Origin: Natronorubrum daqingense
Lineage (GTDB): Archaea > Halobacteriota > Halobacteria > Halobacteriales > Natrialbaceae
Assembly: GCF_001971705.1 (NCBI RefSeq)
Contig: NZ_CP019327.1
Coordinates: 372,001 to 436,000, forward strand
DNA: 64,000 bases
Reading direction: 5' to 3'
The position numbers and the translations under genes were made by a program. Positions 1-64,000 of the stretch are shown here, in pieces (position 1 is the first letter of the stretch; each line of letters starts with the position of its first letter). A model generated the notes under the pieces. The model did no database searches. It was not told the DNA's origin and saw only the letters and a list, made by a program, of their open reading frames with translations.

Positions 1-1
1 G

Positions 2-232
2 AATTCGCAGTACACGGTCGAGTTATACGACGACTGTGAATCCACAGACGCGCCGCTCATCGACGATGGAGCATGCCTCGAGTTAGCAGCCCACGAGGTG
101 GACGTGACGGTTCACGTTCCGGTTGCCGCTGATGAAGATGCAATCGATGACAGCGACCGGGTTGCCGGTGGATCGATCGAGATCAGCACCGACAGTAATG
201 GTGAGATTTCGATTACGGAGGCTGACCGATGA
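2..232 (+). CDS. C-terminal end of a secreted or pilin-associated protein (5' truncated)
   Basis: The window opens inside this gene. The frame starting at base 2 is open for 76 codons and stops with TGA at 230-232, which overlaps the ATG of the next gene (ATGA). The visible tail is acidic and ends in ...SITEADR. No domain can be recognised in the fragment. The overlap means it is co-transcribed and probably translationally coupled with the pilin-like protein that follows, so it is likely another component of the same surface-protein cluster (inference). Confidence 0.6.
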   Translation, partial: NSQYTVELYDDCESTDAPLIDDGACLELAAHEVDVTVHVPVAADEDAIDDSDRVAGGSIEISTDSNGEISITEADR

Positions 233-1035
233 TCGATTGTTCTCGAACGCACCGTTCGGACTCGAGTCCCACTGATACTGACCGAGGTGTGTCGGAAGTG
301 CTCGGATTCATCCTCGTCTTCTCGATTATCTTCCTCTCCGTCGGCCTGTTGTACACGGTGGGGTTCCAGGCGATGAACGACTATCAGGAGACCGAACAGC
401 TCAACAACGCCGAGCGAGCGATGGAGTCGCTGACCGATAACTTCAACGACGTGCTCCGATACGGCGGTGTCAGCGACCGCTACGGTGAACTCACGATGCG
501 TGAGGGGACTATTGCCGTCGATGAGGGTGGGACGGCAGTAACTATTGATATCGTAGACGAGGATGAGGACAGTCCGTTTGACAACTACAGTGACAGCGAT
601 GACACGACGATCGACCTGGGTGAGTTCTCCTACACCGCACACGGTGACACCATCGCCTATGAAGGGGGTGCACTCGTCCGAGCCGACGAAGATAGATCAG
701 AGTGGAGTACAGACCTCAAGCAGCCACAGATGCGATGTAGTGACTCAGGTGCATCGATTACACTCGCATCAGTCACTGCAGACGACCAATCGATCAACCC
801 AAGTGACAGCACAGGCGTGACGATAACCGAAATCAATCGTGATACGAAGGTCTACGACGAGGAAAACGTCAAGATATCCGTATCTGAGGACGATACCGCG
901 TACAGTGGGGCATGGGAGAGTTTCCTCGACTCGAACGATTTCAGTGGTAACGAAGAAAATGGCGAACTCACTGGAACCTGCTCAGAGGTCGACCATGTCG
1001 TCATCACTCTCGTCGAAGTCGGCTTCGAGTACTAA
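229..1035 (+). CDS. pilin-like DUF7289-type haloarchaeal protein
   Basis: 268 residues. After a short charged leader, residues about 19-50 form one long hydrophobic helix preceded by DRGVSEVLGF, which resembles archaeal type IV pilin-like N termini (compare the RGVSPVIG class cleaved by the PibD prepilin peptidase). The rest is acidic, beta-rich and probably extracellular. I recall this layout from haloarchaeal proteins named DUF7289; the assignment is from memory. It overlaps the upstream gene by 4 bases. It is probably a secreted or pilus-associated protein of unknown exact role. The start ATG at 229 is set by the overlap. Confidence 0.7.
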   Translation: MIDCSRTHRSDSSPTDTDRGVSEVLGFILVFSIIFLSVGLLYTVGFQAMNDYQETEQLNNAERAMESLTDNFNDVLRYGGVSDRYGELTMREGTIAVDEGGTAVTIDIVDEDEDSPFDNYSDSDDTTIDLGEFSYTAHGDTIAYEGGALVRADEDRSEWSTDLKQPQMRCSDSGASITLASVTADDQSINPSDSTGVTITEINRDTKVYDEENVKISVSEDDTAYSGAWESFLDSNDFSGNEENGELTGTCSEVDHVVITLVEVGFEY

Positions 1036-1062
1036 ACGCGTCTCAAACTCTCTTTTGAGCGC

Positions 1063-2235
1063 TCACTCTCGAGTCCACTCGCCGCTCAACATCACCCGTA
1101 ATCCTGCTCGAGAAACTAACTCTTCGATCCGTGTCGCCTGCGTTTCTTCGTCGCCACTCGCCTCGAGGTAGAGGCCGTTCGAAAGCTGGTGTGGGGTTTC
1201 CATCGGCGTGCCGTCGGGGTGGACCGCGTTTGCGTTCAACACGGCCTTGTCGGCGTCGTCGTCTGGATGCCAGGGAACGGTGACGCCGGAGAGACCGCGT
1301 TCGAAGAGGTACTCCGTGGTTCCGACGAGGGCCGTTTCGGGACTCGAGTGACCGATCGCTCCGATCGAGCCCCGTTCGTTGAAGAAACGGACGACGTACG
1401 ACGACTCCTGGCTTTCATCCTGGTCCCGGTCGGTGGAGGGATGATCGTTTTCGCTACCGGCCGGATCGGATTCCGGCCTCGAGTCCGTGTCCACGTCTTC
1501 GGATGTCGACGCACTAGCTTCGTCTGTAGACGTACCGCCGATAACCGATCCCTCGGAGAACTCCATCGAGACGTCGCGCGAGATGTCCTCGTGTTCCGCC
1601 TCGGCGCTCGTGTCGTCTGAAAACGAGGTGATAAGCTGGTCGAGAAACCGTTCCGTTGCAGCTTCGAACTCTGCTGTGTGGTCCGCAGCGTTTCCCGTGA
1701 CCGCCGCGAGTTCGTCGGAAAACGTCTCGAGAAGTGTCGCTCGCTCGATGGCGAGTCGTTTCGAGACGTGTTCGCGCGTGTCTGTCTCGAGACGTTCCTC
1801 GAGTTGGACTCGCGTGTAGTGCTCGAGCGCTGACTCGTAGGCCGTCAGTTCCGAATAGTCACACACCAATCGGTCGATTTCGGTAGTGCCAGCGAGAAGG
1901 AGCAGATCCCGACCGTTAGTATAGATCGTTCGGTCGATGCCCGTCCACGCCATCGTCTCGACGAGCGACGCGGCGCGTGACTTCTCGAGTGTGTCGTCGA
2001 AGGATTCGGTTGCGACGAGCAACGCGGGGATGCCGTCGATCGTACAGACGTACTCGAAATGGGTTCCGTCGACCGCTCTGTTCGTCCGACACGACGCTTC
2101 GTGAACGTCCCAACCGAGCGCCTCGAGGAGGGGTTCGACGAGCCAGGCCCTCGTTTCGCCGATGGTCGCAGGGGACGTGGCGTCGACGACCGCCTGGGTC
2201 CGTTCGACGAACGACTCGAGGTCGAGTGCACTCAT
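1063..2235 (-). CDS. HsdR N-terminal-like protein with acidic linker
   Basis: 390 residues. Residues about 1-200 resemble the N-terminal fold found in type I restriction HsdR subunits and related stand-alone proteins: TRAWLVEPLLEALGWDV, then a DGIPALLVATE strand and TIYTNGRDLLLL. Residues about 200-275 are an acidic Ser/Asp/Glu-rich linker. The C-terminal 110 residues form a separate compact domain beginning SYVVRFFNERGS. No helicase or methylase partner is nearby, so a restriction role is not supported. It lies 97 bases downstream of cheR on the same strand and could be the last gene of the che transcript. Function unknown. Confidence 0.7.
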   Translation of the reverse strand: MSALDLESFVERTQAVVDATSPATIGETRAWLVEPLLEALGWDVHEASCRTNRAVDGTHFEYVCTIDGIPALLVATESFDDTLEKSRAASLVETMAWTGIDRTIYTNGRDLLLLAGTTEIDRLVCDYSELTAYESALEHYTRVQLEERLETDTREHVSKRLAIERATLLETFSDELAAVTGNAADHTAEFEAATERFLDQLITSFSDDTSAEAEHEDISRDVSMEFSEGSVIGGTSTDEASASTSEDVDTDSRPESDPAGSENDHPSTDRDQDESQESSYVVRFFNERGSIGAIGHSSPETALVGTTEYLFERGLSGVTVPWHPDDDADKAVLNANAVHPDGTPMETPHQLSNGLYLEASGDEETQATRIEELVSRAGLRVMLSGEWTRE

Positions 2236-2332
2236 CGCAGACGACTATTCGCCCCATCGATATGTAAGCAACTGTGTGTTTCAGGAACTGGATGACTCGA
2301 AGTGTTTCGCTGTCGCCCGAAATCCGACGGGG

Positions 2333-3181
2333 TTAGGAGTTCGACTCCGGTTGCTCTCGAGCGAGCGTATTCGTCTCGAGTGGCTCGCGGTGGTAGATTC
2401 GGAGTCGCGCGTCACGAACTGAAAATGCGGATTTGAGCGTCGGCGGGATGGTCTCCGCTTTCCCGATTACGAGGAAGCCATCCTGACGAAGCGATCGAGC
2501 GATCGTTCGCAACATCGGCTGTTTGTACTCGTTGTCGATGTAGATAAACAGATTCCGACAGATGACGAGGTCGAACCCCGTTTTCGGTTCGTCGTTGATG
2601 AGGTCGTGGCGCTCGAACGAGACGCTTCGTTTGATCGACTCGTCGATGCGATACGTTCGGTTGTCTCGGTCGACGTACGGGCTGGCGTCGTCGAGAAACG
2701 AGAGTTGGTCGTCGAAATCGACCGTTCGAGACTCCTCGTAGATGCCGTTTCGAGCCGTTTTCAGTGCTGGTTCGCTGATGTCCGTCCCGACGATTCGAAG
2801 CGACGATTCGTCGATCTGGGGGTCATCGTGAGCGAGCATCGCGACCGAGTAGGGTTCGCGGCCGTCCGCACAGGCGGCGCTCCAGACCCACACGGTTTCG
2901 TTGTTCGCACTCAGGCACCGCAGTACGTCCCGGATCCCATCCCAGACGTCTGGATTCCGGAAAAAGCCGGTCACGTTGATACTCAGGGCCTCGAGCAACG
3001 CCTCCTGCTCGTCGGGATCGGCCCGAAGCGTCTCGTAGTACTCGGCGTAGTTTTCGCTCTGTGTTCGGCGCATTCGCGAGGAAACCCGTCGGTCGAGATA
3101 ACTGTCGTTGTAGTGGCTGGTTGCAAACGATAATTCAGACTCGACGTACGAAAGGAGGGCTTCGAACGCCTCGTCACTCAC
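2333..3181 (-). CDS. cheR: chemotaxis protein methyltransferase CheR
   Basis: 282 residues, the usual CheR size. It transfers methyl groups from S-adenosylmethionine to glutamates of chemoreceptors during adaptation. The N-terminal helical domain (about 1-75) includes SSRMRRTQSENYAEY and NVTGFFRNPDVW, which is typical of CheR. The catalytic Rossmann domain has the SAM loop VWSAACADGREPYS and, later, DLVICRNLFIYID. It overlaps cheD by 4 bases and belongs to the minus-strand che operon. CheB, encoded upstream in the same run, is its antagonist. Confidence 0.95.
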   Translation of the reverse strand: MSDEAFEALLSYVESELSFATSHYNDSYLDRRVSSRMRRTQSENYAEYYETLRADPDEQEALLEALSINVTGFFRNPDVWDGIRDVLRCLSANNETVWVWSAACADGREPYSVAMLAHDDPQIDESSLRIVGTDISEPALKTARNGIYEESRTVDFDDQLSFLDDASPYVDRDNRTYRIDESIKRSVSFERHDLINDEPKTGFDLVICRNLFIYIDNEYKQPMLRTIARSLRQDGFLVIGKAETIPPTLKSAFSVRDARLRIYHREPLETNTLAREQPESNS

Positions 3182-3699
3182 AGTTTCGTCACTCCGTTTT
3201 CGGCGCGGTCGTCGGCCGTCCGAACGACGAGCGTTCCCGTCTCGAGTTCGAACTCGACGGTCCGCCCGTACTCGCCACCGACGTCTTCGGCGAGTATGGG
3301 GACGCCGAGTTTCTCGAGTTCTTCTTTTGCTGCGGTGACGTTTCGCTGACCGACGCCCTCGCCGAAGCTCTCGAACTCGAACATATCGCTGCCGCCGGCG
3401 ATTTTTGCTTCGACGGTCGTGTAGCTTGCACCTTGCTCGACCATTCGTCGGAGTAGTGCACGGATTGCGGTGTCGGCGTACTTTCCTGGTTTTCGGTCGC
3501 TATTTTCGGCGGCGTCACCATCGGGCAACATCACGTGTGCTAATCCGCCGATCGCGGTGTCCGGATCGTACAACGCGACTGCGAGACACGAGCCGAGTCC
3601 GTAGGATTTGAGCGTGTCGTCGCCGTCGCTGACGACCAGTTCGGAGATTCCGACCTGGACGGGTGTTGGCGCGCCCGGTTCTGTTCCATAGGTCTTCAT
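3178..3699 (-). CDS. cheD: chemoreceptor glutamine deamidase CheD
   Basis: 173 residues, full length for CheD. CheD deamidates receptor glutamines and binds CheC. Visible catalytic elements are GLGSCLAVALYD with Cys38 and GGLAHVMLP with His56. The later segment GGSDMFEFESFGEGVGQRN is the usual CheD substrate-loop and strand region. It overlaps both neighbours by 4 bases (cheC upstream, cheR downstream), indicating coupled translation within the che operon. Confidence 0.93.
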   Translation of the reverse strand: MKTYGTEPGAPTPVQVGISELVVSDGDDTLKSYGLGSCLAVALYDPDTAIGGLAHVMLPDGDAAENSDRKPGKYADTAIRALLRRMVEQGASYTTVEAKIAGGSDMFEFESFGEGVGQRNVTAAKEELEKLGVPILAEDVGGEYGRTVEFELETGTLVVRTADDRAENGVTKL

Positions 3700-4952
3700 G
3701 CGTTCTCGATATCCTGAAATTCAGCAGTCGTCGGCGTCTCTTCGATTCGATCGATATCCAGATCGTTCAGTGCTCGCTCGAGGTCGTCCTCGTCCGGAAT
3801 CGCGTAGACGTCACAGTCGAACTCTCGCCCGTCGGCGACGACGACGGTGTCGAAGACGAACGCGAACTCCTGGTTCTCGCCTAACTGGATAATGACGGGA
3901 TCGACCGCTGCAGCCCCCATATCGTGGATGAACTCGGGGGTGGAGTGGTCGATCGTCGTATCCAATACGTTGGCCCAGCCGTCGAGGAAGCCACTCGCCA
4001 TGATGTTTCCGAGTTCTTTGATGGCGCTCGTGCCCATCTCGCCGAAGCCGTCTTCGTCGAGTTCCATCGGGACCATCGCATCGACGATCTCCTGTGCGGA
4101 GTCTTCGTCGAACAAGAAGAGGAGATAGCCACTAGGTAGTCCGTCGAATTCGAAGGCGACGCCCACCAGTTTCTCCTCGGCGACTTGCTCGGGAATCGCC
4201 TCGAGGGAGACGAAGTTGAGCCGGCGGATTTCGATGCTCGTCTCGATACCGGTCAGCGTCGTCGCCGTTTTCGCGATTTCTTCTGCGCCCTGTTCGGCCA
4301 TTCGGTCGAAGCCGTCGAGTTTGTCGTACTCGATCCCGCCGGTCGTCCGAAGCTGTGAGAGGAGGGCGGCCATCGATTCCCGTTTTGGGAACAGGTAGTG
4401 GCTGAAGCCGATTTCGCTGCCGACGGTTTCGATCTGGCTCTGGAAGAGCAACGCGAAGTCGTCCGCTGCTGGTGCATCGTCGATATCGTCGAAGAAGGGC
4501 TCCGCCGTTTCGCCCTCGACGAATTCGGGCGTCGACACGTCGATAACCGTTTCCAAGACATCGGCCCAACCGTCGATGAACCCGCTGTTCATGATGTTGC
4601 CGACCTCGGTCACGGCACTTTCGGTCATCTCGTCGAACTCGTCGTCGACGTTGATGTCCCCGCCCCGATTCGACTCCGCCATCAGCGTTTCGACGACGCG
4701 AAGGGCGTTCGCTCGTTCAAACACGACCATCGAGTAGCCGTCGATCGTTCCGGTGAGTTTGACGCGGACGGCGACTTTTTCCGTCGAGTCCTCGAAATCG
4801 CGACGAATCTCTCTACCGCGCATGAAATTTAGCTTCGTCACGCCCACTTTCGTCTCGACACCGGTCATGTGTGTCAGTCGACCCGCGGCGAGTCCAGCTC
4901 CTTCTCGGGCCATTTCATAAAAGGTCCCGAGTGCGTTGACGTCGAGTCTCAT
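3696..4952 (-). CDS. cheC: two-domain CheC-family phosphatase
   Basis: 418 residues from the ATG at 4952; a longer in-frame reading is possible but that ATG overlaps the upstream cheC stop by 4 bases and begins MRLDVNALGTFYEM. It contains two CheC domains (about 1-200 and 205-400). Each carries the CheY-P phosphatase signature S-xxx-E-xx-N: S112/E116/N119 (SAVTEVGN) and S309/E313/N316 (SAIKELGN). It therefore looks catalytically complete in both halves, unlike its neighbour. CheC removes phosphate from CheY and binds CheD. The duplication probably arose by tandem fusion (inference). Confidence 0.9.
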   Translation of the reverse strand: MRLDVNALGTFYEMAREGAGLAAGRLTHMTGVETKVGVTKLNFMRGREIRRDFEDSTEKVAVRVKLTGTIDGYSMVVFERANALRVVETLMAESNRGGDINVDDEFDEMTESAVTEVGNIMNSGFIDGWADVLETVIDVSTPEFVEGETAEPFFDDIDDAPAADDFALLFQSQIETVGSEIGFSHYLFPKRESMAALLSQLRTTGGIEYDKLDGFDRMAEQGAEEIAKTATTLTGIETSIEIRRLNFVSLEAIPEQVAEEKLVGVAFEFDGLPSGYLLFLFDEDSAQEIVDAMVPMELDEDGFGEMGTSAIKELGNIMASGFLDGWANVLDTTIDHSTPEFIHDMGAAAVDPVIIQLGENQEFAFVFDTVVVADGREFDCDVYAIPDEDDLERALNDLDIDRIEETPTTAEFQDIENA

Positions 4953-5554
4953 GCCGATTGCACTTCCATCGCGTTGACCATTTCGACGAACTCCTCGAGG
5001 TCGGGGAACGCGTAGATCTCCGCCTCGATCTGATAGCTCGGCACGGTCAGGTCTGAATCGAAGAACAACGCAAGGTCGTCGCCACCGAGCCCGGCAGTTC
5101 GCGTAACGATTTCTCCAGTCGGTGCGTAGACGAGTTGTGGGGCGGCGATATCGATCGCTCGACCCAACACGTCGGCCCAACCGTCGATAAAGCCACTCGA
5201 CATCATCGTTCCCATCTCCTCGACGGCGCTGCGTGCCATCTTGCTCGAGACGTCCGACATGTCGTCGACGACGTCACGAAGCATGATTGCAGTAATCTTC
5301 TTCGCGCTCTCTTCGGGGAAGAGGATGAGGATGTGGCCGTGTGGCGGGTCGAGTAATCGGACGCGAACGCCGATACGATTCCCGGGATCGACCTGGGACT
5401 TGATGTCGTCGACGTCGACGAAGTTCGTCTTCGTTACCTCCATCTGGGCGTTCTCGCCCGTCAGCTTACTCATGTTGTCGGCAACGCCGTTCGTCCCGAC
5501 TTTCGCCATTTCGTTGATGAAACTCAGCTTTCGAATGTCGACTTGTAACGTCAT
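4949..5554 (-). CDS. cheC: CheC-family protein lacking the catalytic Asn
   Basis: 201 residues, one CheC domain. The position equivalent to the phosphatase motif reads SAVEEMGT (S109, E113, T116), so the conserved Asn that attacks phospho-CheY together with the Glu is replaced by Thr. The surrounding SSGFIDGWADVL motif is intact, so the fold is conserved. It may be a CheD- or CheY-binding regulator rather than an active phosphatase (inference). The gap to cheA is 34 bases and it overlaps the two-domain cheC by 4 bases. Confidence 0.9.
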   Translation of the reverse strand: MTLQVDIRKLSFINEMAKVGTNGVADNMSKLTGENAQMEVTKTNFVDVDDIKSQVDPGNRIGVRVRLLDPPHGHILILFPEESAKKITAIMLRDVVDDMSDVSSKMARSAVEEMGTMMSSGFIDGWADVLGRAIDIAAPQLVYAPTGEIVTRTAGLGGDDLALFFDSDLTVPSYQIEAEIYAFPDLEEFVEMVNAMEVQSA

Positions 5555-5588
5555 GGGTTCCTCCGTCTGCTTGATTCAGTATTTGTCA

Positions 5589-8500
5589 TCATAGGGTTGT
5601 CACGTCAAGGATGTTGACCACTTCTCCGCGTCCTCGGACTGTCGCCCCGCTGAGGCCGGGAAGACCGCTCATAAAGCCCTCGAAGGGCTTTACAACGACT
5701 TCCTGCTGGCCGTGGACGTGATCGCAGTGAATCGCGATCGGACGCACGTCCGTGCGGATCCGAACGACCATTCCGTGGTCGTCACCAGCCTGGTGTGGCG
5801 TCTCGAGGGTTTCGTCGAGTCGAACGACGTCGTACTCGTCGTTACCATCGACCAGTACCGTCGCGTCGTCTCTCGTTTCCAGGCGCGTTGCCGGTTCGAT
5901 ATCGAGTACCGTCTCCGTCGGGATGCCAAACTCTTCGCCACCGCACTCGAGGAAGAGGATGTCGTCGATCGCGACCGAGACGGGGAGCGTCATCGTGACG
6001 CTCGTTCCCGCACCCGGTTCGCTGTCGATATCGACGGTGCCGTCGAGGTCTTCGATCGTCCGCTCGACGACGTCCATCCCGACACCGCGACCGCTGACGT
6101 CGGTCACCTCTTCGGCCGTCGAGAGGCCAGCGTGGAAGATGAGTTCGTAGACGTCGTCGTCGGGCAACTCGCGTGCGTCTTCCTCGGAGAGCACGCCAGC
6201 CTCGATGGCCTCGTTCCGGAGACGATCGGGATCGAGACCGCTTCCGTCGTCTTCGACGGTGATCGCCACGCGGTCGCGTTTGCGCTCTGCGTGAACTTCG
6301 ACGGTTCCGTCCGCTGGTTTCTCCGCATCCTCACGCACGTCTGGTGGTTCGATTCCGTGATCGACGGCGTTTCGAACCAGGTGAATTAGCGGGTCACCGA
6401 TTCGGTCGAGGATACTCCGGTCGAGTTCGACGTCCTCGCCGTTCATCTCGAACGTGACCTGTTTGTCCTGTTCGCGCGCAATGTCTCGAACGACCCGCGG
6501 CAGACGGTTCGTGACCGTCTGCAACGGCACGAGACGGACGTTCATCACCGTCTCCTGTAAGTCCGCCGTGAGGTCCTCGAGATCGTCGAGTTCCGTCTCG
6601 AGCGACGCTTTCTCTTCGCCTTCGGAGACTGCGTGGCGAAGTCGAACGCGACTCGTCACCAGTCCTTCGACGAGCGTGAGCAGGGAGTCGATCTGTTCGA
6701 CGTCGACGCGAACGGACTGAATCTCGTCAGTTTCCGTCCCGACGTCCGTTCTGTCCCCCGCGTCCGGAATCGTGAGATCTGGGACCTCGAACACGGGTTC
6801 CTCGACCCGCTCGACGACAGTTTCGCCCGCATCCGTCGTGGACGAGCCACCAGTAGCGGTGTCCGGCGAAGACGCCGTCGACGCACCGTCGGTCGAACTC
6901 GAGGACGGTGCATCGAATCCGTTCGCACCCACCTCGAGGTCGTCGCCGAAATCATCGCCGAACGCGTCGTCGTCATCGAACGACGAAGATTCCTCGAACG
7001 GATCGTCTTCGAGGGAATCGTCGGCGAACGGATCATCGGCAAACGAATCGTCGGCGAACGAGTCATCGTCGAAGGGGCCAGCAGTCCGCTCATCCTCGGC
7101 AAACGGATCGTCCTCGAGTGAGTCGTCAACGAAGGAATCGTCGCTAGCGTCTTCGTCGGCAAACGGATCGTCGAGACCGGCGTCGTCGTCCGATCCGCCG
7201 TCTCGGTCCTCGCTGAACGACACTGCACTCGAGTCGTCGGTCGACGCTTCGGCTGTGGATTCTTCGTTGATCGATGACGTCGACTGCGAGTCGTCGTCAA
7301 CCGTCCCGGCGCTCTCTGTGACCGTCTCGGCGCTTTCACCCGCATCGTCGGGGTCTTCGGCTCCGTCGAACCCATTGTCGGACGGTGTTTCAGAATCGGG
7401 ACTCGCGGTACTGGTTTCGACGACGTCGGCAGTTTCGGAGGGGTCGTCGATTGCGGCGTCTTCGTCGCCATCGTCGGCCACGTCTGTCGCGTCAGCCGTT
7501 GGCGCATCGGAATCGGCTGCCACTACATCGGTGACATCCGCCACGTTGGCCGACATCTCGTCGGTATCGTCCGCGACTCTATCGGTACCGTCCGTTCTCT
7601 CGCTAGCGAATTCGTCGGTCGGTTCGGCCATTGAATCGCCGACTGGCTGCTCGTCGCCTTTTTCGTCGATCTCGTCGGTCGGCCCGTCGCCATATTTCTC
7701 AGCGGACTCAAACGGTACCTGTTCGCCGTCGTCGATCGGTTCAGTTTCACCGGATCCATCGTCGATTTCGGTCGTCGCCTCGCTCTCGAGTGCCTCGAAA
7801 TCCGATTCCGAGTCGTCCGATGGCGTCGGTGTTTCGTCCGCCTCATCGTCGGCCGCCTCGAGTGACTCGTCGACGACTGGTTCGTCACGAACAGCGCCAT
7901 CCATCTCGAACAGTGTTGCATCGTCGGTGGCGGACGACGACGCGGACTCTTCGTCAGCGTGGTCACTCGAGTCCGACTCGAGAGATGCGTCGGCCGTCGT
8001 CGCATCCGAATTGTCGAATGCTGGGGTCGATTTCGGTTCCGAGTCGGTATCGTCGCCGACAGCGGGCTGTTTGCCGTCATCGGTTTCAGCGGTCTCGAAT
8101 GCGTATTCGTCCCCGTCCGACTCTTCGGTACCGACAGTTGTCTCTTCGAAGTTCTCGTCAGTCTCCTCGAGATCGTCGGCCGCTCCTTCGCTGTTATCGA
8201 TCGTTGCTTCTCTGCCGTCGGTCGCCGCTTCACCGTCGTCGAGTGTCTCTTCGTCAGTATCTCGCTGCTCGAGGCTGTCGACTGGCGTGGCGATTTCGTC
8301 GTCAGTTCCGTCATCCTCGTCGGCCGGTTCGTCGAACGCTCCGTCCGAGGCATCGAACTCGTCGCCCGACGCAAACTGGCGCTCTTCGTCGGATTCCGCT
8401 CGCGAATCGACGCTCGCATCGGTAGCCGGCGTCTGCGAGTCGGATCCGTCGGCAGCGTCTGGCACTGTCGTGGATTCCGAATCGGTTTCATTGGCCGAAT

Positions 8501-10109
8501 CGGCGGTCATCGAGTCGGACGCGGTGTCGAGTGAGTGCGCGTCGCCCTCGTCCGGCGAGAGATCACCGGAGACGGCATCTGCATTCTCGAGTTCGTCCGA
8601 GTGGTCCCCGGCAGGGGCAGTACCCGTTTGCTCGTCCGAGAACGGTGTCGCCGATTCGGACGGTGCCGGAGACACCGAGGGTTCGTCATCCGAGGGGTCG
8701 TTCTCGAGTGCCTCGTCGATGACATCGGTGTCGCCGCTCGTCTCGTCGTCGACTGGCTCAGTCGTCTCGCCATCGTCACTACCGCCTTCTTCGATTGGCT
8801 CGTCCACCAGCACGTCGTCGACCGCGTCCTCGAGTGCGTCCCCGGCGAGTTCGTCGTCACTCGTTCCGTCGAGGAATGTATCGTCCTCAGGGTCGACATC
8901 GTCACCGAGGAGTTCGTCCATGTCCACTTCGTCGTCGTTGTCGAACTCGTCGAACTCGAGTTCGCTGAGTTCGTCCTGCAATTCGTCGAAACCGACCATC
9001 TCGACTTCGTCTTTGAGTTCGTCGAACACGCTGCTGGCGTCGTCGACAGACTCGTCTACACCCTCATCGTCTGGGGACGAGTCGGTGGCGGCCTCCGCCG
9101 TCTGTCGCTCGTCACCGTCGTCAGCGGCGGTGGCCGGTTGCTCCGTCTCCTCGAGATCCTCGTCGTCGAGGAGTTCGTCGAACGAACCGGCCTCGCCCAT
9201 TTCGTCGAAGGCATCGAGGTCGTCGTCATCGACGTCCTCGACCATCTCGTCTAAGTTGTCGAACTCGTCGAACTCGTCGAGGAGTTCGTCGACCTCGAGA
9301 TCCTGTGCCTCTTCCGAGGACATTCCGGAACCGGGTTGGTCCGCTGGGGCCTGACCGTCCGCGTCGGCTGCCTGGCTCGACGCCACACGGTCGAATTGCT
9401 CGGTGACGTTGATGAGTTGGAACGTGTCGACCTCTTCGACCGGCTCGAGGCCGGACGTAATGGCGGCCTCGCCGACGGCACTGCCGAAGACGGCGTCGAA
9501 CTGCCCGCCGTAGTCACCGGCTTCGATCTCTGCACGCGGCGGATCGGTGCCGATCAGATCGAACGCGTCGATCAGCGCTTTGACGACGAGAACGCCGTTG
9601 TTGACGTTCTCGCGTGCGGCGATATCGAGGCGAACGAAGTAGGCGTCGTGGTCATCGTTTGCGGGTGGTTCGAACCGTTCGAGGACGGTTTCGATCTCTC
9701 TCGCGGAGGGAATCGCGAGCGCGCTCGATGTCGATTCGTCGTCGAGGGACGCACGGAGCCTGTCGATCGTCGCGGTGGGATCCGTCTCGATTTCGCCGGT
9801 CGCAGCGACCTCGTCGATCATCGCCTCGAGTTCGTCGACGGCGTCGAAGACGACGTCCATCAGTTCGGGCGTCACCTCGAGTTCGTTCCGCCGGACCGCA
9901 TCGAGCAGATCTTCGATCGCGTGTGCGAGATCGCTTCCTTCCTCGAGTCCCATCGCGCCGCAGTTGCCTTTGAGCGTGTGTGCGACGCGGAAGATGTTCT
10001 CCAGTGCGTCGTCGTTCGTCGGGTCGCGCTCTAAGGTGAGCAACGCGTTGTTCAGCTCCGTAATTCGTTCCTCGCTCTCTTGAACGAAGTCGGTTAGATA
10101 GTCACTCAT
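5589..10109 (-). CDS. cheA: chemotaxis histidine kinase CheA with giant acidic linker
   Basis: 1506 residues, more than twice the usual haloarchaeal CheA (about 670). The start ATG at 10109 gives MSDYLTDFVQESEERI, a standard CheA start, and overlaps the cheB stop by 8 bases. P1: residues 1-120 with phospho-acceptor His44 (RVAHTLKGN). A P2-like domain: about 155-240. An acidic, Ser/Thr/Asp/Glu-rich linker: about 245-1125. P3 dimerisation: about 1130-1200. P4 ATPase: LIHLVRNAVDHG (N box), VEDDGSGLD (G1), SGRGVGMDVV (G2). P5 CheW-like: about 1370-1506. The frame is uninterrupted. It autophosphorylates and passes phosphate to CheY and CheB in receptor arrays. Confidence 0.95.
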   Translation of the reverse strand: MSDYLTDFVQESEERITELNNALLTLERDPTNDDALENIFRVAHTLKGNCGAMGLEEGSDLAHAIEDLLDAVRRNELEVTPELMDVVFDAVDELEAMIDEVAATGEIETDPTATIDRLRASLDDESTSSALAIPSAREIETVLERFEPPANDDHDAYFVRLDIAARENVNNGVLVVKALIDAFDLIGTDPPRAEIEAGDYGGQFDAVFGSAVGEAAITSGLEPVEEVDTFQLINVTEQFDRVASSQAADADGQAPADQPGSGMSSEEAQDLEVDELLDEFDEFDNLDEMVEDVDDDDLDAFDEMGEAGSFDELLDDEDLEETEQPATAADDGDERQTAEAATDSSPDDEGVDESVDDASSVFDELKDEVEMVGFDELQDELSELEFDEFDNDDEVDMDELLGDDVDPEDDTFLDGTSDDELAGDALEDAVDDVLVDEPIEEGGSDDGETTEPVDDETSGDTDVIDEALENDPSDDEPSVSPAPSESATPFSDEQTGTAPAGDHSDELENADAVSGDLSPDEGDAHSLDTASDSMTADSANETDSESTTVPDAADGSDSQTPATDASVDSRAESDEERQFASGDEFDASDGAFDEPADEDDGTDDEIATPVDSLEQRDTDEETLDDGEAATDGREATIDNSEGAADDLEETDENFEETTVGTEESDGDEYAFETAETDDGKQPAVGDDTDSEPKSTPAFDNSDATTADASLESDSSDHADEESASSSATDDATLFEMDGAVRDEPVVDESLEAADDEADETPTPSDDSESDFEALESEATTEIDDGSGETEPIDDGEQVPFESAEKYGDGPTDEIDEKGDEQPVGDSMAEPTDEFASERTDGTDRVADDTDEMSANVADVTDVVAADSDAPTADATDVADDGDEDAAIDDPSETADVVETSTASPDSETPSDNGFDGAEDPDDAGESAETVTESAGTVDDDSQSTSSINEESTAEASTDDSSAVSFSEDRDGGSDDDAGLDDPFADEDASDDSFVDDSLEDDPFAEDERTAGPFDDDSFADDSFADDPFADDSLEDDPFEESSSFDDDDAFGDDFGDDLEVGANGFDAPSSSSTDGASTASSPDTATGGSSTTDAGETVVERVEEPVFEVPDLTIPDAGDRTDVGTETDEIQSVRVDVEQIDSLLTLVEGLVTSRVRLRHAVSEGEEKASLETELDDLEDLTADLQETVMNVRLVPLQTVTNRLPRVVRDIAREQDKQVTFEMNGEDVELDRSILDRIGDPLIHLVRNAVDHGIEPPDVREDAEKPADGTVEVHAERKRDRVAITVEDDGSGLDPDRLRNEAIEAGVLSEEDARELPDDDVYELIFHAGLSTAEEVTDVSGRGVGMDVVERTIEDLDGTVDIDSEPGAGTSVTMTLPVSVAIDDILFLECGGEEFGIPTETVLDIEPATRLETRDDATVLVDGNDEYDVVRLDETLETPHQAGDDHGMVVRIRTDVRPIAIHCDHVHGQQEVVVKPFEGFMSGLPGLSGATVRGRGEVVNILDVTTL

Positions 10110-11349
10110 CGGTCTCACCGTCCGTATCGAACGCGTCGACGATCGTCTCGACGAGTTCGGTCGCGGGTGCGATATCGTCGACGCACCCCGTTTGAATCGC
10201 CTGACAGGGGATGCCAAAGACCGGACTCGTCGCTTCGTCCTGTGCGATGGTGTGCCCGCCAGCTGTTTTGATCGCCTCGATACCTGTCGCACCGTCGTGC
10301 CCCATACCGGTCAACACGACGCCACAGAGCGGGTCGACGACGTGTTCGGCCGCCGACTCCATCGTCACGTCAATCGCCGGACGAACGCCGTGAAGCCGCT
10401 CGCCGTCGTCCAGTCCGAGTCGGAGACGGCCGCCGACGTTGTTCAGTACCTCGAGGTGGGACGCTCCCGGTGCGACCACCGCCTCGCCGGACCTGACCGA
10501 CGCTCTGTGGGTCGCTTCGCGGACGTCGTACTCGCTGAGCGCGTCCAATCGCTCGGCGAACCGTTCGGTAAACCCCGCTGGCATGTGCTGGACGACCAGC
10601 ACTTTCGCCTCGAGATCGACTGGAAGGCGCGCGAAGAGGCCTTCCACGATCTTCGGTCCGCCCGTCGAGGCGCCGATGACGATCGTCGGATCGTCTGCGT
10701 GCGTTCCTTCGAGTTCGAGCGGCGTTGGCGAACCGGCAGCGTCGTCACCGTCTCCGGGTCGCGATCCGGCGCTCGTCGCCCCTCGAAACCGCGGGCCTGC
10801 TGGTCGATTCGTCGCCGTTCCGACACGCGTTTCGCTGGCGCCTGCTGCGTTCGTTCGTCCACCGGCGAGTACCCTGTCGCTTGTCGCATCGACGTTCGCG
10901 TGATTCGAACGCGTCGCGTACGCGGACGCCGAAGCGCGCGCGAGAGCAATCGATGAGACGTTTGCATCAGCTAGATCGTCGACCTTGTCGACGACGTCCT
11001 CGCTCAGGTGGGTCACGGTCCGCGAATCCGATCCGTCGGGTTTGTGTAGAAAATCGACGGCTCCTCGCTCGAGTGCGTCGAGCGTGGACTCAGTTCCTTC
11101 GTCGGTGTGAACGCTGAGCATGAGAATTAGCGTTGGATTCGTCGCCATAATTCGCTGGACGGCGTCGATGCCATCCATTTCGGGCATTTCGACGTCCATC
11201 GTGACGACGGCGGGATCGAATTCGGCGGCCGTTTCGATCGCTTCTGACCCATTCGTCGCGGTTTCGACGTCGTAGTCGGCATCCGTGAGTGCGTTGGCGA
11301 TGACTGTCCGCATGAACTTCGAGTCGTCGACAACGAGTACTCGCGTCAT
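10102..11349 (-). CDS. cheB: chemotaxis response regulator / methylesterase CheB
   Basis: 415 residues. Receiver domain: residues 1-120 with acidic pocket D8/D9 and phospho-acceptor Asp52 (TMDVEMPEMDG). A long Ala/Ser/Gly-rich linker spans about 130-220. The methylesterase domain has the catalytic triad Ser228 (IGASTGG), His255 (VQHMP) and Asp352 (TGMGHDG). It removes receptor methyl esters and is activated by CheA. Overlaps of 8 bases with cheA and 4 bases with cheY show tight coupling. Confidence 0.95.
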   Translation of the reverse strand: MTRVLVVDDSKFMRTVIANALTDADYDVETATNGSEAIETAAEFDPAVVTMDVEMPEMDGIDAVQRIMATNPTLILMLSVHTDEGTESTLDALERGAVDFLHKPDGSDSRTVTHLSEDVVDKVDDLADANVSSIALARASASAYATRSNHANVDATSDRVLAGGRTNAAGASETRVGTATNRPAGPRFRGATSAGSRPGDGDDAAGSPTPLELEGTHADDPTIVIGASTGGPKIVEGLFARLPVDLEAKVLVVQHMPAGFTERFAERLDALSEYDVREATHRASVRSGEAVVAPGASHLEVLNNVGGRLRLGLDDGERLHGVRPAIDVTMESAAEHVVDPLCGVVLTGMGHDGATGIEAIKTAGGHTIAQDEATSPVFGIPCQAIQTGCVDDIAPATELVETIVDAFDTDGETDE

Positions 11350-11708
11350 GCCGTAGCGACGTCTGTGAGGGCCTTTCTGACGCTGGGTTCTTCGAACGGC
11401 TTCGTCACGTAGCCGTCCGCACCAGCTTTCACGGCGAGTTTCATTTTCTCACGCTGGCCGACACTCGTACACATGATGACGCGGGCGCTCGGGTCGATCT
11501 TTTTGATCGCCGCGGTCGCCTTGATGCCGTTACACTTGGGCATCACGATGTCCATCATGACGATGTCGGGTTCGTGTTCTTTGTACAGTTTCACTGCTTC
11601 TGCTCCGTTAGACGCTTCTCCGAGAATGCGGTATTCCTGTTCCAAAATTTGGCGCAGTAAATTCCGCATAAAATGAGAATCGTCCACGATGAGCACCCCT
11701 GTCGACAT
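11346..11708 (-). CDS. cheY: chemotaxis response regulator CheY
   Basis: 120 residues, a stand-alone receiver. Acidic pair D9/D10 (LIVDDSHFM), phospho-acceptor Asp53 (VMMDIVMPKCNG), Thr81 region (MCTSVGQ) and Lys103 (TKPFEE) are all present. Phospho-CheY acts on the archaellum switch through adaptor proteins such as CheF in haloarchaea; no cheF is in this window. It heads the tightly overlapped block cheY-cheB-cheA-cheC-cheC-cheD-cheR, with a TATA-like element 23-32 bases before its ATG. Confidence 0.95.
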   Translation of the reverse strand: MSTGVLIVDDSHFMRNLLRQILEQEYRILGEASNGAEAVKLYKEHEPDIVMMDIVMPKCNGIKATAAIKKIDPSARVIMCTSVGQREKMKLAVKAGADGYVTKPFEEPSVRKALTDVATA

Positions 11709-11730
11709 TCAGTAGTACACCAAACGCTGA

Positions 11731-11740
11731 TAGAAATACG
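11731..11740 (-). promoter_or_regulatory. TATA-like element before cheY
   Basis: On the minus strand the sequence CGTATTTCTA lies 23-32 bases before the cheY ATG, the spacing expected for a leaderless haloarchaeal transcript. A second AT-rich patch (11744-11752) is a little farther out. Either could drive the che block independently of cheW. Confidence 0.4.
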
Positions 11741-11852
11741 ACTACCATAAATGCTGTCTCCCTATTATCAACTGTGATAAACATCGGATACGGAACGAAG
11801 ACCCCCGTTACAAACCCGACTCCGATTTCCGGACGTTCGCGCGCCAGATTCG

Positions 11853-12653
11853 CTACGTTTGCGTTCCAGACGCCAACAACAATCGTTCGATGTTGAGCAA
11901 CGGCGTCGCCTCGAGAACGACTTCTCGGGGCGTCTCTGCGTCAGCGGCGACCGACGACTGCGTCGATTCGTTCGAGCGCTCCGTCGACTCGAGTTCGAAC
12001 GACTCTCCGTCGCTTTCTCGAGTGTCGCCGTCGATACGACTCTGCATCGTTGACAGTGACGTGTCACCGGAGTCGTCGGCTAGATCGAGTGGATTCGCGG
12101 AGTCGGTACCCGTTGGCCTCGAGGCACGGATCGATTGCGTCGAGGGTGAGCGTTCCTGTTCGATGAGCGCATCGACGAGTGGGTGTGCCAACGAGTCGCC
12201 CGAAAACGGTCGGTCTTCGACGGTCGATTTGTCGTGTACCTTGCTCACACCGATCGAGTCGACGCCGATCACGTCGTCGACTCGAATGGCTGCTGATTGC
12301 TGATCGGTCGGTCGATCCAACACGAGCAATCGCTCGCGCCCGTTTCGCTCGTCGGGTTCGATGTCCGGAAAGTGGACGTGCGGGTCGACGACCGCAGTAA
12401 TCTCTCCGCGAAGGTCCATCAGGCCCTCGATCGGTTCGGGAGAACGCGGGACGCGTGTCACTTCCTCGGGAACGTCTGCAAGTGTCTGTACCGCGTCAAT
12501 CGGCAACGCAAAACGGTGTTCGCCCAGTCCGACGAAGAGGAACTGCTCGCGCTCCTCCTGATCGTCTGGGCTGGCACCTTTGCCGTTTCGACCACCGTCG
12601 GACGCGTCGTCGATGTCGATTCCGAGGAGTCGCTCGGAGAGGTCCGGAGTCAT
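11853..12653 (-). CDS. cheW: chemotaxis coupling protein CheW with disordered insert
   Basis: 266 residues from the ATG at 12653 (a TTG five codons upstream is possible but less likely). CheW fold: about 36-165 (EQFLFVGLGEHRFALPIDAV, then GLMDLRGEITAVVDP) and the closing strand and helix at about 244-262 (LEATPLLNIERLL). Between them, residues about 166-243 form a Ser/Asp/Glu-rich low-complexity insert. A typical CheW is about 150 residues. CheW links receptors to CheA. It is 144 bases upstream of cheY on the same strand. Confidence 0.9.
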   Translation of the reverse strand: MTPDLSERLLGIDIDDASDGGRNGKGASPDDQEEREQFLFVGLGEHRFALPIDAVQTLADVPEEVTRVPRSPEPIEGLMDLRGEITAVVDPHVHFPDIEPDERNGRERLLVLDRPTDQQSAAIRVDDVIGVDSIGVSKVHDKSTVEDRPFSGDSLAHPLVDALIEQERSPSTQSIRASRPTGTDSANPLDLADDSGDTSLSTMQSRIDGDTRESDGESFELESTERSNESTQSSVAADAETPREVVLEATPLLNIERLLLASGTQT

Positions 12654-12680
12654 GTTCTTGCTCGTCAATCACATTCCATC

Positions 12681-12688
12681 AATAAAAC
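12681..12688 (-). promoter_or_regulatory. TATA-like element for minus-strand cheW
   Basis: Minus strand GTTTTATT lies 28-35 bases before the ATG at 12653, in the divergent intergenic region shared with the second cheW. Confidence 0.4.
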
Positions 12689-12762
12689 ATTGACTCCACC
12701 GACACGCCACGACCGCGCCCCACCGCCCGTGACACAGCGGGTTCGACGCCTCGAAACCTAAA

Positions 12763-12770
12763 CACTTTAT
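12763..12770 (+). promoter_or_regulatory. TATA-like element for plus-strand cheW
   Basis: CACTTTAT lies 28-35 bases before the ATG at 12798, consistent with a near-leaderless transcript. Confidence 0.4.
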
Positions 12771-12797
12771 TCCAGTGGAGAAAACGATCAGAACAGC

Positions 12798-13256
12798 ATG
12801 CCGTCGTCGCCACCTCCCGACGATACCAACGAACGTGTCACAGTTCTTACCTTCACCCTCGCAGACGACCGATACTGCGTCAATGCCGATACCGTTGCCT
12901 CGGTCTTCGGCATCTCGGACGACGAGGCGCTTGCCGACGCGTCGGATCCGTGGAACGCCGGGTCCGTCACGGTTGACGGGACGCACGTCCAGGTCGTCGA
13001 CCTCCCCAGAGCCTTTTCCTCGGCTGCCAGAACGACGTCCCGCGTCGACGAGCCAAAACTCATCGTCTTCGCCCCGAGCGACGATACCGAGCGTACCCAC
13101 GGGTGGCTCGTTGACGAGGTCGACGTCACGAAACGGGTCCAACCGGCCGCCCTCGAGGCGACACAAACGGGAACAGGGCTCGCCCACGTCAAAGGCAGAG
13201 TCGAGATCGACGGCGAGGACGCGATCTGGCTTGACGAACGCGCGATTCACGGATAA
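12798..13256 (+). CDS. cheW: second, divergent CheW-domain protein
   Basis: 152 residues forming a single CheW-like domain: VTVLTFTLADDRYCVNADTV at the N terminus, VTVDGTHVQVVDLPRAF in the middle and HGWLVDEVDVTKRVQPAAL near the C terminus. It is transcribed away from the main che operon from a shared 144-base intergenic region. The usual NLRG motif for the kinase-binding strand is replaced by WNAGSVTVDG, so it is a divergent paralogue. It may couple a subset of receptors or act as a decoy (inference). Confidence 0.8.
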   Translation: MPSSPPPDDTNERVTVLTFTLADDRYCVNADTVASVFGISDDEALADASDPWNAGSVTVDGTHVQVVDLPRAFSSAARTTSRVDEPKLIVFAPSDDTERTHGWLVDEVDVTKRVQPAALEATQTGTGLAHVKGRVEIDGEDAIWLDERAIHG

Positions 13257-13283
13257 AAAGGGCAATTTCGAACACCAGGGACG

Positions 13284-14057
13284 TCAACGCATTCCCGGCG
13301 GCGGGCCGTCGTTATCGTCGTCGTCGATATCGATGTCAAGTCCGAGTTCCTCGCGTTGCTCTTTGAGCCGTTTGACCTTTCGGTAGTAGTAGGCGATACC
13401 GATCCCGCCGATGACGCTGACGACCGTGACGAGACCGAGGAATATCGGGATGTCACGCGTCTGGTAGTACTGCAGCGCCAGCGTGCTATCTACCTCCTCC
13501 CAGGTCAGGTGTTCCTGATCGTCGACCACGTCGCGTTCGTAGCCCCCCGGCGTGACCTCTCCGAAGAGGAACGCCGAGCTACGATATCCCGGCGGCAGGG
13601 TTACTTCGTAGGAGCCCTCGACGTACGCCGGGAGGTCGAACGTGTGCCGTCCGGCGTCGCCGGTGAACGCGAGCGTTCCGTTTTCGTCCGGCAACGTCAC
13701 GACAGTGTGTTCTTGTCCCTGGTCGACCTCGAGTTCCGAGCCCGTTATTTCGGTTCCGTCCGAATCCCAGTACCTGACGGCGCGAATATCGAGTGGTTCG
13801 TCAGCGTGGATATTCGACCGATACAATGCTATCTCCTCGCGCTCCTCGAGGTCGTAAACTGCGCGGAACTCGCCGCTACTGAACAGACCGCCACTTTCGA
13901 TATCGATGGCGACGTCGGCGTCGCTGTCTCTGAGGTCGTCGTACTCCTGGTCCTGATCGAGTTCCTCGTCGGAGATATCGCCGAAGAACATCGAACACCC
14001 GGCGAGACCGACGAGCAAGCAAACCGCGATAACGCCGAGGACGAGCCGTCGATTCAT
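13284..14057 (-). CDS. DUF5803-type lipoprotein with C-terminal membrane helix
   Basis: 257 residues from the ATG at 14057 (MNRRLVLG). A signal peptide with lipobox LAGC places the lipidated Cys at 21. An acidic extracellular domain follows, then one transmembrane helix at about residues 205-228 (FLGLVTVVSVIGGIGIAYYY), a charged cytoplasmic stretch and a DDDDNDGPPPGM tail. I recall this layout from haloarchaeal DUF5803 proteins. It sits one base after the DUF2110 gene, so it is likely in the tfe operon. Function unknown. Confidence 0.75.
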   Translation of the reverse strand: MNRRLVLGVIAVCLLVGLAGCSMFFGDISDEELDQDQEYDDLRDSDADVAIDIESGGLFSSGEFRAVYDLEEREEIALYRSNIHADEPLDIRAVRYWDSDGTEITGSELEVDQGQEHTVVTLPDENGTLAFTGDAGRHTFDLPAYVEGSYEVTLPPGYRSSAFLFGEVTPGGYERDVVDDQEHLTWEEVDSTLALQYYQTRDIPIFLGLVTVVSVIGGIGIAYYYRKVKRLKEQREELGLDIDIDDDDNDGPPPGMR

Positions 14058-14058
14058 A

Positions 14059-14763
14059 TTATGGAACGACACAGCGGAGCTCCGCTGGCAGATACTCGCC
14101 GACGCTCGCTAACAGTCCGGGTGGGTCGGTCCCCTCGGTGCAGATGACGCTCTGCTCGAGCAAGCCGAGTCGCTCGACGGTGACGTAATCCTGCGCGTGG
14201 CCGGCGCGGTTGAGCGTCGCTCGAACCTCCGCTCGCGTGGCGCTGTTGACGTTGAGTCGGCCGTCGCCGCGGGTCCACTCGTAGAGTCGGTCCTGGGCTT
14301 CGTCGGCGAGTCTACTCGGAGACGCGCCATCGCCGCCTTCGTCGGATCCCTCACCACCGTAGACGAACTCCAGTGGCAGGTGCTGGACCAATCCGTAGCG
14401 CTCGCGAATCTGCTCGGGCGACCCCGGGCCAAGTCCGAGTTCGTCCGCCGGAATACGCACGCCGTCACCCTGTCCGGCGTCGAGGACGAACCCGTTGTCG
14501 TCCCAGGACTCGAGCGTGCCGATGTAGGTTTCACCCGCCTCGAGGTCGGGGACGATTTCGCCGAACTCCTCGCGGAGGACGTTTCTGGCGACGGTCGCGT
14601 CTTCGCCCTCGATGGTCACGGACGGGAAGTCGTCGTGGCGGATGCCGATGTCGAACTCCACCTCGAGGTCGCCGACCTCGTTGGCGACGAGCGAGCGCAG
14701 GGAATCGAGTGATCGCTCGCGAGCGTCGCCCTCGACGTAGAGTTTGGTTGCTAAGACGACCAT
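14059..14763 (-). CDS. DUF2110 family protein
   Basis: 234 residues from the ATG at 14763 (MVVLATKLYVEGDARE), which overlaps the tfe stop as TAATG. A central segment reads GETYIGTLESWDDNGFVLDAG, resembling an OB/S1-like beta region, and the C-terminal half is helical. It matches what I remember as DUF2110, which commonly follows tfe in haloarchaea. The adjacency suggests a link with transcription or RNA metabolism, which is inference. Confidence 0.75.
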   Translation of the reverse strand: MVVLATKLYVEGDARERSLDSLRSLVANEVGDLEVEFDIGIRHDDFPSVTIEGEDATVARNVLREEFGEIVPDLEAGETYIGTLESWDDNGFVLDAGQGDGVRIPADELGLGPGSPEQIRERYGLVQHLPLEFVYGGEGSDEGGDGASPSRLADEAQDRLYEWTRGDGRLNVNSATRAEVRATLNRAGHAQDYVTVERLGLLEQSVICTEGTDPPGLLASVGEYLPAELRCVVP

Positions 14764-15290
14764 TAGGCGTCCGCACCGTCGATGTTGAGTTCGTCCTCGA
14801 GCGCGTCGAGGCGGTCGTCCATCGAGGTGACGAGTCGGTCGTTGTCCATCGATTCGAGCGGCGAGCCACACTCGGGGCACTCGAAGCCAAAGTCCATGGC
14901 CTCGCCGAACTCGAAGCGGATGGAACAAATTTCACAGAGGTAGAACTCGTGCGTTCGCTCGTACTCGCGACGGTCCTCGAGGGCGTCGTAGAGGCGGTAC
15001 ATCTCCTCCTCGAGATTCTCCGGAATGTTGTCGTACTCGAACGTCCAGAGGTAAGTGAGCCACCCCGAATCCTCGTCTCGCAGTCGGCGATACGTTGCGA
15101 GGTCGTTTTCGTACAGGATAAACAGCGCTCGCCGCACATCGTTCAACTCGAGATCCAGTTCCTCAGAGAGCTCCTCGTCGGTCACTTCCCCGTCTGGCGG
15201 CGCGGCCGCGACGGGCATTCCTTTGGGACCGACCAGCTCGTGTAGGTACTTTTGGATGACTGGATCCTCGAGCAGGTCCTCAAAAGCCAT
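14763..15290 (-). CDS. tfe: transcription initiation factor E (TFE alpha)
   Basis: 175 residues from the ATG at 15290 (MAFEDLLEDPVIQKYL). The N-terminal winged helix (about 1-95) contains VTDEELSEELDLELNDVRRA. A zinc ribbon follows with two Cys pairs, CEIC and CPEC (about 113-137). TFE helps RNA polymerase open promoters together with TBP and TFB. It is the first gene of tfe-DUF2110-DUF5803 on the minus strand. Confidence 0.95.
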   Translation of the reverse strand: MAFEDLLEDPVIQKYLHELVGPKGMPVAAAPPDGEVTDEELSEELDLELNDVRRALFILYENDLATYRRLRDEDSGWLTYLWTFEYDNIPENLEEEMYRLYDALEDRREYERTHEFYLCEICSIRFEFGEAMDFGFECPECGSPLESMDNDRLVTSMDDRLDALEDELNIDGADA

Positions 15291-15316
15291 TACCCACCCG
15301 TAACGGCGTCTGACCA

Positions 15317-15326
15317 TTAAGTCTTG
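15317..15326 (-). promoter_or_regulatory. TATA-like element for tfe
   Basis: Minus strand GACTTAATGG lies 27-36 bases before the tfe ATG. It is the only AT-rich patch in the immediate upstream region. Confidence 0.4.
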
Positions 15327-15491
15327 TGAGCGACGGCGCACAGATCGGCGTTGCCCACTCTCTGTCGCCACGCTGGCTGAACGTGTCTATTATCTGTTTG
15401 GTTCCCTCCGTCCGTATCCGACCGCAGTCTTGCTATTCGGTGAGGCGGTAGAGAGTAACATTCACGGTCGTCCGTCGCCGTTTTCGAATCG

Positions 15492-16487
15492 ATGACGACT
15501 GACGCCGACGGTGCTGTTCGAGGCAAATATGCTTTCTCGACGCTTCACCGCCTCGAATTCGACGTCCCGTGGCCGCCCAAACACGTCGCCGCCTACCTCC
15601 TCGACGGCCCCGAACCGATACTGATCGACGCCGGCCGACAGACCGACGCGTCCGAAGCGACGCTCGAGCGAAGCCTCGCCGAGTTCGGTTACTCGCCTGC
15701 GGATATCGACCACGTGCTCGTCACGCACGCCCACAGCGACCACATCGGACAGGTGCCGACGCTTTCCGACGCCGGGGCGACGATCCACGGTCCGGCGGCG
15801 TCGCTCGAGCGCCTCGAGCGAGACCCGGAAACGGTTCGGTCGACCGTCCGCGAGACGGCCCGATCGACGGGCTACACCGGCGAGGATCTCGAGGAGATCG
15901 TCGACTCGGAGGTCGATTCCTTTCACCGAGATCGACGGCTGCTCGATCCGGCGACCACGCAACCGATCGAGCCCGGAACGATGGTTTCGATCGGCACGCA
16001 CGAGTTCCGCGCGTTCGGGACGCCGGGACACGAGCAAAACCACCTGAGCTACGAGGTCGATCTCGAGGGGACGACGGCCCTGTTCTCGGGCGACGCGCTC
16101 ATCGAACCGTTTCGCGCCGGCACGTTCCACGCGGGGATCGACCGCGGCGCGTACGAGGGCGTCGATCGCTACTACGACGCGATGGATCGGTTCCTCGAGA
16201 CGAGCGCGACGCACGCGTTTCCGGGCCACGGACCCACGTTCACGGAGCCGAAACGCGTCGCGACGCGAACCCGTGAGCGACTCGATCGGTTGCTCGAGGA
16301 AACGCTCGCGGCGCTCGAACGAGTCGAACCCGCGACGCCACTCGAGATCGCCGTGGAACGAGCGGGCAGCGTACAGTACACGGCACCCGTAATGGATACG
16401 TTGGGGGCACTCGGCACGCTCGAGAATCGGGGACTCGTCGCCTACGACTGCGAGGACGGCGCGCGAATCTATCGACGGCGAGACTAG
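15492..16487 (+). CDS. MBL-fold metallo-hydrolase
   Basis: 331 residues. Metallo-beta-lactamase fold with the zinc motif HAHSDH at residues 79-84, a later His in TPGHEQNHLS, SGDAL with the bridging Asp, and FPGHGP with the last metal His. The C-terminal 80 residues (LEIAVERAGSVQYTAPVMDT...) form a winged-helix-like extension seen in LACTB2-type hydrolases. The substrate is not evident; glyoxalase II-like thioesterase or nuclease roles are both possible. It is a single gene flanked by minus-strand genes. Confidence 0.88.
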   Translation: MTTDADGAVRGKYAFSTLHRLEFDVPWPPKHVAAYLLDGPEPILIDAGRQTDASEATLERSLAEFGYSPADIDHVLVTHAHSDHIGQVPTLSDAGATIHGPAASLERLERDPETVRSTVRETARSTGYTGEDLEEIVDSEVDSFHRDRRLLDPATTQPIEPGTMVSIGTHEFRAFGTPGHEQNHLSYEVDLEGTTALFSGDALIEPFRAGTFHAGIDRGAYEGVDRYYDAMDRFLETSATHAFPGHGPTFTEPKRVATRTRERLDRLLEETLAALERVEPATPLEIAVERAGSVQYTAPVMDTLGALGTLENRGLVAYDCEDGARIYRRRD

Positions 16488-16554
16488 CCGGCTGGGACGG
16501 CGAGAATAGTGTCTGGTGAGTCGGTCGGATCTGCATTCGAAAGGGTCGAATCGG

Positions 16555-16788
16555 TTACTCGGTCGAATCCGCATCCGGCGTCTCTTCGTCGCCGCGGACG
16601 GTGCTCCAGACGCCTGCCGCAATAACGATGAGTAACGCGAGCATGAGGCCGTAGAACAGCCCCATCGCCACCGCCTCGGGCAGCGGATGGCCGGTGGCGA
16701 GCAAGATCCCGACGTTGAGGACGACGAGAAGGAGGCCGAGCATGTACCACTCGATCGGCGTTCTGGGCAGTGATCTGCCTGATCCCAT
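16555..16788 (-). CDS. small two-helix membrane protein
   Basis: 77 residues with two predicted transmembrane helices: about 15-32 (YMLGLLLVVLNVGILLA) and about 40-62 (AVAMGLFYGLMLALLIVIAA). A short acidic tail EETPDADSTE ends it. No family is recognised. The start ATG at 16788 follows directly after the upstream region. It is probably a conserved haloarchaeal membrane protein of unknown role. Confidence 0.65.
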   Translation of the reverse strand: MGSGRSLPRTPIEWYMLGLLLVVLNVGILLATGHPLPEAVAMGLFYGLMLALLIVIAAGVWSTVRGDEETPDADSTE

Positions 16789-16836
16789 ACTCGACGTGTG
16801 GATGTCGTCACAGAAAAACCATCCTCATTCACGTGC

Positions 16837-16935
16837 GGCGAACGGTCGCGTGTGGTGAACGTAGGGCGAACGGTCGCGTGTGGTGAACGTAGGGCGAACG
16901 GTCGCGTGTGGTGAACGTAGGGCGAACGGTCGCGG
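16837..16935. repeat. 3.5 perfect copies of a 28-bp tandem repeat
   Basis: Units begin GGCGAACGGTCG and end GTGAACGTAG. Copies are 16837-16864, 16865-16892 and 16893-16920, then a partial copy 16921-16935. All full copies are identical. Each unit contains CGAACGGTCG, an imperfect 10-base palindrome. The array lies 81 bases before the ATG of the ThiN-domain regulator, between it and a divergently transcribed small membrane protein. Confidence 0.95.
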
Positions 16936-17016
16936 GATACGGAGCGAAATTGTCTCCACCGACCGCTGGGTTCGAGGACCCACAAGTTATTTTGCCGGCG
17001 GTCCTAGTTTCCGGTA

Positions 17017-17916
17017 ATGCAATTCGTCGAAGAGATCGTCGTCGACGAGTTTCTCCCGACGGTCCGATCGCTACTCGCCGGGGAACTCCGCGAACGCGGA
17101 CTCACACAGAGCGACGTCGCAGACGTGCTCGGGATCAGCCAGAGTGCCGTCTCGAAGTACGCCCACGGCGACGTGGCGACCAACGACCGCATCGCCAAGG
17201 ACGAGCGCGTCGAGACGCTCGTCGGGGAACTCGCCGACGGACTGGCCGCGGGCGACACGACTCGCATTCAGGCGCTCATCGAAATCGAAGTGCTCATCCG
17301 CGAACTCGAGGCCGGCGGCGACCTCCTCGCCCAACTCCACGAGGAGGCCGTCCCCGACCTCGCGGATCACGGCTCGAGCTTTCGCATTCACGACCCCGAG
17401 AGCGAACTTCGGACGGGTGAACGGGTACTCTCGTCGCTCCGGCGGGGCCTTCGCATCCTCGAGAACTCGAGTGGCTTCACGAGCCTCATTCCCGCGGTCG
17501 GCTCGAACCTGGTCGCGTGCGTTCCCGACGCGACGGATATCGACGACGTGGCCGGCGTCCCCGGACGCATCTTCGACGTCAAGGGACGAACCACGGTGCC
17601 CGCCGAACCGGAGTTCGGCGTGTCCGAGCACGTCGCGAACGTGGTCCTCGCGGCGCGAAAGCACGGCTCCGACGCCACGGCGGCGATCAACATCGCGTAC
17701 GACTCGGATACGCTCGCCGATCTAACCGAACAGGGCCACGCAACCGCCGAGTTCGACGAAACGGACGATATCGCCTCGAGCGTCGGCGCGGTGATCGAGG
17801 ACGACGACGACGTGACGGTACTGTACCAGACCGGCGGGATGGGCATCGAGCCGCTAATCTACATCCTCGGCTCCGACGCGGAGTCGGTCGCTGACACGGT
17901 TCGATCGCTGATCTAA
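17017..17916 (+). CDS. HTH-ThiN domain transcriptional regulator (ThiR-like)
   Basis: 299 residues. An N-terminal helix-turn-helix (about 20-70) reads LTQSDVADVLGISQSAVSKY. The C-terminal ThiN domain (about 145-299) contains PAVGSNLVACVPDATDIDDV, VPGRIFDVKGR, EFGVSEHVANVVLAARK and GGMGIEPLIYILG. ThiN occurs as thiamine-phosphate synthase when fused to ThiD and as a ligand-sensing domain in HTH-ThiN repressors; one such regulator in Haloferax controls thiamine genes (established for the family, as I recall). thi4 lies 4.8 kb downstream. One base separates it from the methyltransferase that follows. Confidence 0.85.
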   Translation: MQFVEEIVVDEFLPTVRSLLAGELRERGLTQSDVADVLGISQSAVSKYAHGDVATNDRIAKDERVETLVGELADGLAAGDTTRIQALIEIEVLIRELEAGGDLLAQLHEEAVPDLADHGSSFRIHDPESELRTGERVLSSLRRGLRILENSSGFTSLIPAVGSNLVACVPDATDIDDVAGVPGRIFDVKGRTTVPAEPEFGVSEHVANVVLAARKHGSDATAAINIAYDSDTLADLTEQGHATAEFDETDDIASSVGAVIEDDDDVTVLYQTGGMGIEPLIYILGSDAESVADTVRSLI

Positions 17917-17917
17917 C

Positions 17918-18628
17918 ATGTCGTCAGTTCGCTCGACGCTCTCCCGGATGGAAACCGAGACGGCCCAGGAGTTTTACGGCCGGTGGGCTGGCCTCTACGA
18001 CCTCATCGCCCGGCGAACGCCCGGAATCCCCGCGCTGCGACGACGGGCCGCCGCGGCCTGCCAACTCGAGCCCGGCGACACCGTCGTCGAGATGGGCTGT
18101 GGCACGGGAGCGAACCTGCCGTACCTCCGCGAGCACGTCGGCCACCACGGCACGGTCGTCGGCGTCGACTTTACGGGGCCCGTCCTCGAACGAGCGCGCG
18201 AGTTGACGAGCGAGTACGACAACGTCCACGTCGTTCGCGGCGATGCGACTCAGCCACCGCTCGCGCCGGAAGTCGACGATACGGCTGTCGACGCCGTCCT
18301 CGCGACGTTCGTCGTCGGCATGCTCGACGATCCGGCGGGCGCGGTCGACGACTGGTGTGACCTCGTCGGTCCCGACGGGAACGTCGTCCTCGCGAACGCC
18401 GCGCGAAGCCAGGAGTGGTACGCCCCGCCGGTCAACGCCGTCTTTCGAGCCATCGTGATCCTCTCGACGCCGCCGACGACGAAGCTTCGCTACGAGAACG
18501 AGCCACACCTCCACCTGGACGCCAAAATCGACGCCGCCCACGAGCACTTGCGGACGCGTTCGGCAGCTATCGCAGACGAAACGCACGTTTTCGGTGTCGT
18601 CAGGCTCACTGGCGCGCGACTCGAGTGA
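17918..18628 (+). CDS. class I SAM-dependent methyltransferase
   Basis: 236 residues. Rossmann methyltransferase with motif I VVEMGCGTGANLPYL (about 60-75), motif II GVDFTGPVLERAREL and a following acidic loop. It resembles UbiE/phospholipid N-methyltransferase-like enzymes, but the substrate cannot be read from sequence. The ATG at 17918 follows the regulator stop by one base; an internal ATG at 17948 (METETAQEFYGRW) is an alternative start. Co-transcription with the ThiN regulator is likely. Confidence 0.85.
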   Translation: MSSVRSTLSRMETETAQEFYGRWAGLYDLIARRTPGIPALRRRAAAACQLEPGDTVVEMGCGTGANLPYLREHVGHHGTVVGVDFTGPVLERARELTSEYDNVHVVRGDATQPPLAPEVDDTAVDAVLATFVVGMLDDPAGAVDDWCDLVGPDGNVVLANAARSQEWYAPPVNAVFRAIVILSTPPTTKLRYENEPHLHLDAKIDAAHEHLRTRSAAIADETHVFGVVRLTGARLE

Positions 18629-18656
18629 AGAGCAAAACCAGTTCGTCAGCAGGTAA

Positions 18657-19067
18657 TTACGCTGGCGGAGTTAATCCGTCGAACTCGCTGATGCGAGTCA
18701 CGATGTCGTCCGGAAGTGGTTCAGGTCTGCCGGTCCCGGCGTCGGTGTTGACTATCGTGGTCTCGGCTGTCGCGGCGACGCCGTCCTCGGTCAGAATCTC
18801 GTACTCCATCGTACAACTGCTCTTACCGAGGTCCGTAACGGCGAGTTCGACGATTGGCTCGTCGTCGAGGGTTACCGGCCGCTTGTAGTCGATCTCGAGG
18901 TTGGCGATGACGAATGCGGCCTCTTGTTGACGGACGCCGAGCACCTCCTCGATGTAGTCGATGCGTGCGGCTTCGATGTAGCTCGCGTAGACGGCGTGAT
19001 TGACGTGATCGTGGGGATCGAGGTCGCGAAACCGAACGGGGACCTCGGTGGTGAACTTCTCACTCAT
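18657..19067 (-). CDS. acyl-CoA thioesterase, hot-dog fold (4HBT)
   Basis: 136 residues, normal size for a 4-hydroxybenzoyl-CoA thioesterase-like enzyme. The signature VRFRDLDPHDHVNHAVYASY contains the catalytic Asp in the D-x-x-x-H-V-N-N-like loop. YIEEAR-type helix and DYKRPVTLDDEPIVE strands follow. It probably hydrolyses an acyl-CoA; the substrate is unknown. It converges with the methyltransferase gene. Confidence 0.87.
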   Translation of the reverse strand: MSEKFTTEVPVRFRDLDPHDHVNHAVYASYIEAARIDYIEEVLGVRQQEAAFVIANLEIDYKRPVTLDDEPIVELAVTDLGKSSCTMEYEILTEDGVAATAETTIVNTDAGTGRPEPLPDDIVTRISEFDGLTPPA

Positions 19068-19187
19068 TGTGTGTTGTCGAAGACGACTGAGATAAAAGAG
19101 GGCTCCGGTTCGGGCAGTCGTTTCGATCCGAAAATCGCGTGGCCGGACGGCCTCGAGTGCGAGGCTGTGTCCGCTGAGGCGTCCCGC

Positions 19188-19955
19188 TCAGGAGTCGCCG
19201 TACACCCGGTCGTGGTCCGGACAGAACAACGGCTCGCGCAACTGGGCGTCGATCAGGTCCTCGTGGTAGTGGGCGTTGAAGAGCCGACAGCCTTCCCGAT
19301 CGCAAAACGCTTCGCCGGTCTCGAGGTAGTGATAGGCCTGTAACGCGTATCCCTTCAGTGCGTCCGTCGTGCGCGGGTCGTCCTCAATCAGGAACTCGCC
19401 GTCGACCTGGTTCTCGAGGACCTCCCGCGGTGGCGTGTCACCCGAAAGGAAGGCGTGACGTTGTTGTTCCTTGTAGTACGATTCTGGCTTCGCGGGGGCC
19501 TCGTAGAGTCCCGGCACGGAGACCAGTGCGGGCTGGCCGAGGACGTTCACGCGCTTGTGCCAGCGACCGTCGTGGCTCCCCCACGTTCCGATCGCTCGGT
19601 CGAGAATCGGGAGGTGGAGCGTTTCGAGGCCGCGCTCGTCGGCGGGCAATGCTGCGTTGAGCGCGCGCTGAATTTGGACACCGTCGTAGAGCACGCCGCC
19701 CTCGCGTTCGGGGTCCTCGAGGGCGCGCTCTTCGTACCGAACCGTTCCCAGCATCGTGTTACCTGTCTCTCTGTCGTGTGGCGAACGGACTCGTACCTGT
19801 GCGAATCGTTCGGCGAGTTCGTCGTTTCCATGGACGTCGAGAAATCGGTCGCGGACGGTCACCGACCCTTCGATTCGAGACTCGAGCCAGTCGCCGAGTT
19901 CGTCCGTCTCCACGACCGTCGACGGTGCCCGATAGAGGATGACGCTATCGACCAT
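19188..19955 (-). CDS. conserved haloarchaeal protein, possible DUF6775 metallopeptidase
   Basis: 255 residues. Notable features are the C-terminal Cys/His-rich segment CDREGCRLFNAHYHEDLI followed 10-20 residues later by LFCPDHD, which could bind zinc, and a central HLPILDRAIGTWG. It resembles, from memory, proteins called DUF6775 putative metallopeptidases (archaemetzincin-like), but the classic HExxH motif is absent, so catalytic activity is doubtful. It is monocistronic by spacing. Confidence 0.65.
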   Translation of the reverse strand: MVDSVILYRAPSTVVETDELGDWLESRIEGSVTVRDRFLDVHGNDELAERFAQVRVRSPHDRETGNTMLGTVRYEERALEDPEREGGVLYDGVQIQRALNAALPADERGLETLHLPILDRAIGTWGSHDGRWHKRVNVLGQPALVSVPGLYEAPAKPESYYKEQQRHAFLSGDTPPREVLENQVDGEFLIEDDPRTTDALKGYALQAYHYLETGEAFCDREGCRLFNAHYHEDLIDAQLREPLFCPDHDRVYGDS

Positions 19956-20053
19956 ATACTACCTAGTCGTACCACTCGGTGAAATGTTTGCGGTCGCCAT
20001 TTTCCGTCACTGCACAACAGTCACGGATATCGTCTGTCTGGGCCGGGTGAGGT

Positions 20054-20944
20054 TCAAGAATCGACGAACGATGGTCCCTCGACGACTTCGGTTTCGGCCT
20101 CGCGCCAGGAGTGGATCGGTTTCCACCCCAGTTCGTCCCGGGCTTTCGCCGTCGAAAACGCCGACTCCTCGCCCTCGAGCGCACACTCCTCAGGACGGTC
20201 GCCGAAGACCTCCTCGATGGTCGCTGCGGTCGGCTTGCCGAGGCCGTTCTCCGCGGCCGCCGCGAGGTACGGTTCGTGGCCGTCGATATCGGCCTCGAGC
20301 GCGGCGTCGACGATCGAGACGACGTCGCGAATATCCACGTACGACCAGAAACAGCCGCTTCGCTCGGCCGTCTCGGGATCGAACGGCGTCCACGCCGCTC
20401 TCGCTCGGTACTCACCCGGGTACTGCACCCACGTCGGCCGGATCGAAGCGACCGAGACGTCGTGCTTCCGGACCGTCTTCGCCGCGAGTTCCTCCCCGAC
20501 GAGTTTCGACGCCCCGTAGTCGTCTTCCGGCCGTTTCGAGTGCGACTCGTCGATCGGCAGATACTCCGGCAGAAACGGCTCCGCGGCGAAGGGCATGCCG
20601 TAGAGGCTCTCGCTCGAGGTCCAGATCACGTCCGCGTCGGCGCGACCCGCGGCTTCGAAGACGTGGTGCGTGCTCGAGACGTTCGTCGCGAAGGTCTCGG
20701 TGCCGGTCGTGACGCCCATTCGCGGAACGCCTGCGGTGTGAACCACCGCATCCGGGTCGGCCGACAAGACGGCGTCCCACGCCTGTCCTTGTTCGGTGAG
20801 GTCGGCCGCGAGGAAAGTTGCGTTCTCGCGTTCGCGAGGCGGTCGCTCGAGGTCGACTCCGACGACCTCGTGACCTGCCTCGGCGAAGTGTTCCACGAGC
20901 CAACTCCCCACACCGCCAGTTGCGCCGGTGACGACGAGATTCAT
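20054..20944 (-). CDS. NAD-dependent epimerase/dehydratase family protein
   Basis: 296 residues from the ATG at 20944 (MNLVVTGATGGVGSWLVEHF). It is an extended SDR: Rossmann glycine motif GATGGVG at 7-13, DLTEQ, and the active-site Ser plus YGASKL (Tyr-xxx-Lys). It probably acts on a nucleotide sugar or sugar; the substrate is unclear. A longer upstream start exists but the glycine motif should sit near the N terminus, so the later ATG is chosen. Confidence 0.88.
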   Translation of the reverse strand: MNLVVTGATGGVGSWLVEHFAEAGHEVVGVDLERPPRERENATFLAADLTEQGQAWDAVLSADPDAVVHTAGVPRMGVTTGTETFATNVSSTHHVFEAAGRADADVIWTSSESLYGMPFAAEPFLPEYLPIDESHSKRPEDDYGASKLVGEELAAKTVRKHDVSVASIRPTWVQYPGEYRARAAWTPFDPETAERSGCFWSYVDIRDVVSIVDAALEADIDGHEPYLAAAAENGLGKPTAATIEEVFGDRPEECALEGEESAFSTAKARDELGWKPIHSWREAETEVVEGPSFVDS

Positions 20945-21095
20945 ACCCGGAGGGTGCCTGCGAATCGCGAAAACGGTGTGGGTTTTCCGCGTGTGAGCAC
21001 CCGATCCCACCGCGAGCGCAAGCGACGCGACGGTATAATACGATTCAAAACCGAGGGAAAATAATTACGCGATTATCGACGGTAGGTGGTGATGA

Positions 21096-22667
21096 ATGTC
21101 ACACGACAGCAACGAACATCACCCGTCTGCGCCGAGCGAGGAAACTGAAACGAGCGACCGCCGCGGACTCGAGGACTCGATGGCTCGCCGGTGCGTCCTC
21201 GCCGGGATGAGTGGGCTCGTCGCGGGTAGCGCTCTGGTCGGCAGTTCCGGCGCATCAGACCACGAGGGCGACGTTCCACGGCCGGATATCGAGGGGCCGA
21301 TCGACGGCGGAAGCCAGACCGGAAATCCCCAGACGGCAGCCGTCCACGACGTCGAGTCGTACGGCTACACCGAGGAAGAGTATTTCTTCTCGGGCACTGC
21401 GCGCAGCGATACCTACTTTGGTACCTTCGGCGGCCTCGCCGACGAAGACGAGTACCGAACTCGAGCGATCGTCTATCGACCGGAAGACGAGGCCGACTTC
21501 AACGGCCACTTGCTCGCGGACTGGAGCAACGTCTCGACGGGTATCGATATGCCAGTCACCTGGATCAATGCGTACGAGTATCTGATGCGGGAAGGGTACG
21601 CCGTCGCGGTCGTCTCTGCACAGGCGGTCGGTGTCGATACGTCGTCGCCGATCGGTGAGCTCGGGTCTGGCGAGGGCGAAAATCTGGTCGCCTGGGATCC
21701 GGAACGCTACGGCGATCTCGAGCATCCCGGCGACGATTACGCACTGGACATTTTCTCGCAGGTCGTCGAAGGACTGCGCGCTGGCAGCGCGGACGACTCG
21801 AGTTGGGGCTCGTCGATCGGTAGCGGCGGCAGTGCCCACCCGCTCGAGGGCCTCGACGTCGAGTACGTCCTCGCGACGGGCCAGTCTCAGTCTGCGGGTT
21901 ACATGGCGAGTCTCATCGCCGACGTCCAAGAGGAGTACGGCAATATCGACGGCTACCTTCCGGCCGCCAGCGCCGTCACGGACTACCGAGACGACCTCGT
22001 GCCCGTTCTCTGGCTGAACACCGAAGACGAGGCCGAGGGACTATTCGGTGATCTCGGCGGTGGCGACCCGCCAGCCGATTCCGATCAGTTCAGGCTCTGG
22101 GAAGTGGCCGGCGCCTCCCACGTGAACTACTGGCTCTCCTCGTGGAATGCGGCGATGATCGCTCGCGATTTCGATGGCGAGGACGCCGAGTGGGACGAAA
22201 CCGCCGCGGGCGACTTCGGCACGCTCGAGGACGGCGAGTACGGCGATTGCGGGGGGAACTACTTCCCGGCCCGCTACGCCTACAGCGCGGCGCTCGAGGC
22301 CTTGCGCACCTGGGTCGAAGACGACACTGCACCGGACAGCGCGCCACGTATCGAACGCGAGGACGGATCCGTGGTGACCAACGAACACGGGAACGCACGC
22401 GGGGGCGTCCGACTCCCGTCGATCGAGGTCCCCGTCGCCGAGTACGACGCCAGAAGCTGTGACCTCGAGGGCCAGACGATGCCCTTCGATGACGACACGC
22501 TCGAGGAGTTGTACGAGTCGAACGACGAGTACGTCGCGCAGTTCGAAGACGCGGCCGACGACGCCGTCGAGAGCGGTTTCCTCTTAGGCGACGACGCCGA
22601 CGACCTCCTCGAGCGTGCACAAAATGCGGAACTCATCGACGATTCCGACGGGTACTGGTGGCAGTAG
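21096..22667 (+). CDS. secreted alpha/beta-hydrolase domain protein
   Basis: 523 residues. A twin-arginine-like signal is seen at about 30-52 (MARRCVLAGMSGLVAGSALV). The enzyme body has the nucleophile elbow GQSQSAGYM (Ser in the middle), a strand VPVLWLNTEDEAEG before a probable acid, and GASHVNYW with a likely catalytic His. This matches the large alpha/beta hydrolase domain family (Abhydrolase_10-like). It probably is an exported esterase of unknown substrate. A TATA-like patch (tataatacg) occurs about 60 bases upstream. Confidence 0.8.
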   Translation: MSHDSNEHHPSAPSEETETSDRRGLEDSMARRCVLAGMSGLVAGSALVGSSGASDHEGDVPRPDIEGPIDGGSQTGNPQTAAVHDVESYGYTEEEYFFSGTARSDTYFGTFGGLADEDEYRTRAIVYRPEDEADFNGHLLADWSNVSTGIDMPVTWINAYEYLMREGYAVAVVSAQAVGVDTSSPIGELGSGEGENLVAWDPERYGDLEHPGDDYALDIFSQVVEGLRAGSADDSSWGSSIGSGGSAHPLEGLDVEYVLATGQSQSAGYMASLIADVQEEYGNIDGYLPAASAVTDYRDDLVPVLWLNTEDEAEGLFGDLGGGDPPADSDQFRLWEVAGASHVNYWLSSWNAAMIARDFDGEDAEWDETAAGDFGTLEDGEYGDCGGNYFPARYAYSAALEALRTWVEDDTAPDSAPRIEREDGSVVTNEHGNARGGVRLPSIEVPVAEYDARSCDLEGQTMPFDDDTLEELYESNDEYVAQFEDAADDAVESGFLLGDDADDLLERAQNAELIDDSDGYWWQ

Positions 22668-22741
22668 CGTCGGTTGGAACAAAAGACGCCGTCCACTCGA
22701 CGTTTCGCTCGCTACCGGTGAAAAACGAGACTCGGGCGACG

Positions 22742-23671
22742 TTAGTCGTCTGCGGGGGCCACACGCGAGGTCAGTTCGACTTCGGGAGCGTCGACCTCGA
22801 GTTCGTCGAGGGCGACCTGGGCGGCGCGCTTGCCCGAAACGAGCATGGCACCGAAGGTCGGGCCCATGCGCGGGAGGCCGTAGGTCGTCGCGGTCGCCAT
22901 TCCGGTCGCGATCAGGCCGTCGTGGACGAGTCCGGTGTGCTCGACGACGGCGTCTTCGGACTTGCCGACCCACATCGAGTCGTGGCCGGGCGAGTCGTGG
23001 CCGGGCGCGCCGTAGGTGTCGGAGTCGGTCTGGTCCATGACCTTCCCGCGCTCCTTTGCGTCCTGAATGCCGGGGGCGTCGAGGACACCGCGCTCGTCGA
23101 GTTTCGTGATCGCCATCGCGTCGTGCCCCGTCGCGTCGATGACGAGGTCGGCTTCGACGGCGATCGGATCGACGCAGGTGATCTCTCGAGGCAGCGCGTG
23201 GACCGGCGTCCAGTTCATGACGATTCCCGAGACGCGGTGATCCTCGCGGATGACGATGTCCGTGAACTCGGTCATGTTCTGCATCTTCGCGCCCGCGTCA
23301 CAGGCGGCCTTGATGAGCCCCGAACAGGCCTCCGGACCGTTCGCGACGTAGAGGTCTTCGCTGTCCTGGGATTCCTTGTAGGAGACCTCGAGTTCGTCGA
23401 GAACCTTCTGTGCGGGGTCGCGGACGGTGACCTTGTTCATCAGGAAGCCGCCGAGCCAGAAGCCGCCGCCGAGATAGTTGTTCTTCTCGACGACCATGAC
23501 TTTCACACCGCGCTCTGCCAGTTCCTTCGCGGCCGTCAATCCCGACGGTCCGCCACCGACGATGATCACGTCCGAATCCGAGAAGTCCATGAACTCCTCG
23601 GTCCACTCCTGTCCGATTGCACGCGTTACGTCCGCTTCACCGACGTCGCTGAACTGTTCGAATTCGCTCAT
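22742..23671 (-). CDS. thi4: sulfide-dependent or suicidal thiazole synthase Thi4
   Basis: 309 residues from the ATG at 23671 ([20 protein letters not shown]). It makes the thiazole half of thiamine (ADP-thiazole) from NAD and glycine. The FAD/NAD motif is [19 protein letters not shown] (about 35-53), with [11 protein letters not shown]. Cys166 in [13 protein letters not shown] is at the position of the sulfur-donating Cys in yeast Thi4, so this version is probably the single-turnover type rather than the His-containing sulfide type (inference from that residue). C-terminal [18 protein letters not shown] is typical. Confidence 0.93.
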
Positions 23672-23847
23672 ACAACTAAGTGGTAGCACTCCGTGGTGAA
23701 AAGTCTATCGCGCCCTCGACGAAGTGTTCAGGCCGTTGTCAACACGTGTGAGAAATTCAGGTCCGAAATCGATACGCTGGAGTTGACACCTCGGTGATCA
23801 GTTGGCGACCCGAACGCTGAAGGCTCGTCCACCACAATACTCGACAG

Positions 23848-24237
23848 ATGCATCGTCGCGCGTTTCTCGCGTGTGCCGGCCTTATCCCCCTCTCGGGGTG
23901 CCTCGAGTACTTCGAGGACAACGGCGAGGAGATCACGGAGCCCGGTGACGTCGAAATCGTCTGGCACGACCTCGTGCGAGACGATCCCGGCACCGACGAC
24001 GAACGGGTGGTGATCTGGGGGGCCGCCAGAAACGTCGGCGATCGAGCGTTTTCGTACCTCGAGATTCGCGCCACGTTCTACGACGAAGACGGCGAGGAAC
24101 TCGAGGCCGTCATCGAACACGTCGACGAGGACGTCTCCTCGGGCGACGAGTGGCCCTTCGAGATCGAATTCCCGCGATTTGGCGAGGACGCCAGCGATGT
24201 GACGACGTACGAACTCGAGCCGGCGATGGGCGTCTAA
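23848..24237 (+). CDS. FxLYD-type lipoprotein
   Basis: 129 residues. Signal peptide with lipobox LSGC, lipidated Cys18. A single beta-sandwich follows; YLEIRATFYDEDGEEL is the FxLYD-like strand pair and WPFEIEFP a later strand. It is a small surface lipoprotein with no known ligand. A flippase gene lies 100 bases downstream on the same strand but has its own ribosome binding site. Confidence 0.75.
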   Translation: MHRRAFLACAGLIPLSGCLEYFEDNGEEITEPGDVEIVWHDLVRDDPGTDDERVVIWGAARNVGDRAFSYLEIRATFYDEDGEELEAVIEHVDEDVSSGDEWPFEIEFPRFGEDASDVTTYELEPAMGV

Positions 24238-24336
24238 TCGCCCGTCTCCCGGTACGTGCAGTGACCGTTTCCGGCCGTGAATCGCCGGTGTGGGCGTTGC
24301 AAACGACGACTGCTCGAACTCGAGGAAGGACCTGAT

Positions 24337-26028
24337 ATGACAGATACCGATCCTGACGGGGATGGCGACACCGGGCGCGAGTCCAGCGGCGATGGCGAGG
24401 CTGGCGCCGAACAGGGTATCCACTCCGACACGGGATCGGGTTCGAGGGCTGACACAACGACGCCGGACGATCTCGAGTACGGCGGCTCAGATTCGCGAGA
24501 ACGGGCGTCCAGTACAACGGAAGACGACCACGACGAGGGCGTTTCGACGCTCGCAAAACAGGGCAGCATCACGTTCGTGGGGAACGTCATCAACGGCATT
24601 CTCGGGTTCGCTATCGTCATGCTGATGACTCGTTTCGTCAGCCCGTCGGTGTACGGACTGTTCGTGCTGGCGACGTCCGTGATCCTCTTCATGCAGGTGT
24701 TCGCGAACCTCGGATTGCCCCTGGCGATCGACTACTTCGTCCCGCAATACCTGGACAACGAGGAGTACGGCAAAGCCAAAGGCGTGATCGTGCAGGTGAC
24801 GGCGACCGTGTTAGTGACCTCCTCGTTGGTCGCGTTCGCCCTGGCAGTCAGCGCCTCCTACGTCGCCGAACTCTTTCAGGAACCGGCGATGAACGTCGCG
24901 TTGCTCTTTCTGTCCGTGACGATTCCGATGCTCGCGATCTACAACGTCCTCTTGACCTCCTACTACAGCATCAAAAAACTGCAGTACCGGGTCATTATGC
25001 GGGACCTCGTCCGCCCGATCGTTCGCTTCGTCGCTACTGCCGCGCTCTTGCTCGTCGGGTACGGACTGCTCGGCTTGATCGCCGGCTACATCGTCGGTCT
25101 GTTCATCGCAATCACGGTCGGTGCCGCCGTCTTTACGTACAAAGCCTGGACCCTGCTCACCGCCGAACTCGAGCTCGTCGCCCCGGCACCGCTCGTCAAG
25201 TACTCGGTTCCGCTGGCGATGACGAGCGTCGTCTTCGTGTTGATGGGTCACGTCGATTACTTCGTCCTCGGATTCTTCCTCGACTCGGAGGACGTCGGTA
25301 TCTACCGCGTCGGCTACATGCTCGGCTCGGGGCTCATGATTATCTTCAACTCGCTCTCGCCCGTGTTCAAGCCCCTGATCGCCGAGACTCGAGACGACAT
25401 CGACTTAGTCGAGCAACGGTTCCGGATCATGGTCCGTTGGATCGCCGGCATCACGCTTCCCGTCACTATCGTCCTCTCACTCGGCGCGAGTTCCTACCTC
25501 GCGGTGCTCTACACGCCACAGTACGCGGAGGCAACCGTCGTCGTCGCCTTGTTGGCCGGCGCGTTCTTGTTCAACGTCACGTTCGGCGGCCCGGACGGCT
25601 CGTTGCTTCAGGGGCTTGGATACGCGCGGATCGTCTTCGCCAACACGCTCGTCCTCTTCGGGGCGAACCTCGTCGTCTCGTTCACGCTCGTCCCCTTCTT
25701 CGGGATGGAAGGCGCGGCGATCGGGTCGGCGACGGCACTCCTCCTCGTCGGCTGTCTCACCCTCGGCGAAATCTACTACTTAGACGGCATTCACCCCTTC
25801 ACCCGCGATTTCGCGAAGATCGTCGGTGCCGGTGTCCCCGCGGCCATCGCCGGTGCTCCGGTCGTCTACTTCCTCGAGTCCGACCTCGTTATCATCGTCG
25901 CGTTACCGATCGTCGTCATCGGAACGTATCTGGCCGCGCTCGTCGCGATGGACGCGTTTACCGACGCGGACACCCAGATGGCTGCGGAGTTCAGTCCGAC
26001 CCTCCGGAAGTGGATTCCGAGGCGATGA
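24337..26028 (+). CDS. polysaccharide flippase (MATE/Wzx-like, MOP superfamily)
   Basis: 563 residues from the ATG at 24337, preceded by GGAAGGA at 24324-24330. About 70 acidic, disordered N-terminal residues precede 12-14 transmembrane helices, beginning LAKQGSITFVGNVINGILGF, the RfbX/Wzx-type first helix. It probably moves lipid-linked oligosaccharides across the membrane for surface glycosylation. No glycosyltransferases lie beside it, so the pathway is not set by context. Confidence 0.85.
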   Translation: MTDTDPDGDGDTGRESSGDGEAGAEQGIHSDTGSGSRADTTTPDDLEYGGSDSRERASSTTEDDHDEGVSTLAKQGSITFVGNVINGILGFAIVMLMTRFVSPSVYGLFVLATSVILFMQVFANLGLPLAIDYFVPQYLDNEEYGKAKGVIVQVTATVLVTSSLVAFALAVSASYVAELFQEPAMNVALLFLSVTIPMLAIYNVLLTSYYSIKKLQYRVIMRDLVRPIVRFVATAALLLVGYGLLGLIAGYIVGLFIAITVGAAVFTYKAWTLLTAELELVAPAPLVKYSVPLAMTSVVFVLMGHVDYFVLGFFLDSEDVGIYRVGYMLGSGLMIIFNSLSPVFKPLIAETRDDIDLVEQRFRIMVRWIAGITLPVTIVLSLGASSYLAVLYTPQYAEATVVVALLAGAFLFNVTFGGPDGSLLQGLGYARIVFANTLVLFGANLVVSFTLVPFFGMEGAAIGSATALLLVGCLTLGEIYYLDGIHPFTRDFAKIVGAGVPAAIAGAPVVYFLESDLVIIVALPIVVIGTYLAALVAMDAFTDADTQMAAEFSPTLRKWIPRR

Positions 26029-26295
26029 GGCGGCGAGTTGGCTCTTCTCCAGACCCAACCGTCTCCCCTCAGACGGGCTGAGTCGACTCGGGGGGTGTCA
26101 GTCGGGCGACAGGGTCGATCTGCTCTGCACGAACGAACGTGGCCACCTCACGCACGCGCGACGCACTCGAGCGTGCGCCACCGCACGCACACCCGCGCTA
26201 TCGCTCGGTTTTCGGCGAAAGGGTTATCAAATTCTCAGTCGTAGCGCTCGTCAATGCAGATCACTCGTCACCACATTCTGGGAGTGACCGTTCAC

Positions 26296-26305
26296 GGAGG
26301 TGATC
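26296..26305 (+). promoter_or_regulatory. strong Shine-Dalgarno sequence for topA
   Basis: GGAGGTGATC is a full complement of the archaeal 16S rRNA 3' end and lies 4 bases before the GTG start. It fixes the choice of a GTG start at 26310. Most genes here lack any such site, so it stands out. Confidence 0.85.
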
Positions 26306-26309
26306 CCTC

Positions 26310-28799
26310 GTGGAATTAATCATCACCGAGAAGAACAACGCCGCGAGACGGATCGCCGATATTCTGAGCGGTGGCACGTACGACTCGACTCGGACCAAGG
26401 GCGTCAACGTCTACGAGTGGGGTGGCAAACGCTGCGTCGGGCTCTCGGGGCACGTCGTCGGCGTCGACTTCCCCGCCGAGTACTCCGACTGGCGGGACGT
26501 CGAACCCGTCGAATTGATCGACGCGGACGTCGAGAAGACGGCGACGAAAGAGAATATCGTTGCGACGCTTCGCATCCTCTCTCGGAAGGCGGAACGAGTG
26601 ACGATCGCGACGGACTACGACCGCGAAGGGGAACTGATCGGGAAGGAAGCCTACGACATCGTCCGCAACGTGGACGACGACGTCCCGATTCAGCGAGTTC
26701 GGTTCTCCTCGATCACCGAAAACGAGGTTACGAGCGCGTTCGACGAACCGGACGAACTCGACTTCGACCTCGCGGCCGCCGGCGAAGCCCGACAGATCAT
26801 CGACCTCATCTGGGGTGCCGCGCTGACCCGCTTTCTCTCACTGTCCTCGGGCCAACTCGGGAACGACTTCATCTCCGTCGGACGCGTCCAGTCACCGACG
26901 CTCAAGTTGATCGTCGACCGCGAGCGCGAGATCGAAGCCTTCGATCCGGAGACCTACTGGGAACTGTTTGCCGACCTCGAGAAGGACGGCGAGGCCACGT
27001 TCGACGCCCAGTACTTCTACCGCGACGAAGACGACAACGAAGCCGAGCGCGTCTGGGAGGAAGCCGTCGCGAGCGAGGTCTTCGAGACCCTCAGCGAGCG
27101 CGACAGCGCGACGGTCGTCGACGTCAACCGGCGAACGCGGACGGACACCCCCCCGACGCCGTTCAACACGACCCAGTTCATCCGCGCGGCGAGCGCGATC
27201 GGCTACTCGGCCAAGCGGGCGATGTCGATCGCCGAGGACCTCTACACCGCGGGCTACATCACCTACCCCCGGACGGACAACACCGTCTACCCCGACGACT
27301 TAGACCCCGAGGAACTGCTCGACGACTTCGTCGGCCACCCGACGCTCGGCGAGTCGGCCGAATCGCTGCTCGAGTCGGACGACGACATCGTCCCCACTGA
27401 GGGTGACGAGGAGACGACCGACCACCCGCCAATCCATCCGACGGGTGAGATTCCCTCCCGCGGCGGCGACGTGAGCGACGACGAGTGGGAGATCTTCGAA
27501 CTCGTCGTTCGTCGGTTCTACGCGACGGTCGCCGAAGCAGCCATCTGGGAGCACCTCAAGGTCGTTACCGAGGTCGACGACTACCGCATGAAGTCCAACG
27601 GGAAACGCCTCGTCGAAGCGGGCTACCACGACGTCTACCCGTACTTCAACACCAGTGAGAACTTCGTCCCGAACGTCGACGAGGGCGAAGAACTCGCGCT
27701 GGTCGACGTCGACCTCGAGGAGAAAGAGACCCAGCCACCACGTCGATACGGCCAGTCCCGGCTCATCGAGACGATGGAATCGCTGGGGATCGGGACGAAG
27801 TCGACTCGCCACGACATCCTCGAGAAACTCTACGACCGGGGCTACGTCGAGAGCGATCCGCCGCGGCCGACCCGGCTGGCGATGGCCGTCGTCACGGCTG
27901 CGGAGGACTACGCCGACCGCGTCGTCAGCGAGGACATGACAGCCCAACTCGAGGCGGACATGGACGCCATCGCGAACGGCGATGCTACCCTGGACGACGT
28001 CACCGACGAGTCCCGCGAGATGTTAGAGGAGATCTTCGCGAACCTCGCGGACTCGCGCGACGAAATCGGCGACCAGTTGCGCAAGTCGCTCAAGGACGAC
28101 AAACGGCTCGGCCCGTGTCCCGAGTGCGGCGAGGACCTGCTCGTTCGACGCAGTCGCCACGGCTCGTACTTCGTCGGCTGTGACGGCTATCCCGACTGTG
28201 AGAACACGCTGCCCCTGCCCTCGACGGGCAAACCGCTCATCCTCGAGAGCGAGTGTGAAGACCACGGTCTGAACGAGGTGAAGATGCTCGCGGGCCGCCA
28301 GACGTTCGTCCACGGGTGTCCGCTCTGTAAAGCCGAAGACGCCGGCGAAGGGCCGGTCCTCGGCGAGTGTCCGGAGTGTGGCAGCGACGAGGGAGGCGAA
28401 CTCGCCGTCAAAACGCTCCAGAGCGGCTCGAGGCTCGTCGGCTGTACGCGTTATCCCGACTGCGAGTACTCGCTGCCCCTGCCGCGTCGCGGCGACATCG
28501 AAGTCACCGACGAACGCTGCGAGGAGCACGACCTCCCCGAACTGCTCGTCCACAGCGGCGACGACCCCTGGGAGCTGGGTTGTCCGATCTGTAACTATCA
28601 GGAGTTTCAGGCCCGAGAGAGCGACAGCGGCTCCGACCTCGAGTCCCTCGAGGGCGTCGGCGCGAAGACGGTCGAAAAACTCGAGACCGCCGGGATCGAG
28701 AGCCTCGCGGATCTGACCGAGGCCGATCCCGATACGGTCGCCGAAGACGTCGACGGCGTCAGTGCCGATCGCGTTCGCTCTTGGCAGGCGAAAGCCTGA
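26310..28799 (+). CDS. topA: DNA topoisomerase I (type IA)
   Basis: 829 residues, GTG start. Toprim domain: MELIITEKNNAARRI with Glu7 and the metal motif DYDRE at 102-106. Active-site Tyr319 in ITYPRTDNTVYP. Domain continues through GIGTKSTRHDILEKL. The C terminus has Cys4 zinc fingers (CPECGEDLL..., CPLCKAED, CPECGSDEGG, CPICNYQEF) and finally a helix-hairpin-helix from about 755 (LEGVGAKTVEKLETAGIESL). It relaxes negative supercoils. Single gene; strong SD just upstream. Confidence 0.96.
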   Translation: MELIITEKNNAARRIADILSGGTYDSTRTKGVNVYEWGGKRCVGLSGHVVGVDFPAEYSDWRDVEPVELIDADVEKTATKENIVATLRILSRKAERVTIATDYDREGELIGKEAYDIVRNVDDDVPIQRVRFSSITENEVTSAFDEPDELDFDLAAAGEARQIIDLIWGAALTRFLSLSSGQLGNDFISVGRVQSPTLKLIVDREREIEAFDPETYWELFADLEKDGEATFDAQYFYRDEDDNEAERVWEEAVASEVFETLSERDSATVVDVNRRTRTDTPPTPFNTTQFIRAASAIGYSAKRAMSIAEDLYTAGYITYPRTDNTVYPDDLDPEELLDDFVGHPTLGESAESLLESDDDIVPTEGDEETTDHPPIHPTGEIPSRGGDVSDDEWEIFELVVRRFYATVAEAAIWEHLKVVTEVDDYRMKSNGKRLVEAGYHDVYPYFNTSENFVPNVDEGEELALVDVDLEEKETQPPRRYGQSRLIETMESLGIGTKSTRHDILEKLYDRGYVESDPPRPTRLAMAVVTAAEDYADRVVSEDMTAQLEADMDAIANGDATLDDVTDESREMLEEIFANLADSRDEIGDQLRKSLKDDKRLGPCPECGEDLLVRRSRHGSYFVGCDGYPDCENTLPLPSTGKPLILESECEDHGLNEVKMLAGRQTFVHGCPLCKAEDAGEGPVLGECPECGSDEGGELAVKTLQSGSRLVGCTRYPDCEYSLPLPRRGDIEVTDERCEEHDLPELLVHSGDDPWELGCPICNYQEFQARESDSGSDLESLEGVGAKTVEKLETAGIESLADLTEADPDTVAEDVDGVSADRVRSWQAKA

Positions 28800-28890
28800 G
28801 CACGCTCGCTCGTCGAAGCCGTCACTTCTTCCGGTTTACTATTCCCACAGTCGACTAATCATTACTGGAGAATGTTCCGAAACTATTATG

Positions 28891-28899
28891 ACATATTTT
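28891..28899 (+). promoter_or_regulatory. TATA-like element before small winged-helix gene
   Basis: ACATATTTT lies 22-30 bases before the ATG at 28921 and supports the short leaderless start. Confidence 0.45.
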
Positions 28900-28920
28900 G
28901 CCGTAGCATGGTGGCAGACG

Positions 28921-29139
28921 ATGACCAATTGCTCGAGTCGAGTGCTGTTAGGGATACTCGACGAGCGCGGGGCGGTCGAAACGACGGCGTTAGCGTCCGC
29001 CGTCGATGCCCACCCGATGACGGTGGCCACGAAGTGTCACGAACTGCAGGCGGCCGGCCACGTTCGGCAGGTTTCGGGCGGCGTGTATTCGATTACGGAC
29101 ACCGGAGAGAAACACCTCGCGGCGCTTTCTGAGCACTGA
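28921..29139 (+). CDS. small winged-helix DNA-binding protein
   Basis: 72 residues from the ATG at 28921, chosen because a TATA element lies about 25 bases upstream; an ATG at 28888 would add 11 residues. The sequence is one winged helix: RVLLGILDERGAVETTALA, then HPMTVATKCHELQAAGHV as recognition helix region, and the wing VSGGVYSITDTGEKHL. It is probably a small transcriptional regulator of the PhiH1-repressor/MarR-like kind common in haloarchaea. Target unknown. Confidence 0.7.
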   Translation: MTNCSSRVLLGILDERGAVETTALASAVDAHPMTVATKCHELQAAGHVRQVSGGVYSITDTGEKHLAALSEH

Positions 29140-29163
29140 TCGATACCGTCGTTACCTGGCTAT

Positions 29164-29757
29164 TTACGCGTCGAGATGGCTCGGTCGATAGATGAGTGCA
29201 ACGTCGTAATCGATATCCTCGAAGCCGATGATGTCGTCCTCCGAGAGGTCCTCTGCATCCCACTCTTCCATAAACTCCCGTGCGTCGTCTTCGTCTTCGA
29301 ACACGCGCGGATCGATCCCCATCGGGTCGTTTGCTTCGTCTTCGTCGGTAATTACGACGAAGTACGCCTCTGTGGCGTCGATGAGGTCACCCGTCTCGTG
29401 GTCGATCGTCCACGCGCCTTCGACGTCGGCGTCTGCGGAGTTATTGACGTGGTACGCCAGCATGCACCCCGGCGAATCGAAGGCCGCGCCCTGACCGTCG
29501 TCGTGTGCGATCTGACTCTGCAAATCGGGGTAGTCCGTCGGGGTCATCGAACAGACCGGACAGCTCTGGTCGTCGCTGAAGTCGACCGGTTCGTCACCCG
29601 GATGCTCCATGTTCGGTTCGAATTCGTCGTCTTCCTCGTCCTCATCGTCTTCCTCGTCGTCGCCACCGCTACAGCCCGCGAGTCCGACGAGTGCACTCGA
29701 GCCGAGCACGCCGAGGAGGTGTCGTCGGTCAAGTGATCGGCCGCCGTGGTCTGCCAT
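29164..29757 (-). CDS. NosL-family copper-binding lipoprotein
   Basis: 197 residues from the ATG at 29757. Tat-like DRRHLLGVLG signal and lipobox LAGC (Cys29), then a highly acidic linker. NosL domain: SCPVCSMTPTDYPDLQSQIA with the CxxCxM copper motif and FDSPGCMLAYH. NosL delivers Cu(I) to nitrous oxide reductase, but no nosZ, nosD, nosF or nosY is in the window, so this copy may serve another cuproprotein or general copper handling (inference). Confidence 0.85.
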   Translation of the reverse strand: MADHGGRSLDRRHLLGVLGSSALVGLAGCSGGDDEEDDEDEEDDEFEPNMEHPGDEPVDFSDDQSCPVCSMTPTDYPDLQSQIAHDDGQGAAFDSPGCMLAYHVNNSADADVEGAWTIDHETGDLIDATEAYFVVITDEDEANDPMGIDPRVFEDEDDAREFMEEWDAEDLSEDDIIGFEDIDYDVALIYRPSHLDA

Positions 29758-29854
29758 ACTCGAGGGTATCGGGCCGACCACCAAAACGGACGTGGTTCCG
29801 TCGTCGAACGATCGGTGGACCACTCCAGTCGGGTTTTCATCGAAAACACCCGTT

Positions 29855-30352
29855 TCACTCGAGAAGCGCCTTCGTCAGCCGATGGCGATACCGAAACGCG
29901 GCTTCGAATCCCACCCACGAGAACGGTGTTGCCGCGGCTACGAGTCGACCGATTCCGGGTGTCGTTCCGTACGGCAACTCGTACTCGACGCGGTCTCGGA
30001 CGACGGTCGCACTGCCGTCAGCGACGAACGTGTGGGTGTGCAACCAGCGCTCGAACGGCCCGTGGGCCATTCCGTCGCGAAACCGAGCGACGCCGTCGCC
30101 GCGCTTGCGGTCCACGATCACCGACGTCAGGTACTGGCGCGGCCCGATTCCGAACGGACGCATCGACAGCGAAATCTCGGTTCCGGCCTCGAGGACATCA
30201 ATTTCCGAGTTCCCGTCGGGGCCGATCCTTCCCTCGACGCGAAGCCCCGTCCAGTCGGGGGTGAGCGCCTCGAGCCCCTCGATTCGCGAGTGAAACTGCC
30301 AGACCTCCTCGAGCGGTGCGTCGACGGTCGTTTGCCGTTCGTACGTTGCCAC
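29855..30352 (-). CDS. SRPBCC-family protein
   Basis: 165 residues from a GTG at 30352 giving MATYERQTTVDAPLEEVWQF, the standard START/SRPBCC opening. A TATA-like box lies 25-32 bases upstream, which supports it over longer readings. The fold continues with ALTPDWTGLRVEG and ends in a helix with FRYRHRLTKALLE. Such proteins bind lipids or other hydrophobic ligands; the ligand here is unknown. It resembles ligand-binding proteins with a GMAHGPFERWLHTHTF motif common in cyclase-like groups. Confidence 0.8.
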   Translation of the reverse strand: MATYERQTTVDAPLEEVWQFHSRIEGLEALTPDWTGLRVEGRIGPDGNSEIDVLEAGTEISLSMRPFGIGPRQYLTSVIVDRKRGDGVARFRDGMAHGPFERWLHTHTFVADGSATVVRDRVEYELPYGTTPGIGRLVAAATPFSWVGFEAAFRYRHRLTKALLE

Positions 30353-30376
30353 GGGTGAGCCCACGAGTGCCGTGGT

Positions 30377-30384
30377 GAAAATAG
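30377..30384 (-). promoter_or_regulatory. TATA-like element for SRPBCC gene
   Basis: Minus strand CTATTTTC is 25-32 bases before the GTG start at 30352. Confidence 0.4.
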
Positions 30385-30460
30385 CGTGGCCGTCCTCAGT
30401 TTCGATCCAACGCGTCGCGCTCGATCGAGAGAACCGCAAGCAGAGACGGTCCGTGAACGA

Positions 30461-30889
30461 TTATTTGAGTCGCTCTTGAAGGAACGACGGGTGTGCCGCA
30501 GTGACGCCGTCGATCTCGAGGATATCGTCGGAGATGATCTCGCCGAGGGCGTCGCCGTCGGCGGCGCGCACCTCGGCCATCAGCATGTGATCGCCACTGG
30601 AACTGTAGAGGGCTTCGATCTGCTCGAGGGCCTTGAGCGCCTTCGTCGCCTCGACGTAGCGTTCGCTCGCGACGTCGATCCCCACCATCGCGATCGTCTT
30701 ACTCGAGAGCTTTTTGGGGTCGATGTCCGCGGAGTAGCCGACGATCACGCCCTCTTCCTCGAGTTGGTTGATGTACTTTCGGACCGTCGGCTTCGAAACG
30801 TCCGCCCGGGTGGCGATTTCGGCGTACGATGCCTGAGCATCCTCTTCGAGGACCTCGAGGATGCGATCTTCCGTCGCCTGTGTGCTCAT
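30461..30889 (-). CDS. Lrp/AsnC-family transcriptional regulator
   Basis: 142 residues from the ATG at 30889 (MSTQATEDRILEVLEEDAQ). N-terminal HTH about 5-60 (YAEIATRADVSKPTVRKYIN) and a C-terminal RAM/effector domain about 65-142 (TIAMVGIDVASERYVEATKA, GDHMLMAEVRA). It probably senses an amino acid and regulates metabolism genes. Promoter region AT-rich (about 30900-30930). It is a single gene. Confidence 0.9.
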   Translation of the reverse strand: MSTQATEDRILEVLEEDAQASYAEIATRADVSKPTVRKYINQLEEEGVIVGYSADIDPKKLSSKTIAMVGIDVASERYVEATKALKALEQIEALYSSSGDHMLMAEVRAADGDALGEIISDDILEIDGVTAAHPSFLQERLK

Positions 30890-31059
30890 AGGGTATCGTT
30901 TTGCTCGGACGGGAAAATATCTTTTGTATACGAAAACGTCGACTATCCTGACGGTATACGGGCTACTGGTCTTACCAGAAACAGATACTGTGCCCGATCG
31001 TCGGCGAGTCGGGACCGGGGCACTTATTCGCTCGTTGTCCCCAGACGTGACCACGGCGT

Positions 31060-31374
31060 ATGGTCGACTTCAACCTCGTAAGCGGGACGATCTGGCTGGT
31101 CTGTGGAATCGTGATCCTCGTCTTGGGATACATCATCGCCTTTCGGGGACGAGCCGATCTCCACGTCGACTACGACGAGTCCGTCGACCCGGCGTACGTC
31201 TCGCGGTGGGCCGGTGGGACCGCCTTGCTCATGGGCGTGCTCGTCGTGATCTATGCGGTTCATCAGCTGCTCTACGGCTACAATCCGGCTGCCTTCGGGG
31301 CACTCATCGTTACGCTCTTCGTCTTGAGCTACGCGACGAAGCGCTTCGCGCGCGGGTGGGGCTATCGCGGGTGA
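31060..31374 (+). CDS. small membrane protein with three helices
   Basis: 104 residues. Transmembrane helices at about 7-28 (SGTIWLVCGIVILVLGYII), about 50-70 (GGTALLMGVLVVIYAVHQLL) and about 75-92 (AAFGALIVTLFVLSYAT). The loop between helices 1 and 2 is acidic. No family assigned (DUF3784-like is possible). Single gene, ATG start at 31060. Confidence 0.7.
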   Translation: MVDFNLVSGTIWLVCGIVILVLGYIIAFRGRADLHVDYDESVDPAYVSRWAGGTALLMGVLVVIYAVHQLLYGYNPAAFGALIVTLFVLSYATKRFARGWGYRG

Positions 31375-31444
31375 GGGCCGTCGACGGAGCGTTTGATACG
31401 CCAGCCGGTACACTCAATACGACAGCCAAGAGACACGCACGAAA

Positions 31445-32191
31445 ATGCCACGAACCGATCGCGTATCGACGGTAGTGGTCGTGGTCGTCCTCGCGGTGAC
31501 GGTCGTCGGTGCCGGTTGTGTCTCCTTTTCTGGCTCCGATTCGCTGGAATCCGAATTTCCAGACGACGTCGAGTCGGCCGAGCCACCCGAGACGATGTCG
31601 GCGACGCTCGAGGTCGAAATTGAACTCGAGGGCGAGCGAGAGACGATCAGCGAACCCGTCTGGATAGCCGACGACGGAACGAGTCAAATCGGTGACCTCG
31701 ACGACGGAAGCGACTTCCTCAGAGTCGACGACGGCAATTCGGTCTGGTACTACGACGCGGAAAACGAGACATCGACCACCCGCGACTCGGACGCCACAGC
31801 ACACACCTACTTCTCGTTCGTCTACGACGAGCAGAGTCGCTACGTCGAGGAGTACGAGTTGACTGACGTCGAGGAGACGACGAGCGACGGATACGACGCG
31901 TTCCGCGCCGGCTTCGATCCGCCGTCGAACGAGACGATCGAACGCTCGATCGGCGTCGCCGTCGGAGACACGGAGTACATCCTCCCACTCGAGACCAGCG
32001 ACGTCGACGGCACGTACGCGGACAGCGTCGAACTCGTCACTGACGACGAGTACCACTTCCCACTCGAGTATCACGTCCAAGACGACGATCGATCGCTCGA
32101 GGTTTCGATCACCTACACGGACGTGACGTTCGACAAGGAACTCGCGGACGACCGGTTCACGTTCGAGCCAAATAACGCGACAACCGTGTAG
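31445..32191 (+). CDS. LolA/DUF2092-like lipoprotein
   Basis: 248 residues. Signal peptide with lipobox VGAGC, lipidated Cys25. The mature part resembles archaeal outer-membrane-lipoprotein-carrier-like folds: ETMSATLEVEIELEGERETI, SVWYYDAENETSTT, then paired beta strands and a C-terminal TYTDVTFDKELADDRFTFEP, which is the characteristic LolA-type ending. Probably a surface lipoprotein that binds a hydrophobic ligand. Role unknown. Confidence 0.72.
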   Translation: MPRTDRVSTVVVVVVLAVTVVGAGCVSFSGSDSLESEFPDDVESAEPPETMSATLEVEIELEGERETISEPVWIADDGTSQIGDLDDGSDFLRVDDGNSVWYYDAENETSTTRDSDATAHTYFSFVYDEQSRYVEEYELTDVEETTSDGYDAFRAGFDPPSNETIERSIGVAVGDTEYILPLETSDVDGTYADSVELVTDDEYHFPLEYHVQDDDRSLEVSITYTDVTFDKELADDRFTFEPNNATTV

Positions 32192-32232
32192 AACGAATGG
32201 AATCGCGGAACTGTCGGGTGATCGGGACGCTA

Positions 32233-32327
32233 CGGAAACCCGGGTCGCTATGGAAACCCGGGCCGCCACGGGAACTCGAGTCGTCGTCGACTCGAGTGTG
32301 GGTCGTTACGTGTGTCGCTACGTGTGT
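32233..32327. repeat. small direct repeats and a 10-bp hairpin between convergent genes
   Basis: Two 18-base near-copies of TA(C/T)GGAAACCCGGG(T/C)CGC occur at about 32231-32266. A perfect 10-bp inverted repeat ACTCGAGTCG...CGACTCGAGT (32274-32297, loop TCGT) follows. Two 12-base copies CG(T/C)TACGTGTGT (32304-32315 and 32316-32327) overlap the porB stop. The hairpin could end both convergent transcripts. Confidence 0.7.
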
Positions 32328-33253
32328 CGCTCGAGGAGGTCGTAGCTGCGCTCCCACTCGGCGTCGTCGTCGAAGTAGCGTTCGGCGAGTGGCTCGTCTG
32401 GCATCTCGCCGACGGCTTCCTTCTCTTGCGTGTAGGATGGCCGATCCTCGTCGACGTAGTAGCGACCGGTGAGGACGGTGCCCTCGTTGAGCACGTCCTC
32501 GGTTTCGTGCATCATCTCGGCGGCTTCGCGTCGGTCGGTGATGTCGAAGTCGTAGTCGTCGGACTCCTGGACGTCGATGTAGGGGACGTACTGACGAGCG
32601 TCCTTGTTCCACGTCGGACACTGCGTCAGGAAGTCGACGTGGGCGAAGCCGTCGTGTTCGATGGCCTCCTTGATGATCTCCTTGGCCTGGTTCGGGTTGA
32701 CGGCCGCCGTGCGGGCGATGTAGCTCGCACCGGCGTCCAGTGAGGTCGAGAGTGGACGCAGCGGCGTCTTCGCGCTTCCGGAGGGCTGGGTCTTCGACTT
32801 GTGACCCTTCGGACTCGTCGGTGAAGTCTGGCCCTTCGTCAGGCCGAAGATCTCGTTGTTGAAGACGATGTACGTCATGTCGTGGTTCTCTCGAGCCGTG
32901 TGGATCCAGTGGTTGCCGCCGATGCCGTACCCGTCACCGTCACCGCCAGCGGCGATGACCTCGAGTTCGGGGTTCGCGAGTTTCGCGGCGCGAGCCACGG
33001 GCAGCGAGCGGCCGTGGATCGTGTGGAAGCCGTACGTGTCGAGGTAGCTGTTCAGCTTGCCGGAACAGCCGATTCCGGTGACGGTCAGGACCTCCTCGGG
33101 AGTCTTCCCGACCTCGGGGAGGGCCTGTTTGAGCGACTTCAGGACGCCGAAGTCGCCACAGCCCGGACACCAGGTCGGCTGGGGTTCGACACCGGGGGTG
33201 AACTCGTCCCGGTCGATCTCTCGTTCTTCGCCGATTGCGTTGAATGCACTCAT
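32318..33253 (-). CDS. porB: 2-oxoacid:ferredoxin oxidoreductase beta subunit (probably pyruvate)
   Basis: 311 residues. It binds thiamine diphosphate: WCPGCGDFGVLKSLKQAL, then GDGDGYGIGGNHWIHTAREN and NNEIFGLTKGQTSPT. Together with the alpha subunit it oxidatively decarboxylates a 2-oxoacid to acyl-CoA, reducing ferredoxin. Lengths of 311 and 634 fit the haloarchaeal Por pair better than the shorter Kor pair, from memory, so pyruvate is the likelier substrate. Two bases separate it from the alpha gene. Confidence 0.85.
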   Translation of the reverse strand: MSAFNAIGEEREIDRDEFTPGVEPQPTWCPGCGDFGVLKSLKQALPEVGKTPEEVLTVTGIGCSGKLNSYLDTYGFHTIHGRSLPVARAAKLANPELEVIAAGGDGDGYGIGGNHWIHTARENHDMTYIVFNNEIFGLTKGQTSPTSPKGHKSKTQPSGSAKTPLRPLSTSLDAGASYIARTAAVNPNQAKEIIKEAIEHDGFAHVDFLTQCPTWNKDARQYVPYIDVQESDDYDFDITDRREAAEMMHETEDVLNEGTVLTGRYYVDEDRPSYTQEKEAVGEMPDEPLAERYFDDDAEWERSYDLLERHT

Positions 33254-33255
33254 GA

Positions 33256-35160
33256 TTAGTCACCTGCGACGGGTTCGATTCGCACCTGTGCTGTCGGTTC
33301 GCGGTCCTCGTCGGCGAGATTGACTTCGTAGCCCTCGACGATTTCGGCGGGCTCGAAGGGGTTCCCGTTGAACTTGAGCAGGCTGGTCATCTTGTCGCCG
33401 AAGCGACCGAGTTCCTTCTGAATCAAGCCGCGGAACTGGGCTGTCGCGTTCATCTCGACGACCATCGCCTCGTCGACGCTCTCCAAGAACTCGGTCACTT
33501 CCGTTTCCGCGAAGGGCATCATGTCGGAGACGCTGATCCCCTTTACGGAGTGGCCTTGTTCGTTCAAGCGACCGATGGCTTCTTCGACGGCACCCTGCGA
33601 GGAGCCCCACGTGATGATACCGTACTCCGCGTCTTCGTCGCCGAAGTACGTCTGCGTGGAGTCGCGCTCCTCGTCGAGTTCCTCGCGGATCTTCTCGAGT
33701 TTCTCGAGGCGACGTTCCATCTGGAAGACGCGGTTGTCCGGATCTTCGCTGATGTGGCCGACCGGGGAGTGTTCGTTCCCGGTCGCGAGGTAACGCCCGC
33801 CCTTCTGGCCGGGGATCGACCGCGAGACGACGCCGTCGGTCGCCTCGTTGTAATCGAAGCGCTTGAATTTTCCAGAAGCGTCGTGTGCGGCCTCCTTCAG
33901 TTCTTCTTCGGTCAGCGTCGAACCGAGGTCCGGCGAGACGTCTCGATCGAAGAACTCGACGTCGACGTTCTGGTTCTCGCCGGAGAGCTTCTGGTCGTAG
34001 ATGACGATCGTCGGGATCTGGTAATCCCAGGCGATGTCGAAGGCCAGTCGTGTCTGCTCGTAGGCCTCCTCGATGTTCCCCGGCGCGAAAACGACGCGCT
34101 GGGAGTCACCCTGACTCGTGTAGAGGACGTGCTCGAGGTCGGCCTGTTCGGGCTTCGTCGGCATTCCCGTCGAAGGGCCGGCTCGCATCGATTCGATGAG
34201 GACGACCGGCGTCTCGGTCATCTCAGCGAGGCCGAGTGGCTCGGACATCAGCGCGAAGCCACCGCCCGAGGAACCGGACATGGCTTTCACGCCGGCGTGG
34301 CTCGCACCGACCGCGAGCGCGGCCGCCGCGATCTCGTCTTCGACCTGTTCGGAGATACCGCCCATATCTGGGAAGTTCTGGCTGAGGATGGTGAACACGT
34401 CCGTCCACGGCGTCATCGGGTAGCCGGCGATGAAGCGACAGCCGGCGTCGATCGCGCCGTAGGCGATCGCGTTCGAGCCCGAGAGCAGCGCCTGTTCGGC
34501 GTCGTGTTCGCCCGTCGGGGCACGAAGCTCGTGCTCGAAGTCGTACTCCTCGTTGACGGTGTCGTAGGCCTCGTGGAGAATCTCGAGGTTCGCCTCGAGA
34601 ATGTCCCCACCCATGGCGTCTTCCATCAGGTCCTCGATGTGCTCGAGGTCCATGTCGAGCAACGCCGCGGTGACGCCGACGCCGGCAGTGTTTCGCATGA
34701 CCTCGCGGCCGTGTTCCTTGGCGAGGCCGCGGAGATCCATCGGGAAGACGTGCCAGTCGTTCTCCTCGGCGCGTTCCTCGAGGTCGACCTCCTCGATGTC
34801 TTCGTCGTCGACGAGCCCTTCGTCGTAGACGATGATGCCGCCCTCCCGGAGTTCGTCTAAGTTTTCCGAGAGCGGTTTGATCTCCTCGTTCCCGTAGTAG
34901 GCTTCTTCCTGTGGGTTTCGGGCGAACGAGTCGCCCAGCGCGAGCAGGAAGTTGTAGCCGTCCCCACGTGACTGTACCTCGCGTGCTGCAGCTCGGATCT
35001 CGACGTACGTGTGGCCGCCGCGAATTCGCGACGGATAGTGCCGATGGGTGAATACGTTGAGCCCCGAGCGCATCAGCGCCTTCGCAAAGTTCTGACTCGT
35101 CGAGTCGATCCCGTCACCGGAACCGCCTGCGATTCGCCAGATGAGTTCATCGTCGCTCAT
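33256..35160 (-). CDS. porA: 2-oxoacid:ferredoxin oxidoreductase alpha (gamma-alpha fusion) subunit
   Basis: 634 residues. The N-terminal gamma domain (about 1-190) starts IWRIAGGSGDGIDSTSQNFA. The alpha domain (about 210-634) has SGSNAIAYGAIDAGCRFIAG, YPMTPWTD and SGSSGGGFALMSEPLGLAEM. This is the fused gamma-alpha form usual in haloarchaea. It supplies the CoA and TPP-side surface for the PorB partner. First gene of the pair, with an AT-rich upstream region (35205-35330). The substrate call (pyruvate versus 2-oxoglutarate) rests on length only. Confidence 0.85.
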   Translation of the reverse strand: MSDDELIWRIAGGSGDGIDSTSQNFAKALMRSGLNVFTHRHYPSRIRGGHTYVEIRAAAREVQSRGDGYNFLLALGDSFARNPQEEAYYGNEEIKPLSENLDELREGGIIVYDEGLVDDEDIEEVDLEERAEENDWHVFPMDLRGLAKEHGREVMRNTAGVGVTAALLDMDLEHIEDLMEDAMGGDILEANLEILHEAYDTVNEEYDFEHELRAPTGEHDAEQALLSGSNAIAYGAIDAGCRFIAGYPMTPWTDVFTILSQNFPDMGGISEQVEDEIAAAALAVGASHAGVKAMSGSSGGGFALMSEPLGLAEMTETPVVLIESMRAGPSTGMPTKPEQADLEHVLYTSQGDSQRVVFAPGNIEEAYEQTRLAFDIAWDYQIPTIVIYDQKLSGENQNVDVEFFDRDVSPDLGSTLTEEELKEAAHDASGKFKRFDYNEATDGVVSRSIPGQKGGRYLATGNEHSPVGHISEDPDNRVFQMERRLEKLEKIREELDEERDSTQTYFGDEDAEYGIITWGSSQGAVEEAIGRLNEQGHSVKGISVSDMMPFAETEVTEFLESVDEAMVVEMNATAQFRGLIQKELGRFGDKMTSLLKFNGNPFEPAEIVEGYEVNLADEDREPTAQVRIEPVAGD

Positions 35161-35443
35161 AGTAAATCAGTGGCCGGTGGGCCAACCGTACGCAGAAATT
35201 TGCCCTACAAAACCTAAAGCCTTTGCTATAGATTATCATGCATCAATCGTGAAGAATGCACAACCACACACTATCGGAGATTATCGACCATTAACATTGG
35301 AGGAATTAGCTACAGTTGTGTGTGTTTGTGAATGATCGAACAGCGACTCGATACATCGTCGTCGCTAATTTTGCAATATCAGAAATAGCTATATGATTGG
35401 TTGACGGCTCGAGTCGCTGCCTCTTGCTCGCTCGAGGGTCTCC

Positions 35444-36595
35444 CTATTCGTTCGCCGGATTGCTCGGGTGGTAGTCCGTGTCGTACTCGCCCGGCTGGTC
35501 GTCGACGCGGTCGGGGTTGAGTCGTCCGGAGAGGAACATGAAGTCGACGAGCGTCAGTGCGAGCATCGCCTCGACGACGGGAACGCCCCGCGGCGGGAGC
35601 ACGGGGTCGTGACGGCCGATGACTTTCTCTTCTTTCAACTCGCCCGTCTCCCAGTCGGCCGTCTGCTGGCTCTTTGGAATCGACGTCGGCGCGTGAAGCG
35701 TGACCTCGCCGTAGATGGGTTCGCCACTCGAGATGCCGCCTTGAATCCCGCCGTGATCGTTCTCGACGGGCGTCGGGTTGCCCTCGGAGTCGAACTCCCA
35801 ATCGTCGTTTCGGTCCTTGCCGGTCCACTCTGCGGCTTCGGTTCCCAGCCCGAACTCGAAGGCCGTCGTCGCCGGAACGGCCATCATCGCTTGGCCGAGT
35901 CGGGCCGAGAGCGAGTCGAATCGCGGCGCACCGAGTCCGACGGGGACACCCTGTGCTTCGAAGTAGATGCTCCCGCCGATGGAGTCGCCTTCTTCCTGGT
36001 AGTCCGCGATCAGCTCCTGCATCTCGTCGGCCGTCTCGGGGTGGGCACAGCGCACGTCGTTTTCCTCGCTGTGCTCGAGTATCTCCTCGAAGGTCACTTC
36101 GGGAGCCTCCACGTCGCCGATCTGGTTGACGTGTGCCTTGAGTTCGATTCCTTGCGTCGCGAGGAGTTTCTTCGCGATGGCACCTGCAGCGACCCAGTTG
36201 ACCGTCTCTCTGGCCGACGAGCGACCGCCGCCGCCCCAGTTTCGCGTGCCGAACTTCGCGGAGTACGTAAAGTCGCCGTGGGAGGGTCGAGGAGCCGTGA
36301 TGAAGGGCTCGTACTTGCCCGATCTCGCGTCCTTGTTCTGGATGACCATCCCGATTGGCGTCCCGGTCGTGTAGCCGTCTTGCACGCCCGATTTGATCGA
36401 GACGTCGTCTGGTTCGCCGCGACTGGTCGTGATCATCGACTGGCCCGGCTTCCGGCGGTCCAGATCTGCCTGAATGTCCTCCTCCGAGAGCTCGAGACCG
36501 GCGGGGCACCCCGAGACGGTACACCCCATCGCCTCCCCGTGGCTCTCACCGAACGTGGTCACCTGAAAGAGGCGACCGAAGCGGTTGCCGTTCAT
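35444..36595 (-). CDS. aroC: chorismate synthase
   Basis: 383 residues, full length. It converts 5-enolpyruvylshikimate-3-phosphate to chorismate using reduced FMN. Signatures: GNRFGRLFQVTTFGESHGEA (start), GKYEPFITAPRPSHGDFTYS, GGGGRSSARETVNWVAAGAI and RHDPVLPPRGVPVVEAMLAL. It acts directly after AroA, which here is encoded 6.7 kb away across an accessory stretch. Single gene on the minus strand. Confidence 0.97.
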   Translation of the reverse strand: MNGNRFGRLFQVTTFGESHGEAMGCTVSGCPAGLELSEEDIQADLDRRKPGQSMITTSRGEPDDVSIKSGVQDGYTTGTPIGMVIQNKDARSGKYEPFITAPRPSHGDFTYSAKFGTRNWGGGGRSSARETVNWVAAGAIAKKLLATQGIELKAHVNQIGDVEAPEVTFEEILEHSEENDVRCAHPETADEMQELIADYQEEGDSIGGSIYFEAQGVPVGLGAPRFDSLSARLGQAMMAVPATTAFEFGLGTEAAEWTGKDRNDDWEFDSEGNPTPVENDHGGIQGGISSGEPIYGEVTLHAPTSIPKSQQTADWETGELKEEKVIGRHDPVLPPRGVPVVEAMLALTLVDFMFLSGRLNPDRVDDQPGEYDTDYHPSNPANE

Positions 36596-36808
36596 TACTC
36601 ACCTCTGGGAGACGGGGACACTTAGCGGTGCATGATTCGCAGAGCCGGGTCCGGGTCGTCCCGAACTACGCGTCTACAGACGGTTTCGGTCGTTCCACAC
36701 GCTGTCGTTCCAGCCTCTGTCACCGACGCAACCGGAAACGCCACCGATAGGCGGCAGCGACCGTCCTTTTTCCCTAGCTATCCCAACTGTCTTTGCCACA
36801 ATCGACGT

Positions 36809-37306
36809 ATGCGCACGTGTCACATGCACCGCCGTTCGTTGCTCGCCGGTGTTGCCCGCTCGACTGTCGCCGCCGCGGGCGGTCTCTCGCTCGCCGGGCC
36901 AGTACTCGGGCAAGACGACGACGCACCGCCCCTCCCTGCGAACCCGGACGACCCCGTCGCTCGCGCCGTCCTCGGGTTGGCGTCGGACGACCACCCCTCC
37001 CACCGCCTGCGGATCTGGAACCGCGACGTCGACCCCCACTCGCTCGCCCTCGAGATCGAGTCGGGCAGCGGTGACGTCTCCCTCGACGGGACTTACGACC
37101 TCACCTCCGAGGATCACGTCGTCGTCGTGCTCCAGGAGCGCGACCGATACACCGTCACGGTCACCGAAGACGGGAGTTCCGTCGAATCGACGACCCTCGA
37201 GCCCGCCACGTTCGACCAGCCCTGTCCCGCAACGGAACTGTTGGTTCTCGAGGACGGTGCGGCCGACGTGCGGACGGAGTCGGACGCCGATCACTGCTCG
37301 GAGTAA
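36809..37306 (+). CDS. exported hypothetical protein with Tat-like signal
   Basis: 165 residues from the ATG at 36809 (MRTCHMHRRSLLAGVARSTV). The RRSLLAG motif, hydrophobic stretch and cleavage region GPVLGQDDD suggest Tat export. The mature part is a small beta domain (HRLRIWNRDVDPHSLALEIE, DHVVVVLQERDRYTVTVTED) with two Cys residues near the C terminus (DQPCPATELL, DHCSE) that could pair. No family recognised. Confidence 0.65.
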   Translation: MRTCHMHRRSLLAGVARSTVAAAGGLSLAGPVLGQDDDAPPLPANPDDPVARAVLGLASDDHPSHRLRIWNRDVDPHSLALEIESGSGDVSLDGTYDLTSEDHVVVVLQERDRYTVTVTEDGSSVESTTLEPATFDQPCPATELLVLEDGAADVRTESDADHCSE

Positions 37307-37425
37307 TCAGCCACAGCGATCGGCCCCGAAGAGCCATTCGAATCGTGACATGCGACTCGAGTCCCGCCCCGAGACTCACTCGAGTCCCGACCTGAGAACC
37401 ACCCGACTCCTGACGGGGGTCGTTC

Positions 37426-38729
37426 TCACACGAGGACGGCCTCGAGATCACACGCTGCGAACGGTACCAGCATCTCGTCGGGGTGGAGGCCGCCGTGGAC
37501 GCCGACCAACTCGAGGTGGGCGCGGTCGCTGCCGTACCAGACCGACCGGTCGCGGTGACAGACAACCAGATCACCGACTCGTCGCCGAAACGTCTCGCTT
37601 ATCGGTCCGTCGCCGAACAGTTCCCGTTCGAGGGCTTCCTCTCGGGTGAAGATTTTCGCGTCGAGGCGCTCGGCGACCATCGTCCGCACTCGCTCGCGTT
37701 CGCGGTCGGGTTCCTGCAGGTGTAGATGAAGGTTTCGCGGGCTCCCGGCGTACACCGGTTTGCCGTCGGCGTGGTGCTCAAGGTGGCCCATCAGTTGGCG
37801 TCGGTCTCGAGGTCGATGTTGTGCTCGGGGACGGTATCGACGTGGCCGTGATCGGCCGTGAGGACGAGCAGCGTTTCGCCAGCCTCGCTGCCGTCGTCCG
37901 ACCCGATTCGCGAGAGCGCACGCTCGAGGGCGTCGAAGGTGGCCCCAACGGTCTCCCGATAGGCGTCGCTGTGAGTGCCTGAGGCGTGTGCGACGCTGTC
38001 GATCTGTGGCAGATAGGCGTACAGATACGCCGGATCGTCGGCGGCGTCGAACGCCGATTCGACTGTGGCCTCGAAGCTGTCGAGTTCGGTGGTCGGATCG
38101 GCTTCGACGCCGTCGGATTCGGTGGCCGGACCCGCCTCGAGGTCCAAATCGTAGGTGTGAGCGACCGCGCCGTCGTAGGTCTCCTCGAACGGGACGACGT
38201 GGTGACAGTCGATGCCCGCCCTCGAGAGGGCTGGATAGATCGGCGGCCCCTCGAAAACGTCCTGCAGGTCGTGATCGACCGACTCGTCGCCGGCTTTGAC
38301 GTCGACCGTGAACGCCTCGTAGGAGGCCTCGTCTATCGGATCGTAGACGTCCCACCCGAGCACGCCGTGGGAGGCGGGCAGCCGTCCCGTGTGGAAAGTC
38401 GTCATCGCCGCTGCCGTCTCGGAGGGGTAGGTCGCCGTCAGCGGCGAGACGGTCCCCGCGGCCTCGAGTCGCTCGAGCAGCGGGTGGTCGTGGCGGTTCC
38501 AGAACTCGAGGCCGAAGCCGTCGACGACGACGACCAGCACCCGGTCGTAGTCGTCGCCGAGATCCGCGAGGACGTCGTGGGGGAGCGGTCGGTCGACGAC
38601 ATCGTCCGCTCCGAGTACTGTCGCGACCGTATCTGGCACGTTGGCGAAGCAGTAGTCCTCGTAGTCGGGAAACAGGTAGCCGTCCTCGGTTTGTCGATTT
38701 CGGAGACGCCGCTCGAGGTCGGTGCGCAT
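37426..38729 (-). pseudogene. alkaline phosphatase-type phosphodiesterase split by a one-base deletion
   Basis: The first part (38729-37791, 312 residues) starts MRTDLERRLRNRQTEDGYL, carries VVVVDGFGLEFWN, TYPSETAAAMTTFHTGRLPA and TADHGHVDTV metal motifs and ends ...NIDLETDAN-stop. The second part continues in another frame (from 37791 to 37426): MGHLEHHADGKPVYAGSPRN through HPDEMLVPFAACDLEAVL, matching the C-terminal end of the same enzyme family. One missing base around 37796-37800 explains the break (GCCAAC where GCCGAAC would keep the frame). The junction reads TGATG, so coupled re-initiation of the 121-residue second part is possible. Nucleotide pyrophosphatase/phosphodiesterase-like role; pseudogene, sequencing error or split gene cannot be separated here. 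Confidence 0.8.
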
Positions 38730-38843
38730 GGCCAGAGCTACGGCGTCGACACAAAAAATATAGGGGCTTCACTTGAGGCGAAGCAAGCGATCAAGACCTA
38801 CCGTAATTGCGAGCCAATGCACCAATTCGTAGTCGGTTGCAAT

Positions 38844-39022
38844 GGCTCTGGTGAATTGCCATACTACGCCGGGTTGTAGTGTTACACTATTTTTTGAGTC
38901 CAACCGACTGAACCGTCACCGCCGGATTTCTCGAGGTGACAACCACGATCGTCCCAACATGACGCCTCGAGCGGGATAATCTCTGGGAGGAAGTCAACGC
39001 CGCCTAGTGATTCACCAGAGCC
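38844..39022. mobile_element. 179-bp MITE with 13-bp terminal inverted repeats and 8-bp target duplication
   Basis: The left end is GGCTCTGGTGAAT (38844-38856) and the right end is its exact complement ATTCACCAGAGCC (39010-39022). Identical 8-base direct repeats GTTGCAAT flank it (38836-38843 and 39023-39030), a target-site duplication. The interior (153 bases) has no coding capacity. Families making 8-bp duplications with similar ends include IS5 (ISH1 group) and IS6; the parent is not identified. Confidence 0.88.
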
Positions 39023-39030
39023 GTTGCAAT

Positions 39031-39602
39031 CAAAGCACGACGTTGATGAGCCGACGCCAGCGGCTGAGATTTACGGGAGAGACGGTTGGATGGCCATTCG
39101 AAAATACGGTGAGGTGATCAGCAACAGTTGGCGGATCATTTCGCTGCGACATGTAATACTCAGTCCTCACTATTCGATCCACTACGACGAGCGCCCACCT
39201 ACGTATTTCGAGGGCACCCCGGTAGACTCGAAATAGCGACTCCCGAACGGAGACCACGCCGAAGCGCTGCTAGATTAATAGGCGTTACACGTATATCCCT
39301 TAATCGGATGGATCAACAACATCGCCGGCGATATTAATATCTAAGGAGCTGAATTTAAAATATCACTTCCGGAAAGATACGAGACGCCCTTGCGCGAACG
39401 TGGTGGTATGTGACGGTTCTATACATGCGGTGATCTTGAGATATTATTCCTGCTCTGTCAGGTTAAAGACCTGACCGGTAATTTGGGAAGCAGCGTGGCT
39501 AGATAGATCAGGTGGAAACCCCAATAGCGACTGAGTCGAGTGTGATCGAATGGGTTTGGGAGCAGAGTAAGCTTTCGATCCCCCAAATTATTTTAGATTA
39601 GC
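39031..39602. other. non-coding stretch
   Basis: 572 bases between the MITE and the exported protein. Short open frames of 60-75 codons occur on both strands but have no start context, family likeness or codon bias. GC falls toward 39280-39420, the point where the accessory, AT-rich stretch begins. It may hold debris of former insertions; nothing specific can be named. Confidence 0.6.
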
Positions 39603-40349
39603 CTACCATACTATGCAGGCATTATCTGACAGATTTTCATGTTTGTCAACTATTTCTGCAGGCCAATAATCACCTCCCTTCATGTGAATATAGGGGCTGT
39701 ATCCGACGGATGGCACTGGTCCACCTCCAAGATATTGAAATTGGTGTTGGTGGTATGCTTCCCATTCATTTTCATCCATACCAGCGTCATCTTCATCATG
39801 TAACCAGGCAGTTGATGTTCCATTATCAGTCCAAGTCGAGTCGTGAACGGTCGAATCAGGTGTTTTTGTCACAGCCATAAGATCACCAATCATATAGTCC
39901 CATTCTACTTTGAGTTCAAGCTCCCAGACCTTATGCCCTGTACACCAGTGACGTGCCCAAACAGTAGCAGTCTCTGAGACATTTTGCTCACGATTGATTT
40001 GAGTTGATGGGCCATCGTTCACTTCTTCTCCCTCATCTTCCCCAGTCTTTTCACCATTAATCACAAGATCCTCTAATGCCTCAGTGACTGCTTCAGCTTG
40101 TGGTTCATTCAAAAGTTCATGAGTCTCCACAATTTCCTTTTCGGATAGATCACGCAGATCCTCAAAGAATTGGCCAATAGCCTCTTCATCATTTGGACTG
40201 AAATCAATGTCAATATCCAAATCGGTTTGTCCTCGATTGGTTTTGTCTGGGCTACCAGCTACAGTGCCGCTATTTCCAGCAACTAATAGACCAACAACTG
40301 ACACATTTCCTGTCTTTTTCAATATACTTCTTCTATTGTATTTTGACAT
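39603..40349 (-). CDS. AT-rich exported protein of unknown function
   Basis: 248 residues from the ATG at 40349 (MSKYNRRSILKKTGNVSVVG). Tat-type signal NRRSILKK with hydrophobic run GLLVAGNSG. An acidic helical middle (DLSEKEIVETHELLNEPQAE) precedes a C-terminal domain rich in Trp and His (ETATVWARHWCTGHKVWELE, YIHMKGGDYWPAEIV) ending in CIVW. Base composition is far more AT-rich than in neighbours, with codons such as AAT, TTA and ATA frequent, which points to recent acquisition. It lies directly beside a decayed IS element. The layout (Tat signal, acidic mid part, distinct tail) is reminiscent of halocin precursors, but no Cys-rich core is present. Function unknown. Confidence 0.7.
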   Translation of the reverse strand: MSKYNRRSILKKTGNVSVVGLLVAGNSGTVAGSPDKTNRGQTDLDIDIDFSPNDEEAIGQFFEDLRDLSEKEIVETHELLNEPQAEAVTEALEDLVINGEKTGEDEGEEVNDGPSTQINREQNVSETATVWARHWCTGHKVWELELKVEWDYMIGDLMAVTKTPDSTVHDSTWTDNGTSTAWLHDEDDAGMDENEWEAYHQHQFQYLGGGPVPSVGYSPYIHMKGGDYWPAEIVDKHENLSDNACIVW

Positions 40350-40398
40350 ACAATGTTGATTTAGCTGCCCTAACATTAAATGTTTTGGCAATTAAACC

Positions 40399-41171
40399 GA
40401 TACTGTTCATTTCAGCACCTCTCAGCTGGCGTTCGACCATCGAGCGCTTGATTCGGCCGATCGTGGTTATAATGGTGTCTGAAGCGTCTGAGCCAGAGGC
40501 GTGCACTGGCCGGACTGCGCTGCCGGAAAGATTGAAAACGGTCGATCCCCATCAGACGGTCTGTAACAACTTTTTTACGTAGTTTTGAACTATAGTCGAG
40601 CTGACCGCTCAATTCGTGGCGAGTAAGGGCAGTTAGATAGCCGCCAGCATCAACGAGAATCTCTGACTCATCATATCTTGTTTCGCGATGGGTCGATGCA
40701 GGAACGCCGCCCCAGGGTCAATCCCGTGACGGCTGAACACGTCGATTCCGAGCAGTAGTTTCGATTCTGTGTCGATCGCGAAGTACGTCTACTTCTTTTC
40801 GCCGCCGACCTCGGTCTGTTTCTCGTCGACTGCGACCCGCGACGGCTCCGCTGGTCTCAGAACGTTTCCTTCGCTAAGCTCTCGCAGACATCCGTGGGTC
40901 ACTCTGAGCCTCCGAAAGCTTGTGCGTCCCCCTCCAAATTGCGGTATGAGAACGATTGACAACAAGTAATTTGAACACTGAGACGAACTCCCGAACTGAC
41001 AATTCTGACGAATGCAGTCGCACCTCAAATACCCTGACGGGTGTCGGGGTGCGCTTGTTCTCCCAAACTCACCACAATCCACGTCTAAGGCCTTTCTGAG
41101 CAAGTTAGCAAGTTGTACGAGTACTTCTCTCCACCACCCGCTCATTCCTCAAACCCTCATCTAAACAGTGC
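40399..41171 (-). mobile_element. decayed IS6-like insertion element
   Basis: About 773 bases, the size of an IS6 element. The transposase is recognisable but broken (see the pseudogene). Candidate ends share an ACTGTT core: GATACTGTTC at 40399-40408 and, inverted, GCACTGTTTAGATGAG at 41171-41156. They match in about 10 of 16 positions, so the exact ends are uncertain, and no target duplication is visible. Confidence 0.5.
40412..41127 (-). pseudogene. IS6-type transposase pseudogene
   Basis: Read on the minus strand, successive frames give LLRKALDVDCGEF; then PTPVRVFEVRLHSSELSVRE, VFKLLVVNRSHTAIWRGTHK; then AEPSRVAVDEKQTEVGGEKK-stop (TAG where Trp is expected), TYFAIDTESKLLLGIDVFSR; then LVDAGGYLTALTRHELSGQL; and finally RLWLRRFRHHYNHDRPNQAL with DGRTPAERC-stop. 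At least three frameshifts and one stop break the DDE integrase-core protein. Two of the acidic residues (VAVDE, LVDAGG) survive in separate frames. It cannot make an active enzyme. Confidence 0.8.
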
Positions 41172-41253
41172 TCCAAATCACATTATTAGACATTTTGTTG
41201 AAGTTTATTTATATTTTAGCATAATAAGCCAGTTCTAAGTCTTAGAGGTGTAT

Positions 41254-41415
41254 ATGGATGGTTTGCGAGAAATGAGAGACCAAGGTATATGTAATGGTTA
41301 TTTCGGAAATCATATATTTATAGGTCAAATAAAAATCCTATTGGAGTATCACATGGCGTTAGAACCAACGAGTCACCTACAGTTTTTGAATTCACATTTT
41401 CCTGAGCAGCAATAA
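41254..41415 (+). CDS. possible 53-residue AT-rich ORF
   Basis: An uninterrupted frame from ATG at 41254 to TAA at 41413-41415 (MDGLREMRDQGICNGYFGNH ...). The region is strongly AT-rich, so an open frame of this length by chance is less likely than in GC-rich DNA but still quite possible. No family, no clear ribosome site. Reported only as a low-confidence candidate. The rest of 41172-41451 holds nothing recognisable. Confidence 0.2.
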   Translation: MDGLREMRDQGICNGYFGNHIFIGQIKILLEYHMALEPTSHLQFLNSHFPEQQ

Positions 41416-41420
41416 CACAA

Positions 41421-41430
41421 ATTATTATAC
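41421..41430 (+). promoter_or_regulatory. TATA-like element before small membrane protein
   Basis: ATTATTATAC lies 22-31 bases before the ATG at 41452, a strong leaderless promoter layout. Confidence 0.5.
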
Positions 41431-41451
41431 GCTCGAGGCCATAGTAAATCT

Positions 41452-41673
41452 ATGGTGGTTGTTGGCTTACCTGAGTTGATAATGGCAACATTATTGATTG
41501 TCTTCATTTCAGTTCTTGCTGGGAAATGGGTCTATGATGATGCAAAATCGCGGCAGAGTGGTTGGGCTTGGCAGTGGGGTGTCGGAATTGCGTTCCTATT
41601 CTTAGCTGGGATTTTTCCAGGAATAGTTGGTTTACTCATATACGTCATAACCCGCGGGGAGCGCGTAGATTGA
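41452..41673 (+). CDS. small two-helix membrane protein
   Basis: 73 residues. Transmembrane helices at about 7-26 (PELIMATLLIVFISVLAGKW) and about 45-66 (GVGIAFLFLAGIFPGIVGLL). The connecting loop VYDDAKSRQSGWAWQW recalls small haloarchaeal membrane proteins of the phospholipase D N-terminal-like group. A TATA box lies 25 bases upstream. It is the last recognisable gene of the AT-rich stretch. Confidence 0.7.
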   Translation: MVVVGLPELIMATLLIVFISVLAGKWVYDDAKSRQSGWAWQWGVGIAFLFLAGIFPGIVGLLIYVITRGERVD

Positions 41674-41977
41674 TCAATCAACTGCACAGACGCATACCCA
41701 GAGATGACGCGCCACTTAATAATCGCTACTCGCACAGTGCTGGAAGCTAGCATTCGTCGAGCTGTATTGAGTCCTACTAGCAACCGATCTTGAGTGGCGC
41801 GCTTCGGGTCGGTGTGAGAACCACGCAAGTGACCGGAGAGCGACGCGAACCAGAAGCGGATCCATTGACCCGACAACGTCTGGAAAGACAGGAACTCCCG
41901 TGCATCGTAGACTCTTCGCTCACTACGTTCGCGAGCAAACTCGAAAAATCAGGACCAAAAGGGCTAGCGAAAACGCT
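41674..41977. other. non-coding stretch after small membrane protein
   Basis: 304 bases between two convergent genes. GC rises back to the genome norm. A loose inverted pair CGCGCCACT (about 41710) and AGTGGCGCG (about 41795) is present. No gene is supported. Confidence 0.5.
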
Positions 41978-43120
41978 TCAGGGCAGTTCGAACTCGATCG
42001 CCGCTCCCTGACCGAAGCCGACGCACTCGGTCGCAATCCCTCGCTCGACGCCGCGGCGGTTCATCTCGTGGACGAGCGTGACGGGCAGGCGAGCACCGGA
42101 ACACCCGAGTGGATGACCGATCGCGATCGCGCCGCCGTTGACGTTCAGTTGATCCATCGGAATGCCGAGTTCCTGCTGGGAGTACAGCGTCTGGCTCGCG
42201 AACGCTTCGTTGATCTCGACGAGGCCGTAGTCGTCGATCTCTCGACCCGCACGCTCGAGCAAGCCTTCAGTCGACGGCACTGGGCCGACACCCATGACCG
42301 TCGGATCGACGCCGGCGACGTAGCTCGTACCGACTTCCGCGAGGACCTCGAGGTCGTTCTCCTCGGCGAATGCGCGGCTGGTCAGTAAGACGCCCGCGGC
42401 CCCGTCGGCGATCTGGGAGGCGTTACCCGGCGTGACGGTGCCGTCTTCTTTGAAAACGGTTGGCAACTCCGCGAGTTTCTCGGCCGTCGTTCCCGGACGC
42501 AGCCCTTCGTCAGTGTCGTGGGTTCCGTCCTCGGTCTCGAGGGGAACGATTTCGTCGTCGAATCGACCTTCCTCGGTCGCGTCGACGGCGCGCTGTTGGC
42601 TGCGAGCACCGTACTCGTCTTGTTCTTCGCGCGAAATGCCGTGCTTCTCAGCAACCTTTTCGGCCGTGACGCCCATTGCGAGGTTCTCCATGCCGTACTC
42701 CTCGTCGAGTTTCGGGTGCATCTCGCCGCTGTCGGCGGCTCCCATCTTCACGCGGCTCATGCTCTCGACGCCGCCCGCGAAGACGGCCTGCTGGCGGCCT
42801 GCAGCGATCGAGTCGGCGGCACCGATAATTGCCTGCGCGGAGGATGCACACTGACGATCGACCGTCGTCGCCGGGACGCCCTCACCGAGATCCGAAAAGA
42901 GCGCGATTTGGCGCGCAATGTTCGTTCGCTGCTCGCCGCGTTGCTGGGCGCAGCCCCACATCAGATCGTCGATATCGTCGCCGGAGAGGCCGGTCTCGGC
43001 GAGCATCTCGTTGACCAGCGGAATCGAGAGGTCTTCGCTTCGAAACTCCGAGAGTGCGCCGTCTTCTTTGCCTTGTGCCGTCCGAACTGCACTAACGATC
43101 ACCGGTGTCGTGTCTGCCAT
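41978..43120 (-). CDS. thiolase (acetyl-CoA C-acyltransferase)
   Basis: 380 residues. Catalytic Cys91 in TVDRQCASSAQAI, His336 in AIGHPLGCSGAR and the second Cys366 in ATECVGFGQG. The last motif normally reads C-x-G-G-G-Q-G; here the middle Gly is Phe, a small departure. It either condenses or cleaves acyl-CoA (beta-oxidation or acetoacetyl-CoA formation); direction is not set by context. Starts MADTTPVIVSAVRTAQGKED. Single gene on the minus strand. Confidence 0.92.
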   Translation of the reverse strand: MADTTPVIVSAVRTAQGKEDGALSEFRSEDLSIPLVNEMLAETGLSGDDIDDLMWGCAQQRGEQRTNIARQIALFSDLGEGVPATTVDRQCASSAQAIIGAADSIAAGRQQAVFAGGVESMSRVKMGAADSGEMHPKLDEEYGMENLAMGVTAEKVAEKHGISREEQDEYGARSQQRAVDATEEGRFDDEIVPLETEDGTHDTDEGLRPGTTAEKLAELPTVFKEDGTVTPGNASQIADGAAGVLLTSRAFAEENDLEVLAEVGTSYVAGVDPTVMGVGPVPSTEGLLERAGREIDDYGLVEINEAFASQTLYSQQELGIPMDQLNVNGGAIAIGHPLGCSGARLPVTLVHEMNRRGVERGIATECVGFGQGAAIEFELP

Positions 43121-43191
43121 TGGCTACCACTCGTTGCCCACGCGTAAATAAATGTGTGAATCGGTAACCAAGTTGCCGGGAGCAGTTACGA

Positions 43192-43279
43192 GTGGAAGGG
43201 GCGGGCGGCGGGCGTGGAAGGAACAAACAACGAGAGTGGAAGGGCCAAACAACGAGAGTGAAAGAGAGCAAACGGCGAG
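43192..43279. repeat. four 22-bp tandem units ending at the aroA stop codon
   Basis: Units 43192-43213, 43214-43235, 43236-43257 and 43258-43279 each begin GTG(G/A)AAGG. The two middle units differ at only two positions (GTGGAAGGAACAAACAACGA type); the outer two are more diverged. The last unit touches the first base of the aroA stop codon. The block lies between convergent-side ends of aroA and upstream of thiolase. Confidence 0.85.
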
Positions 43280-44575
43280 TTATGTTCGCTCGAGCGCGAC
43301 ACCCAGGTCCTCGAGCATCTCGAAGAAGCCGGGGAACGAGACGTCGACGTGGTCGGCACCCTCGACCGTCGTCTCGCCCTCGGCCACGAGGCCGGCGAGT
43401 GCGAGCGACATGATAATTCGGTGATCGTGCCGACCGCGAACGGTCGCGCCGGAGAGCGTGGAGTCGCTGCCGTGGACGGTCAGGGAGTCGCGTTCCTCGG
43501 TCGTCTCGACGCCCATCTTGCCCAGTTCTTCGGCCATCGCGCTCACGCGGTCGGTTTCTTTGTAGCGAACGTGCTCGGCGTTCGTAATCCGCGTGTCGCC
43601 ATCGGCCACGGCCCCCAGCGTCGCGATCGTCGGCAGCAGATCCGGCGTATCTTCGACGTCGACCTCGATACCCGAGAGCGGGGCACTCGAAACGTCGATC
43701 GTTCCAGCGTCTCGGTCCCACGTCACGTCTGCACCCATTCGGTCGACGATGTCGACGATGGCGGTGTCCCCCTGTGCGCTCGGATTTGCCCCCGTAATTC
43801 GGACGGAGCCGCCGTCAGCCGCGGCAATTGCACCGGCCGCGAGCGGGTAGGAAATCGAGGAGAAGTCGCCGGGCACGGCGTACTCTCCGTTGGTAGTCCC
43901 GTAGGATTGGCCGCCCTCGACCGAGAATCCGTCACCGGTCTTACGTGCCTCGACGCCGAAATCCGCGAGCACCTCGAGGGTGATGTCGACGTACGGTGCG
44001 GACTTGAGTTCGGTCTCGAGAACGACGTCGACTCCCTCCTCGGTGACGGCACCAGCCATGAGCAAGGCGGTGATGTACTGCGAGGAGACGTCGCCCGGAA
44101 TTGCGACTTCTCCGCCCGAAATCGGGCCCGTCACGACCAGCGGGGCCTGGCCGTTGTCTCGAGTGCTGAACGCCTCCCCGTCGAGATCACCCACGGCTTC
44201 GAGCAGCGGACCCTGTGGCCGCGAGCGAAGCGATTCGTCGCCGGTGAGCACCGACGTGCCGTCCGCGAGCGCGGCCGCGGCCGTAACGAGTCGCATCGTG
44301 GTCCCGCTGTTGTCGCAGTCGATGACGTCCGCGGGGACCGAAGGCCGCCCGTCGAAGCCTTCGACCGCGAGGCTAGCGTCCGCGCGTCGCTCGACACTCC
44401 CGCCGAACAACTCGACGGCGCGGGCGGTTGCCTGCGTGTCCGCACTCCAGAGCGCGTCGCGGACGGTCGTCTCGCTCGCGTACCCTGCCGCGAGAATCGC
44501 CCGGTGCGTGTAGCTCTTCGAGGGCGGGGCTCGTGCCTCTCCCTCGAGACTCGAGGGCGTGATAGTGACGTTCAT
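43280..44575 (-). CDS. aroA: 3-phosphoshikimate 1-carboxyvinyltransferase (EPSP synthase)
   Basis: 431 residues from the ATG at 44575 ([20 protein letters not shown]). It makes EPSP from shikimate-3-phosphate and phosphoenolpyruvate. Signatures: [63 protein letters not shown] and [15 protein letters not shown]. Product goes to AroC. A longer upstream start exists but lacks homology to the family. Confidence 0.96.
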
Positions 44576-44667
44576 GCTCGCTCTGTGGAGTGGCCGCCCT
44601 ATACCGATACCGATCCTCGGAGTGTTTCGACGTGATGGACTGGCCAACTCATCGAGCGAACCGACAC

Positions 44668-44775
44668 GAAGCGATAGAGGAAGTGACTCGCCGGGATTGA
44701 GCAAACCACAACGGTTTGCGATGTTCGGCGAGTTCACGATCGATGGAGCGAAGCGACAGAGGAAGTGACTCGCCG
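44668..44775. repeat. 26-bp direct repeats and a nested palindrome
   Basis: GAAGCGA(T/C)AGAGGAAGTGAC... occurs at 44668-44693 and 44750-44775 (25 of 26 identical). Within and between them a large imperfect stem pairs GTGACTCGCCG (44683-44693) with CGGCGAGTTCAC (44726-44737), and an inner stem pairs CAAACC with GGTTTG. The segment GTGACTCGCCGGGATT resembles the 3' end of the tRNA-Ala gene at 57.4 kb. It lies between aroA (divergent) and an M24 peptidase gene. Confidence 0.8.
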
Positions 44776-44783
44776 TAATTATG
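44776..44783 (+). promoter_or_regulatory. TATA-like element before M24 peptidase
   Basis: TAATTATG lies 25-32 bases before the ATG at 44808 and directly after the second 26-bp repeat. It supports the internal ATG as start. Confidence 0.45.
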
Positions 44784-44807
44784 TGGGTGCTCGACACAGA
44801 CTCTCGT

Positions 44808-45998
44808 ATGAGCGCAACCGTCGACTTCGCCCCGTTGCGAGACTATCTCGAGGCGACCGACCTGGATGGCTACTGTATCGACGCGGACGCGTCGGATTCC
44901 GACCAGCGCTACGTCTCCGGCTTCACCGCTCCCGATCCCTATCAGACCGTCGTCACTCCAGACGGTGTTCACCTGCTCGTTTCGGGACTCGAGTACGGCC
45001 GAGCGAAGACGGAAGCGGCAGCCGACTCGGTGACGCGTCGCTCCGAGTACGACTACCGAAAACTCGTCGCCGAACACGGCCCGTACGAGGCGAAGAGCCG
45101 ACTGATCGCCGCGTTCCTCGAGGATCACGGCGTCGACTCCCTCGCCGTCCCCCGGAACTTCCCGACCGGGACGGCGGACGGCCTTCGCGAGCAGGGACTC
45201 TCGGTGACGGTCGAACCCGAGGGCCTCGTCGAAGACGTTCGATCGACGAAAGACGAGTGGGAACTCGAGCAGATCCGTGCGACCCAACGTGCCAACGAGG
45301 CCGCGATGGCGACCGCAGAGGAGTTGATCGCGACGGCCGACGTGGCCGACGACGGCAGTCTGGTCCACGACGGCGAGGTGCTGACGAGCGAACGGGTCAA
45401 GACGGAGATCGAAGTGACCCTCCTCCGACACGGTTGCGGACTCGACGACACCATCGTGGCCTGCGCGGCGGACGGCGCGGATCCACACGACCGCGGCAGC
45501 GGCCCGCTCGAGGTGGACGAACTGATCGTGATCGACATCTTCCCGCGCGACAAGGAGACGGGCTACTTCGGTGATATGACGCGCACGTTCGCCCGCGGCG
45601 ACCCCGGCGACGAAGCGCGACGGCGTTACGAAGTCACGGAAGAAGCGTACGAGGCCGCACTCGAGGCCGTCGAGGCTGGCGTCACCGGCGAAGCCGTCCA
45701 CGACGTCGCCTGCGACGTGATCGAAGACGCCGGCTACGAGACCCTCCGAAGCGATCCCAGCACCGAAACCGGCTTCATTCACAGCACCGGCCACGGCGTC
45801 GGCCTCGACATCCACGAACAGCCGAGCGTCGCCCCCTCCGGCGGCGAACTCGAGCCCGGTCACGTCATCTCGATCGAACCGGGAATCTACGATCCTGCCG
45901 TCGGTGGCGTGCGAATTGAGGATCTGATCGCGGTGACTGAGGACGGCTACGAGAACCTGACCGACTACCGGGTCGGGCTCGAGCCCTCGAGCGAATAG
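44808..45998 (+). CDS. M24-family aminopeptidase (Xaa-Pro peptidase-like)
   Basis: 396 residues from ATG 44808 ([20 protein letters not shown]). N-terminal creatinase-like domain (about 1-150), then the pita-bread catalytic domain. Metal ligands are visible in [20 protein letters not shown] (two Asp), [15 protein letters not shown] (His), [13 protein letters not shown] (Glu) and [11 protein letters not shown] (Glu). It removes N-terminal residues, probably before proline. The promoter includes a TATA box after a 26-bp repeat. Confidence 0.9.
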
Positions 45999-46104
45999 CA
46001 ACCGTCGCTGACCGAATAGCGATCGTCGCAATCGCTGTGAGTGCGCGCGAGCGTGGTTGCCCGCACCGCCGGGGTGACTTTCGACTGCCAAACAGAATGC
46101 CTAC

Positions 46105-47148
46105 TTAGTTGCGCTCGACGATGCGCTCGCCACCCTCGAGTCCGCAGCCTAACGCGGCGTGGACTCGCCCCTCGCCGACGACCCAATCGCCCAGACAGTA
46201 CAGCCCGACGCTCTCCGCCCGTCCCAACGGTTCCTGTGAAACCTCCGCTTCGGGCTGGGCGTACCGCCAGCACTGGTGGTCCGTCCAGTCGGGCTCGAGC
46301 AGCCGGTCGTCCTCGAGCAGCTCTGCTGTCAGTTCGGCGAGTTCCTCGAGCGTCGCCTCCGGGTCCGCGTCGGTGCGTTCGACCGACCACTCGTGATTCG
46401 CCTGCACGATCAACAGCGACTCGCCGTCGGGGACGTGGCCGGGTTTGCACTCCTCGCGGGCGAGCCACCCGATTTCGTGGTCCTTGTCGGTGTTGACCAA
46501 CGCGTAGTAGGGTCGCTCGAGCGCGAACGGATAGTGAAAGACGCCCGTCCAGATCGTTCGATACGGAACGCCGTCGATGGCTTCGACGAGCGAATCTCGA
46601 CTGTCGTGGTCCCACTCGGCCGTACGCACGAGTTCGGCCGTTTGCGGCGCTGGCGGGGTCACCACGATGGCGTCGAACGGGCCCCATCGGGTGCCGGATC
46701 CGTCCTCGAGTCGCCACGTCTCGTCGCTCGCGTTCCGACTCAGCGTTTCGACCCGGGTCTCGCGGTGAACCGTCGCGTCGGTCCGTCCGAACAGTCGTTT
46801 CGCGAGTTGTGTCACTCCGCTCTCGTACGTCCACTTGCGTTCGTCCGCGTCCCGGCCTTCCGACACCTCGCCTGTGCCATCGAAGGTCCAGATCGGCTCG
46901 CTCACGTCGGACAGCCCGTCGGTCTCGAGCGTTTCCGTGAGCAGTTCGTCGACTCGCTCGTCGCCCGATTTGACGTAGTTCGCGCCGTAGTCGTAGCGAA
47001 CGTCGCTACGGCGTCGCGTCGCTGCGCGACCGCCCAACCCGCGGGATTTCTCGAGGACAGTGATCGATGCGTCCTCGAGTCCGGCGTCGATCGCGTGCGC
47101 TGCGCCGGCAGCGGCCGCACCAGCGCCGACGATCCCGATTCTGCACAT
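46105..47148 (-). CDS. FAD-dependent amine oxidase-like oxidoreductase (renalase-like)
   Basis: 347 residues from ATG 47148 (MCRIGIVGAGAAAAGAAHAI). The dinucleotide motif GAGAAAAGAAHAI, ADP-binding EKSRGLGGRAATRR and C-terminal GLYCLGDWVVGEGRVHAAL are typical of the small NAD(P)/FAD oxidoreductases related to renalase. The substrate is unknown. A longer start is possible but adds a non-conserved leader. Confidence 0.83.
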   Translation of the reverse strand: MCRIGIVGAGAAAAGAAHAIDAGLEDASITVLEKSRGLGGRAATRRRSDVRYDYGANYVKSGDERVDELLTETLETDGLSDVSEPIWTFDGTGEVSEGRDADERKWTYESGVTQLAKRLFGRTDATVHRETRVETLSRNASDETWRLEDGSGTRWGPFDAIVVTPPAPQTAELVRTAEWDHDSRDSLVEAIDGVPYRTIWTGVFHYPFALERPYYALVNTDKDHEIGWLAREECKPGHVPDGESLLIVQANHEWSVERTDADPEATLEELAELTAELLEDDRLLEPDWTDHQCWRYAQPEAEVSQEPLGRAESVGLYCLGDWVVGEGRVHAALGCGLEGGERIVERN

Positions 47149-47242
47149 AGTGGATCTGCATTCGGGGCGGACGCCCAAGTACTGTCGGCCGGTGTGTTCG
47201 ACACCGCGATACTGGTTCAGAACGCGAGTGTGGACGTGGCGC

Positions 47243-47974
47243 TCACAGTTCGTAGGCCATCATCACCTCGTCGACGCACTCGCCGTCGATTTCGTAGTGG
47301 TCGCGGCGGATGGCCTCGGTGTCCCAGCCGTGGACGGTCAGGAACTCGAGGGCGCGGTCGTTGGTGATCGGGACGCTGTTGTACACTTTCCGGTAGCCGT
47401 TGGCTTCGGCCCACTCGATTCCGCGGGCGAGCAGTTTCGTGCCGATGCCGTTGCCGCGGTAGGCCTCGCGGACGCCCACCGTTTGCTGGGCGGTCCCCTG
47501 CATCGGCTCGACCTGCGGCAAGTCGAGGTGCGTCCAGCCGACGACCTCGCCGTCGACGCTCGCGACGAAGAACATCCGCGATTTGACGGCGTTGTGTCTG
47601 CTCACTGAGTCTTCGTAGAGCAACTCCTCGGCGATGGTCTCCGCGACGACGTACGTTTCCGCCGCCGTCACGTCTCGAATCGTCTCGATGAGGCCGTCGA
47701 AGTCGTCCTGTCGCCCCGGTCGAACGAGGAAGGAGAGGTCGTCGATCTCGTACTCCGTGATCGCCCCGAACTCGAGGGAAATCTGGAGGGTTCCGCCGTC
47801 TTCTTCCAGATAGCCGTCGGATTTGAGTCCTTCCAGGTGATCTCGAAACTCGTCGGTCGGGAGCGACACGACGTCCAGTAACTTGTGTCGCTTGACGGTT
47901 CCGTTCCGTTCGACGTACTCGTAGAGTTGTCTGCTCGCGTCCGACGAAAAGGTCGGTCGCTCGATCGCTCCCAT
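47243..47974 (-). CDS. GNAT acetyltransferase with N-terminal winged-helix-like part
   Basis: 243 residues. Residues about 1-75 (RQLYEYVERNGTVKRHKLLD, LEGLKSDGYLEEDGGTLQI) look like a winged-helix domain. Residues about 80-243 are the GNAT fold with acetyl-CoA loop VGVREAYRGNGIGTKLLARG and the closing NSVPITNDRALEFLTVHGW. It may combine DNA or substrate recognition with acetylation. Substrate unknown. Confidence 0.83.
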   Translation of the reverse strand: MGAIERPTFSSDASRQLYEYVERNGTVKRHKLLDVVSLPTDEFRDHLEGLKSDGYLEEDGGTLQISLEFGAITEYEIDDLSFLVRPGRQDDFDGLIETIRDVTAAETYVVAETIAEELLYEDSVSRHNAVKSRMFFVASVDGEVVGWTHLDLPQVEPMQGTAQQTVGVREAYRGNGIGTKLLARGIEWAEANGYRKVYNSVPITNDRALEFLTVHGWDTEAIRRDHYEIDGECVDEVMMAYEL

Positions 47975-48148
47975 AGAGTCAGTACGACGACCACTGATTT
48001 AGAACTTGGGCGTTGCTACCATACCACTGACAGCCGAGCGACGGATGTGGTGACTGAACGCCCTCCTGCAACCGAACCAACTGCACGGACACTCACGCGA
48101 GACAATCGATCGAACGCCTTTTGCGACGCCGGGCGGTAAGAGCGACCG

Positions 48149-48946
48149 ATGGACGTACTGATCGTCGGTGCGGGGGCGATGGGGACGTGGTTCGGCCGGG
48201 CGATCGACGCCTCGGTCACGTTCACCGACGTGGACGCCGACGCCGCAACCGCCGCAGCCGATGCAGTCGGAACCGACGCCGAGACGGCCTCCCTCGAGGA
48301 GACGGACAGCTACGACGTCGTCTGTCTCGCCGTGCCGATGACTCACGCGACGGATGCGATCGCGACTCACGCCGGGAGAGCGGACGACGCGATCGTCGAC
48401 GTCTCGGGCGTGATGGGGCCCCCACTCGAGGCGATGGCGACGCAGGCACCCGACATCGAGCGCGCGAGTCTCCACCCGCTGTTCGCACCCGAGCGCGCAC
48501 CGGGTTCGATCGCGGTGGTTCGCGACGACGCCGGATCGACGATCGACGCGCTGCTCGCCGACCTCGAGGGCCGCGGAAACGACCTCCTCGAGACGACGGC
48601 GGGAGAACACGACGACGCGATGAAATCGGTGCAGGCCGCGACGCACGCCGCCGTACTCTCGTTCGCGCTGGCGGCCGATCCAGTTCCCGAGGGATTCCAG
48701 ACGCCGATTTACGACGGCCTTCGGACCTTAGCCGAGCGGGTTACCGACGGCACGCCGCGAGTGTACGCCGACATTCAGGACACCTTCGACGGTGCCGACG
48801 CCGTCGCCCGTGCTGCTGCCGAGATTGCCGAGGCCGATCCCGCGGAACTCGAGTCGCTGTACGACGAGGCGTCTCGACGGTGGCACTCTCCGGAGTTCGG
48901 GGACGCTGACTCGACGGCCGACTCGGGCGACGGTGATCGCGTATGA
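48149..48946 (+). CDS. tyrA: prephenate dehydrogenase
   Basis: 265 residues. NAD-binding motif MDVLIVGAGAMGTWFGRAID, then VDVSGVMGPP and LHPLFAPERAPGSIAVVRDD, which resemble the haloarchaeal prephenate/arogenate dehydrogenases. It makes 4-hydroxyphenylpyruvate on the way to tyrosine. It is the third aromatic-pathway gene of the window and overlaps the next gene by 4 bases. Confidence 0.85.
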   Translation: MDVLIVGAGAMGTWFGRAIDASVTFTDVDADAATAAADAVGTDAETASLEETDSYDVVCLAVPMTHATDAIATHAGRADDAIVDVSGVMGPPLEAMATQAPDIERASLHPLFAPERAPGSIAVVRDDAGSTIDALLADLEGRGNDLLETTAGEHDDAMKSVQAATHAAVLSFALAADPVPEGFQTPIYDGLRTLAERVTDGTPRVYADIQDTFDGADAVARAAAEIAEADPAELESLYDEASRRWHSPEFGDADSTADSGDGDRV

Positions 48947-50586
48947 GCGACCAGCGCGACGCGGTCCGATCGAACGCGAAGTACCTGCGCAACGTGCGCC
49001 CGGTCGATCCCGAGGAGATCTGCGAGTACATCGAGGGCAACCCGCACCCGGCAGTCGTTCGCCAACTCCTCCGCGAGGAAGCGGCGAGCCTCGGACTACT
49101 CGAACAAGACGACGAGACGTTCGTTCCCGTCGACGACGAGCCGGTAGAGCCGAATCGCGGACCCGTCGAGAGAGTTCCCGAAACCTACGAACGCCGACTC
49201 GAGGACCTGCTCGTCGAGCGCTACGGCGTCAATTGGCACGAGGACGCGACAGGGGACTTGCTCCGCTCGACGATCCGACGGTTCAAAGCGAGTTACCTCG
49301 AGCGCGACCCCGTCGAGTACGACGAGGACGTCGCGGCGGGCTACGCGATCTACCACCTACCGGGATACTACGCCGCCGTCCAGTACGCCCTCGACGACCT
49401 GGCCGAACGCGGCCTCCTCGGGCGACGGTTGCGCGTGCTCGACATCGGCGCGGGCGTCGGCGGCCCCGCCCTCGGCCTCTGTTCGTACCTGCCCGACGAC
49501 GCCCTCCTCGAGTACCACGCCGTCGAGCCGAGTGCCGCGGCAGACGTCCTCGAGTCGTTGCTCGAGGAGACCGGCCGAAACGTACACGCGACGATCCACC
49601 GGTCCACCATCGAGTCGTTCGACCCGACCGACGTCGTGGGGGAGGACGGTGGTGATGAAGGAGGAAACTCGGACAGATTCGATCCGACCGCCCCGGACGA
49701 CGGCTTCGATCTCATTCTCGCGGCGAACGTGCTGAGCGAACTCGAGGATCCGACCGCCGTCGCGCGCGACGCGCTCGAGTGGCTCGCGCCCGACGGCACC
49801 CTGCTCGCGATGGCTCCCGCAGATAAGAACACGAGCACGCAGTTGCGAGCCGTCGAACGCGACCTCGAGGACGACCGCGTCTGGTCGCCAGCCCAACTGG
49901 GAGCCGCTGAGGACGGGGCGAGAGAGCGTGGCGAAAGCGACGATGGCGATCGACCCGAGGCTGGTGGAACGGACGGCCGCCGTGACGGTGACGGTGACGC
50001 CGACCGCCGCGGACTGGTCACCGTCTACGGCCCCACGGTTCGACTCTGGCCGGGCGAGCGGCCCACAGATCGGGGCTGGTCGTTCGACGCGCGACCGGAC
50101 CTCGAGGTGCCGTCGTTCCAGCGAAAACTCGACGAGGCGACGCCGGGCGACGACGAGGAGCACGCACCCGGCGAGTTCGTCAACGTCGACGTCCAGTTTT
50201 CGTCTTCCCTGTTGCGTCTCGACGGAACGCGACGAATCGACGTCGCCCTCGAGACCAGCGACTGGGCGAAGATGGCCGAAATGGAGCGCCACGTGACCAA
50301 TCGAATCGACATCGCCGCCGCAAAACTCAGCCGTTCGCTGAGCGAGGACGAGAATAGCGGGTACGACGCCTCGAGCACGAATCCGCTGTTCAAGATCAGC
50401 GACGGTAGCGAGTCGACCGACCACTACGCCGTCCTCACGTCGGAAACGTCGCTCAATCGGCCGCTGCTCGAAGCGGAGTACGGCGAAGTCTGCACGTTCG
50501 AACAGGTACTCGCGCTCTGGAACGACGACGAGGAGGCGTACAACCTGGTCGTCGACGAGCAGACGATCGTCGACCGAATCGGCTGA
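48943..50586 (+). CDS. Rsm22-like methyltransferase
   Basis: 547 residues. N-terminal helical region (VRQLLREEAASLGLLEQDDE). Methyltransferase core with VLDIGAGVGGPALGL (motif I, about 163-180) and a LILAANVLSELEDPTAVARD segment. C-terminal beta part after an acidic Gly/Asp-rich insert (about 325-350). Like Rsm22, small-subunit rRNA methyltransferase relatives; the zinc or Fe-S Cys motif of mitochondrial Rsm22 is not obvious. It overlaps tyrA by 4 bases (ATGA). Confidence 0.75.
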   Translation: MSDQRDAVRSNAKYLRNVRPVDPEEICEYIEGNPHPAVVRQLLREEAASLGLLEQDDETFVPVDDEPVEPNRGPVERVPETYERRLEDLLVERYGVNWHEDATGDLLRSTIRRFKASYLERDPVEYDEDVAAGYAIYHLPGYYAAVQYALDDLAERGLLGRRLRVLDIGAGVGGPALGLCSYLPDDALLEYHAVEPSAAADVLESLLEETGRNVHATIHRSTIESFDPTDVVGEDGGDEGGNSDRFDPTAPDDGFDLILAANVLSELEDPTAVARDALEWLAPDGTLLAMAPADKNTSTQLRAVERDLEDDRVWSPAQLGAAEDGARERGESDDGDRPEAGGTDGRRDGDGDADRRGLVTVYGPTVRLWPGERPTDRGWSFDARPDLEVPSFQRKLDEATPGDDEEHAPGEFVNVDVQFSSSLLRLDGTRRIDVALETSDWAKMAEMERHVTNRIDIAAAKLSRSLSEDENSGYDASSTNPLFKISDGSESTDHYAVLTSETSLNRPLLEAEYGEVCTFEQVLALWNDDEEAYNLVVDEQTIVDRIG

Positions 50587-50652
50587 CGGTGGCAGATACC
50601 GTCGGTACGACAAAGCGGTGGGCTTTTCGTACCCGCCTTCGACTCGAGTGGT

Positions 50653-51465
50653 ATGAGCGACTCCCTCGAGATCCTGTTGACGAACGACGACGGGATCGAC
50701 AGCACGGGAATCCGGGCGCTCCACGATGCCCTGGCGGCTACCGCGGACGTGACCGTCGTCGCCCCGGCGACGGACCAGAGCGCCTGCGGACGATCGATCT
50801 CACACGAGGTCGACGTCGACGAGCGCGAACTCGGGTACGCGGTCCACGGAACGCCCGCCGACTGCGTCGTCGCCGGAATGGCCGAACTTTGCCCCGATCC
50901 CGATCTGGTCGTCGCGGGCTGTAACAAAGGAGCGAACCTCGGCGAGTACGTCCTGGGTCGGTCGGGAACGATCAGCGCCGCCGTCGAGGCTGCCTTCTTC
51001 GACGTGCCCGCCATTGCGACTTCAATGTACGTCCCCATCGACGACACGCCCCTCGGCGAGGTCGCCCTCGAGCCAGACGCGTACGCGGAAGCCACTCGAA
51101 TCACGACGTACCTGGCCGAGCACGCACTCGAGGTCGGCGTCTTCGACCACGCGGCGTATCTCAACGTCAACGTACCCATCGCCGACGGCGACCCTGCTCC
51201 GGTCGATATCACGGACCCCTCGAAACGCTACGAGATGGACGCCGAACGCGATGGCTCCCAGATTCACATGAAAGACCTCATCTGGGAGTCCATGGATCCC
51301 GAGACGATTCCGGATCCAGAGGGGACAGACCGTCGAGCCGTCGCTGAGGGCCGAATCAGTATCTCGCCGTTGACCGCCCCACACTCGACGAACCACCACG
51401 ACGCGCTCAGCGCACTCGCGGAAACGTATCACGAATCCGTTGGGTCGCCGGCACGCCAACAGTAG
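50653..51465 (+). CDS. surE: 5'/3'-nucleotidase SurE
   Basis: 270 residues. The N-terminal LLTNDDGIDSTGIRAL carries the metal-binding D12/D13 pair. DQSACGRSISHEV and GCNKGANLGEYVLGRSGTIS complete the active site. It dephosphorylates nucleoside monophosphates, in stationary-phase or salvage roles in other organisms. Single gene with a 66-base gap from the upstream gene. Confidence 0.95.
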   Translation: MSDSLEILLTNDDGIDSTGIRALHDALAATADVTVVAPATDQSACGRSISHEVDVDERELGYAVHGTPADCVVAGMAELCPDPDLVVAGCNKGANLGEYVLGRSGTISAAVEAAFFDVPAIATSMYVPIDDTPLGEVALEPDAYAEATRITTYLAEHALEVGVFDHAAYLNVNVPIADGDPAPVDITDPSKRYEMDAERDGSQIHMKDLIWESMDPETIPDPEGTDRRAVAEGRISISPLTAPHSTNHHDALSALAETYHESVGSPARQQ

Positions 51466-51530
51466 CGGTTCGATGTGCAGAAGGCACCCACTACCGAACT
51501 GATATGTATCGGGATGGTGAAGCGATACGT

Positions 51531-51761
51531 ATGACGAGCGTCGAGATCGAATACTGCGTCCCCTGTGGTTTCCTCGAGCGTGCCGAGGCGCTCCAACACG
51601 CGCTGTTATCGACGTTCGGCGAGCAACTCGAGTCAGTGACGCTGCGGACCGGTGTGAACGGAATCTTTGCCGTCCGCGTCGACGACGAACTCGTCTACGA
51701 GAAGAGCGAGAGCGCATACGATATCGACGAAATCGTTCGTCGGGTGCGTGCTCGACTATGA
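51531..51761 (+). CDS. SelT/SelW/SelH (Rdx) family thioredoxin-like protein
   Basis: 76 residues from the ATG at 51531; a TATA-like GATATGTATCG lies about 20-31 bases upstream. It has the CxxC redox pair C9/C12 in YCVPCGFLERAEALQHALLS, replacing the Cys-Sec of selenoprotein W. The strands VTLRTGVNGIFAVRVDDELV and a helix finish the fold. It probably acts as a small redox protein; partner unknown. Confidence 0.85.
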   Translation: MTSVEIEYCVPCGFLERAEALQHALLSTFGEQLESVTLRTGVNGIFAVRVDDELVYEKSESAYDIDEIVRRVRARL

Positions 51762-51963
51762 CTCGAGTCCGAGACGGCCATCGGAATCGCTTCGGGAATG
51801 TGATAACTGACTTGCGGGTCGCAAGGTCGTCGCTATTCGACGACGGTAGCATTACGATAGTCATACCATACTGAGCCGCGAGCGAGAGTAGTAAGAAATG
51901 AGACAGGAACACGAGGCAAATGCGCGCACACACTGCGAGGAATTTCACCGCTGGTGATCGACA

Positions 51964-52350
51964 ATGGTATTCAAAACACTCTGGACACGTCTTTCGTCGG
52001 TCTGGTCGGCCACCTCGACTGGACAATCGGGAGACGATAACTCCACAGCAGGCGAATCGGACGATTCGAGCGACGAAACACTGAGTTACGCGGAGGAGAT
52101 CGAATACGGCGTCGACGAACACGACCTTCCAGACGAGGATAAAGTCCTCAGGTTGCTCGTCAAACGCGGCGGTCGCGTCGACCGATCGACCGTCCTTCAG
52201 GAGACCGGGTGGGACGACACCTACCTCGAGGAGGTCATCGACAACATGGAAGACGACGGCCAGGTCAGTGCGATCACCGTCGGCCGCAAGCGGGTCATCT
52301 GTCGGCGTGGTTTCGAACCGAAAGGCTATCGCTCGCATCTCAACGAGTGA
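51964..52350 (+). CDS. winged-helix regulator with acidic N-terminal region
   Basis: 128 residues. Residues about 1-50 are Ser/Asp/Glu-rich. The C-terminal half is a winged helix: DEDKVLRLLVKRGGRVDRST, LQETGWDDTYLEEVIDNMED, then the wing VSAITVGRKRVICRRGFEP. It matches the haloarchaeal DUF7343-like regulator type (from memory). Target unknown. Confidence 0.75.
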   Translation: MVFKTLWTRLSSVWSATSTGQSGDDNSTAGESDDSSDETLSYAEEIEYGVDEHDLPDEDKVLRLLVKRGGRVDRSTVLQETGWDDTYLEEVIDNMEDDGQVSAITVGRKRVICRRGFEPKGYRSHLNE

Positions 52351-52673
52351 GTCGGCCGTCAATACGTACGCGAGACCGTCACGAGTACGATTCGTTTCTC
52401 CGACTCGAGTAGCGATTGCGCTGACCGACTCCCTCGGTGAGGTGTCTCGAGCGAGCGCGAGCAGTGTTCTCGTCTCGGAGGCAACTCGCGTATCTCGGGT
52501 CGCGGAGACAAATCCCAGTCGTGAGTATCGGTCTATTTGCCGAACGAAGTGGTATGAAGATCGACAGATACCACGGTCCAAGGACGGGGAAAATCGATAT
52601 AGGCAATCGATGCACCCCCACTCCGGCGTATTAAGGCCCAATTCATTTCTCTCGAACAAACCACGGTAACGGT
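52351..52673. other. non-coding stretch
   Basis: 323 bases between the winged-helix gene and the DUF1328 gene. It contains a TATTAA element at 52629-52634, about 40 bases before the next ATG, which may be its promoter. No gene is supported. Confidence 0.6.
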
Positions 52674-52820
52674 ATGTTAGAACTCGCACTGTTGTTCTTC
52701 GTAATCGCGCTCATCGCCGGCGCACTCGGTGCCGGTGGCGTCGCTGGGTTGAGTATGTCCATCGCAAAGTGGCTCGTCCTGATCTTCCTCGTCCTCGCCA
52801 TCATCTCGCTGCTGCTGTAG
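52674..52820 (+). CDS. DUF1328 (YtjA-like) small membrane protein
   Basis: 48 residues, [20 protein letters not shown] onward, ending in [11 protein letters not shown]. Two hydrophobic helices separated by a short GLSMSIAKW turn, an exact match in layout to DUF1328 proteins that I recognise. It is a membrane protein of unknown function, common in halophiles and many bacteria. Confidence 0.85.
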
Positions 52821-53013
52821 CACTCGAGTGGGCGAGGGGGCGATCGCCGCTGCACTCTGGACACGGAAATCAGGGTCGACGTCGCCGGTCGGTCGGTCGG
52901 TCACAGCGGTCGGAATAGCGTGCACTGTTCAGCGGTCAGTGAGCCACCCCTATCAGCCAAACCGATAGCTAGTTGACGGCCTCCAACACGGTACATCGAC
53001 GGTGGGACTCGAG

Positions 53014-53325
53014 CTAGCTGTACGCACAGGTCGACGACTGGCGCTCGAGCGCGAGGTCGGTTCGACAGAGGACGCCATCGACGAACAGTCGGCCGTCACT
53101 CGTTACCGTCACTTCGTGATCGGCGACGTCGAATCGAAACGTCCACGTTCCGGTGTTACAGGCCGCCAGCTCGCTCAATATCGTCGGATTGATGTACTCG
53201 TAGAGGGTGTATTCGACCTCCTCTAACTCGAGTCGGTCGGCCTCGGCAAGTGCTTCGACGATGTCGATGATAATCTGTTCCTCGTGGTCCAGTGATCCAC
53301 CGTGTCGACGCGTATGCGACGTCAT
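53014..53325 (-). CDS. HalOD1 output-domain protein
   Basis: 103 residues from the ATG at 53325 (MTSHTRRHGGSLDHEEQIII). It matches the haloarchaeal HalOD1 domain: IVEALAEADRLELEEVEYTL, YEYINPTILSEL, then the TFRFDVADHEVTVTSDGRLF strands. HalOD1 is a small output module often alone or attached to response regulators; its binding partner is unknown. Confidence 0.85.
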   Translation of the reverse strand: MTSHTRRHGGSLDHEEQIIIDIVEALAEADRLELEEVEYTLYEYINPTILSELAACNTGTWTFRFDVADHEVTVTSDGRLFVDGVLCRTDLALERQSSTCAYS

Positions 53326-53896
53326 CGACAGACACCTCCAATCGATACTCGCCGTTCGTTTTCCCGATTCGGCAGGCCGTCGAGTCCCCAACTTCCCCAC
53401 TCGATTGCGGCGACGTCGCCTTCCGTCGATCGGACTCGAGTGACCATCATCAACCACTCGTAGGGCCGTATACGCTCTGGAGGGCATACTGTCGGCTGCT
53501 GTCGTGAGACGAGCCGTCGTGGCACGTCCACCCCCGCGTACCCGACTCCACGCCCACAGCCCAGAAACTGACTGGTCATCGTTACAGAAACGTCGACTAT
53601 CGGACCAATATTAACTAAGTAGTCACTACAGGGAGTCGATTCTTCGCTTGTAAACGAGTACGTCGTCCCTGACACAATTTACCGGGGGTAGACTTATCAG
53701 GGGGGCAGAATCGTATCGGTTTTCGTTACGATCACAGACCTACCCTCCTCGGCAGATGAACGTGCTGAGGGACCTCAATACATAATCATTCGATTCATTG
53801 GGAATTCGCAGACGGCGTTTTGCCTTCTACTCTTATGGCAACAATTTTCCAAATAGAAACATTCATTCTGGTCCTCTTCTATCCAACAGCGTAGCA
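53326..53896. other. non-coding stretch
   Basis: 571 bases between two divergent small genes. It includes AT-rich patches (53605-53625, 53690-53710 and 53775-53800) suitable as promoters of the neighbours. A 117-codon minus-strand open frame here has no recognisable family and is not called. Confidence 0.55.
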
Positions 53897-54169
53897 ATGG
53901 CGCACAACGACGACGTATCACGTGTGCTTGCCGCATGTGGTGCGTGTAGCTCAGTGTATGCAGCCCGACAGTGGCCAAACGGTGATATCCGAATCATCGG
54001 CCAACAAGGATGTTCTTGTGGCGGAGAGTCCTTCGAACTCGTCGACGACGAATCATCACTCGATATCGAATCTCCATCCGACGCCGACTCACCGACGAAT
54101 ACTGCGTCCCCGACGGACATCGACTCACCCACAGACACCGAGTCGCCGACAGACACCGAGATGGAGTGA
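53897..54169 (+). CDS. small zinc-ribbon-like protein with Ser-Pro-Thr-Asp repeats
   Basis: 90 residues from the ATG at 53897. Residues about 12-45 contain two Cys pairs, CGAC and CSCGG (LAACGACSSVYAARQWPNGD), consistent with a zinc ribbon of a type I have seen in haloarchaeal hypothetical proteins. The C-terminal 30 residues are repeats of SPTD/SPSD (five to six copies), disordered and acidic. Function unknown. Confidence 0.7.
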   Translation: MAHNDDVSRVLAACGACSSVYAARQWPNGDIRIIGQQGCSCGGESFELVDDESSLDIESPSDADSPTNTASPTDIDSPTDTESPTDTEME

Positions 54170-54383
54170 CGAGTATCCAATTCCACCCGCGTTCGTTCTC
54201 AGTCGATCACGATTCACACTCGGGACGATTGGTTACTGGATAGCCCCGTGCCCGCCACTTCCGTGTTACGTCTGTCGTCTCGTTTCTCCTCGAATCTCGA
54301 TGACAACGAAGGACGGAAGCCTTAGTACGCCAGCCCTGCGGTCCTCTAGTAATGCGTCTACGCACCGACTCGAGGTGGTGTCG

Positions 54384-54770
54384 ATGATCCTCGACGATAC
54401 TGACCGCCCCGCCGAGGAGTACGAGGAACTGATCGAGGGACTCGAGGACCTCCGAGCGGAGGCGGCGAACGAACCGATCAAAGTCGGACGACTCGACGGA
54501 CTGTTCGACGAGGCGACGACCAGCAACCCGAATATCTGGAACACCGTGACGGCGTTTATCGACGTCGAAGACGGCGAAGCCGTCGTCACCGACGAATCGA
54601 AACTCGCCCAGGGCAAGTGGGCCCCGGAAATCGTCGACGACTGCGACGCGATGCTCACCGTTGACATCGACTACGGCCAGATGCCTGACGACTTCAAGTA
54701 CGTCGTTCTGAAGAAGCTAGACGAGAAGATCGAGGCAGCCGAGCAGCGAGCGGAACGCACTCGAGAGTAA
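54384..54770 (+). CDS. conserved hypothetical acidic protein
   Basis: 128 residues from the ATG at 54384 (MILDDTDRPAEEYEELIEGL). Two helical ends with a middle beta segment (VTAFIDVEDGEAVVTDESKL, DDCDAMLTVDIDYGQ) and a C-terminal helix ending EQRAERTRE. No family recognised. Codon use is normal for the genome. The longer open frame upstream has no start support. Confidence 0.6.
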   Translation: MILDDTDRPAEEYEELIEGLEDLRAEAANEPIKVGRLDGLFDEATTSNPNIWNTVTAFIDVEDGEAVVTDESKLAQGKWAPEIVDDCDAMLTVDIDYGQMPDDFKYVVLKKLDEKIEAAEQRAERTRE

Positions 54771-54826
54771 CCGGTTCGACTCGGAATCGTGTCGCCTGAC
54801 GATTCGCAATTAGGTGGCCAGAACGG

Positions 54827-54837
54827 TTATTTATTTT
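54827..54837 (+). promoter_or_regulatory. TATA-like element before lipoprotein gene
   Basis: TTATTTATTTT lies 18-28 bases before the GTG at 54855. Confidence 0.45.
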
Positions 54838-54854
54838 CCATTTAAACGGAACGT

Positions 54855-55442
54855 GTGAACCGACGGGCATTTTTGATGACGGGGGGAATGGTCGCCAGTA
54901 CACTGCCTATTGCTGGCTGTCTCGGTGTGAATGAACCGGACCTAGAAGTAACACAGTTGGTCCATCCGGATCCACGAATGGTTTCGATTACTGAATCTAA
55001 TAGGAGCGTTTCTGGAACAATCCAAAACCAGGTCCACAGTGGAAATGTTACCGCTAGATTATTTTGGTTCCTCGATGAATCTGCTCCCGATCCGTCGAGT
55101 ATTGAGCCCCAAGATAATCCAGACATCGAGTTCGACGTTGCACGCACATGGCACTTTGATCGGGACGAACGACGAGAAGAGTCAATCCATGGTGAACCAC
55201 CAAGCGAATGGGTTGAGTACGGGATGGTTCCGGAAGCAGCATCATACGGTGCAACGATAAGAAATAATGGTGAATCTGGTGAGGGTGAAATAAAATTGAC
55301 GTATCCTGAGTCCGACGATGAATCACTCGAGCAACCAGGTGAGAAAGTCGAATACATCGCATCTGACGACGAGCTAACGGTCATGTTTGACGTAACGATT
55401 GCAACGGATGTGTATTACGAAATCACTGCAAAACCCAACTAA
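54855..55442 (+). CDS. AT-biased lipoprotein of unknown function
   Basis: 195 residues, GTG start at 54855 after a TATA box. Signal MNRRAFLMTGGMVASTLPIA with lipobox IAGC (Cys22). The mature domain is beta-rich: VSGTIQNQVHSGNVTARLFW, SYGATIRNNGESGEGEIKLT, ELTVMFDVTIATDVYYEITA. A/T content is clearly above that of neighbouring genes, suggesting acquisition. No family recognised. Confidence 0.68.
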   Translation: MNRRAFLMTGGMVASTLPIAGCLGVNEPDLEVTQLVHPDPRMVSITESNRSVSGTIQNQVHSGNVTARLFWFLDESAPDPSSIEPQDNPDIEFDVARTWHFDRDERREESIHGEPPSEWVEYGMVPEAASYGATIRNNGESGEGEIKLTYPESDDESLEQPGEKVEYIASDDELTVMFDVTIATDVYYEITAKPN

Positions 55443-55562
55443 TTGCGTTGACGAGCACTGTTTTTGACGGCGTTCAGTTACTGATTCGTGGTCGTAGCGA
55501 ACTGACGTACTGATCAAAAAGCGACTTCGAGCGGTGTCTCGACGCAAGCATCACCAAATTGA

Positions 55563-56597
55563 TTAATCGGCCGGCGTTTCGCCCGCTTGCTGCTCGAGTT
55601 TTCGTCGTCGCCAGAGATAGACGACACCGGGAACGATGGCGACGATCCAAAACAGCGAGACGAGCACGTATACCCACGTGTACTTCGGCCAGTCGGTGTG
55701 TGGACTGAGCGCCTTGCTGTCCTGGTAGAGTGCTATCGGAAGTGCAACCCACGAACCGAGCACGAGTAATCCGCCGATACCGGCAGGGAGGACGTTGAGA
55801 AAGACGACCGAAACGATCCACCCGAGCGTCGCCGCCCCGATGACCGTTCGCCAGCGAGTTTCGGGGACGAACGACGGGGGAGGCGAAGCGCGAGCGGTGG
55901 GTTGCTCGTGTCCGGGATCGGCCCGTGGCTCGGATCGATCTGTGTGCGTTTCTGACGCTTCTCGAGTAGCCGACTGGTCGTCGTTCAATGAGACGAACTC
56001 GAGGTACTCCGCCACCAATTCGGCGGCCTCGTTCTCGCCGAGCAAGTCGACGAGATCACTGCCGTCGACGAGTTTGACGTTGAGTCGCTGGGCTAACTCT
56101 CGCCCCTGGGCAGTGAATTCGTTGGTCGTAACGACGACGACCTTGTCGACGCCGTCGTACTGATTTTTGAGGCTCGCGTACTGCTGAATTTCCGGCGAGC
56201 CGACGGTCGTGTTCGGGCCGTAGCGTTTCGCCTGAATGAGCGTCGTCTGGTCGTAGGGCGTCGTTTTGGTGGCGACGACGTCGACTCCCTGGTCGGCAGC
56301 TTCCGACGAGACTTCAGTCTGCCACCCCATCTTCGCCCAGAGGTCGGCCACGAAATGCTCGAAGTCGTAGGGATCCATCTGCTGAAGCACGGCCTGAAGC
56401 TGTTCGGGACTCTCGACTGGACCGTCATCGAAGGGGACCTCGGTGTTGGAGGACGGAGTGTCTGGCGAGGATCGACCGGCGGGTTGGGTGGTTCCGTCGG
56501 TGCGTTCCGACTCGTCGCTCGAGTTCGTACCTCGGGTCAAATCCCGAAGCTGCCGGTAGAACTCGCGATAAAAGACGTAGCGGAGCAACCGTTTCAT
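55563..56597 (-). CDS. Mrr-type restriction endonuclease domain with C-terminal membrane helices
   Basis: 344 residues. Residues about 70-190 are a complete Mrr_cat nuclease domain: MDPYDFEHFVADLWAKMGWQ, DQGVDVVATKT (Asp106) and TLIQAKRYGP (Gln-x-Lys, K124), then VDKVVVVTTNEFTAQGRELA. Residues about 240-335 hold three transmembrane helices (GAATLGWIVSVVFLNVL, GIGGLLVLGSWVALPIALYQ, WVYVLVSLFWIVAIVPGVVY). The nuclease would face the cytoplasm. Mrr-type enzymes cut modified DNA; a membrane anchor suggests a defence or DNA-uptake guard role (inference). No methylase is nearby. Confidence 0.85.
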   Translation of the reverse strand: MKRLLRYVFYREFYRQLRDLTRGTNSSDESERTDGTTQPAGRSSPDTPSSNTEVPFDDGPVESPEQLQAVLQQMDPYDFEHFVADLWAKMGWQTEVSSEAADQGVDVVATKTTPYDQTTLIQAKRYGPNTTVGSPEIQQYASLKNQYDGVDKVVVVTTNEFTAQGRELAQRLNVKLVDGSDLVDLLGENEAAELVAEYLEFVSLNDDQSATREASETHTDRSEPRADPGHEQPTARASPPPSFVPETRWRTVIGAATLGWIVSVVFLNVLPAGIGGLLVLGSWVALPIALYQDSKALSPHTDWPKYTWVYVLVSLFWIVAIVPGVVYLWRRRKLEQQAGETPAD

Positions 56598-56785
56598 ACG
56601 AACCGCTAGTGTATCGTGTCGAGTTATGTGTTCTCCTCTGGAAAGTCCTCGAGACGGTCACAGACCTGTCGTGGTTCCAAGGTATACTGTGTGTTTTTTC
56701 TGCGTCCAGGGTTAGTAAAATATCATAGTAAAAGATTTACAAGTCAATAGGTAATTTTAGTACCTCGTCACTTCAATGGCTGGCT

Positions 56786-57229
56786 ATGAGTATCGCACAG
56801 GTCGAGTGCACCCGTTGTGAGCACTCGTTCGAGGTCGACACGGAGTATTTTCGGCGATACGGGGCCGATCCGTTCTGCGCTGATTGTCTGATTCACACCG
56901 TCTGCTATCAGTGCAACCGAGGGTTGCGTCTACAGCCCTCTCGATATCAGGAACTGAACGGTGATCCGGTGGTGTGTACTGACTGCGACCCTCAGCCCGA
57001 AATTGAGCCACCTCGAGCACCGACGGAGACACCATCGTTCTGGCAGGGTCTGACGACCGGCGAGAAAGTATTGTTTCCGCTCGTCGTTCTCATCGGTCTC
57101 GTCGCCATCGGTGCCACACTCGTCGATCCAGCGACGCCGACCACCGACGTCTCGAGAGTGGTCGCAACCTGTGCCATCATTGCCGTCTGGATCTATTCTC
57201 GAGGTCGGAAAAACAAGATAGATGAATGA
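56786..57229 (+). CDS. zinc-ribbon membrane protein
   Basis: 147 residues. The cytosolic N-terminal part has several Cys pairs (CTRCEHSF, FCADCLIHTVCYQCNRGLRL, VVCTDCDP) for one or two zinc ribbons. Two transmembrane helices follow at about 92-112 (KVLFPLVVLIGLVAIGATL) and about 120-138 (DVSRVVATCAIIAVWIYSRG). It is divergent from the Mrr-type nuclease gene, sharing an AT-rich 190-base intergenic region. Function unknown. Confidence 0.72.
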   Translation: MSIAQVECTRCEHSFEVDTEYFRRYGADPFCADCLIHTVCYQCNRGLRLQPSRYQELNGDPVVCTDCDPQPEIEPPRAPTETPSFWQGLTTGEKVLFPLVVLIGLVAIGATLVDPATPTTDVSRVVATCAIIAVWIYSRGRKNKIDE

Positions 57230-57313
57230 TAGGTCCCCATTTACGAATATCGTGGTCGTATTTCGACGGTAATTGGCGGGACTCACGCGCTTGTGAATCG
57301 AGTAAGAGTAGTT

Positions 57314-57334
57314 GACTCGCCGGGATTTGAACCC
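57314..57334. repeat. duplicate of the tRNA-Ala 3' segment
   Basis: GACTCGCCGGGATTTGAACC and one more base repeats exactly the T-arm and acceptor end of the tRNA-Ala gene (57446-57466), in the same orientation, 132 bases away. A related inverted piece (GGGGCTTCAAATCCCG, about 57376-57391) lies between. This pattern is typical of integration or excision scars at tRNA genes. Confidence 0.75.
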
Positions 57335-57443
57335 ATAGGAAGACGGTCGCTCGCTTCGCTCGCGCTGCGACTTCCGGGGCTTCAAATCCCGTCTTCGACG
57401 AAAATTTGTGGCGCTCACGAATTTGTTCGCGCCGCAGAATAGT

Positions 57444-57515
57444 GGACTCGCCGGGATTTGAACCCGGGGCCTCTCCCATGCCAAGGGAGTGATCTACCTC
57501 TGATCTACGAGCCCT
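57444..57515 (-). tRNA. tRNA-Ala (anticodon GGC)
   Basis: On the minus strand the sequence folds as a full cloverleaf of 72 nucleotides: acceptor GGGCTCG with CGAGTCC (one G-T pair), D arm GATC...GATC, anticodon stem CTCCC/GGGAG around loop TTGGCAT, variable loop AGGCC, and T arm CCGGG/CCCGG with TTCAAAT. The anticodon GGC reads GCC alanine codons. The 3' CCA is not encoded and there is no intron. Confidence 0.95.
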
Positions 57516-57809
57516 CGTTCGCATTGCAGTATTTCCGTGGGGAATAGATAAACCCCTCGAAATACTCGAGGCAGTACTCGAGTTATCAGACAGACGCGGT
57601 TCGCTCGAGGAACTGCTCACGTCCAGTCCGTGTGAGTCAACACCCATCGCAGGCAGTTGTGTGAGTATCGCCTACTACCGGGACTGGGTCGGCTGTTTCG
57701 CTAGCCACGGATTTGCTGTTGACCATTCGGTGCCACCACTCCTCGAGTCGACCACCCGTTGGAGGTAACCATTTCACTCAGAACGTGAACGGTGCTATCA
57801 GAACACACG

Positions 57810-59432
57810 ATGAAACGGGAGATGCTCACCACGGACTTCCTCGAGCGCGCGGTCTACGACTACGGCGACGTCACCGGCGTCGTCGCCCACGACGGGACCG
57901 AGTACACGTACGAGGAGGTCGACGACCGAGTGAATCAGCTCGCACACGCCCTCGAAGACCGCGGCGTCACGCAGGGAGACCGTGTCGCCCTTTTAGCACC
58001 GAACACGCACTACTTCATCGAGACGCTGTACGCGACGAACAAGCTGGGTGCGGTGTTCGTTCCGCTGAACTACCGCCTCGAGCCCGAGGAGTACGCCTAC
58101 ATCCTCGAGGACTGCGCGGCAGGAACGGTTATCGCGGACTACGACTACGCCGACAAGATCGAGGCGATTCGCGAGGAGATTCCGGCGACGACGTTCGTCG
58201 GCTACGAGGCCGACCAGATCGAGGGGGCCTCCGACGGTTCGTGGGAGGACTACGAGGGTGTCCTCGAGGGCAAGCCCGCGACGGAACCCGACCGCCCGGA
58301 GGTCAGCGAGGACGACGACGCGAGCATCAATTACACCTCGGGGACGACGGGCGATCCGAAGGGTGTCGTCCGCACCCACCGCACGGAACACTGGCACGCG
58401 CTCGTGCTCAACCAACACATGGAGATCCGGGACGACGACACCTACCTCTGGACCCTGCCGATGTTCCACTGTAACGGCTGGGGCCACACCTACGCGATCA
58501 CGGGCACCGGCGCGAGTCACGTCTGCCAGCGCACGTTCGACGCTGCTGGCGTCTTCGAGCGCGTCCGCGAGTACGACGTGAGCTTCATGTGCGGTGCACC
58601 GACGGTGCTGAACAATCTTATTCAGTACGCTGAGGACCGTTCGGACCTCGAGACGACGGGTGACCGCGACGTCCGTATCGCGACCGCCGGCTCCGCACCC
58701 GCGACGGCCACCATCGAGACCGTCGAGGACGAGTTCGGCTGGCGGATCATCCACATCTACGGCCTCACTGAGACGGCGCCGATCATCACGACGAGCAACT
58801 CGCCGCGCCGACTCGCCGAGCGCGGTCGCGAACTCAAAATCAAGCAAGGCAGCCAGACCCTCTGTACAGACGTTCGCGTCGTTGACGAGGACGGAGAAGA
58901 CGTCCCCCGCGACGGCGAGACCATCGGCGAAATCGTCGTCCGGGGCAACCAGGTGATGGATCGCTATCTCAACAAGCCAGCTATCACCGAGGAAGCGTTC
59001 TCCGAACGCCTCGAGGGGTACTTCCACACCGGCGACCTTGCTACGATGGACGAGGACGGCATGGTCGCCATCCAGGACCGCAAGAAGGACATCATCATCT
59101 CCGGCGGCGAGAACATCTCGAGCATCGAACTCGAAGACATTCTTTACGACCACCCGGACGTGGGAAAGGCCGCCGTCGTCCCGGTCCCGAGCGAACAGTG
59201 GGGAGAGACCCCGAAAGCGGTGGTCGTTCCGCGAAGCGACGACCCCGACGACGCGGACCGCCTCGAGGACGACCTCCTCGAGTTCGTCGGCGAGCGTCTG
59301 GCGAGTTACAAGAAACCCTCGAGCGTCGACTTTGTCGACGATCTGCCCGAGACGGCGACCGGAAAGGTCCAGAAGTACGAACTCCGCGAGGAGTACTGGG
59401 ACGAAGAGGAGACGCGCGTGGGACAACAGTGA
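57810..59432 (+). CDS. AMP-forming acyl-CoA synthetase
   Basis: 540 residues from the ATG at 57810 (MKREMLTTDFLERAVYDYGD). ANL-family signatures: INYTSGTTGDPKGVV (P-loop), HIYGLTETAPIITTSN, YFHTGDLATMDEDGMV, RKKDIIISGGENISS and a C-terminal Lys in PETATGKVQKYEL. It activates a fatty or other carboxylic acid to its CoA ester; the chain length is not evident. Internal ATG at 57822 is an alternative start. Confidence 0.9.
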   Translation: MKREMLTTDFLERAVYDYGDVTGVVAHDGTEYTYEEVDDRVNQLAHALEDRGVTQGDRVALLAPNTHYFIETLYATNKLGAVFVPLNYRLEPEEYAYILEDCAAGTVIADYDYADKIEAIREEIPATTFVGYEADQIEGASDGSWEDYEGVLEGKPATEPDRPEVSEDDDASINYTSGTTGDPKGVVRTHRTEHWHALVLNQHMEIRDDDTYLWTLPMFHCNGWGHTYAITGTGASHVCQRTFDAAGVFERVREYDVSFMCGAPTVLNNLIQYAEDRSDLETTGDRDVRIATAGSAPATATIETVEDEFGWRIIHIYGLTETAPIITTSNSPRRLAERGRELKIKQGSQTLCTDVRVVDEDGEDVPRDGETIGEIVVRGNQVMDRYLNKPAITEEAFSERLEGYFHTGDLATMDEDGMVAIQDRKKDIIISGGENISSIELEDILYDHPDVGKAAVVPVPSEQWGETPKAVVVPRSDDPDDADRLEDDLLEFVGERLASYKKPSSVDFVDDLPETATGKVQKYELREEYWDEEETRVGQQ

Positions 59433-59483
59433 TCGATTGACAGCCTGATAGCCTCACACTACTTCGAAACTATCGGACCCGAG

Positions 59484-59661
59484 AACACCACGAAAGCCCC
59501 TGTCGGCCTCCAGTCGAAGGGCTCGCTGTGCTCCTCGGACTTCGTCCTGCGGTGCTTGCGTCGCCCGTCTTCCCGGAGGCCGACAGCCCCTTTCATTCCC
59601 ACCCGCGGTGGCACGACCGGCCAGCCGGTACTGGTGGGAATGAAAGGGCTTTCGTGGTGTT
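59484..59661. repeat. 178-bp compound palindrome
   Basis: Outer arms AACACCACGAAAGCCC (59484-59499) and their exact complement (59646-59661), 16 bp. Inside, hairpin 1 pairs CTGTCGGCCTCC (59500-59511) with 59575-59586, 12 bp, and hairpin 2 pairs CCCTTTCATTCCCACC (59588-59603) with 59633-59648, 16 bp. All three stems are perfect; hairpin 2 overlaps the right outer arm by three bases. It lies in a gene-free region between acyl-CoA synthetase and rps15. It could be a structured RNA or a non-autonomous IS200/IS605-type element (PATE). Confidence 0.9.
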
Positions 59662-59850
59662 TGCGGGACAGTAACCGACGCTCGAGGATCGTCTGCTCTC
59701 GAGGACCATCTGGGAGGTTCGAGAATTCGCCGATTCCAGTCTAGAAACCCTTTAGTCCGTTCGAGAGAGACGACACAACGGGAAGCGCACGGCCGCAAAT
59801 CTGACGGCGCCGTCCACTCTTTCGGACGGCTTGGGATTGCGGAAGTGCAC

Positions 59851-59866
59851 CGACAGTCGACTGTCG
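59851..59866. promoter_or_regulatory. perfect 16-bp palindrome upstream of rps15
   Basis: CGACAGTCGACTGTCG is self-complementary. It lies 45 bases before the rps15 ATG and just upstream of a TATA-like TTTCATA (59871-59877), the usual place for a regulator site near BRE/TATA. Confidence 0.55.
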
Positions 59867-59910
59867 ACTGTTTCATACACGAGCGGTCAGTGCGGTTCCT
59901 ATCCTCACCA

Positions 59911-60378
59911 ATGGCACGAATGCATACCCGCCGCCGAGGCTCGTCCGGATCGGACAAGCCAGCGGCAGACGAACCGCCGGAGTGGAGCGACGTCGACGCC
60001 GAGGAGATCGAATCTCGCGTCGTCGAACTGGCAGAGCAGGGCTACGAACCGAGCCAGATCGGAATGAAGCTGCGTGACGAAGGTGTCACGGGCACGCCGA
60101 TTCCCGACGTCAAACTGGCCACCGGGAAGAAGCTCACGACGATTCTCGAGGAGAACGACGCGACGCCCGAGATTCCCGAGGATCTGTACAACCTGATGGA
60201 GCGCGCAGTCCGCCTGCGCGAGCACATCCAGGAGAACCAGCAGGACTACCAGAACAAACGCGCCCTGCAGAACACCGAGTCGAAGGTCCGCCGTCTCGTT
60301 CAATACTACCGCGGTGACGAACTCGAGGCGGACTTCGAGTATTCCTTCGACGTTGCGAAAGAGATCGTCGACGAGTAA
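59911..60378 (+). CDS. rps15: 30S ribosomal protein S15
   Basis: 155 residues from the ATG at 59911 (MARMHTRRRGSSGSDKPAAD), the standard archaeal/eukaryal S15 start. The body contains VVELAEQGYEPSQIGMKLRD, YNLMERAVRLREHIQENQQD and SKVRRLVQYYRGD. It binds 16S rRNA in the small-subunit platform. First gene of a four-gene run with recJ-like, pcc1 and rps3ae. Confidence 0.96.
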   Translation: MARMHTRRRGSSGSDKPAADEPPEWSDVDAEEIESRVVELAEQGYEPSQIGMKLRDEGVTGTPIPDVKLATGKKLTTILEENDATPEIPEDLYNLMERAVRLREHIQENQQDYQNKRALQNTESKVRRLVQYYRGDELEADFEYSFDVAKEIVDE

Positions 60379-60387
60379 CACAGCGAC

Positions 60388-61578
60388 ATGTCCACAGAGG
60401 GTCGATCCGAAACCGCGTCGTCCGCCCCTGCGAGCGCACTCGAGAGCGCGAGCTTCGTCCACCTCGTGGCGCGAGCCGACGGGGACGCACTCGCGGCGAG
60501 TGGGCTCCTCGCGAGAGCACTCGCTGCACGCGAGACGCCGTATCAGGTGAGCATCGGGCGAACCGTCGCGGATCGAACCGACCGCGTCAATGACCGCGAC
60601 CCGACAGCCGACGACGCTACGATCGCCGTCGGTGCCGTCGATGCGGACGTGACGCGACTCGAGACGGACGATCGACCGGCCACGCTCGCTGCACTCGAGG
60701 TCGTTCGCGACCTCGAGGCGTCGCCGGATCCCGTCCTCGCACTCGCCGGCCTCGTGGCCGCGGGCGTCGAGCCGGGAGCCGGCGAGTGCGAGTGGATTCT
60801 CGAGGCGGCACGCGAACGCGAGTTGGTCGAACGCCGACCCGGACTTGCGGTGCCGAGTGCGGATCCGGTCGGCGGCTGCGCGCATTCGACGCAAGTCGCC
60901 GCGCCGTGGTCGGGCGACCCGGACGCGACGCGAGCCGCTCTCGACGACCTCGACGTGGCGCTCGACGACCCCGACTCGCTCGCCGACGACGACTACCGAG
61001 CGATCGGGTCTGCCGTCGCTCTCGACGTCGTCGGCGACGACCGCGCGGTCGACGCTGCGGCGGAGACGATTCAGCGAGCGCTTCGCCCCTACGCGACGCC
61101 AGAGCACGCCTTCGAAACCGTCGGCGGCTACGCCGACGTGCTCGAGGCGACGGCCCGGACCGAACCGGGAACGGGCGCTGCGCTCGCGATGGGTCACGAC
61201 GCACACGAGCCGGCACTCGCCGCCTGGCGAGAATACGGCCGACGTGCGCATACGTCGCTCGAGGGTGCGTCGACCGGTCGCTACGACGGTCTGTTCGTCC
61301 TCGGTATCGACGACGGGCCGGTCGAAGCGGTCGCTCGACTCGCCGTCTCGTTTCGCTCGCCGGAGCCGACCGTACTCGTCGTCGCCGAGGATGAAGCGGC
61401 AATCGCTACTCGGGGCGACGACGCACTCGGCGCGACGCTCGAGGCGATCACGCGAGACCTCAAGGAAACGGGCGCTGCGGGCGTCACCTACGACAGCGCC
61501 AATCGCCGTGGCTATCTCAGATACGACCCGGACGTGGACCAGTCGACGATCATCGAAATCGTGAGGGCGTTACGATGA
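60388..61578 (+). CDS. RecJ-like (DHH/GAN/Cdc45-type) protein
   Basis: 396 residues. N-terminal VHLVARADGDALAASGLLAR is the degenerate first DHH motif (a His is absent), and the C-terminal DLKETGAAGVTYDSANRRGY with an IVRALR helix is DHHA1-like. It is Ala-rich, acidic, and the metal-binding residues look incomplete, so nuclease activity is uncertain. Archaeal relatives bind GINS and replace Cdc45. The position in the rps15-pcc1-rps3ae run is what I recall for haloarchaeal RecJ proteins. Nine bases follow rps15; a 4-base overlap joins pcc1. Confidence 0.65.
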   Translation: MSTEGRSETASSAPASALESASFVHLVARADGDALAASGLLARALAARETPYQVSIGRTVADRTDRVNDRDPTADDATIAVGAVDADVTRLETDDRPATLAALEVVRDLEASPDPVLALAGLVAAGVEPGAGECEWILEAARERELVERRPGLAVPSADPVGGCAHSTQVAAPWSGDPDATRAALDDLDVALDDPDSLADDDYRAIGSAVALDVVGDDRAVDAAAETIQRALRPYATPEHAFETVGGYADVLEATARTEPGTGAALAMGHDAHEPALAAWREYGRRAHTSLEGASTGRYDGLFVLGIDDGPVEAVARLAVSFRSPEPTVLVVAEDEAAIATRGDDALGATLEAITRDLKETGAAGVTYDSANRRGYLRYDPDVDQSTIIEIVRALR

Positions 61579-61910
61579 GTCGACGCGCGACGATTCGAAC
61601 GACGCACGAGGACGCCGACGTCGTCGCTCGGGCACTCCGCCCGGGCAATACGGACGAGATGGAGACCGTCGTCGAGACGGACGCTGAGTCCTCGAGCGAG
61701 GAGTCGGCTACCGACGACACCCACGACACCGTCCGCACGCGTATCGAACGCGAGACGACCGGTGGGCTCCACTCGAACGTCGACGACTACGCGGTCAATC
61801 TCGAGGTCGCGATGACTGTCGCAGACGCCACTCGAGAGGAACAGTTCGACCAACCGATGGACGCGGGGTGCGCGTCCGAACACGAACACGATACTACCAA
61901 CAATGAGTGA
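61575..61910 (+). CDS. pcc1: KEOPS complex subunit Pcc1
   Basis: 111 residues. Small alpha-beta fold: ATIRTTHEDADVVARALRPG, then ETTGGLHSNVDDYAVNLEVA with the Pcc1 core and a helix. The middle has an acidic insert (ESSSEESATDDTHD). Pcc1 is the dimerisation subunit of KEOPS, which makes t6A37 in tRNAs with Kae1, Bud32 and Cgi121. Overlaps of 4 bases with recJ-like and 8 with rps3ae. Confidence 0.8.
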   Translation: MSRRATIRTTHEDADVVARALRPGNTDEMETVVETDAESSSEESATDDTHDTVRTRIERETTGGLHSNVDDYAVNLEVAMTVADATREEQFDQPMDAGCASEHEHDTTNNE

Positions 61911-62544
61911 ACGATCAGTTTCACGCGCAAAACAGGAAAAGCGGTGGTACACCATCCTGGCACCGGAGCAATTCGACCGGCAGGAACTCGGTGAGACACC
62001 CGCTGACGAACCGGATCAAGTCTACGACCGAACCGTCGAAACGACGCTCGGCGAGTTGACGAACAACGCCAGCGAGAACAACACGAAGCTGACCTTCAAG
62101 GTCACCGACGTCGGCAGCGACTCGGCGTACACGGAGTTCATCGAGCACTCGCTGACTCGAGACTACCTGCGTTCGCTGGTCCGTCGCGGTGCCTCGAAGA
62201 TCGAGGCCTACGTCACCGTCCTCACGACGGACGACTACCGCGTCCAGATCCAGCCCGTCGCCTTCACGACGAAAAAGGCCGACGCGAGCCAGGAGAAGGC
62301 CATCCGCGAACAGATGGTCGCCATGATCGAAGAGGCCGCCGCCGAGCGGACGTTCGAGGAACTCATCGACAGCGTCGTCGAAGGGCGACTCTCCTCGGGC
62401 ATCTACGGCGAGGCCAAGACGATCTACCCGCTTCGCCGCGTCGAGATCCAGAAGGCGACCCTCGAGGCCCGACCCGAGGAAGTCGCCGAAGAGGAAGCGA
62501 CCGCGGTCGACGTCGACGAAGAAGACGTCGCCACGGACGACTAA
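61903..62544 (+). CDS. rps3ae: 30S ribosomal protein S3Ae (eS1)
   Basis: 213 residues. Typical archaeal eS1: SERSVSRAKQEKRWYTILAP (start), FDRQELGETPADEPDQVYDR, VRRGASKIEAYVTVLTTDDY and a C-terminal acidic tail VDVDEEDVATDD. It is part of the small subunit. Last gene of the run; a T6 tract follows its stop. Confidence 0.95.
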   Translation: MSERSVSRAKQEKRWYTILAPEQFDRQELGETPADEPDQVYDRTVETTLGELTNNASENNTKLTFKVTDVGSDSAYTEFIEHSLTRDYLRSLVRRGASKIEAYVTVLTTDDYRVQIQPVAFTTKKADASQEKAIREQMVAMIEEAAAERTFEELIDSVVEGRLSSGIYGEAKTIYPLRRVEIQKATLEARPEEVAEEEATAVDVDEEDVATDD

Positions 62545-62559
62545 CGCGACGACCGAACG

Positions 62560-62575
62560 CGAGGCGTTTTTTCTA
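62560..62575 (+). terminator. T-rich terminator after rps3ae
   Basis: The sequence GCGAGGCGTTTTTTCTAC contains an uninterrupted run of six T (62567-62572), 23 bases after the stop codon, as is usual for archaeal transcription stop signals. Confidence 0.55.
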
Positions 62576-62674
62576 CTGGGACACATCACGCGACGGAGAG
62601 CCGTTGCTCCCCTCGAGTGAGATCCCCACCCCCACTCGTTCGCATTTAACACGGCTCCCCACGAACGAGCGTCT

Positions 62675-63904
62675 ATGACTCCAGTGGATGCTACCGACGG
62701 ACGGGAGCCGACGACGCGCTTCGAGTACGAGCCATCGACGATCCGACTCGGCCCGAACTGTGTCGACGACCTCGAGGACGAACTCGCGGCCAACGGCTTC
62801 GAACGCGCACTCGTCGTCTGTGGCTCGACCGTCGGTAGGACACCGGACGTGATCGGCCCGGTTACCGACGGAATCGGTGACCGATTAGTGGGCGTTTTCG
62901 ACGAAACGACGCCGAAAAAACGCCTTGCGACGGCCGCGAACGCCCTCGAGCGCCTCGAGGCGGAGCGAGCGGACGTGCTCGTGAGCCTCGGTGGCGGAAG
63001 TAGCCTCGACGTGGCGAAGGCGGCGAGCGTCCTCGCGGCGAGCGACCGTCCGACGGCTGAAATTGCCGACGAGTTCGCCCGGACGGAGACGATCACCGTT
63101 CCGGACGAGGGGCTGGTGCCAATCGTCGCCGTCCCGACGACGCTCGCCGGGGCCGACCTCTCGATGAGCGCGGGGGTCACTGCCGGACCCGAGTCGGGAT
63201 TGGTCGACACCGTCGTCGAAGGCGGGATCTCACATCCGGGACTCATGCCTGCAGCCGCAGTGTACGACCCGACGATGCTCGAGACGACGCCGGAGACCAT
63301 CCTCGCTGGGTCGGCGATGAACGGCTTCGACAAGGGCATCGAGACGCTCTACTCGGCCGCTGGGTCGCCGGTAACCGACGCCACGGCCAGACACGGTCTC
63401 GAGAAACTCGCGGACGGGCTACGCGCGTTCGGTGACGGTGCCCGGGATATCGATACGTATCAGACTCTTCTCGAGGGAATCGTCCTCGTCCAGTACGGAA
63501 TCTCTCGCGCCGACGGGTCGACGCTCTCGATCGTCCACGCCTTCGGACACGGTCTCACACGAACGTACAGCGTCCAGCAGGGGGCCGCTCACGCCGTCGT
63601 CGTTCCTCACGTCCTCGAGTATCTCTTCGAACAGGACGACGTCGACGCTCGAGCAGGGATGCTCGCGGACGCCCTCGGCGTCGAAAATGCGGCCGATCAC
63701 GGTAGTGCAGTCGTCGAGGCAGTCACCGAAATTCGGGACGCACTCGGACTCCCCGCATGCCTGCGGAACGTCGACGGACCCGAACCCGACGAGTTCGAAG
63801 CCGTTGCGACCCACATTCTAAGCGACCGATTGATGGCGAACACGCCGCCGGGACTCGAGCCGACGGTCGACGACATCGACGGAATCCTCGAGCGAGCGTG
63901 GTGA
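62675..63904 (+). CDS. iron-containing alcohol dehydrogenase family protein
   Basis: 409 residues. Group III ADH fold: VSLGGGSSLDVAKAASVLAA for NAD(P) binding, VPTTLAGADLSMSAG, then metal-ligand motifs MNGFDKGIETLYS and VHAFGHGLTRTYSVQQGAAH with His residues. It oxidises or reduces an alcohol or polyol; the substrate is unknown (glycerol dehydrogenase-like or other). No neighbours suggest its role. The last 96 bases of the window hold no gene. Confidence 0.9.
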   Translation: MTPVDATDGREPTTRFEYEPSTIRLGPNCVDDLEDELAANGFERALVVCGSTVGRTPDVIGPVTDGIGDRLVGVFDETTPKKRLATAANALERLEAERADVLVSLGGGSSLDVAKAASVLAASDRPTAEIADEFARTETITVPDEGLVPIVAVPTTLAGADLSMSAGVTAGPESGLVDTVVEGGISHPGLMPAAAVYDPTMLETTPETILAGSAMNGFDKGIETLYSAAGSPVTDATARHGLEKLADGLRAFGDGARDIDTYQTLLEGIVLVQYGISRADGSTLSIVHAFGHGLTRTYSVQQGAAHAVVVPHVLEYLFEQDDVDARAGMLADALGVENAADHGSAVVEAVTEIRDALGLPACLRNVDGPEPDEFEAVATHILSDRLMANTPPGLEPTVDDIDGILERAW

Positions 63905-64000
63905 GCAGTCGACGGACGCAGTCTCGACGATTCGGATCCGATCGTCGGTGGCGGCTCGAGAGGGCGTCGCTGTGGGCCGATTTCGGGACACACGGATTAG

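Follow-up and report, generated by a model that had tools for sequence, protein, structure and literature searches.

A covarying palindromic repeat upstream of rps15 in Natronorubrum daqingense, probably a member of a REPIN- or SMR-like interspersed element of Halobacteria

The palindrome found upstream of rps15 in the 64,000-nucleotide stretch of Natronorubrum daqingense DNA analyzed here (the window) belongs to a family of non-coding palindromic repeats that are abundant and interspersed in Halobacteria and that, with a probability of about 0.7, resemble REPINs and small mobile repeats (SMRs) in being selfish, a function that we infer. A complete element would consist of two imperfect hairpins of ~115 nt placed head-to-head on either side of a ~30-bp spacer, with AACA(C/G)C..GAAAGCCCC as its termini. 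According to the mechanism that we propose, the hairpins would fold as single strands and be recognized in trans, polymerase template switching would keep the arms complementary and flip them, and transposition would depend on IS6 transposases in part of the lineages and on some other enzyme in the rest. A repeat that covaries strongly, extends across the class and matches nothing in Rfam or in the searched papers would represent an unrecognized major part of haloarchaeal intergenic DNA. The copies of the family also serve as natural replicates in which template-switch inversion and arm homogenization can be measured in archaea, and the question that it puts is what recognizes the fold.

The preliminary description reported a compound palindrome with three perfect stems, and our analysis recovered the same arms and coordinates (Table 1): outer arms pairing perfectly over 16 bp (91% over 22 nt when extended), a first hairpin stem of 12 bp and a second, likewise perfect, of 16 bp. 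Folded as RNA, the palindrome reaches −106.6 kcal/mol, compared to a mean of −69.0 for shuffled sequences (z = −8.05; 0/200 shuffles as low). The region between positions 59433 and 59777 is indeed gene-free and is flanked by an ORF coding for an AMP-binding acyl-CoA synthetase and by the S15 leader and rps15. The three stems correspond to one unit of the family and to a collapsed, inverted second unit; in other words, the window copy is a pair made up of an intact left unit and a collapsed right unit. The left unit scores 112.5 bits (E 9.5e-25) against covariance model R1 using cmsearch, this unit being one of the 50 training sequences of R1. Judging from its sequence, the right unit would have lost its hairpin by slippage between the GGGGC direct repeats on either side of it. 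The copy in the sister genome G003 fits such a deletion, since it retains exactly one GGGGC where the hairpin is gone. Units collapsed to GAAAGC(C/T)CC..CCCCTTTCAGTCCCACC, in which the hairpin has also disappeared, were observed at four other loci (L027, L052, L114 and L132) and parallel the right unit of the window.

Table 1. Position of the palindrome components and of the downstream neighbors in the window
Feature	Position	Strand	Description
Left outer arm AACACCACGAAAGCCC	59484-59499	+	Family terminus AACA(C/G)C, then GAAAGCCC of the unit
Left unit, intact	59492-59606	+	Matches covariance model R1 in full (positions 1-121)
Stem X, 5′ arm	59500-59511	+	Variable, covarying helix 2; first hairpin stem
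Distal left hairpin	59512-59574	+	Helices 3 and 4; internal-loop motifs TCGCTG / CTTGCGTC conserved, apical loop variable (alignment A2)
Stem X, 3′ arm	59575-59586	+	Variable, covarying helix 2; first hairpin stem
Second hairpin stem	59588-59603 / 59633-59648
Inner arm of left unit, CCCTTTCATTCCCACC	59588-59603	+
Spacer between inner arms, 29 bp	59604-59632	.	Orientation reversed at the orthologous site of sister genome G003
Right unit, head-to-head, collapsed	59633-59653	−	GGTGGGAATGAAAGGG-CTTTC
Right outer arm GGGCTTTCGTGGTGTT	59646-59661	−
S15-Halobacteria ribosomal leader	59778-59848	+	Neighbor outside the element; Rfam RF03143, 74.4 bits
rps15	59911-60378	+	ORF downstream of the S15 leader

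The family unit, of ~115 bp, runs from GAAAGCCCC through the variable and strongly covarying stem X, a distal hairpin with conserved internal loops and the complementary strand X′ to GCCCCTTTCAGTCCCACCC. Covariance model R1 matches 102 of the 117 Halobacteria genomes searched (a per-genome count of 30 in this search means at least 30), so that copies do exist elsewhere in haloarchaea. In a sample of 197 genomes covering the phylum, 28 have matches and all of these are Halobacteria, none being found outside this class. The host genome itself contains four matches; two are strong and cover the full length. Among the identities suggested in the preliminary description, a new structured family, whether of RNA or not, is the one that stands: most Halobacteria genomes contain copies, the stems covary strongly and the internal loops are conserved. 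A distant DNA search recovered related intergenic sequence in 37 plasmid records, of which all named ones are haloarchaeal, and a 17-base pattern derived from the right end has matches in at least 120 stretches, nearly all haloarchaeal; the unit is absent from the bacterial contigs matching this pattern (e.g. L069 and L070), which we attributed to chance. No Rfam covariance model matched the palindromic element above its gathering score, one representative query gave no match in a phage collection, and no description of the repeat or of its sequence was found in the main texts of the freely accessible papers covered by our search.

Units occur singly or as head-to-head pairs. Neighboring units located within 300 bp are head-to-head in 23 of 23 cases, with a gap of 20 to 44 bp in 22 and of 222 bp in one. 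The core of the unit, like the inner arms, is conserved across genera and the outer sequence varies by lineage, with the terminus AACA(C/G)C kept at positions −8 to −3 in 167 copies. Further small palindromes are inserted in the distal hairpin of many units (L265, L291, L292, L048, L121 and L133), for example of the CGAGAGAGC..GCTCTCTCG and CTCACGGGCC..GGCCCGTGAG types, which is reminiscent of the targeting described for SMR-A in Haloquadratum.

The family shares traits with known repeats. Small mobile repeats SMR-A (HqIRS42, HqIRS43 and HqIRS55) and “SwitchRepeats” have been described in Haloquadratum walsbyi (PMC3119063). Like the ~115-bp unit, the Haloquadratum SMRs are haloarchaeal, measure ~110 bp and have prominent inverted ends matching no known transposon, and like the window copy they show no visible target duplication. 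Compared by description only, SMR-A has been reported from one species and inserts into PATE palindromes, whereas the unit is present in most genera sampled, has a conserved multi-helix architecture and forms head-to-head pairs. The family is also similar to REPINs, which are REP doublets forming hairpins (PMC3116915), in that it comprises inverted doublets of a palindromic unit together with singlets and is non-coding, mostly extragenic, multi-copy and non-autonomous; the uniform orientation of neighboring units (23/23) is the one that defines REPIN doublets. Unlike REPINs, whose REPs are based on 16-mers, the units are ~115 nt long and reside in Halobacteria, and inversions of the spacer and of the whole pair are seen at orthologous sites. 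A single-sequence TnpA profile, which could miss a distant Y1 transposase, found no RAYT in up to 8 kb per locus.

The fold is supported by covariation. In alignment A2, which includes 120 matches, 96.0% of the 3240 pair cells are standard compared to 71.3% in shuffles, 23 of the 28 pairs exhibit double changes, and the covariation score reaches 0.545 compared to 0.127. When the alignment was slid as a control, pairing dropped to 33-51% and the covariation score to 0.08 or less. A2 was fitted to the covariance model and thus leans towards it; in the earlier MAFFT alignment A1, built from 50 sequences picked partly by their conserved right-end motif, double changes affect 19 of 28 pairs. Non-pairing positions are conserved as well, with T.T or G.T in 104/112 sequences and G.G in 68/114. 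The strong covariation could result in part from template-switch homogenization instead of selection for the fold.

In sister genome G003, which is the nearest to the host, an element occupies the orthologous site with its 29-bp spacer inverted: 26 of the 29 positions are identical to the window in inverted orientation and 13 in forward orientation (0/5000 shuffles as good). The inner arms were altered together, both reading CATTCCC in the host and both CAGTCCC in G003. A different site, this one in genus g45, has the whole pair in one orientation in G110 and G070 and in the opposite one in G100 (scores of 169 versus 90, and of 175 versus 107). Clear inversions are limited to these two, one of the spacer and one of the whole pair; a third candidate for spacer inversion at site B (L269 versus L286 and L305) was dropped given its ambiguous alignment. 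Arm homogenization combined with spacer inversion is the published signature that polymerase template switching leaves at short inverted repeats (PMC8604942), documented there in Saccharomyces cerevisiae genes and observed here in a repeat family. In the eight other genomes of the host's genus that were examined, the 620 bp preceding rps15 contain no unit; several of them have a different upstream gene and are therefore not clean empty sites. The stem of the left unit at site A in G070 is identical to that of the left unit at site E (CGCTCGCTCGAC), and G110 has another stem at site A (L265, L285, L272 and L287). On sequence grounds, units may have been exchanged between sites.

Some related copies are carried by IS6-type elements. 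Several pairs of g45 have GGYGGTGTTTAG at their ends and are enclosed by direct repeats of 8 bp, of which CACCGGAT, GAAAGAAT and ATCGAGGA are perfect and two others match at 7 of 8 positions, as judged by eye from the flanks. An insertion sequence of the same genus has GGYGGTGTTTAG ends and encodes an IS6-family transposase (NF033587), and for one insertion the orthologous sites in G070 and G100 are devoid of the pair, with a diverged junction sequence. In QS/QH Halobacteriales, single units lie between GGTAGTGTTCAGATA-like and GGTGGTGTTCAGATA-like ends, which are IS6-like, and one of them is flanked by the 8-bp repeat GGCCGGAC. In these two lineages the unit or the pair thus lies inside IS6-like terminal repeats with, in the clearest cases, the 8-bp duplications that characterize IS6-family MITEs. 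The flanks of the window copy contain neither IS6 ends nor a visible target duplication that would indicate how it arrived. A broken remnant of an IS6-family transposase, in two pieces and below the family cut-off, is located elsewhere in the window (40666-41065, minus strand).

The main rivals of the selfish-element reading are that the unit is passive cargo or an RNA gene. As cargo of IS6-family MITEs, the unit would have no role of its own and would have spread only as internal sequence, the ends having decayed in most copies including that of the window. This interpretation is consistent with the IS6-like ends in two distant lineages, the 8-bp duplications and the element-free sites, and with the four IS6 transposase genes found above cut-off in the host, with GGCASTGTCTAGTT ends. 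However, IS6-like ends were detected near only 13 of 111 units using a loose pattern, the right-hand part of which occurs at 0.4% of control positions, the window copy and most others being without such ends; moreover, different genera share a conserved core but differ by lineage in the outer sequence, and we consider passive carriage unlikely. If the unit were instead a gene for a non-coding RNA, and a mobile one, transcription of its G-rich strand (5′-GGGTGGGACTGAAAGGGGC-hairpin-GGGGCTTTC) would yield a structured RNA, pairs giving rise to two divergent transcripts from the spacer. The strong covariation with conserved internal loops points in this direction, as do the mismatches of stem X (A.C 27 versus G.T 8 in 71 non-redundant stems, p = 0.002), which favor G.U wobbles on the G-rich strand. 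Helices 1, 3 and 4 combined trend the opposite way (A.C 7, G.T 16), so that no firm conclusion on RNA can be drawn from this bias; with no Rfam match and no recurring neighbor gene either, an RNA gene seems rather improbable to us. More speculative still is the proposal of a mobile structured RNA, or single-stranded DNA, that has a trans-acting protein of its own and is distributed across most Halobacteria on different transposon frames. On this view, the hairpin might be joined to a quadruplex formed by the four conserved G-tracts on one strand (GGG, GGG, GGGG and GGGG), and the inversion of the spacer might act as a switch.

Inversion of the spacer at the window site and of the whole pair at another, together with inner arms conserved across genera, could also suggest site-specific recombination, the spacer being an invertible switch and a recombinase acting on the inner arms. 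We find this very unlikely given that template switching explains the concerted arm changes without a recombinase (PMC8604942) and that no recombinase gene recurs near units. The preliminary description, relying on a resemblance of the stem to right ends of IS200/IS605 elements, envisaged a PATE or an orphan omega-RNA. The element does have hairpins, small size and no transposase in common with PATEs and IS200/IS605 elements, and its window copy is without target duplication. Of the seven long TnpB ORFs in the host genome, most terminate in a hairpin of the usual ...CC-TTCAG-GG...GGGGAGGATGTCA type and none is followed by GGTGGGAATGAAAGGG, which does not support the resemblance. TnpB was detected in 3 of ~125 loci (up to 8 kb around units); in none of them does a unit follow its 3′ end, where a TnpB omega-RNA would be located, and the same neighborhoods yielded one IS200-type TnpA, using a single-sequence profile that could miss distant Y1 proteins. 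The inverted outer arms of 16 to 22 nt are also incompatible with PATEs, which are defined as devoid of terminal inverted repeats (PMC3119063), and derivation from IS200/IS605 elements appears extremely improbable. Equally hard to credit is a hairpin that regulates the flanking genes locally, whether as a transcription terminator, as an attenuator or otherwise. The intergenic position between two genes would suit it, but units are found at unrelated loci, 11 of 120 lie inside called genes, and the orientation of the surrounding genes (divergent 30, tandem 47, convergent 24) is near the background share of intergenic bases, thus unbiased; a terminator or promoter role was rejected on this account.

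No gene family recurs beside units except at apparently shared sites. On several Natrialbaceae plasmids, units are located ~500 bp upstream of related genes (L005, L006, L008, L026 and L192), two of whose proteins gave only a sub-threshold OB-fold match; these loci are possibly one conserved plasmid region. A topA-like gene lies near units in six loci (L042, L116, L124, L135, L176 and L191), some of which may correspond to one ancestral site.
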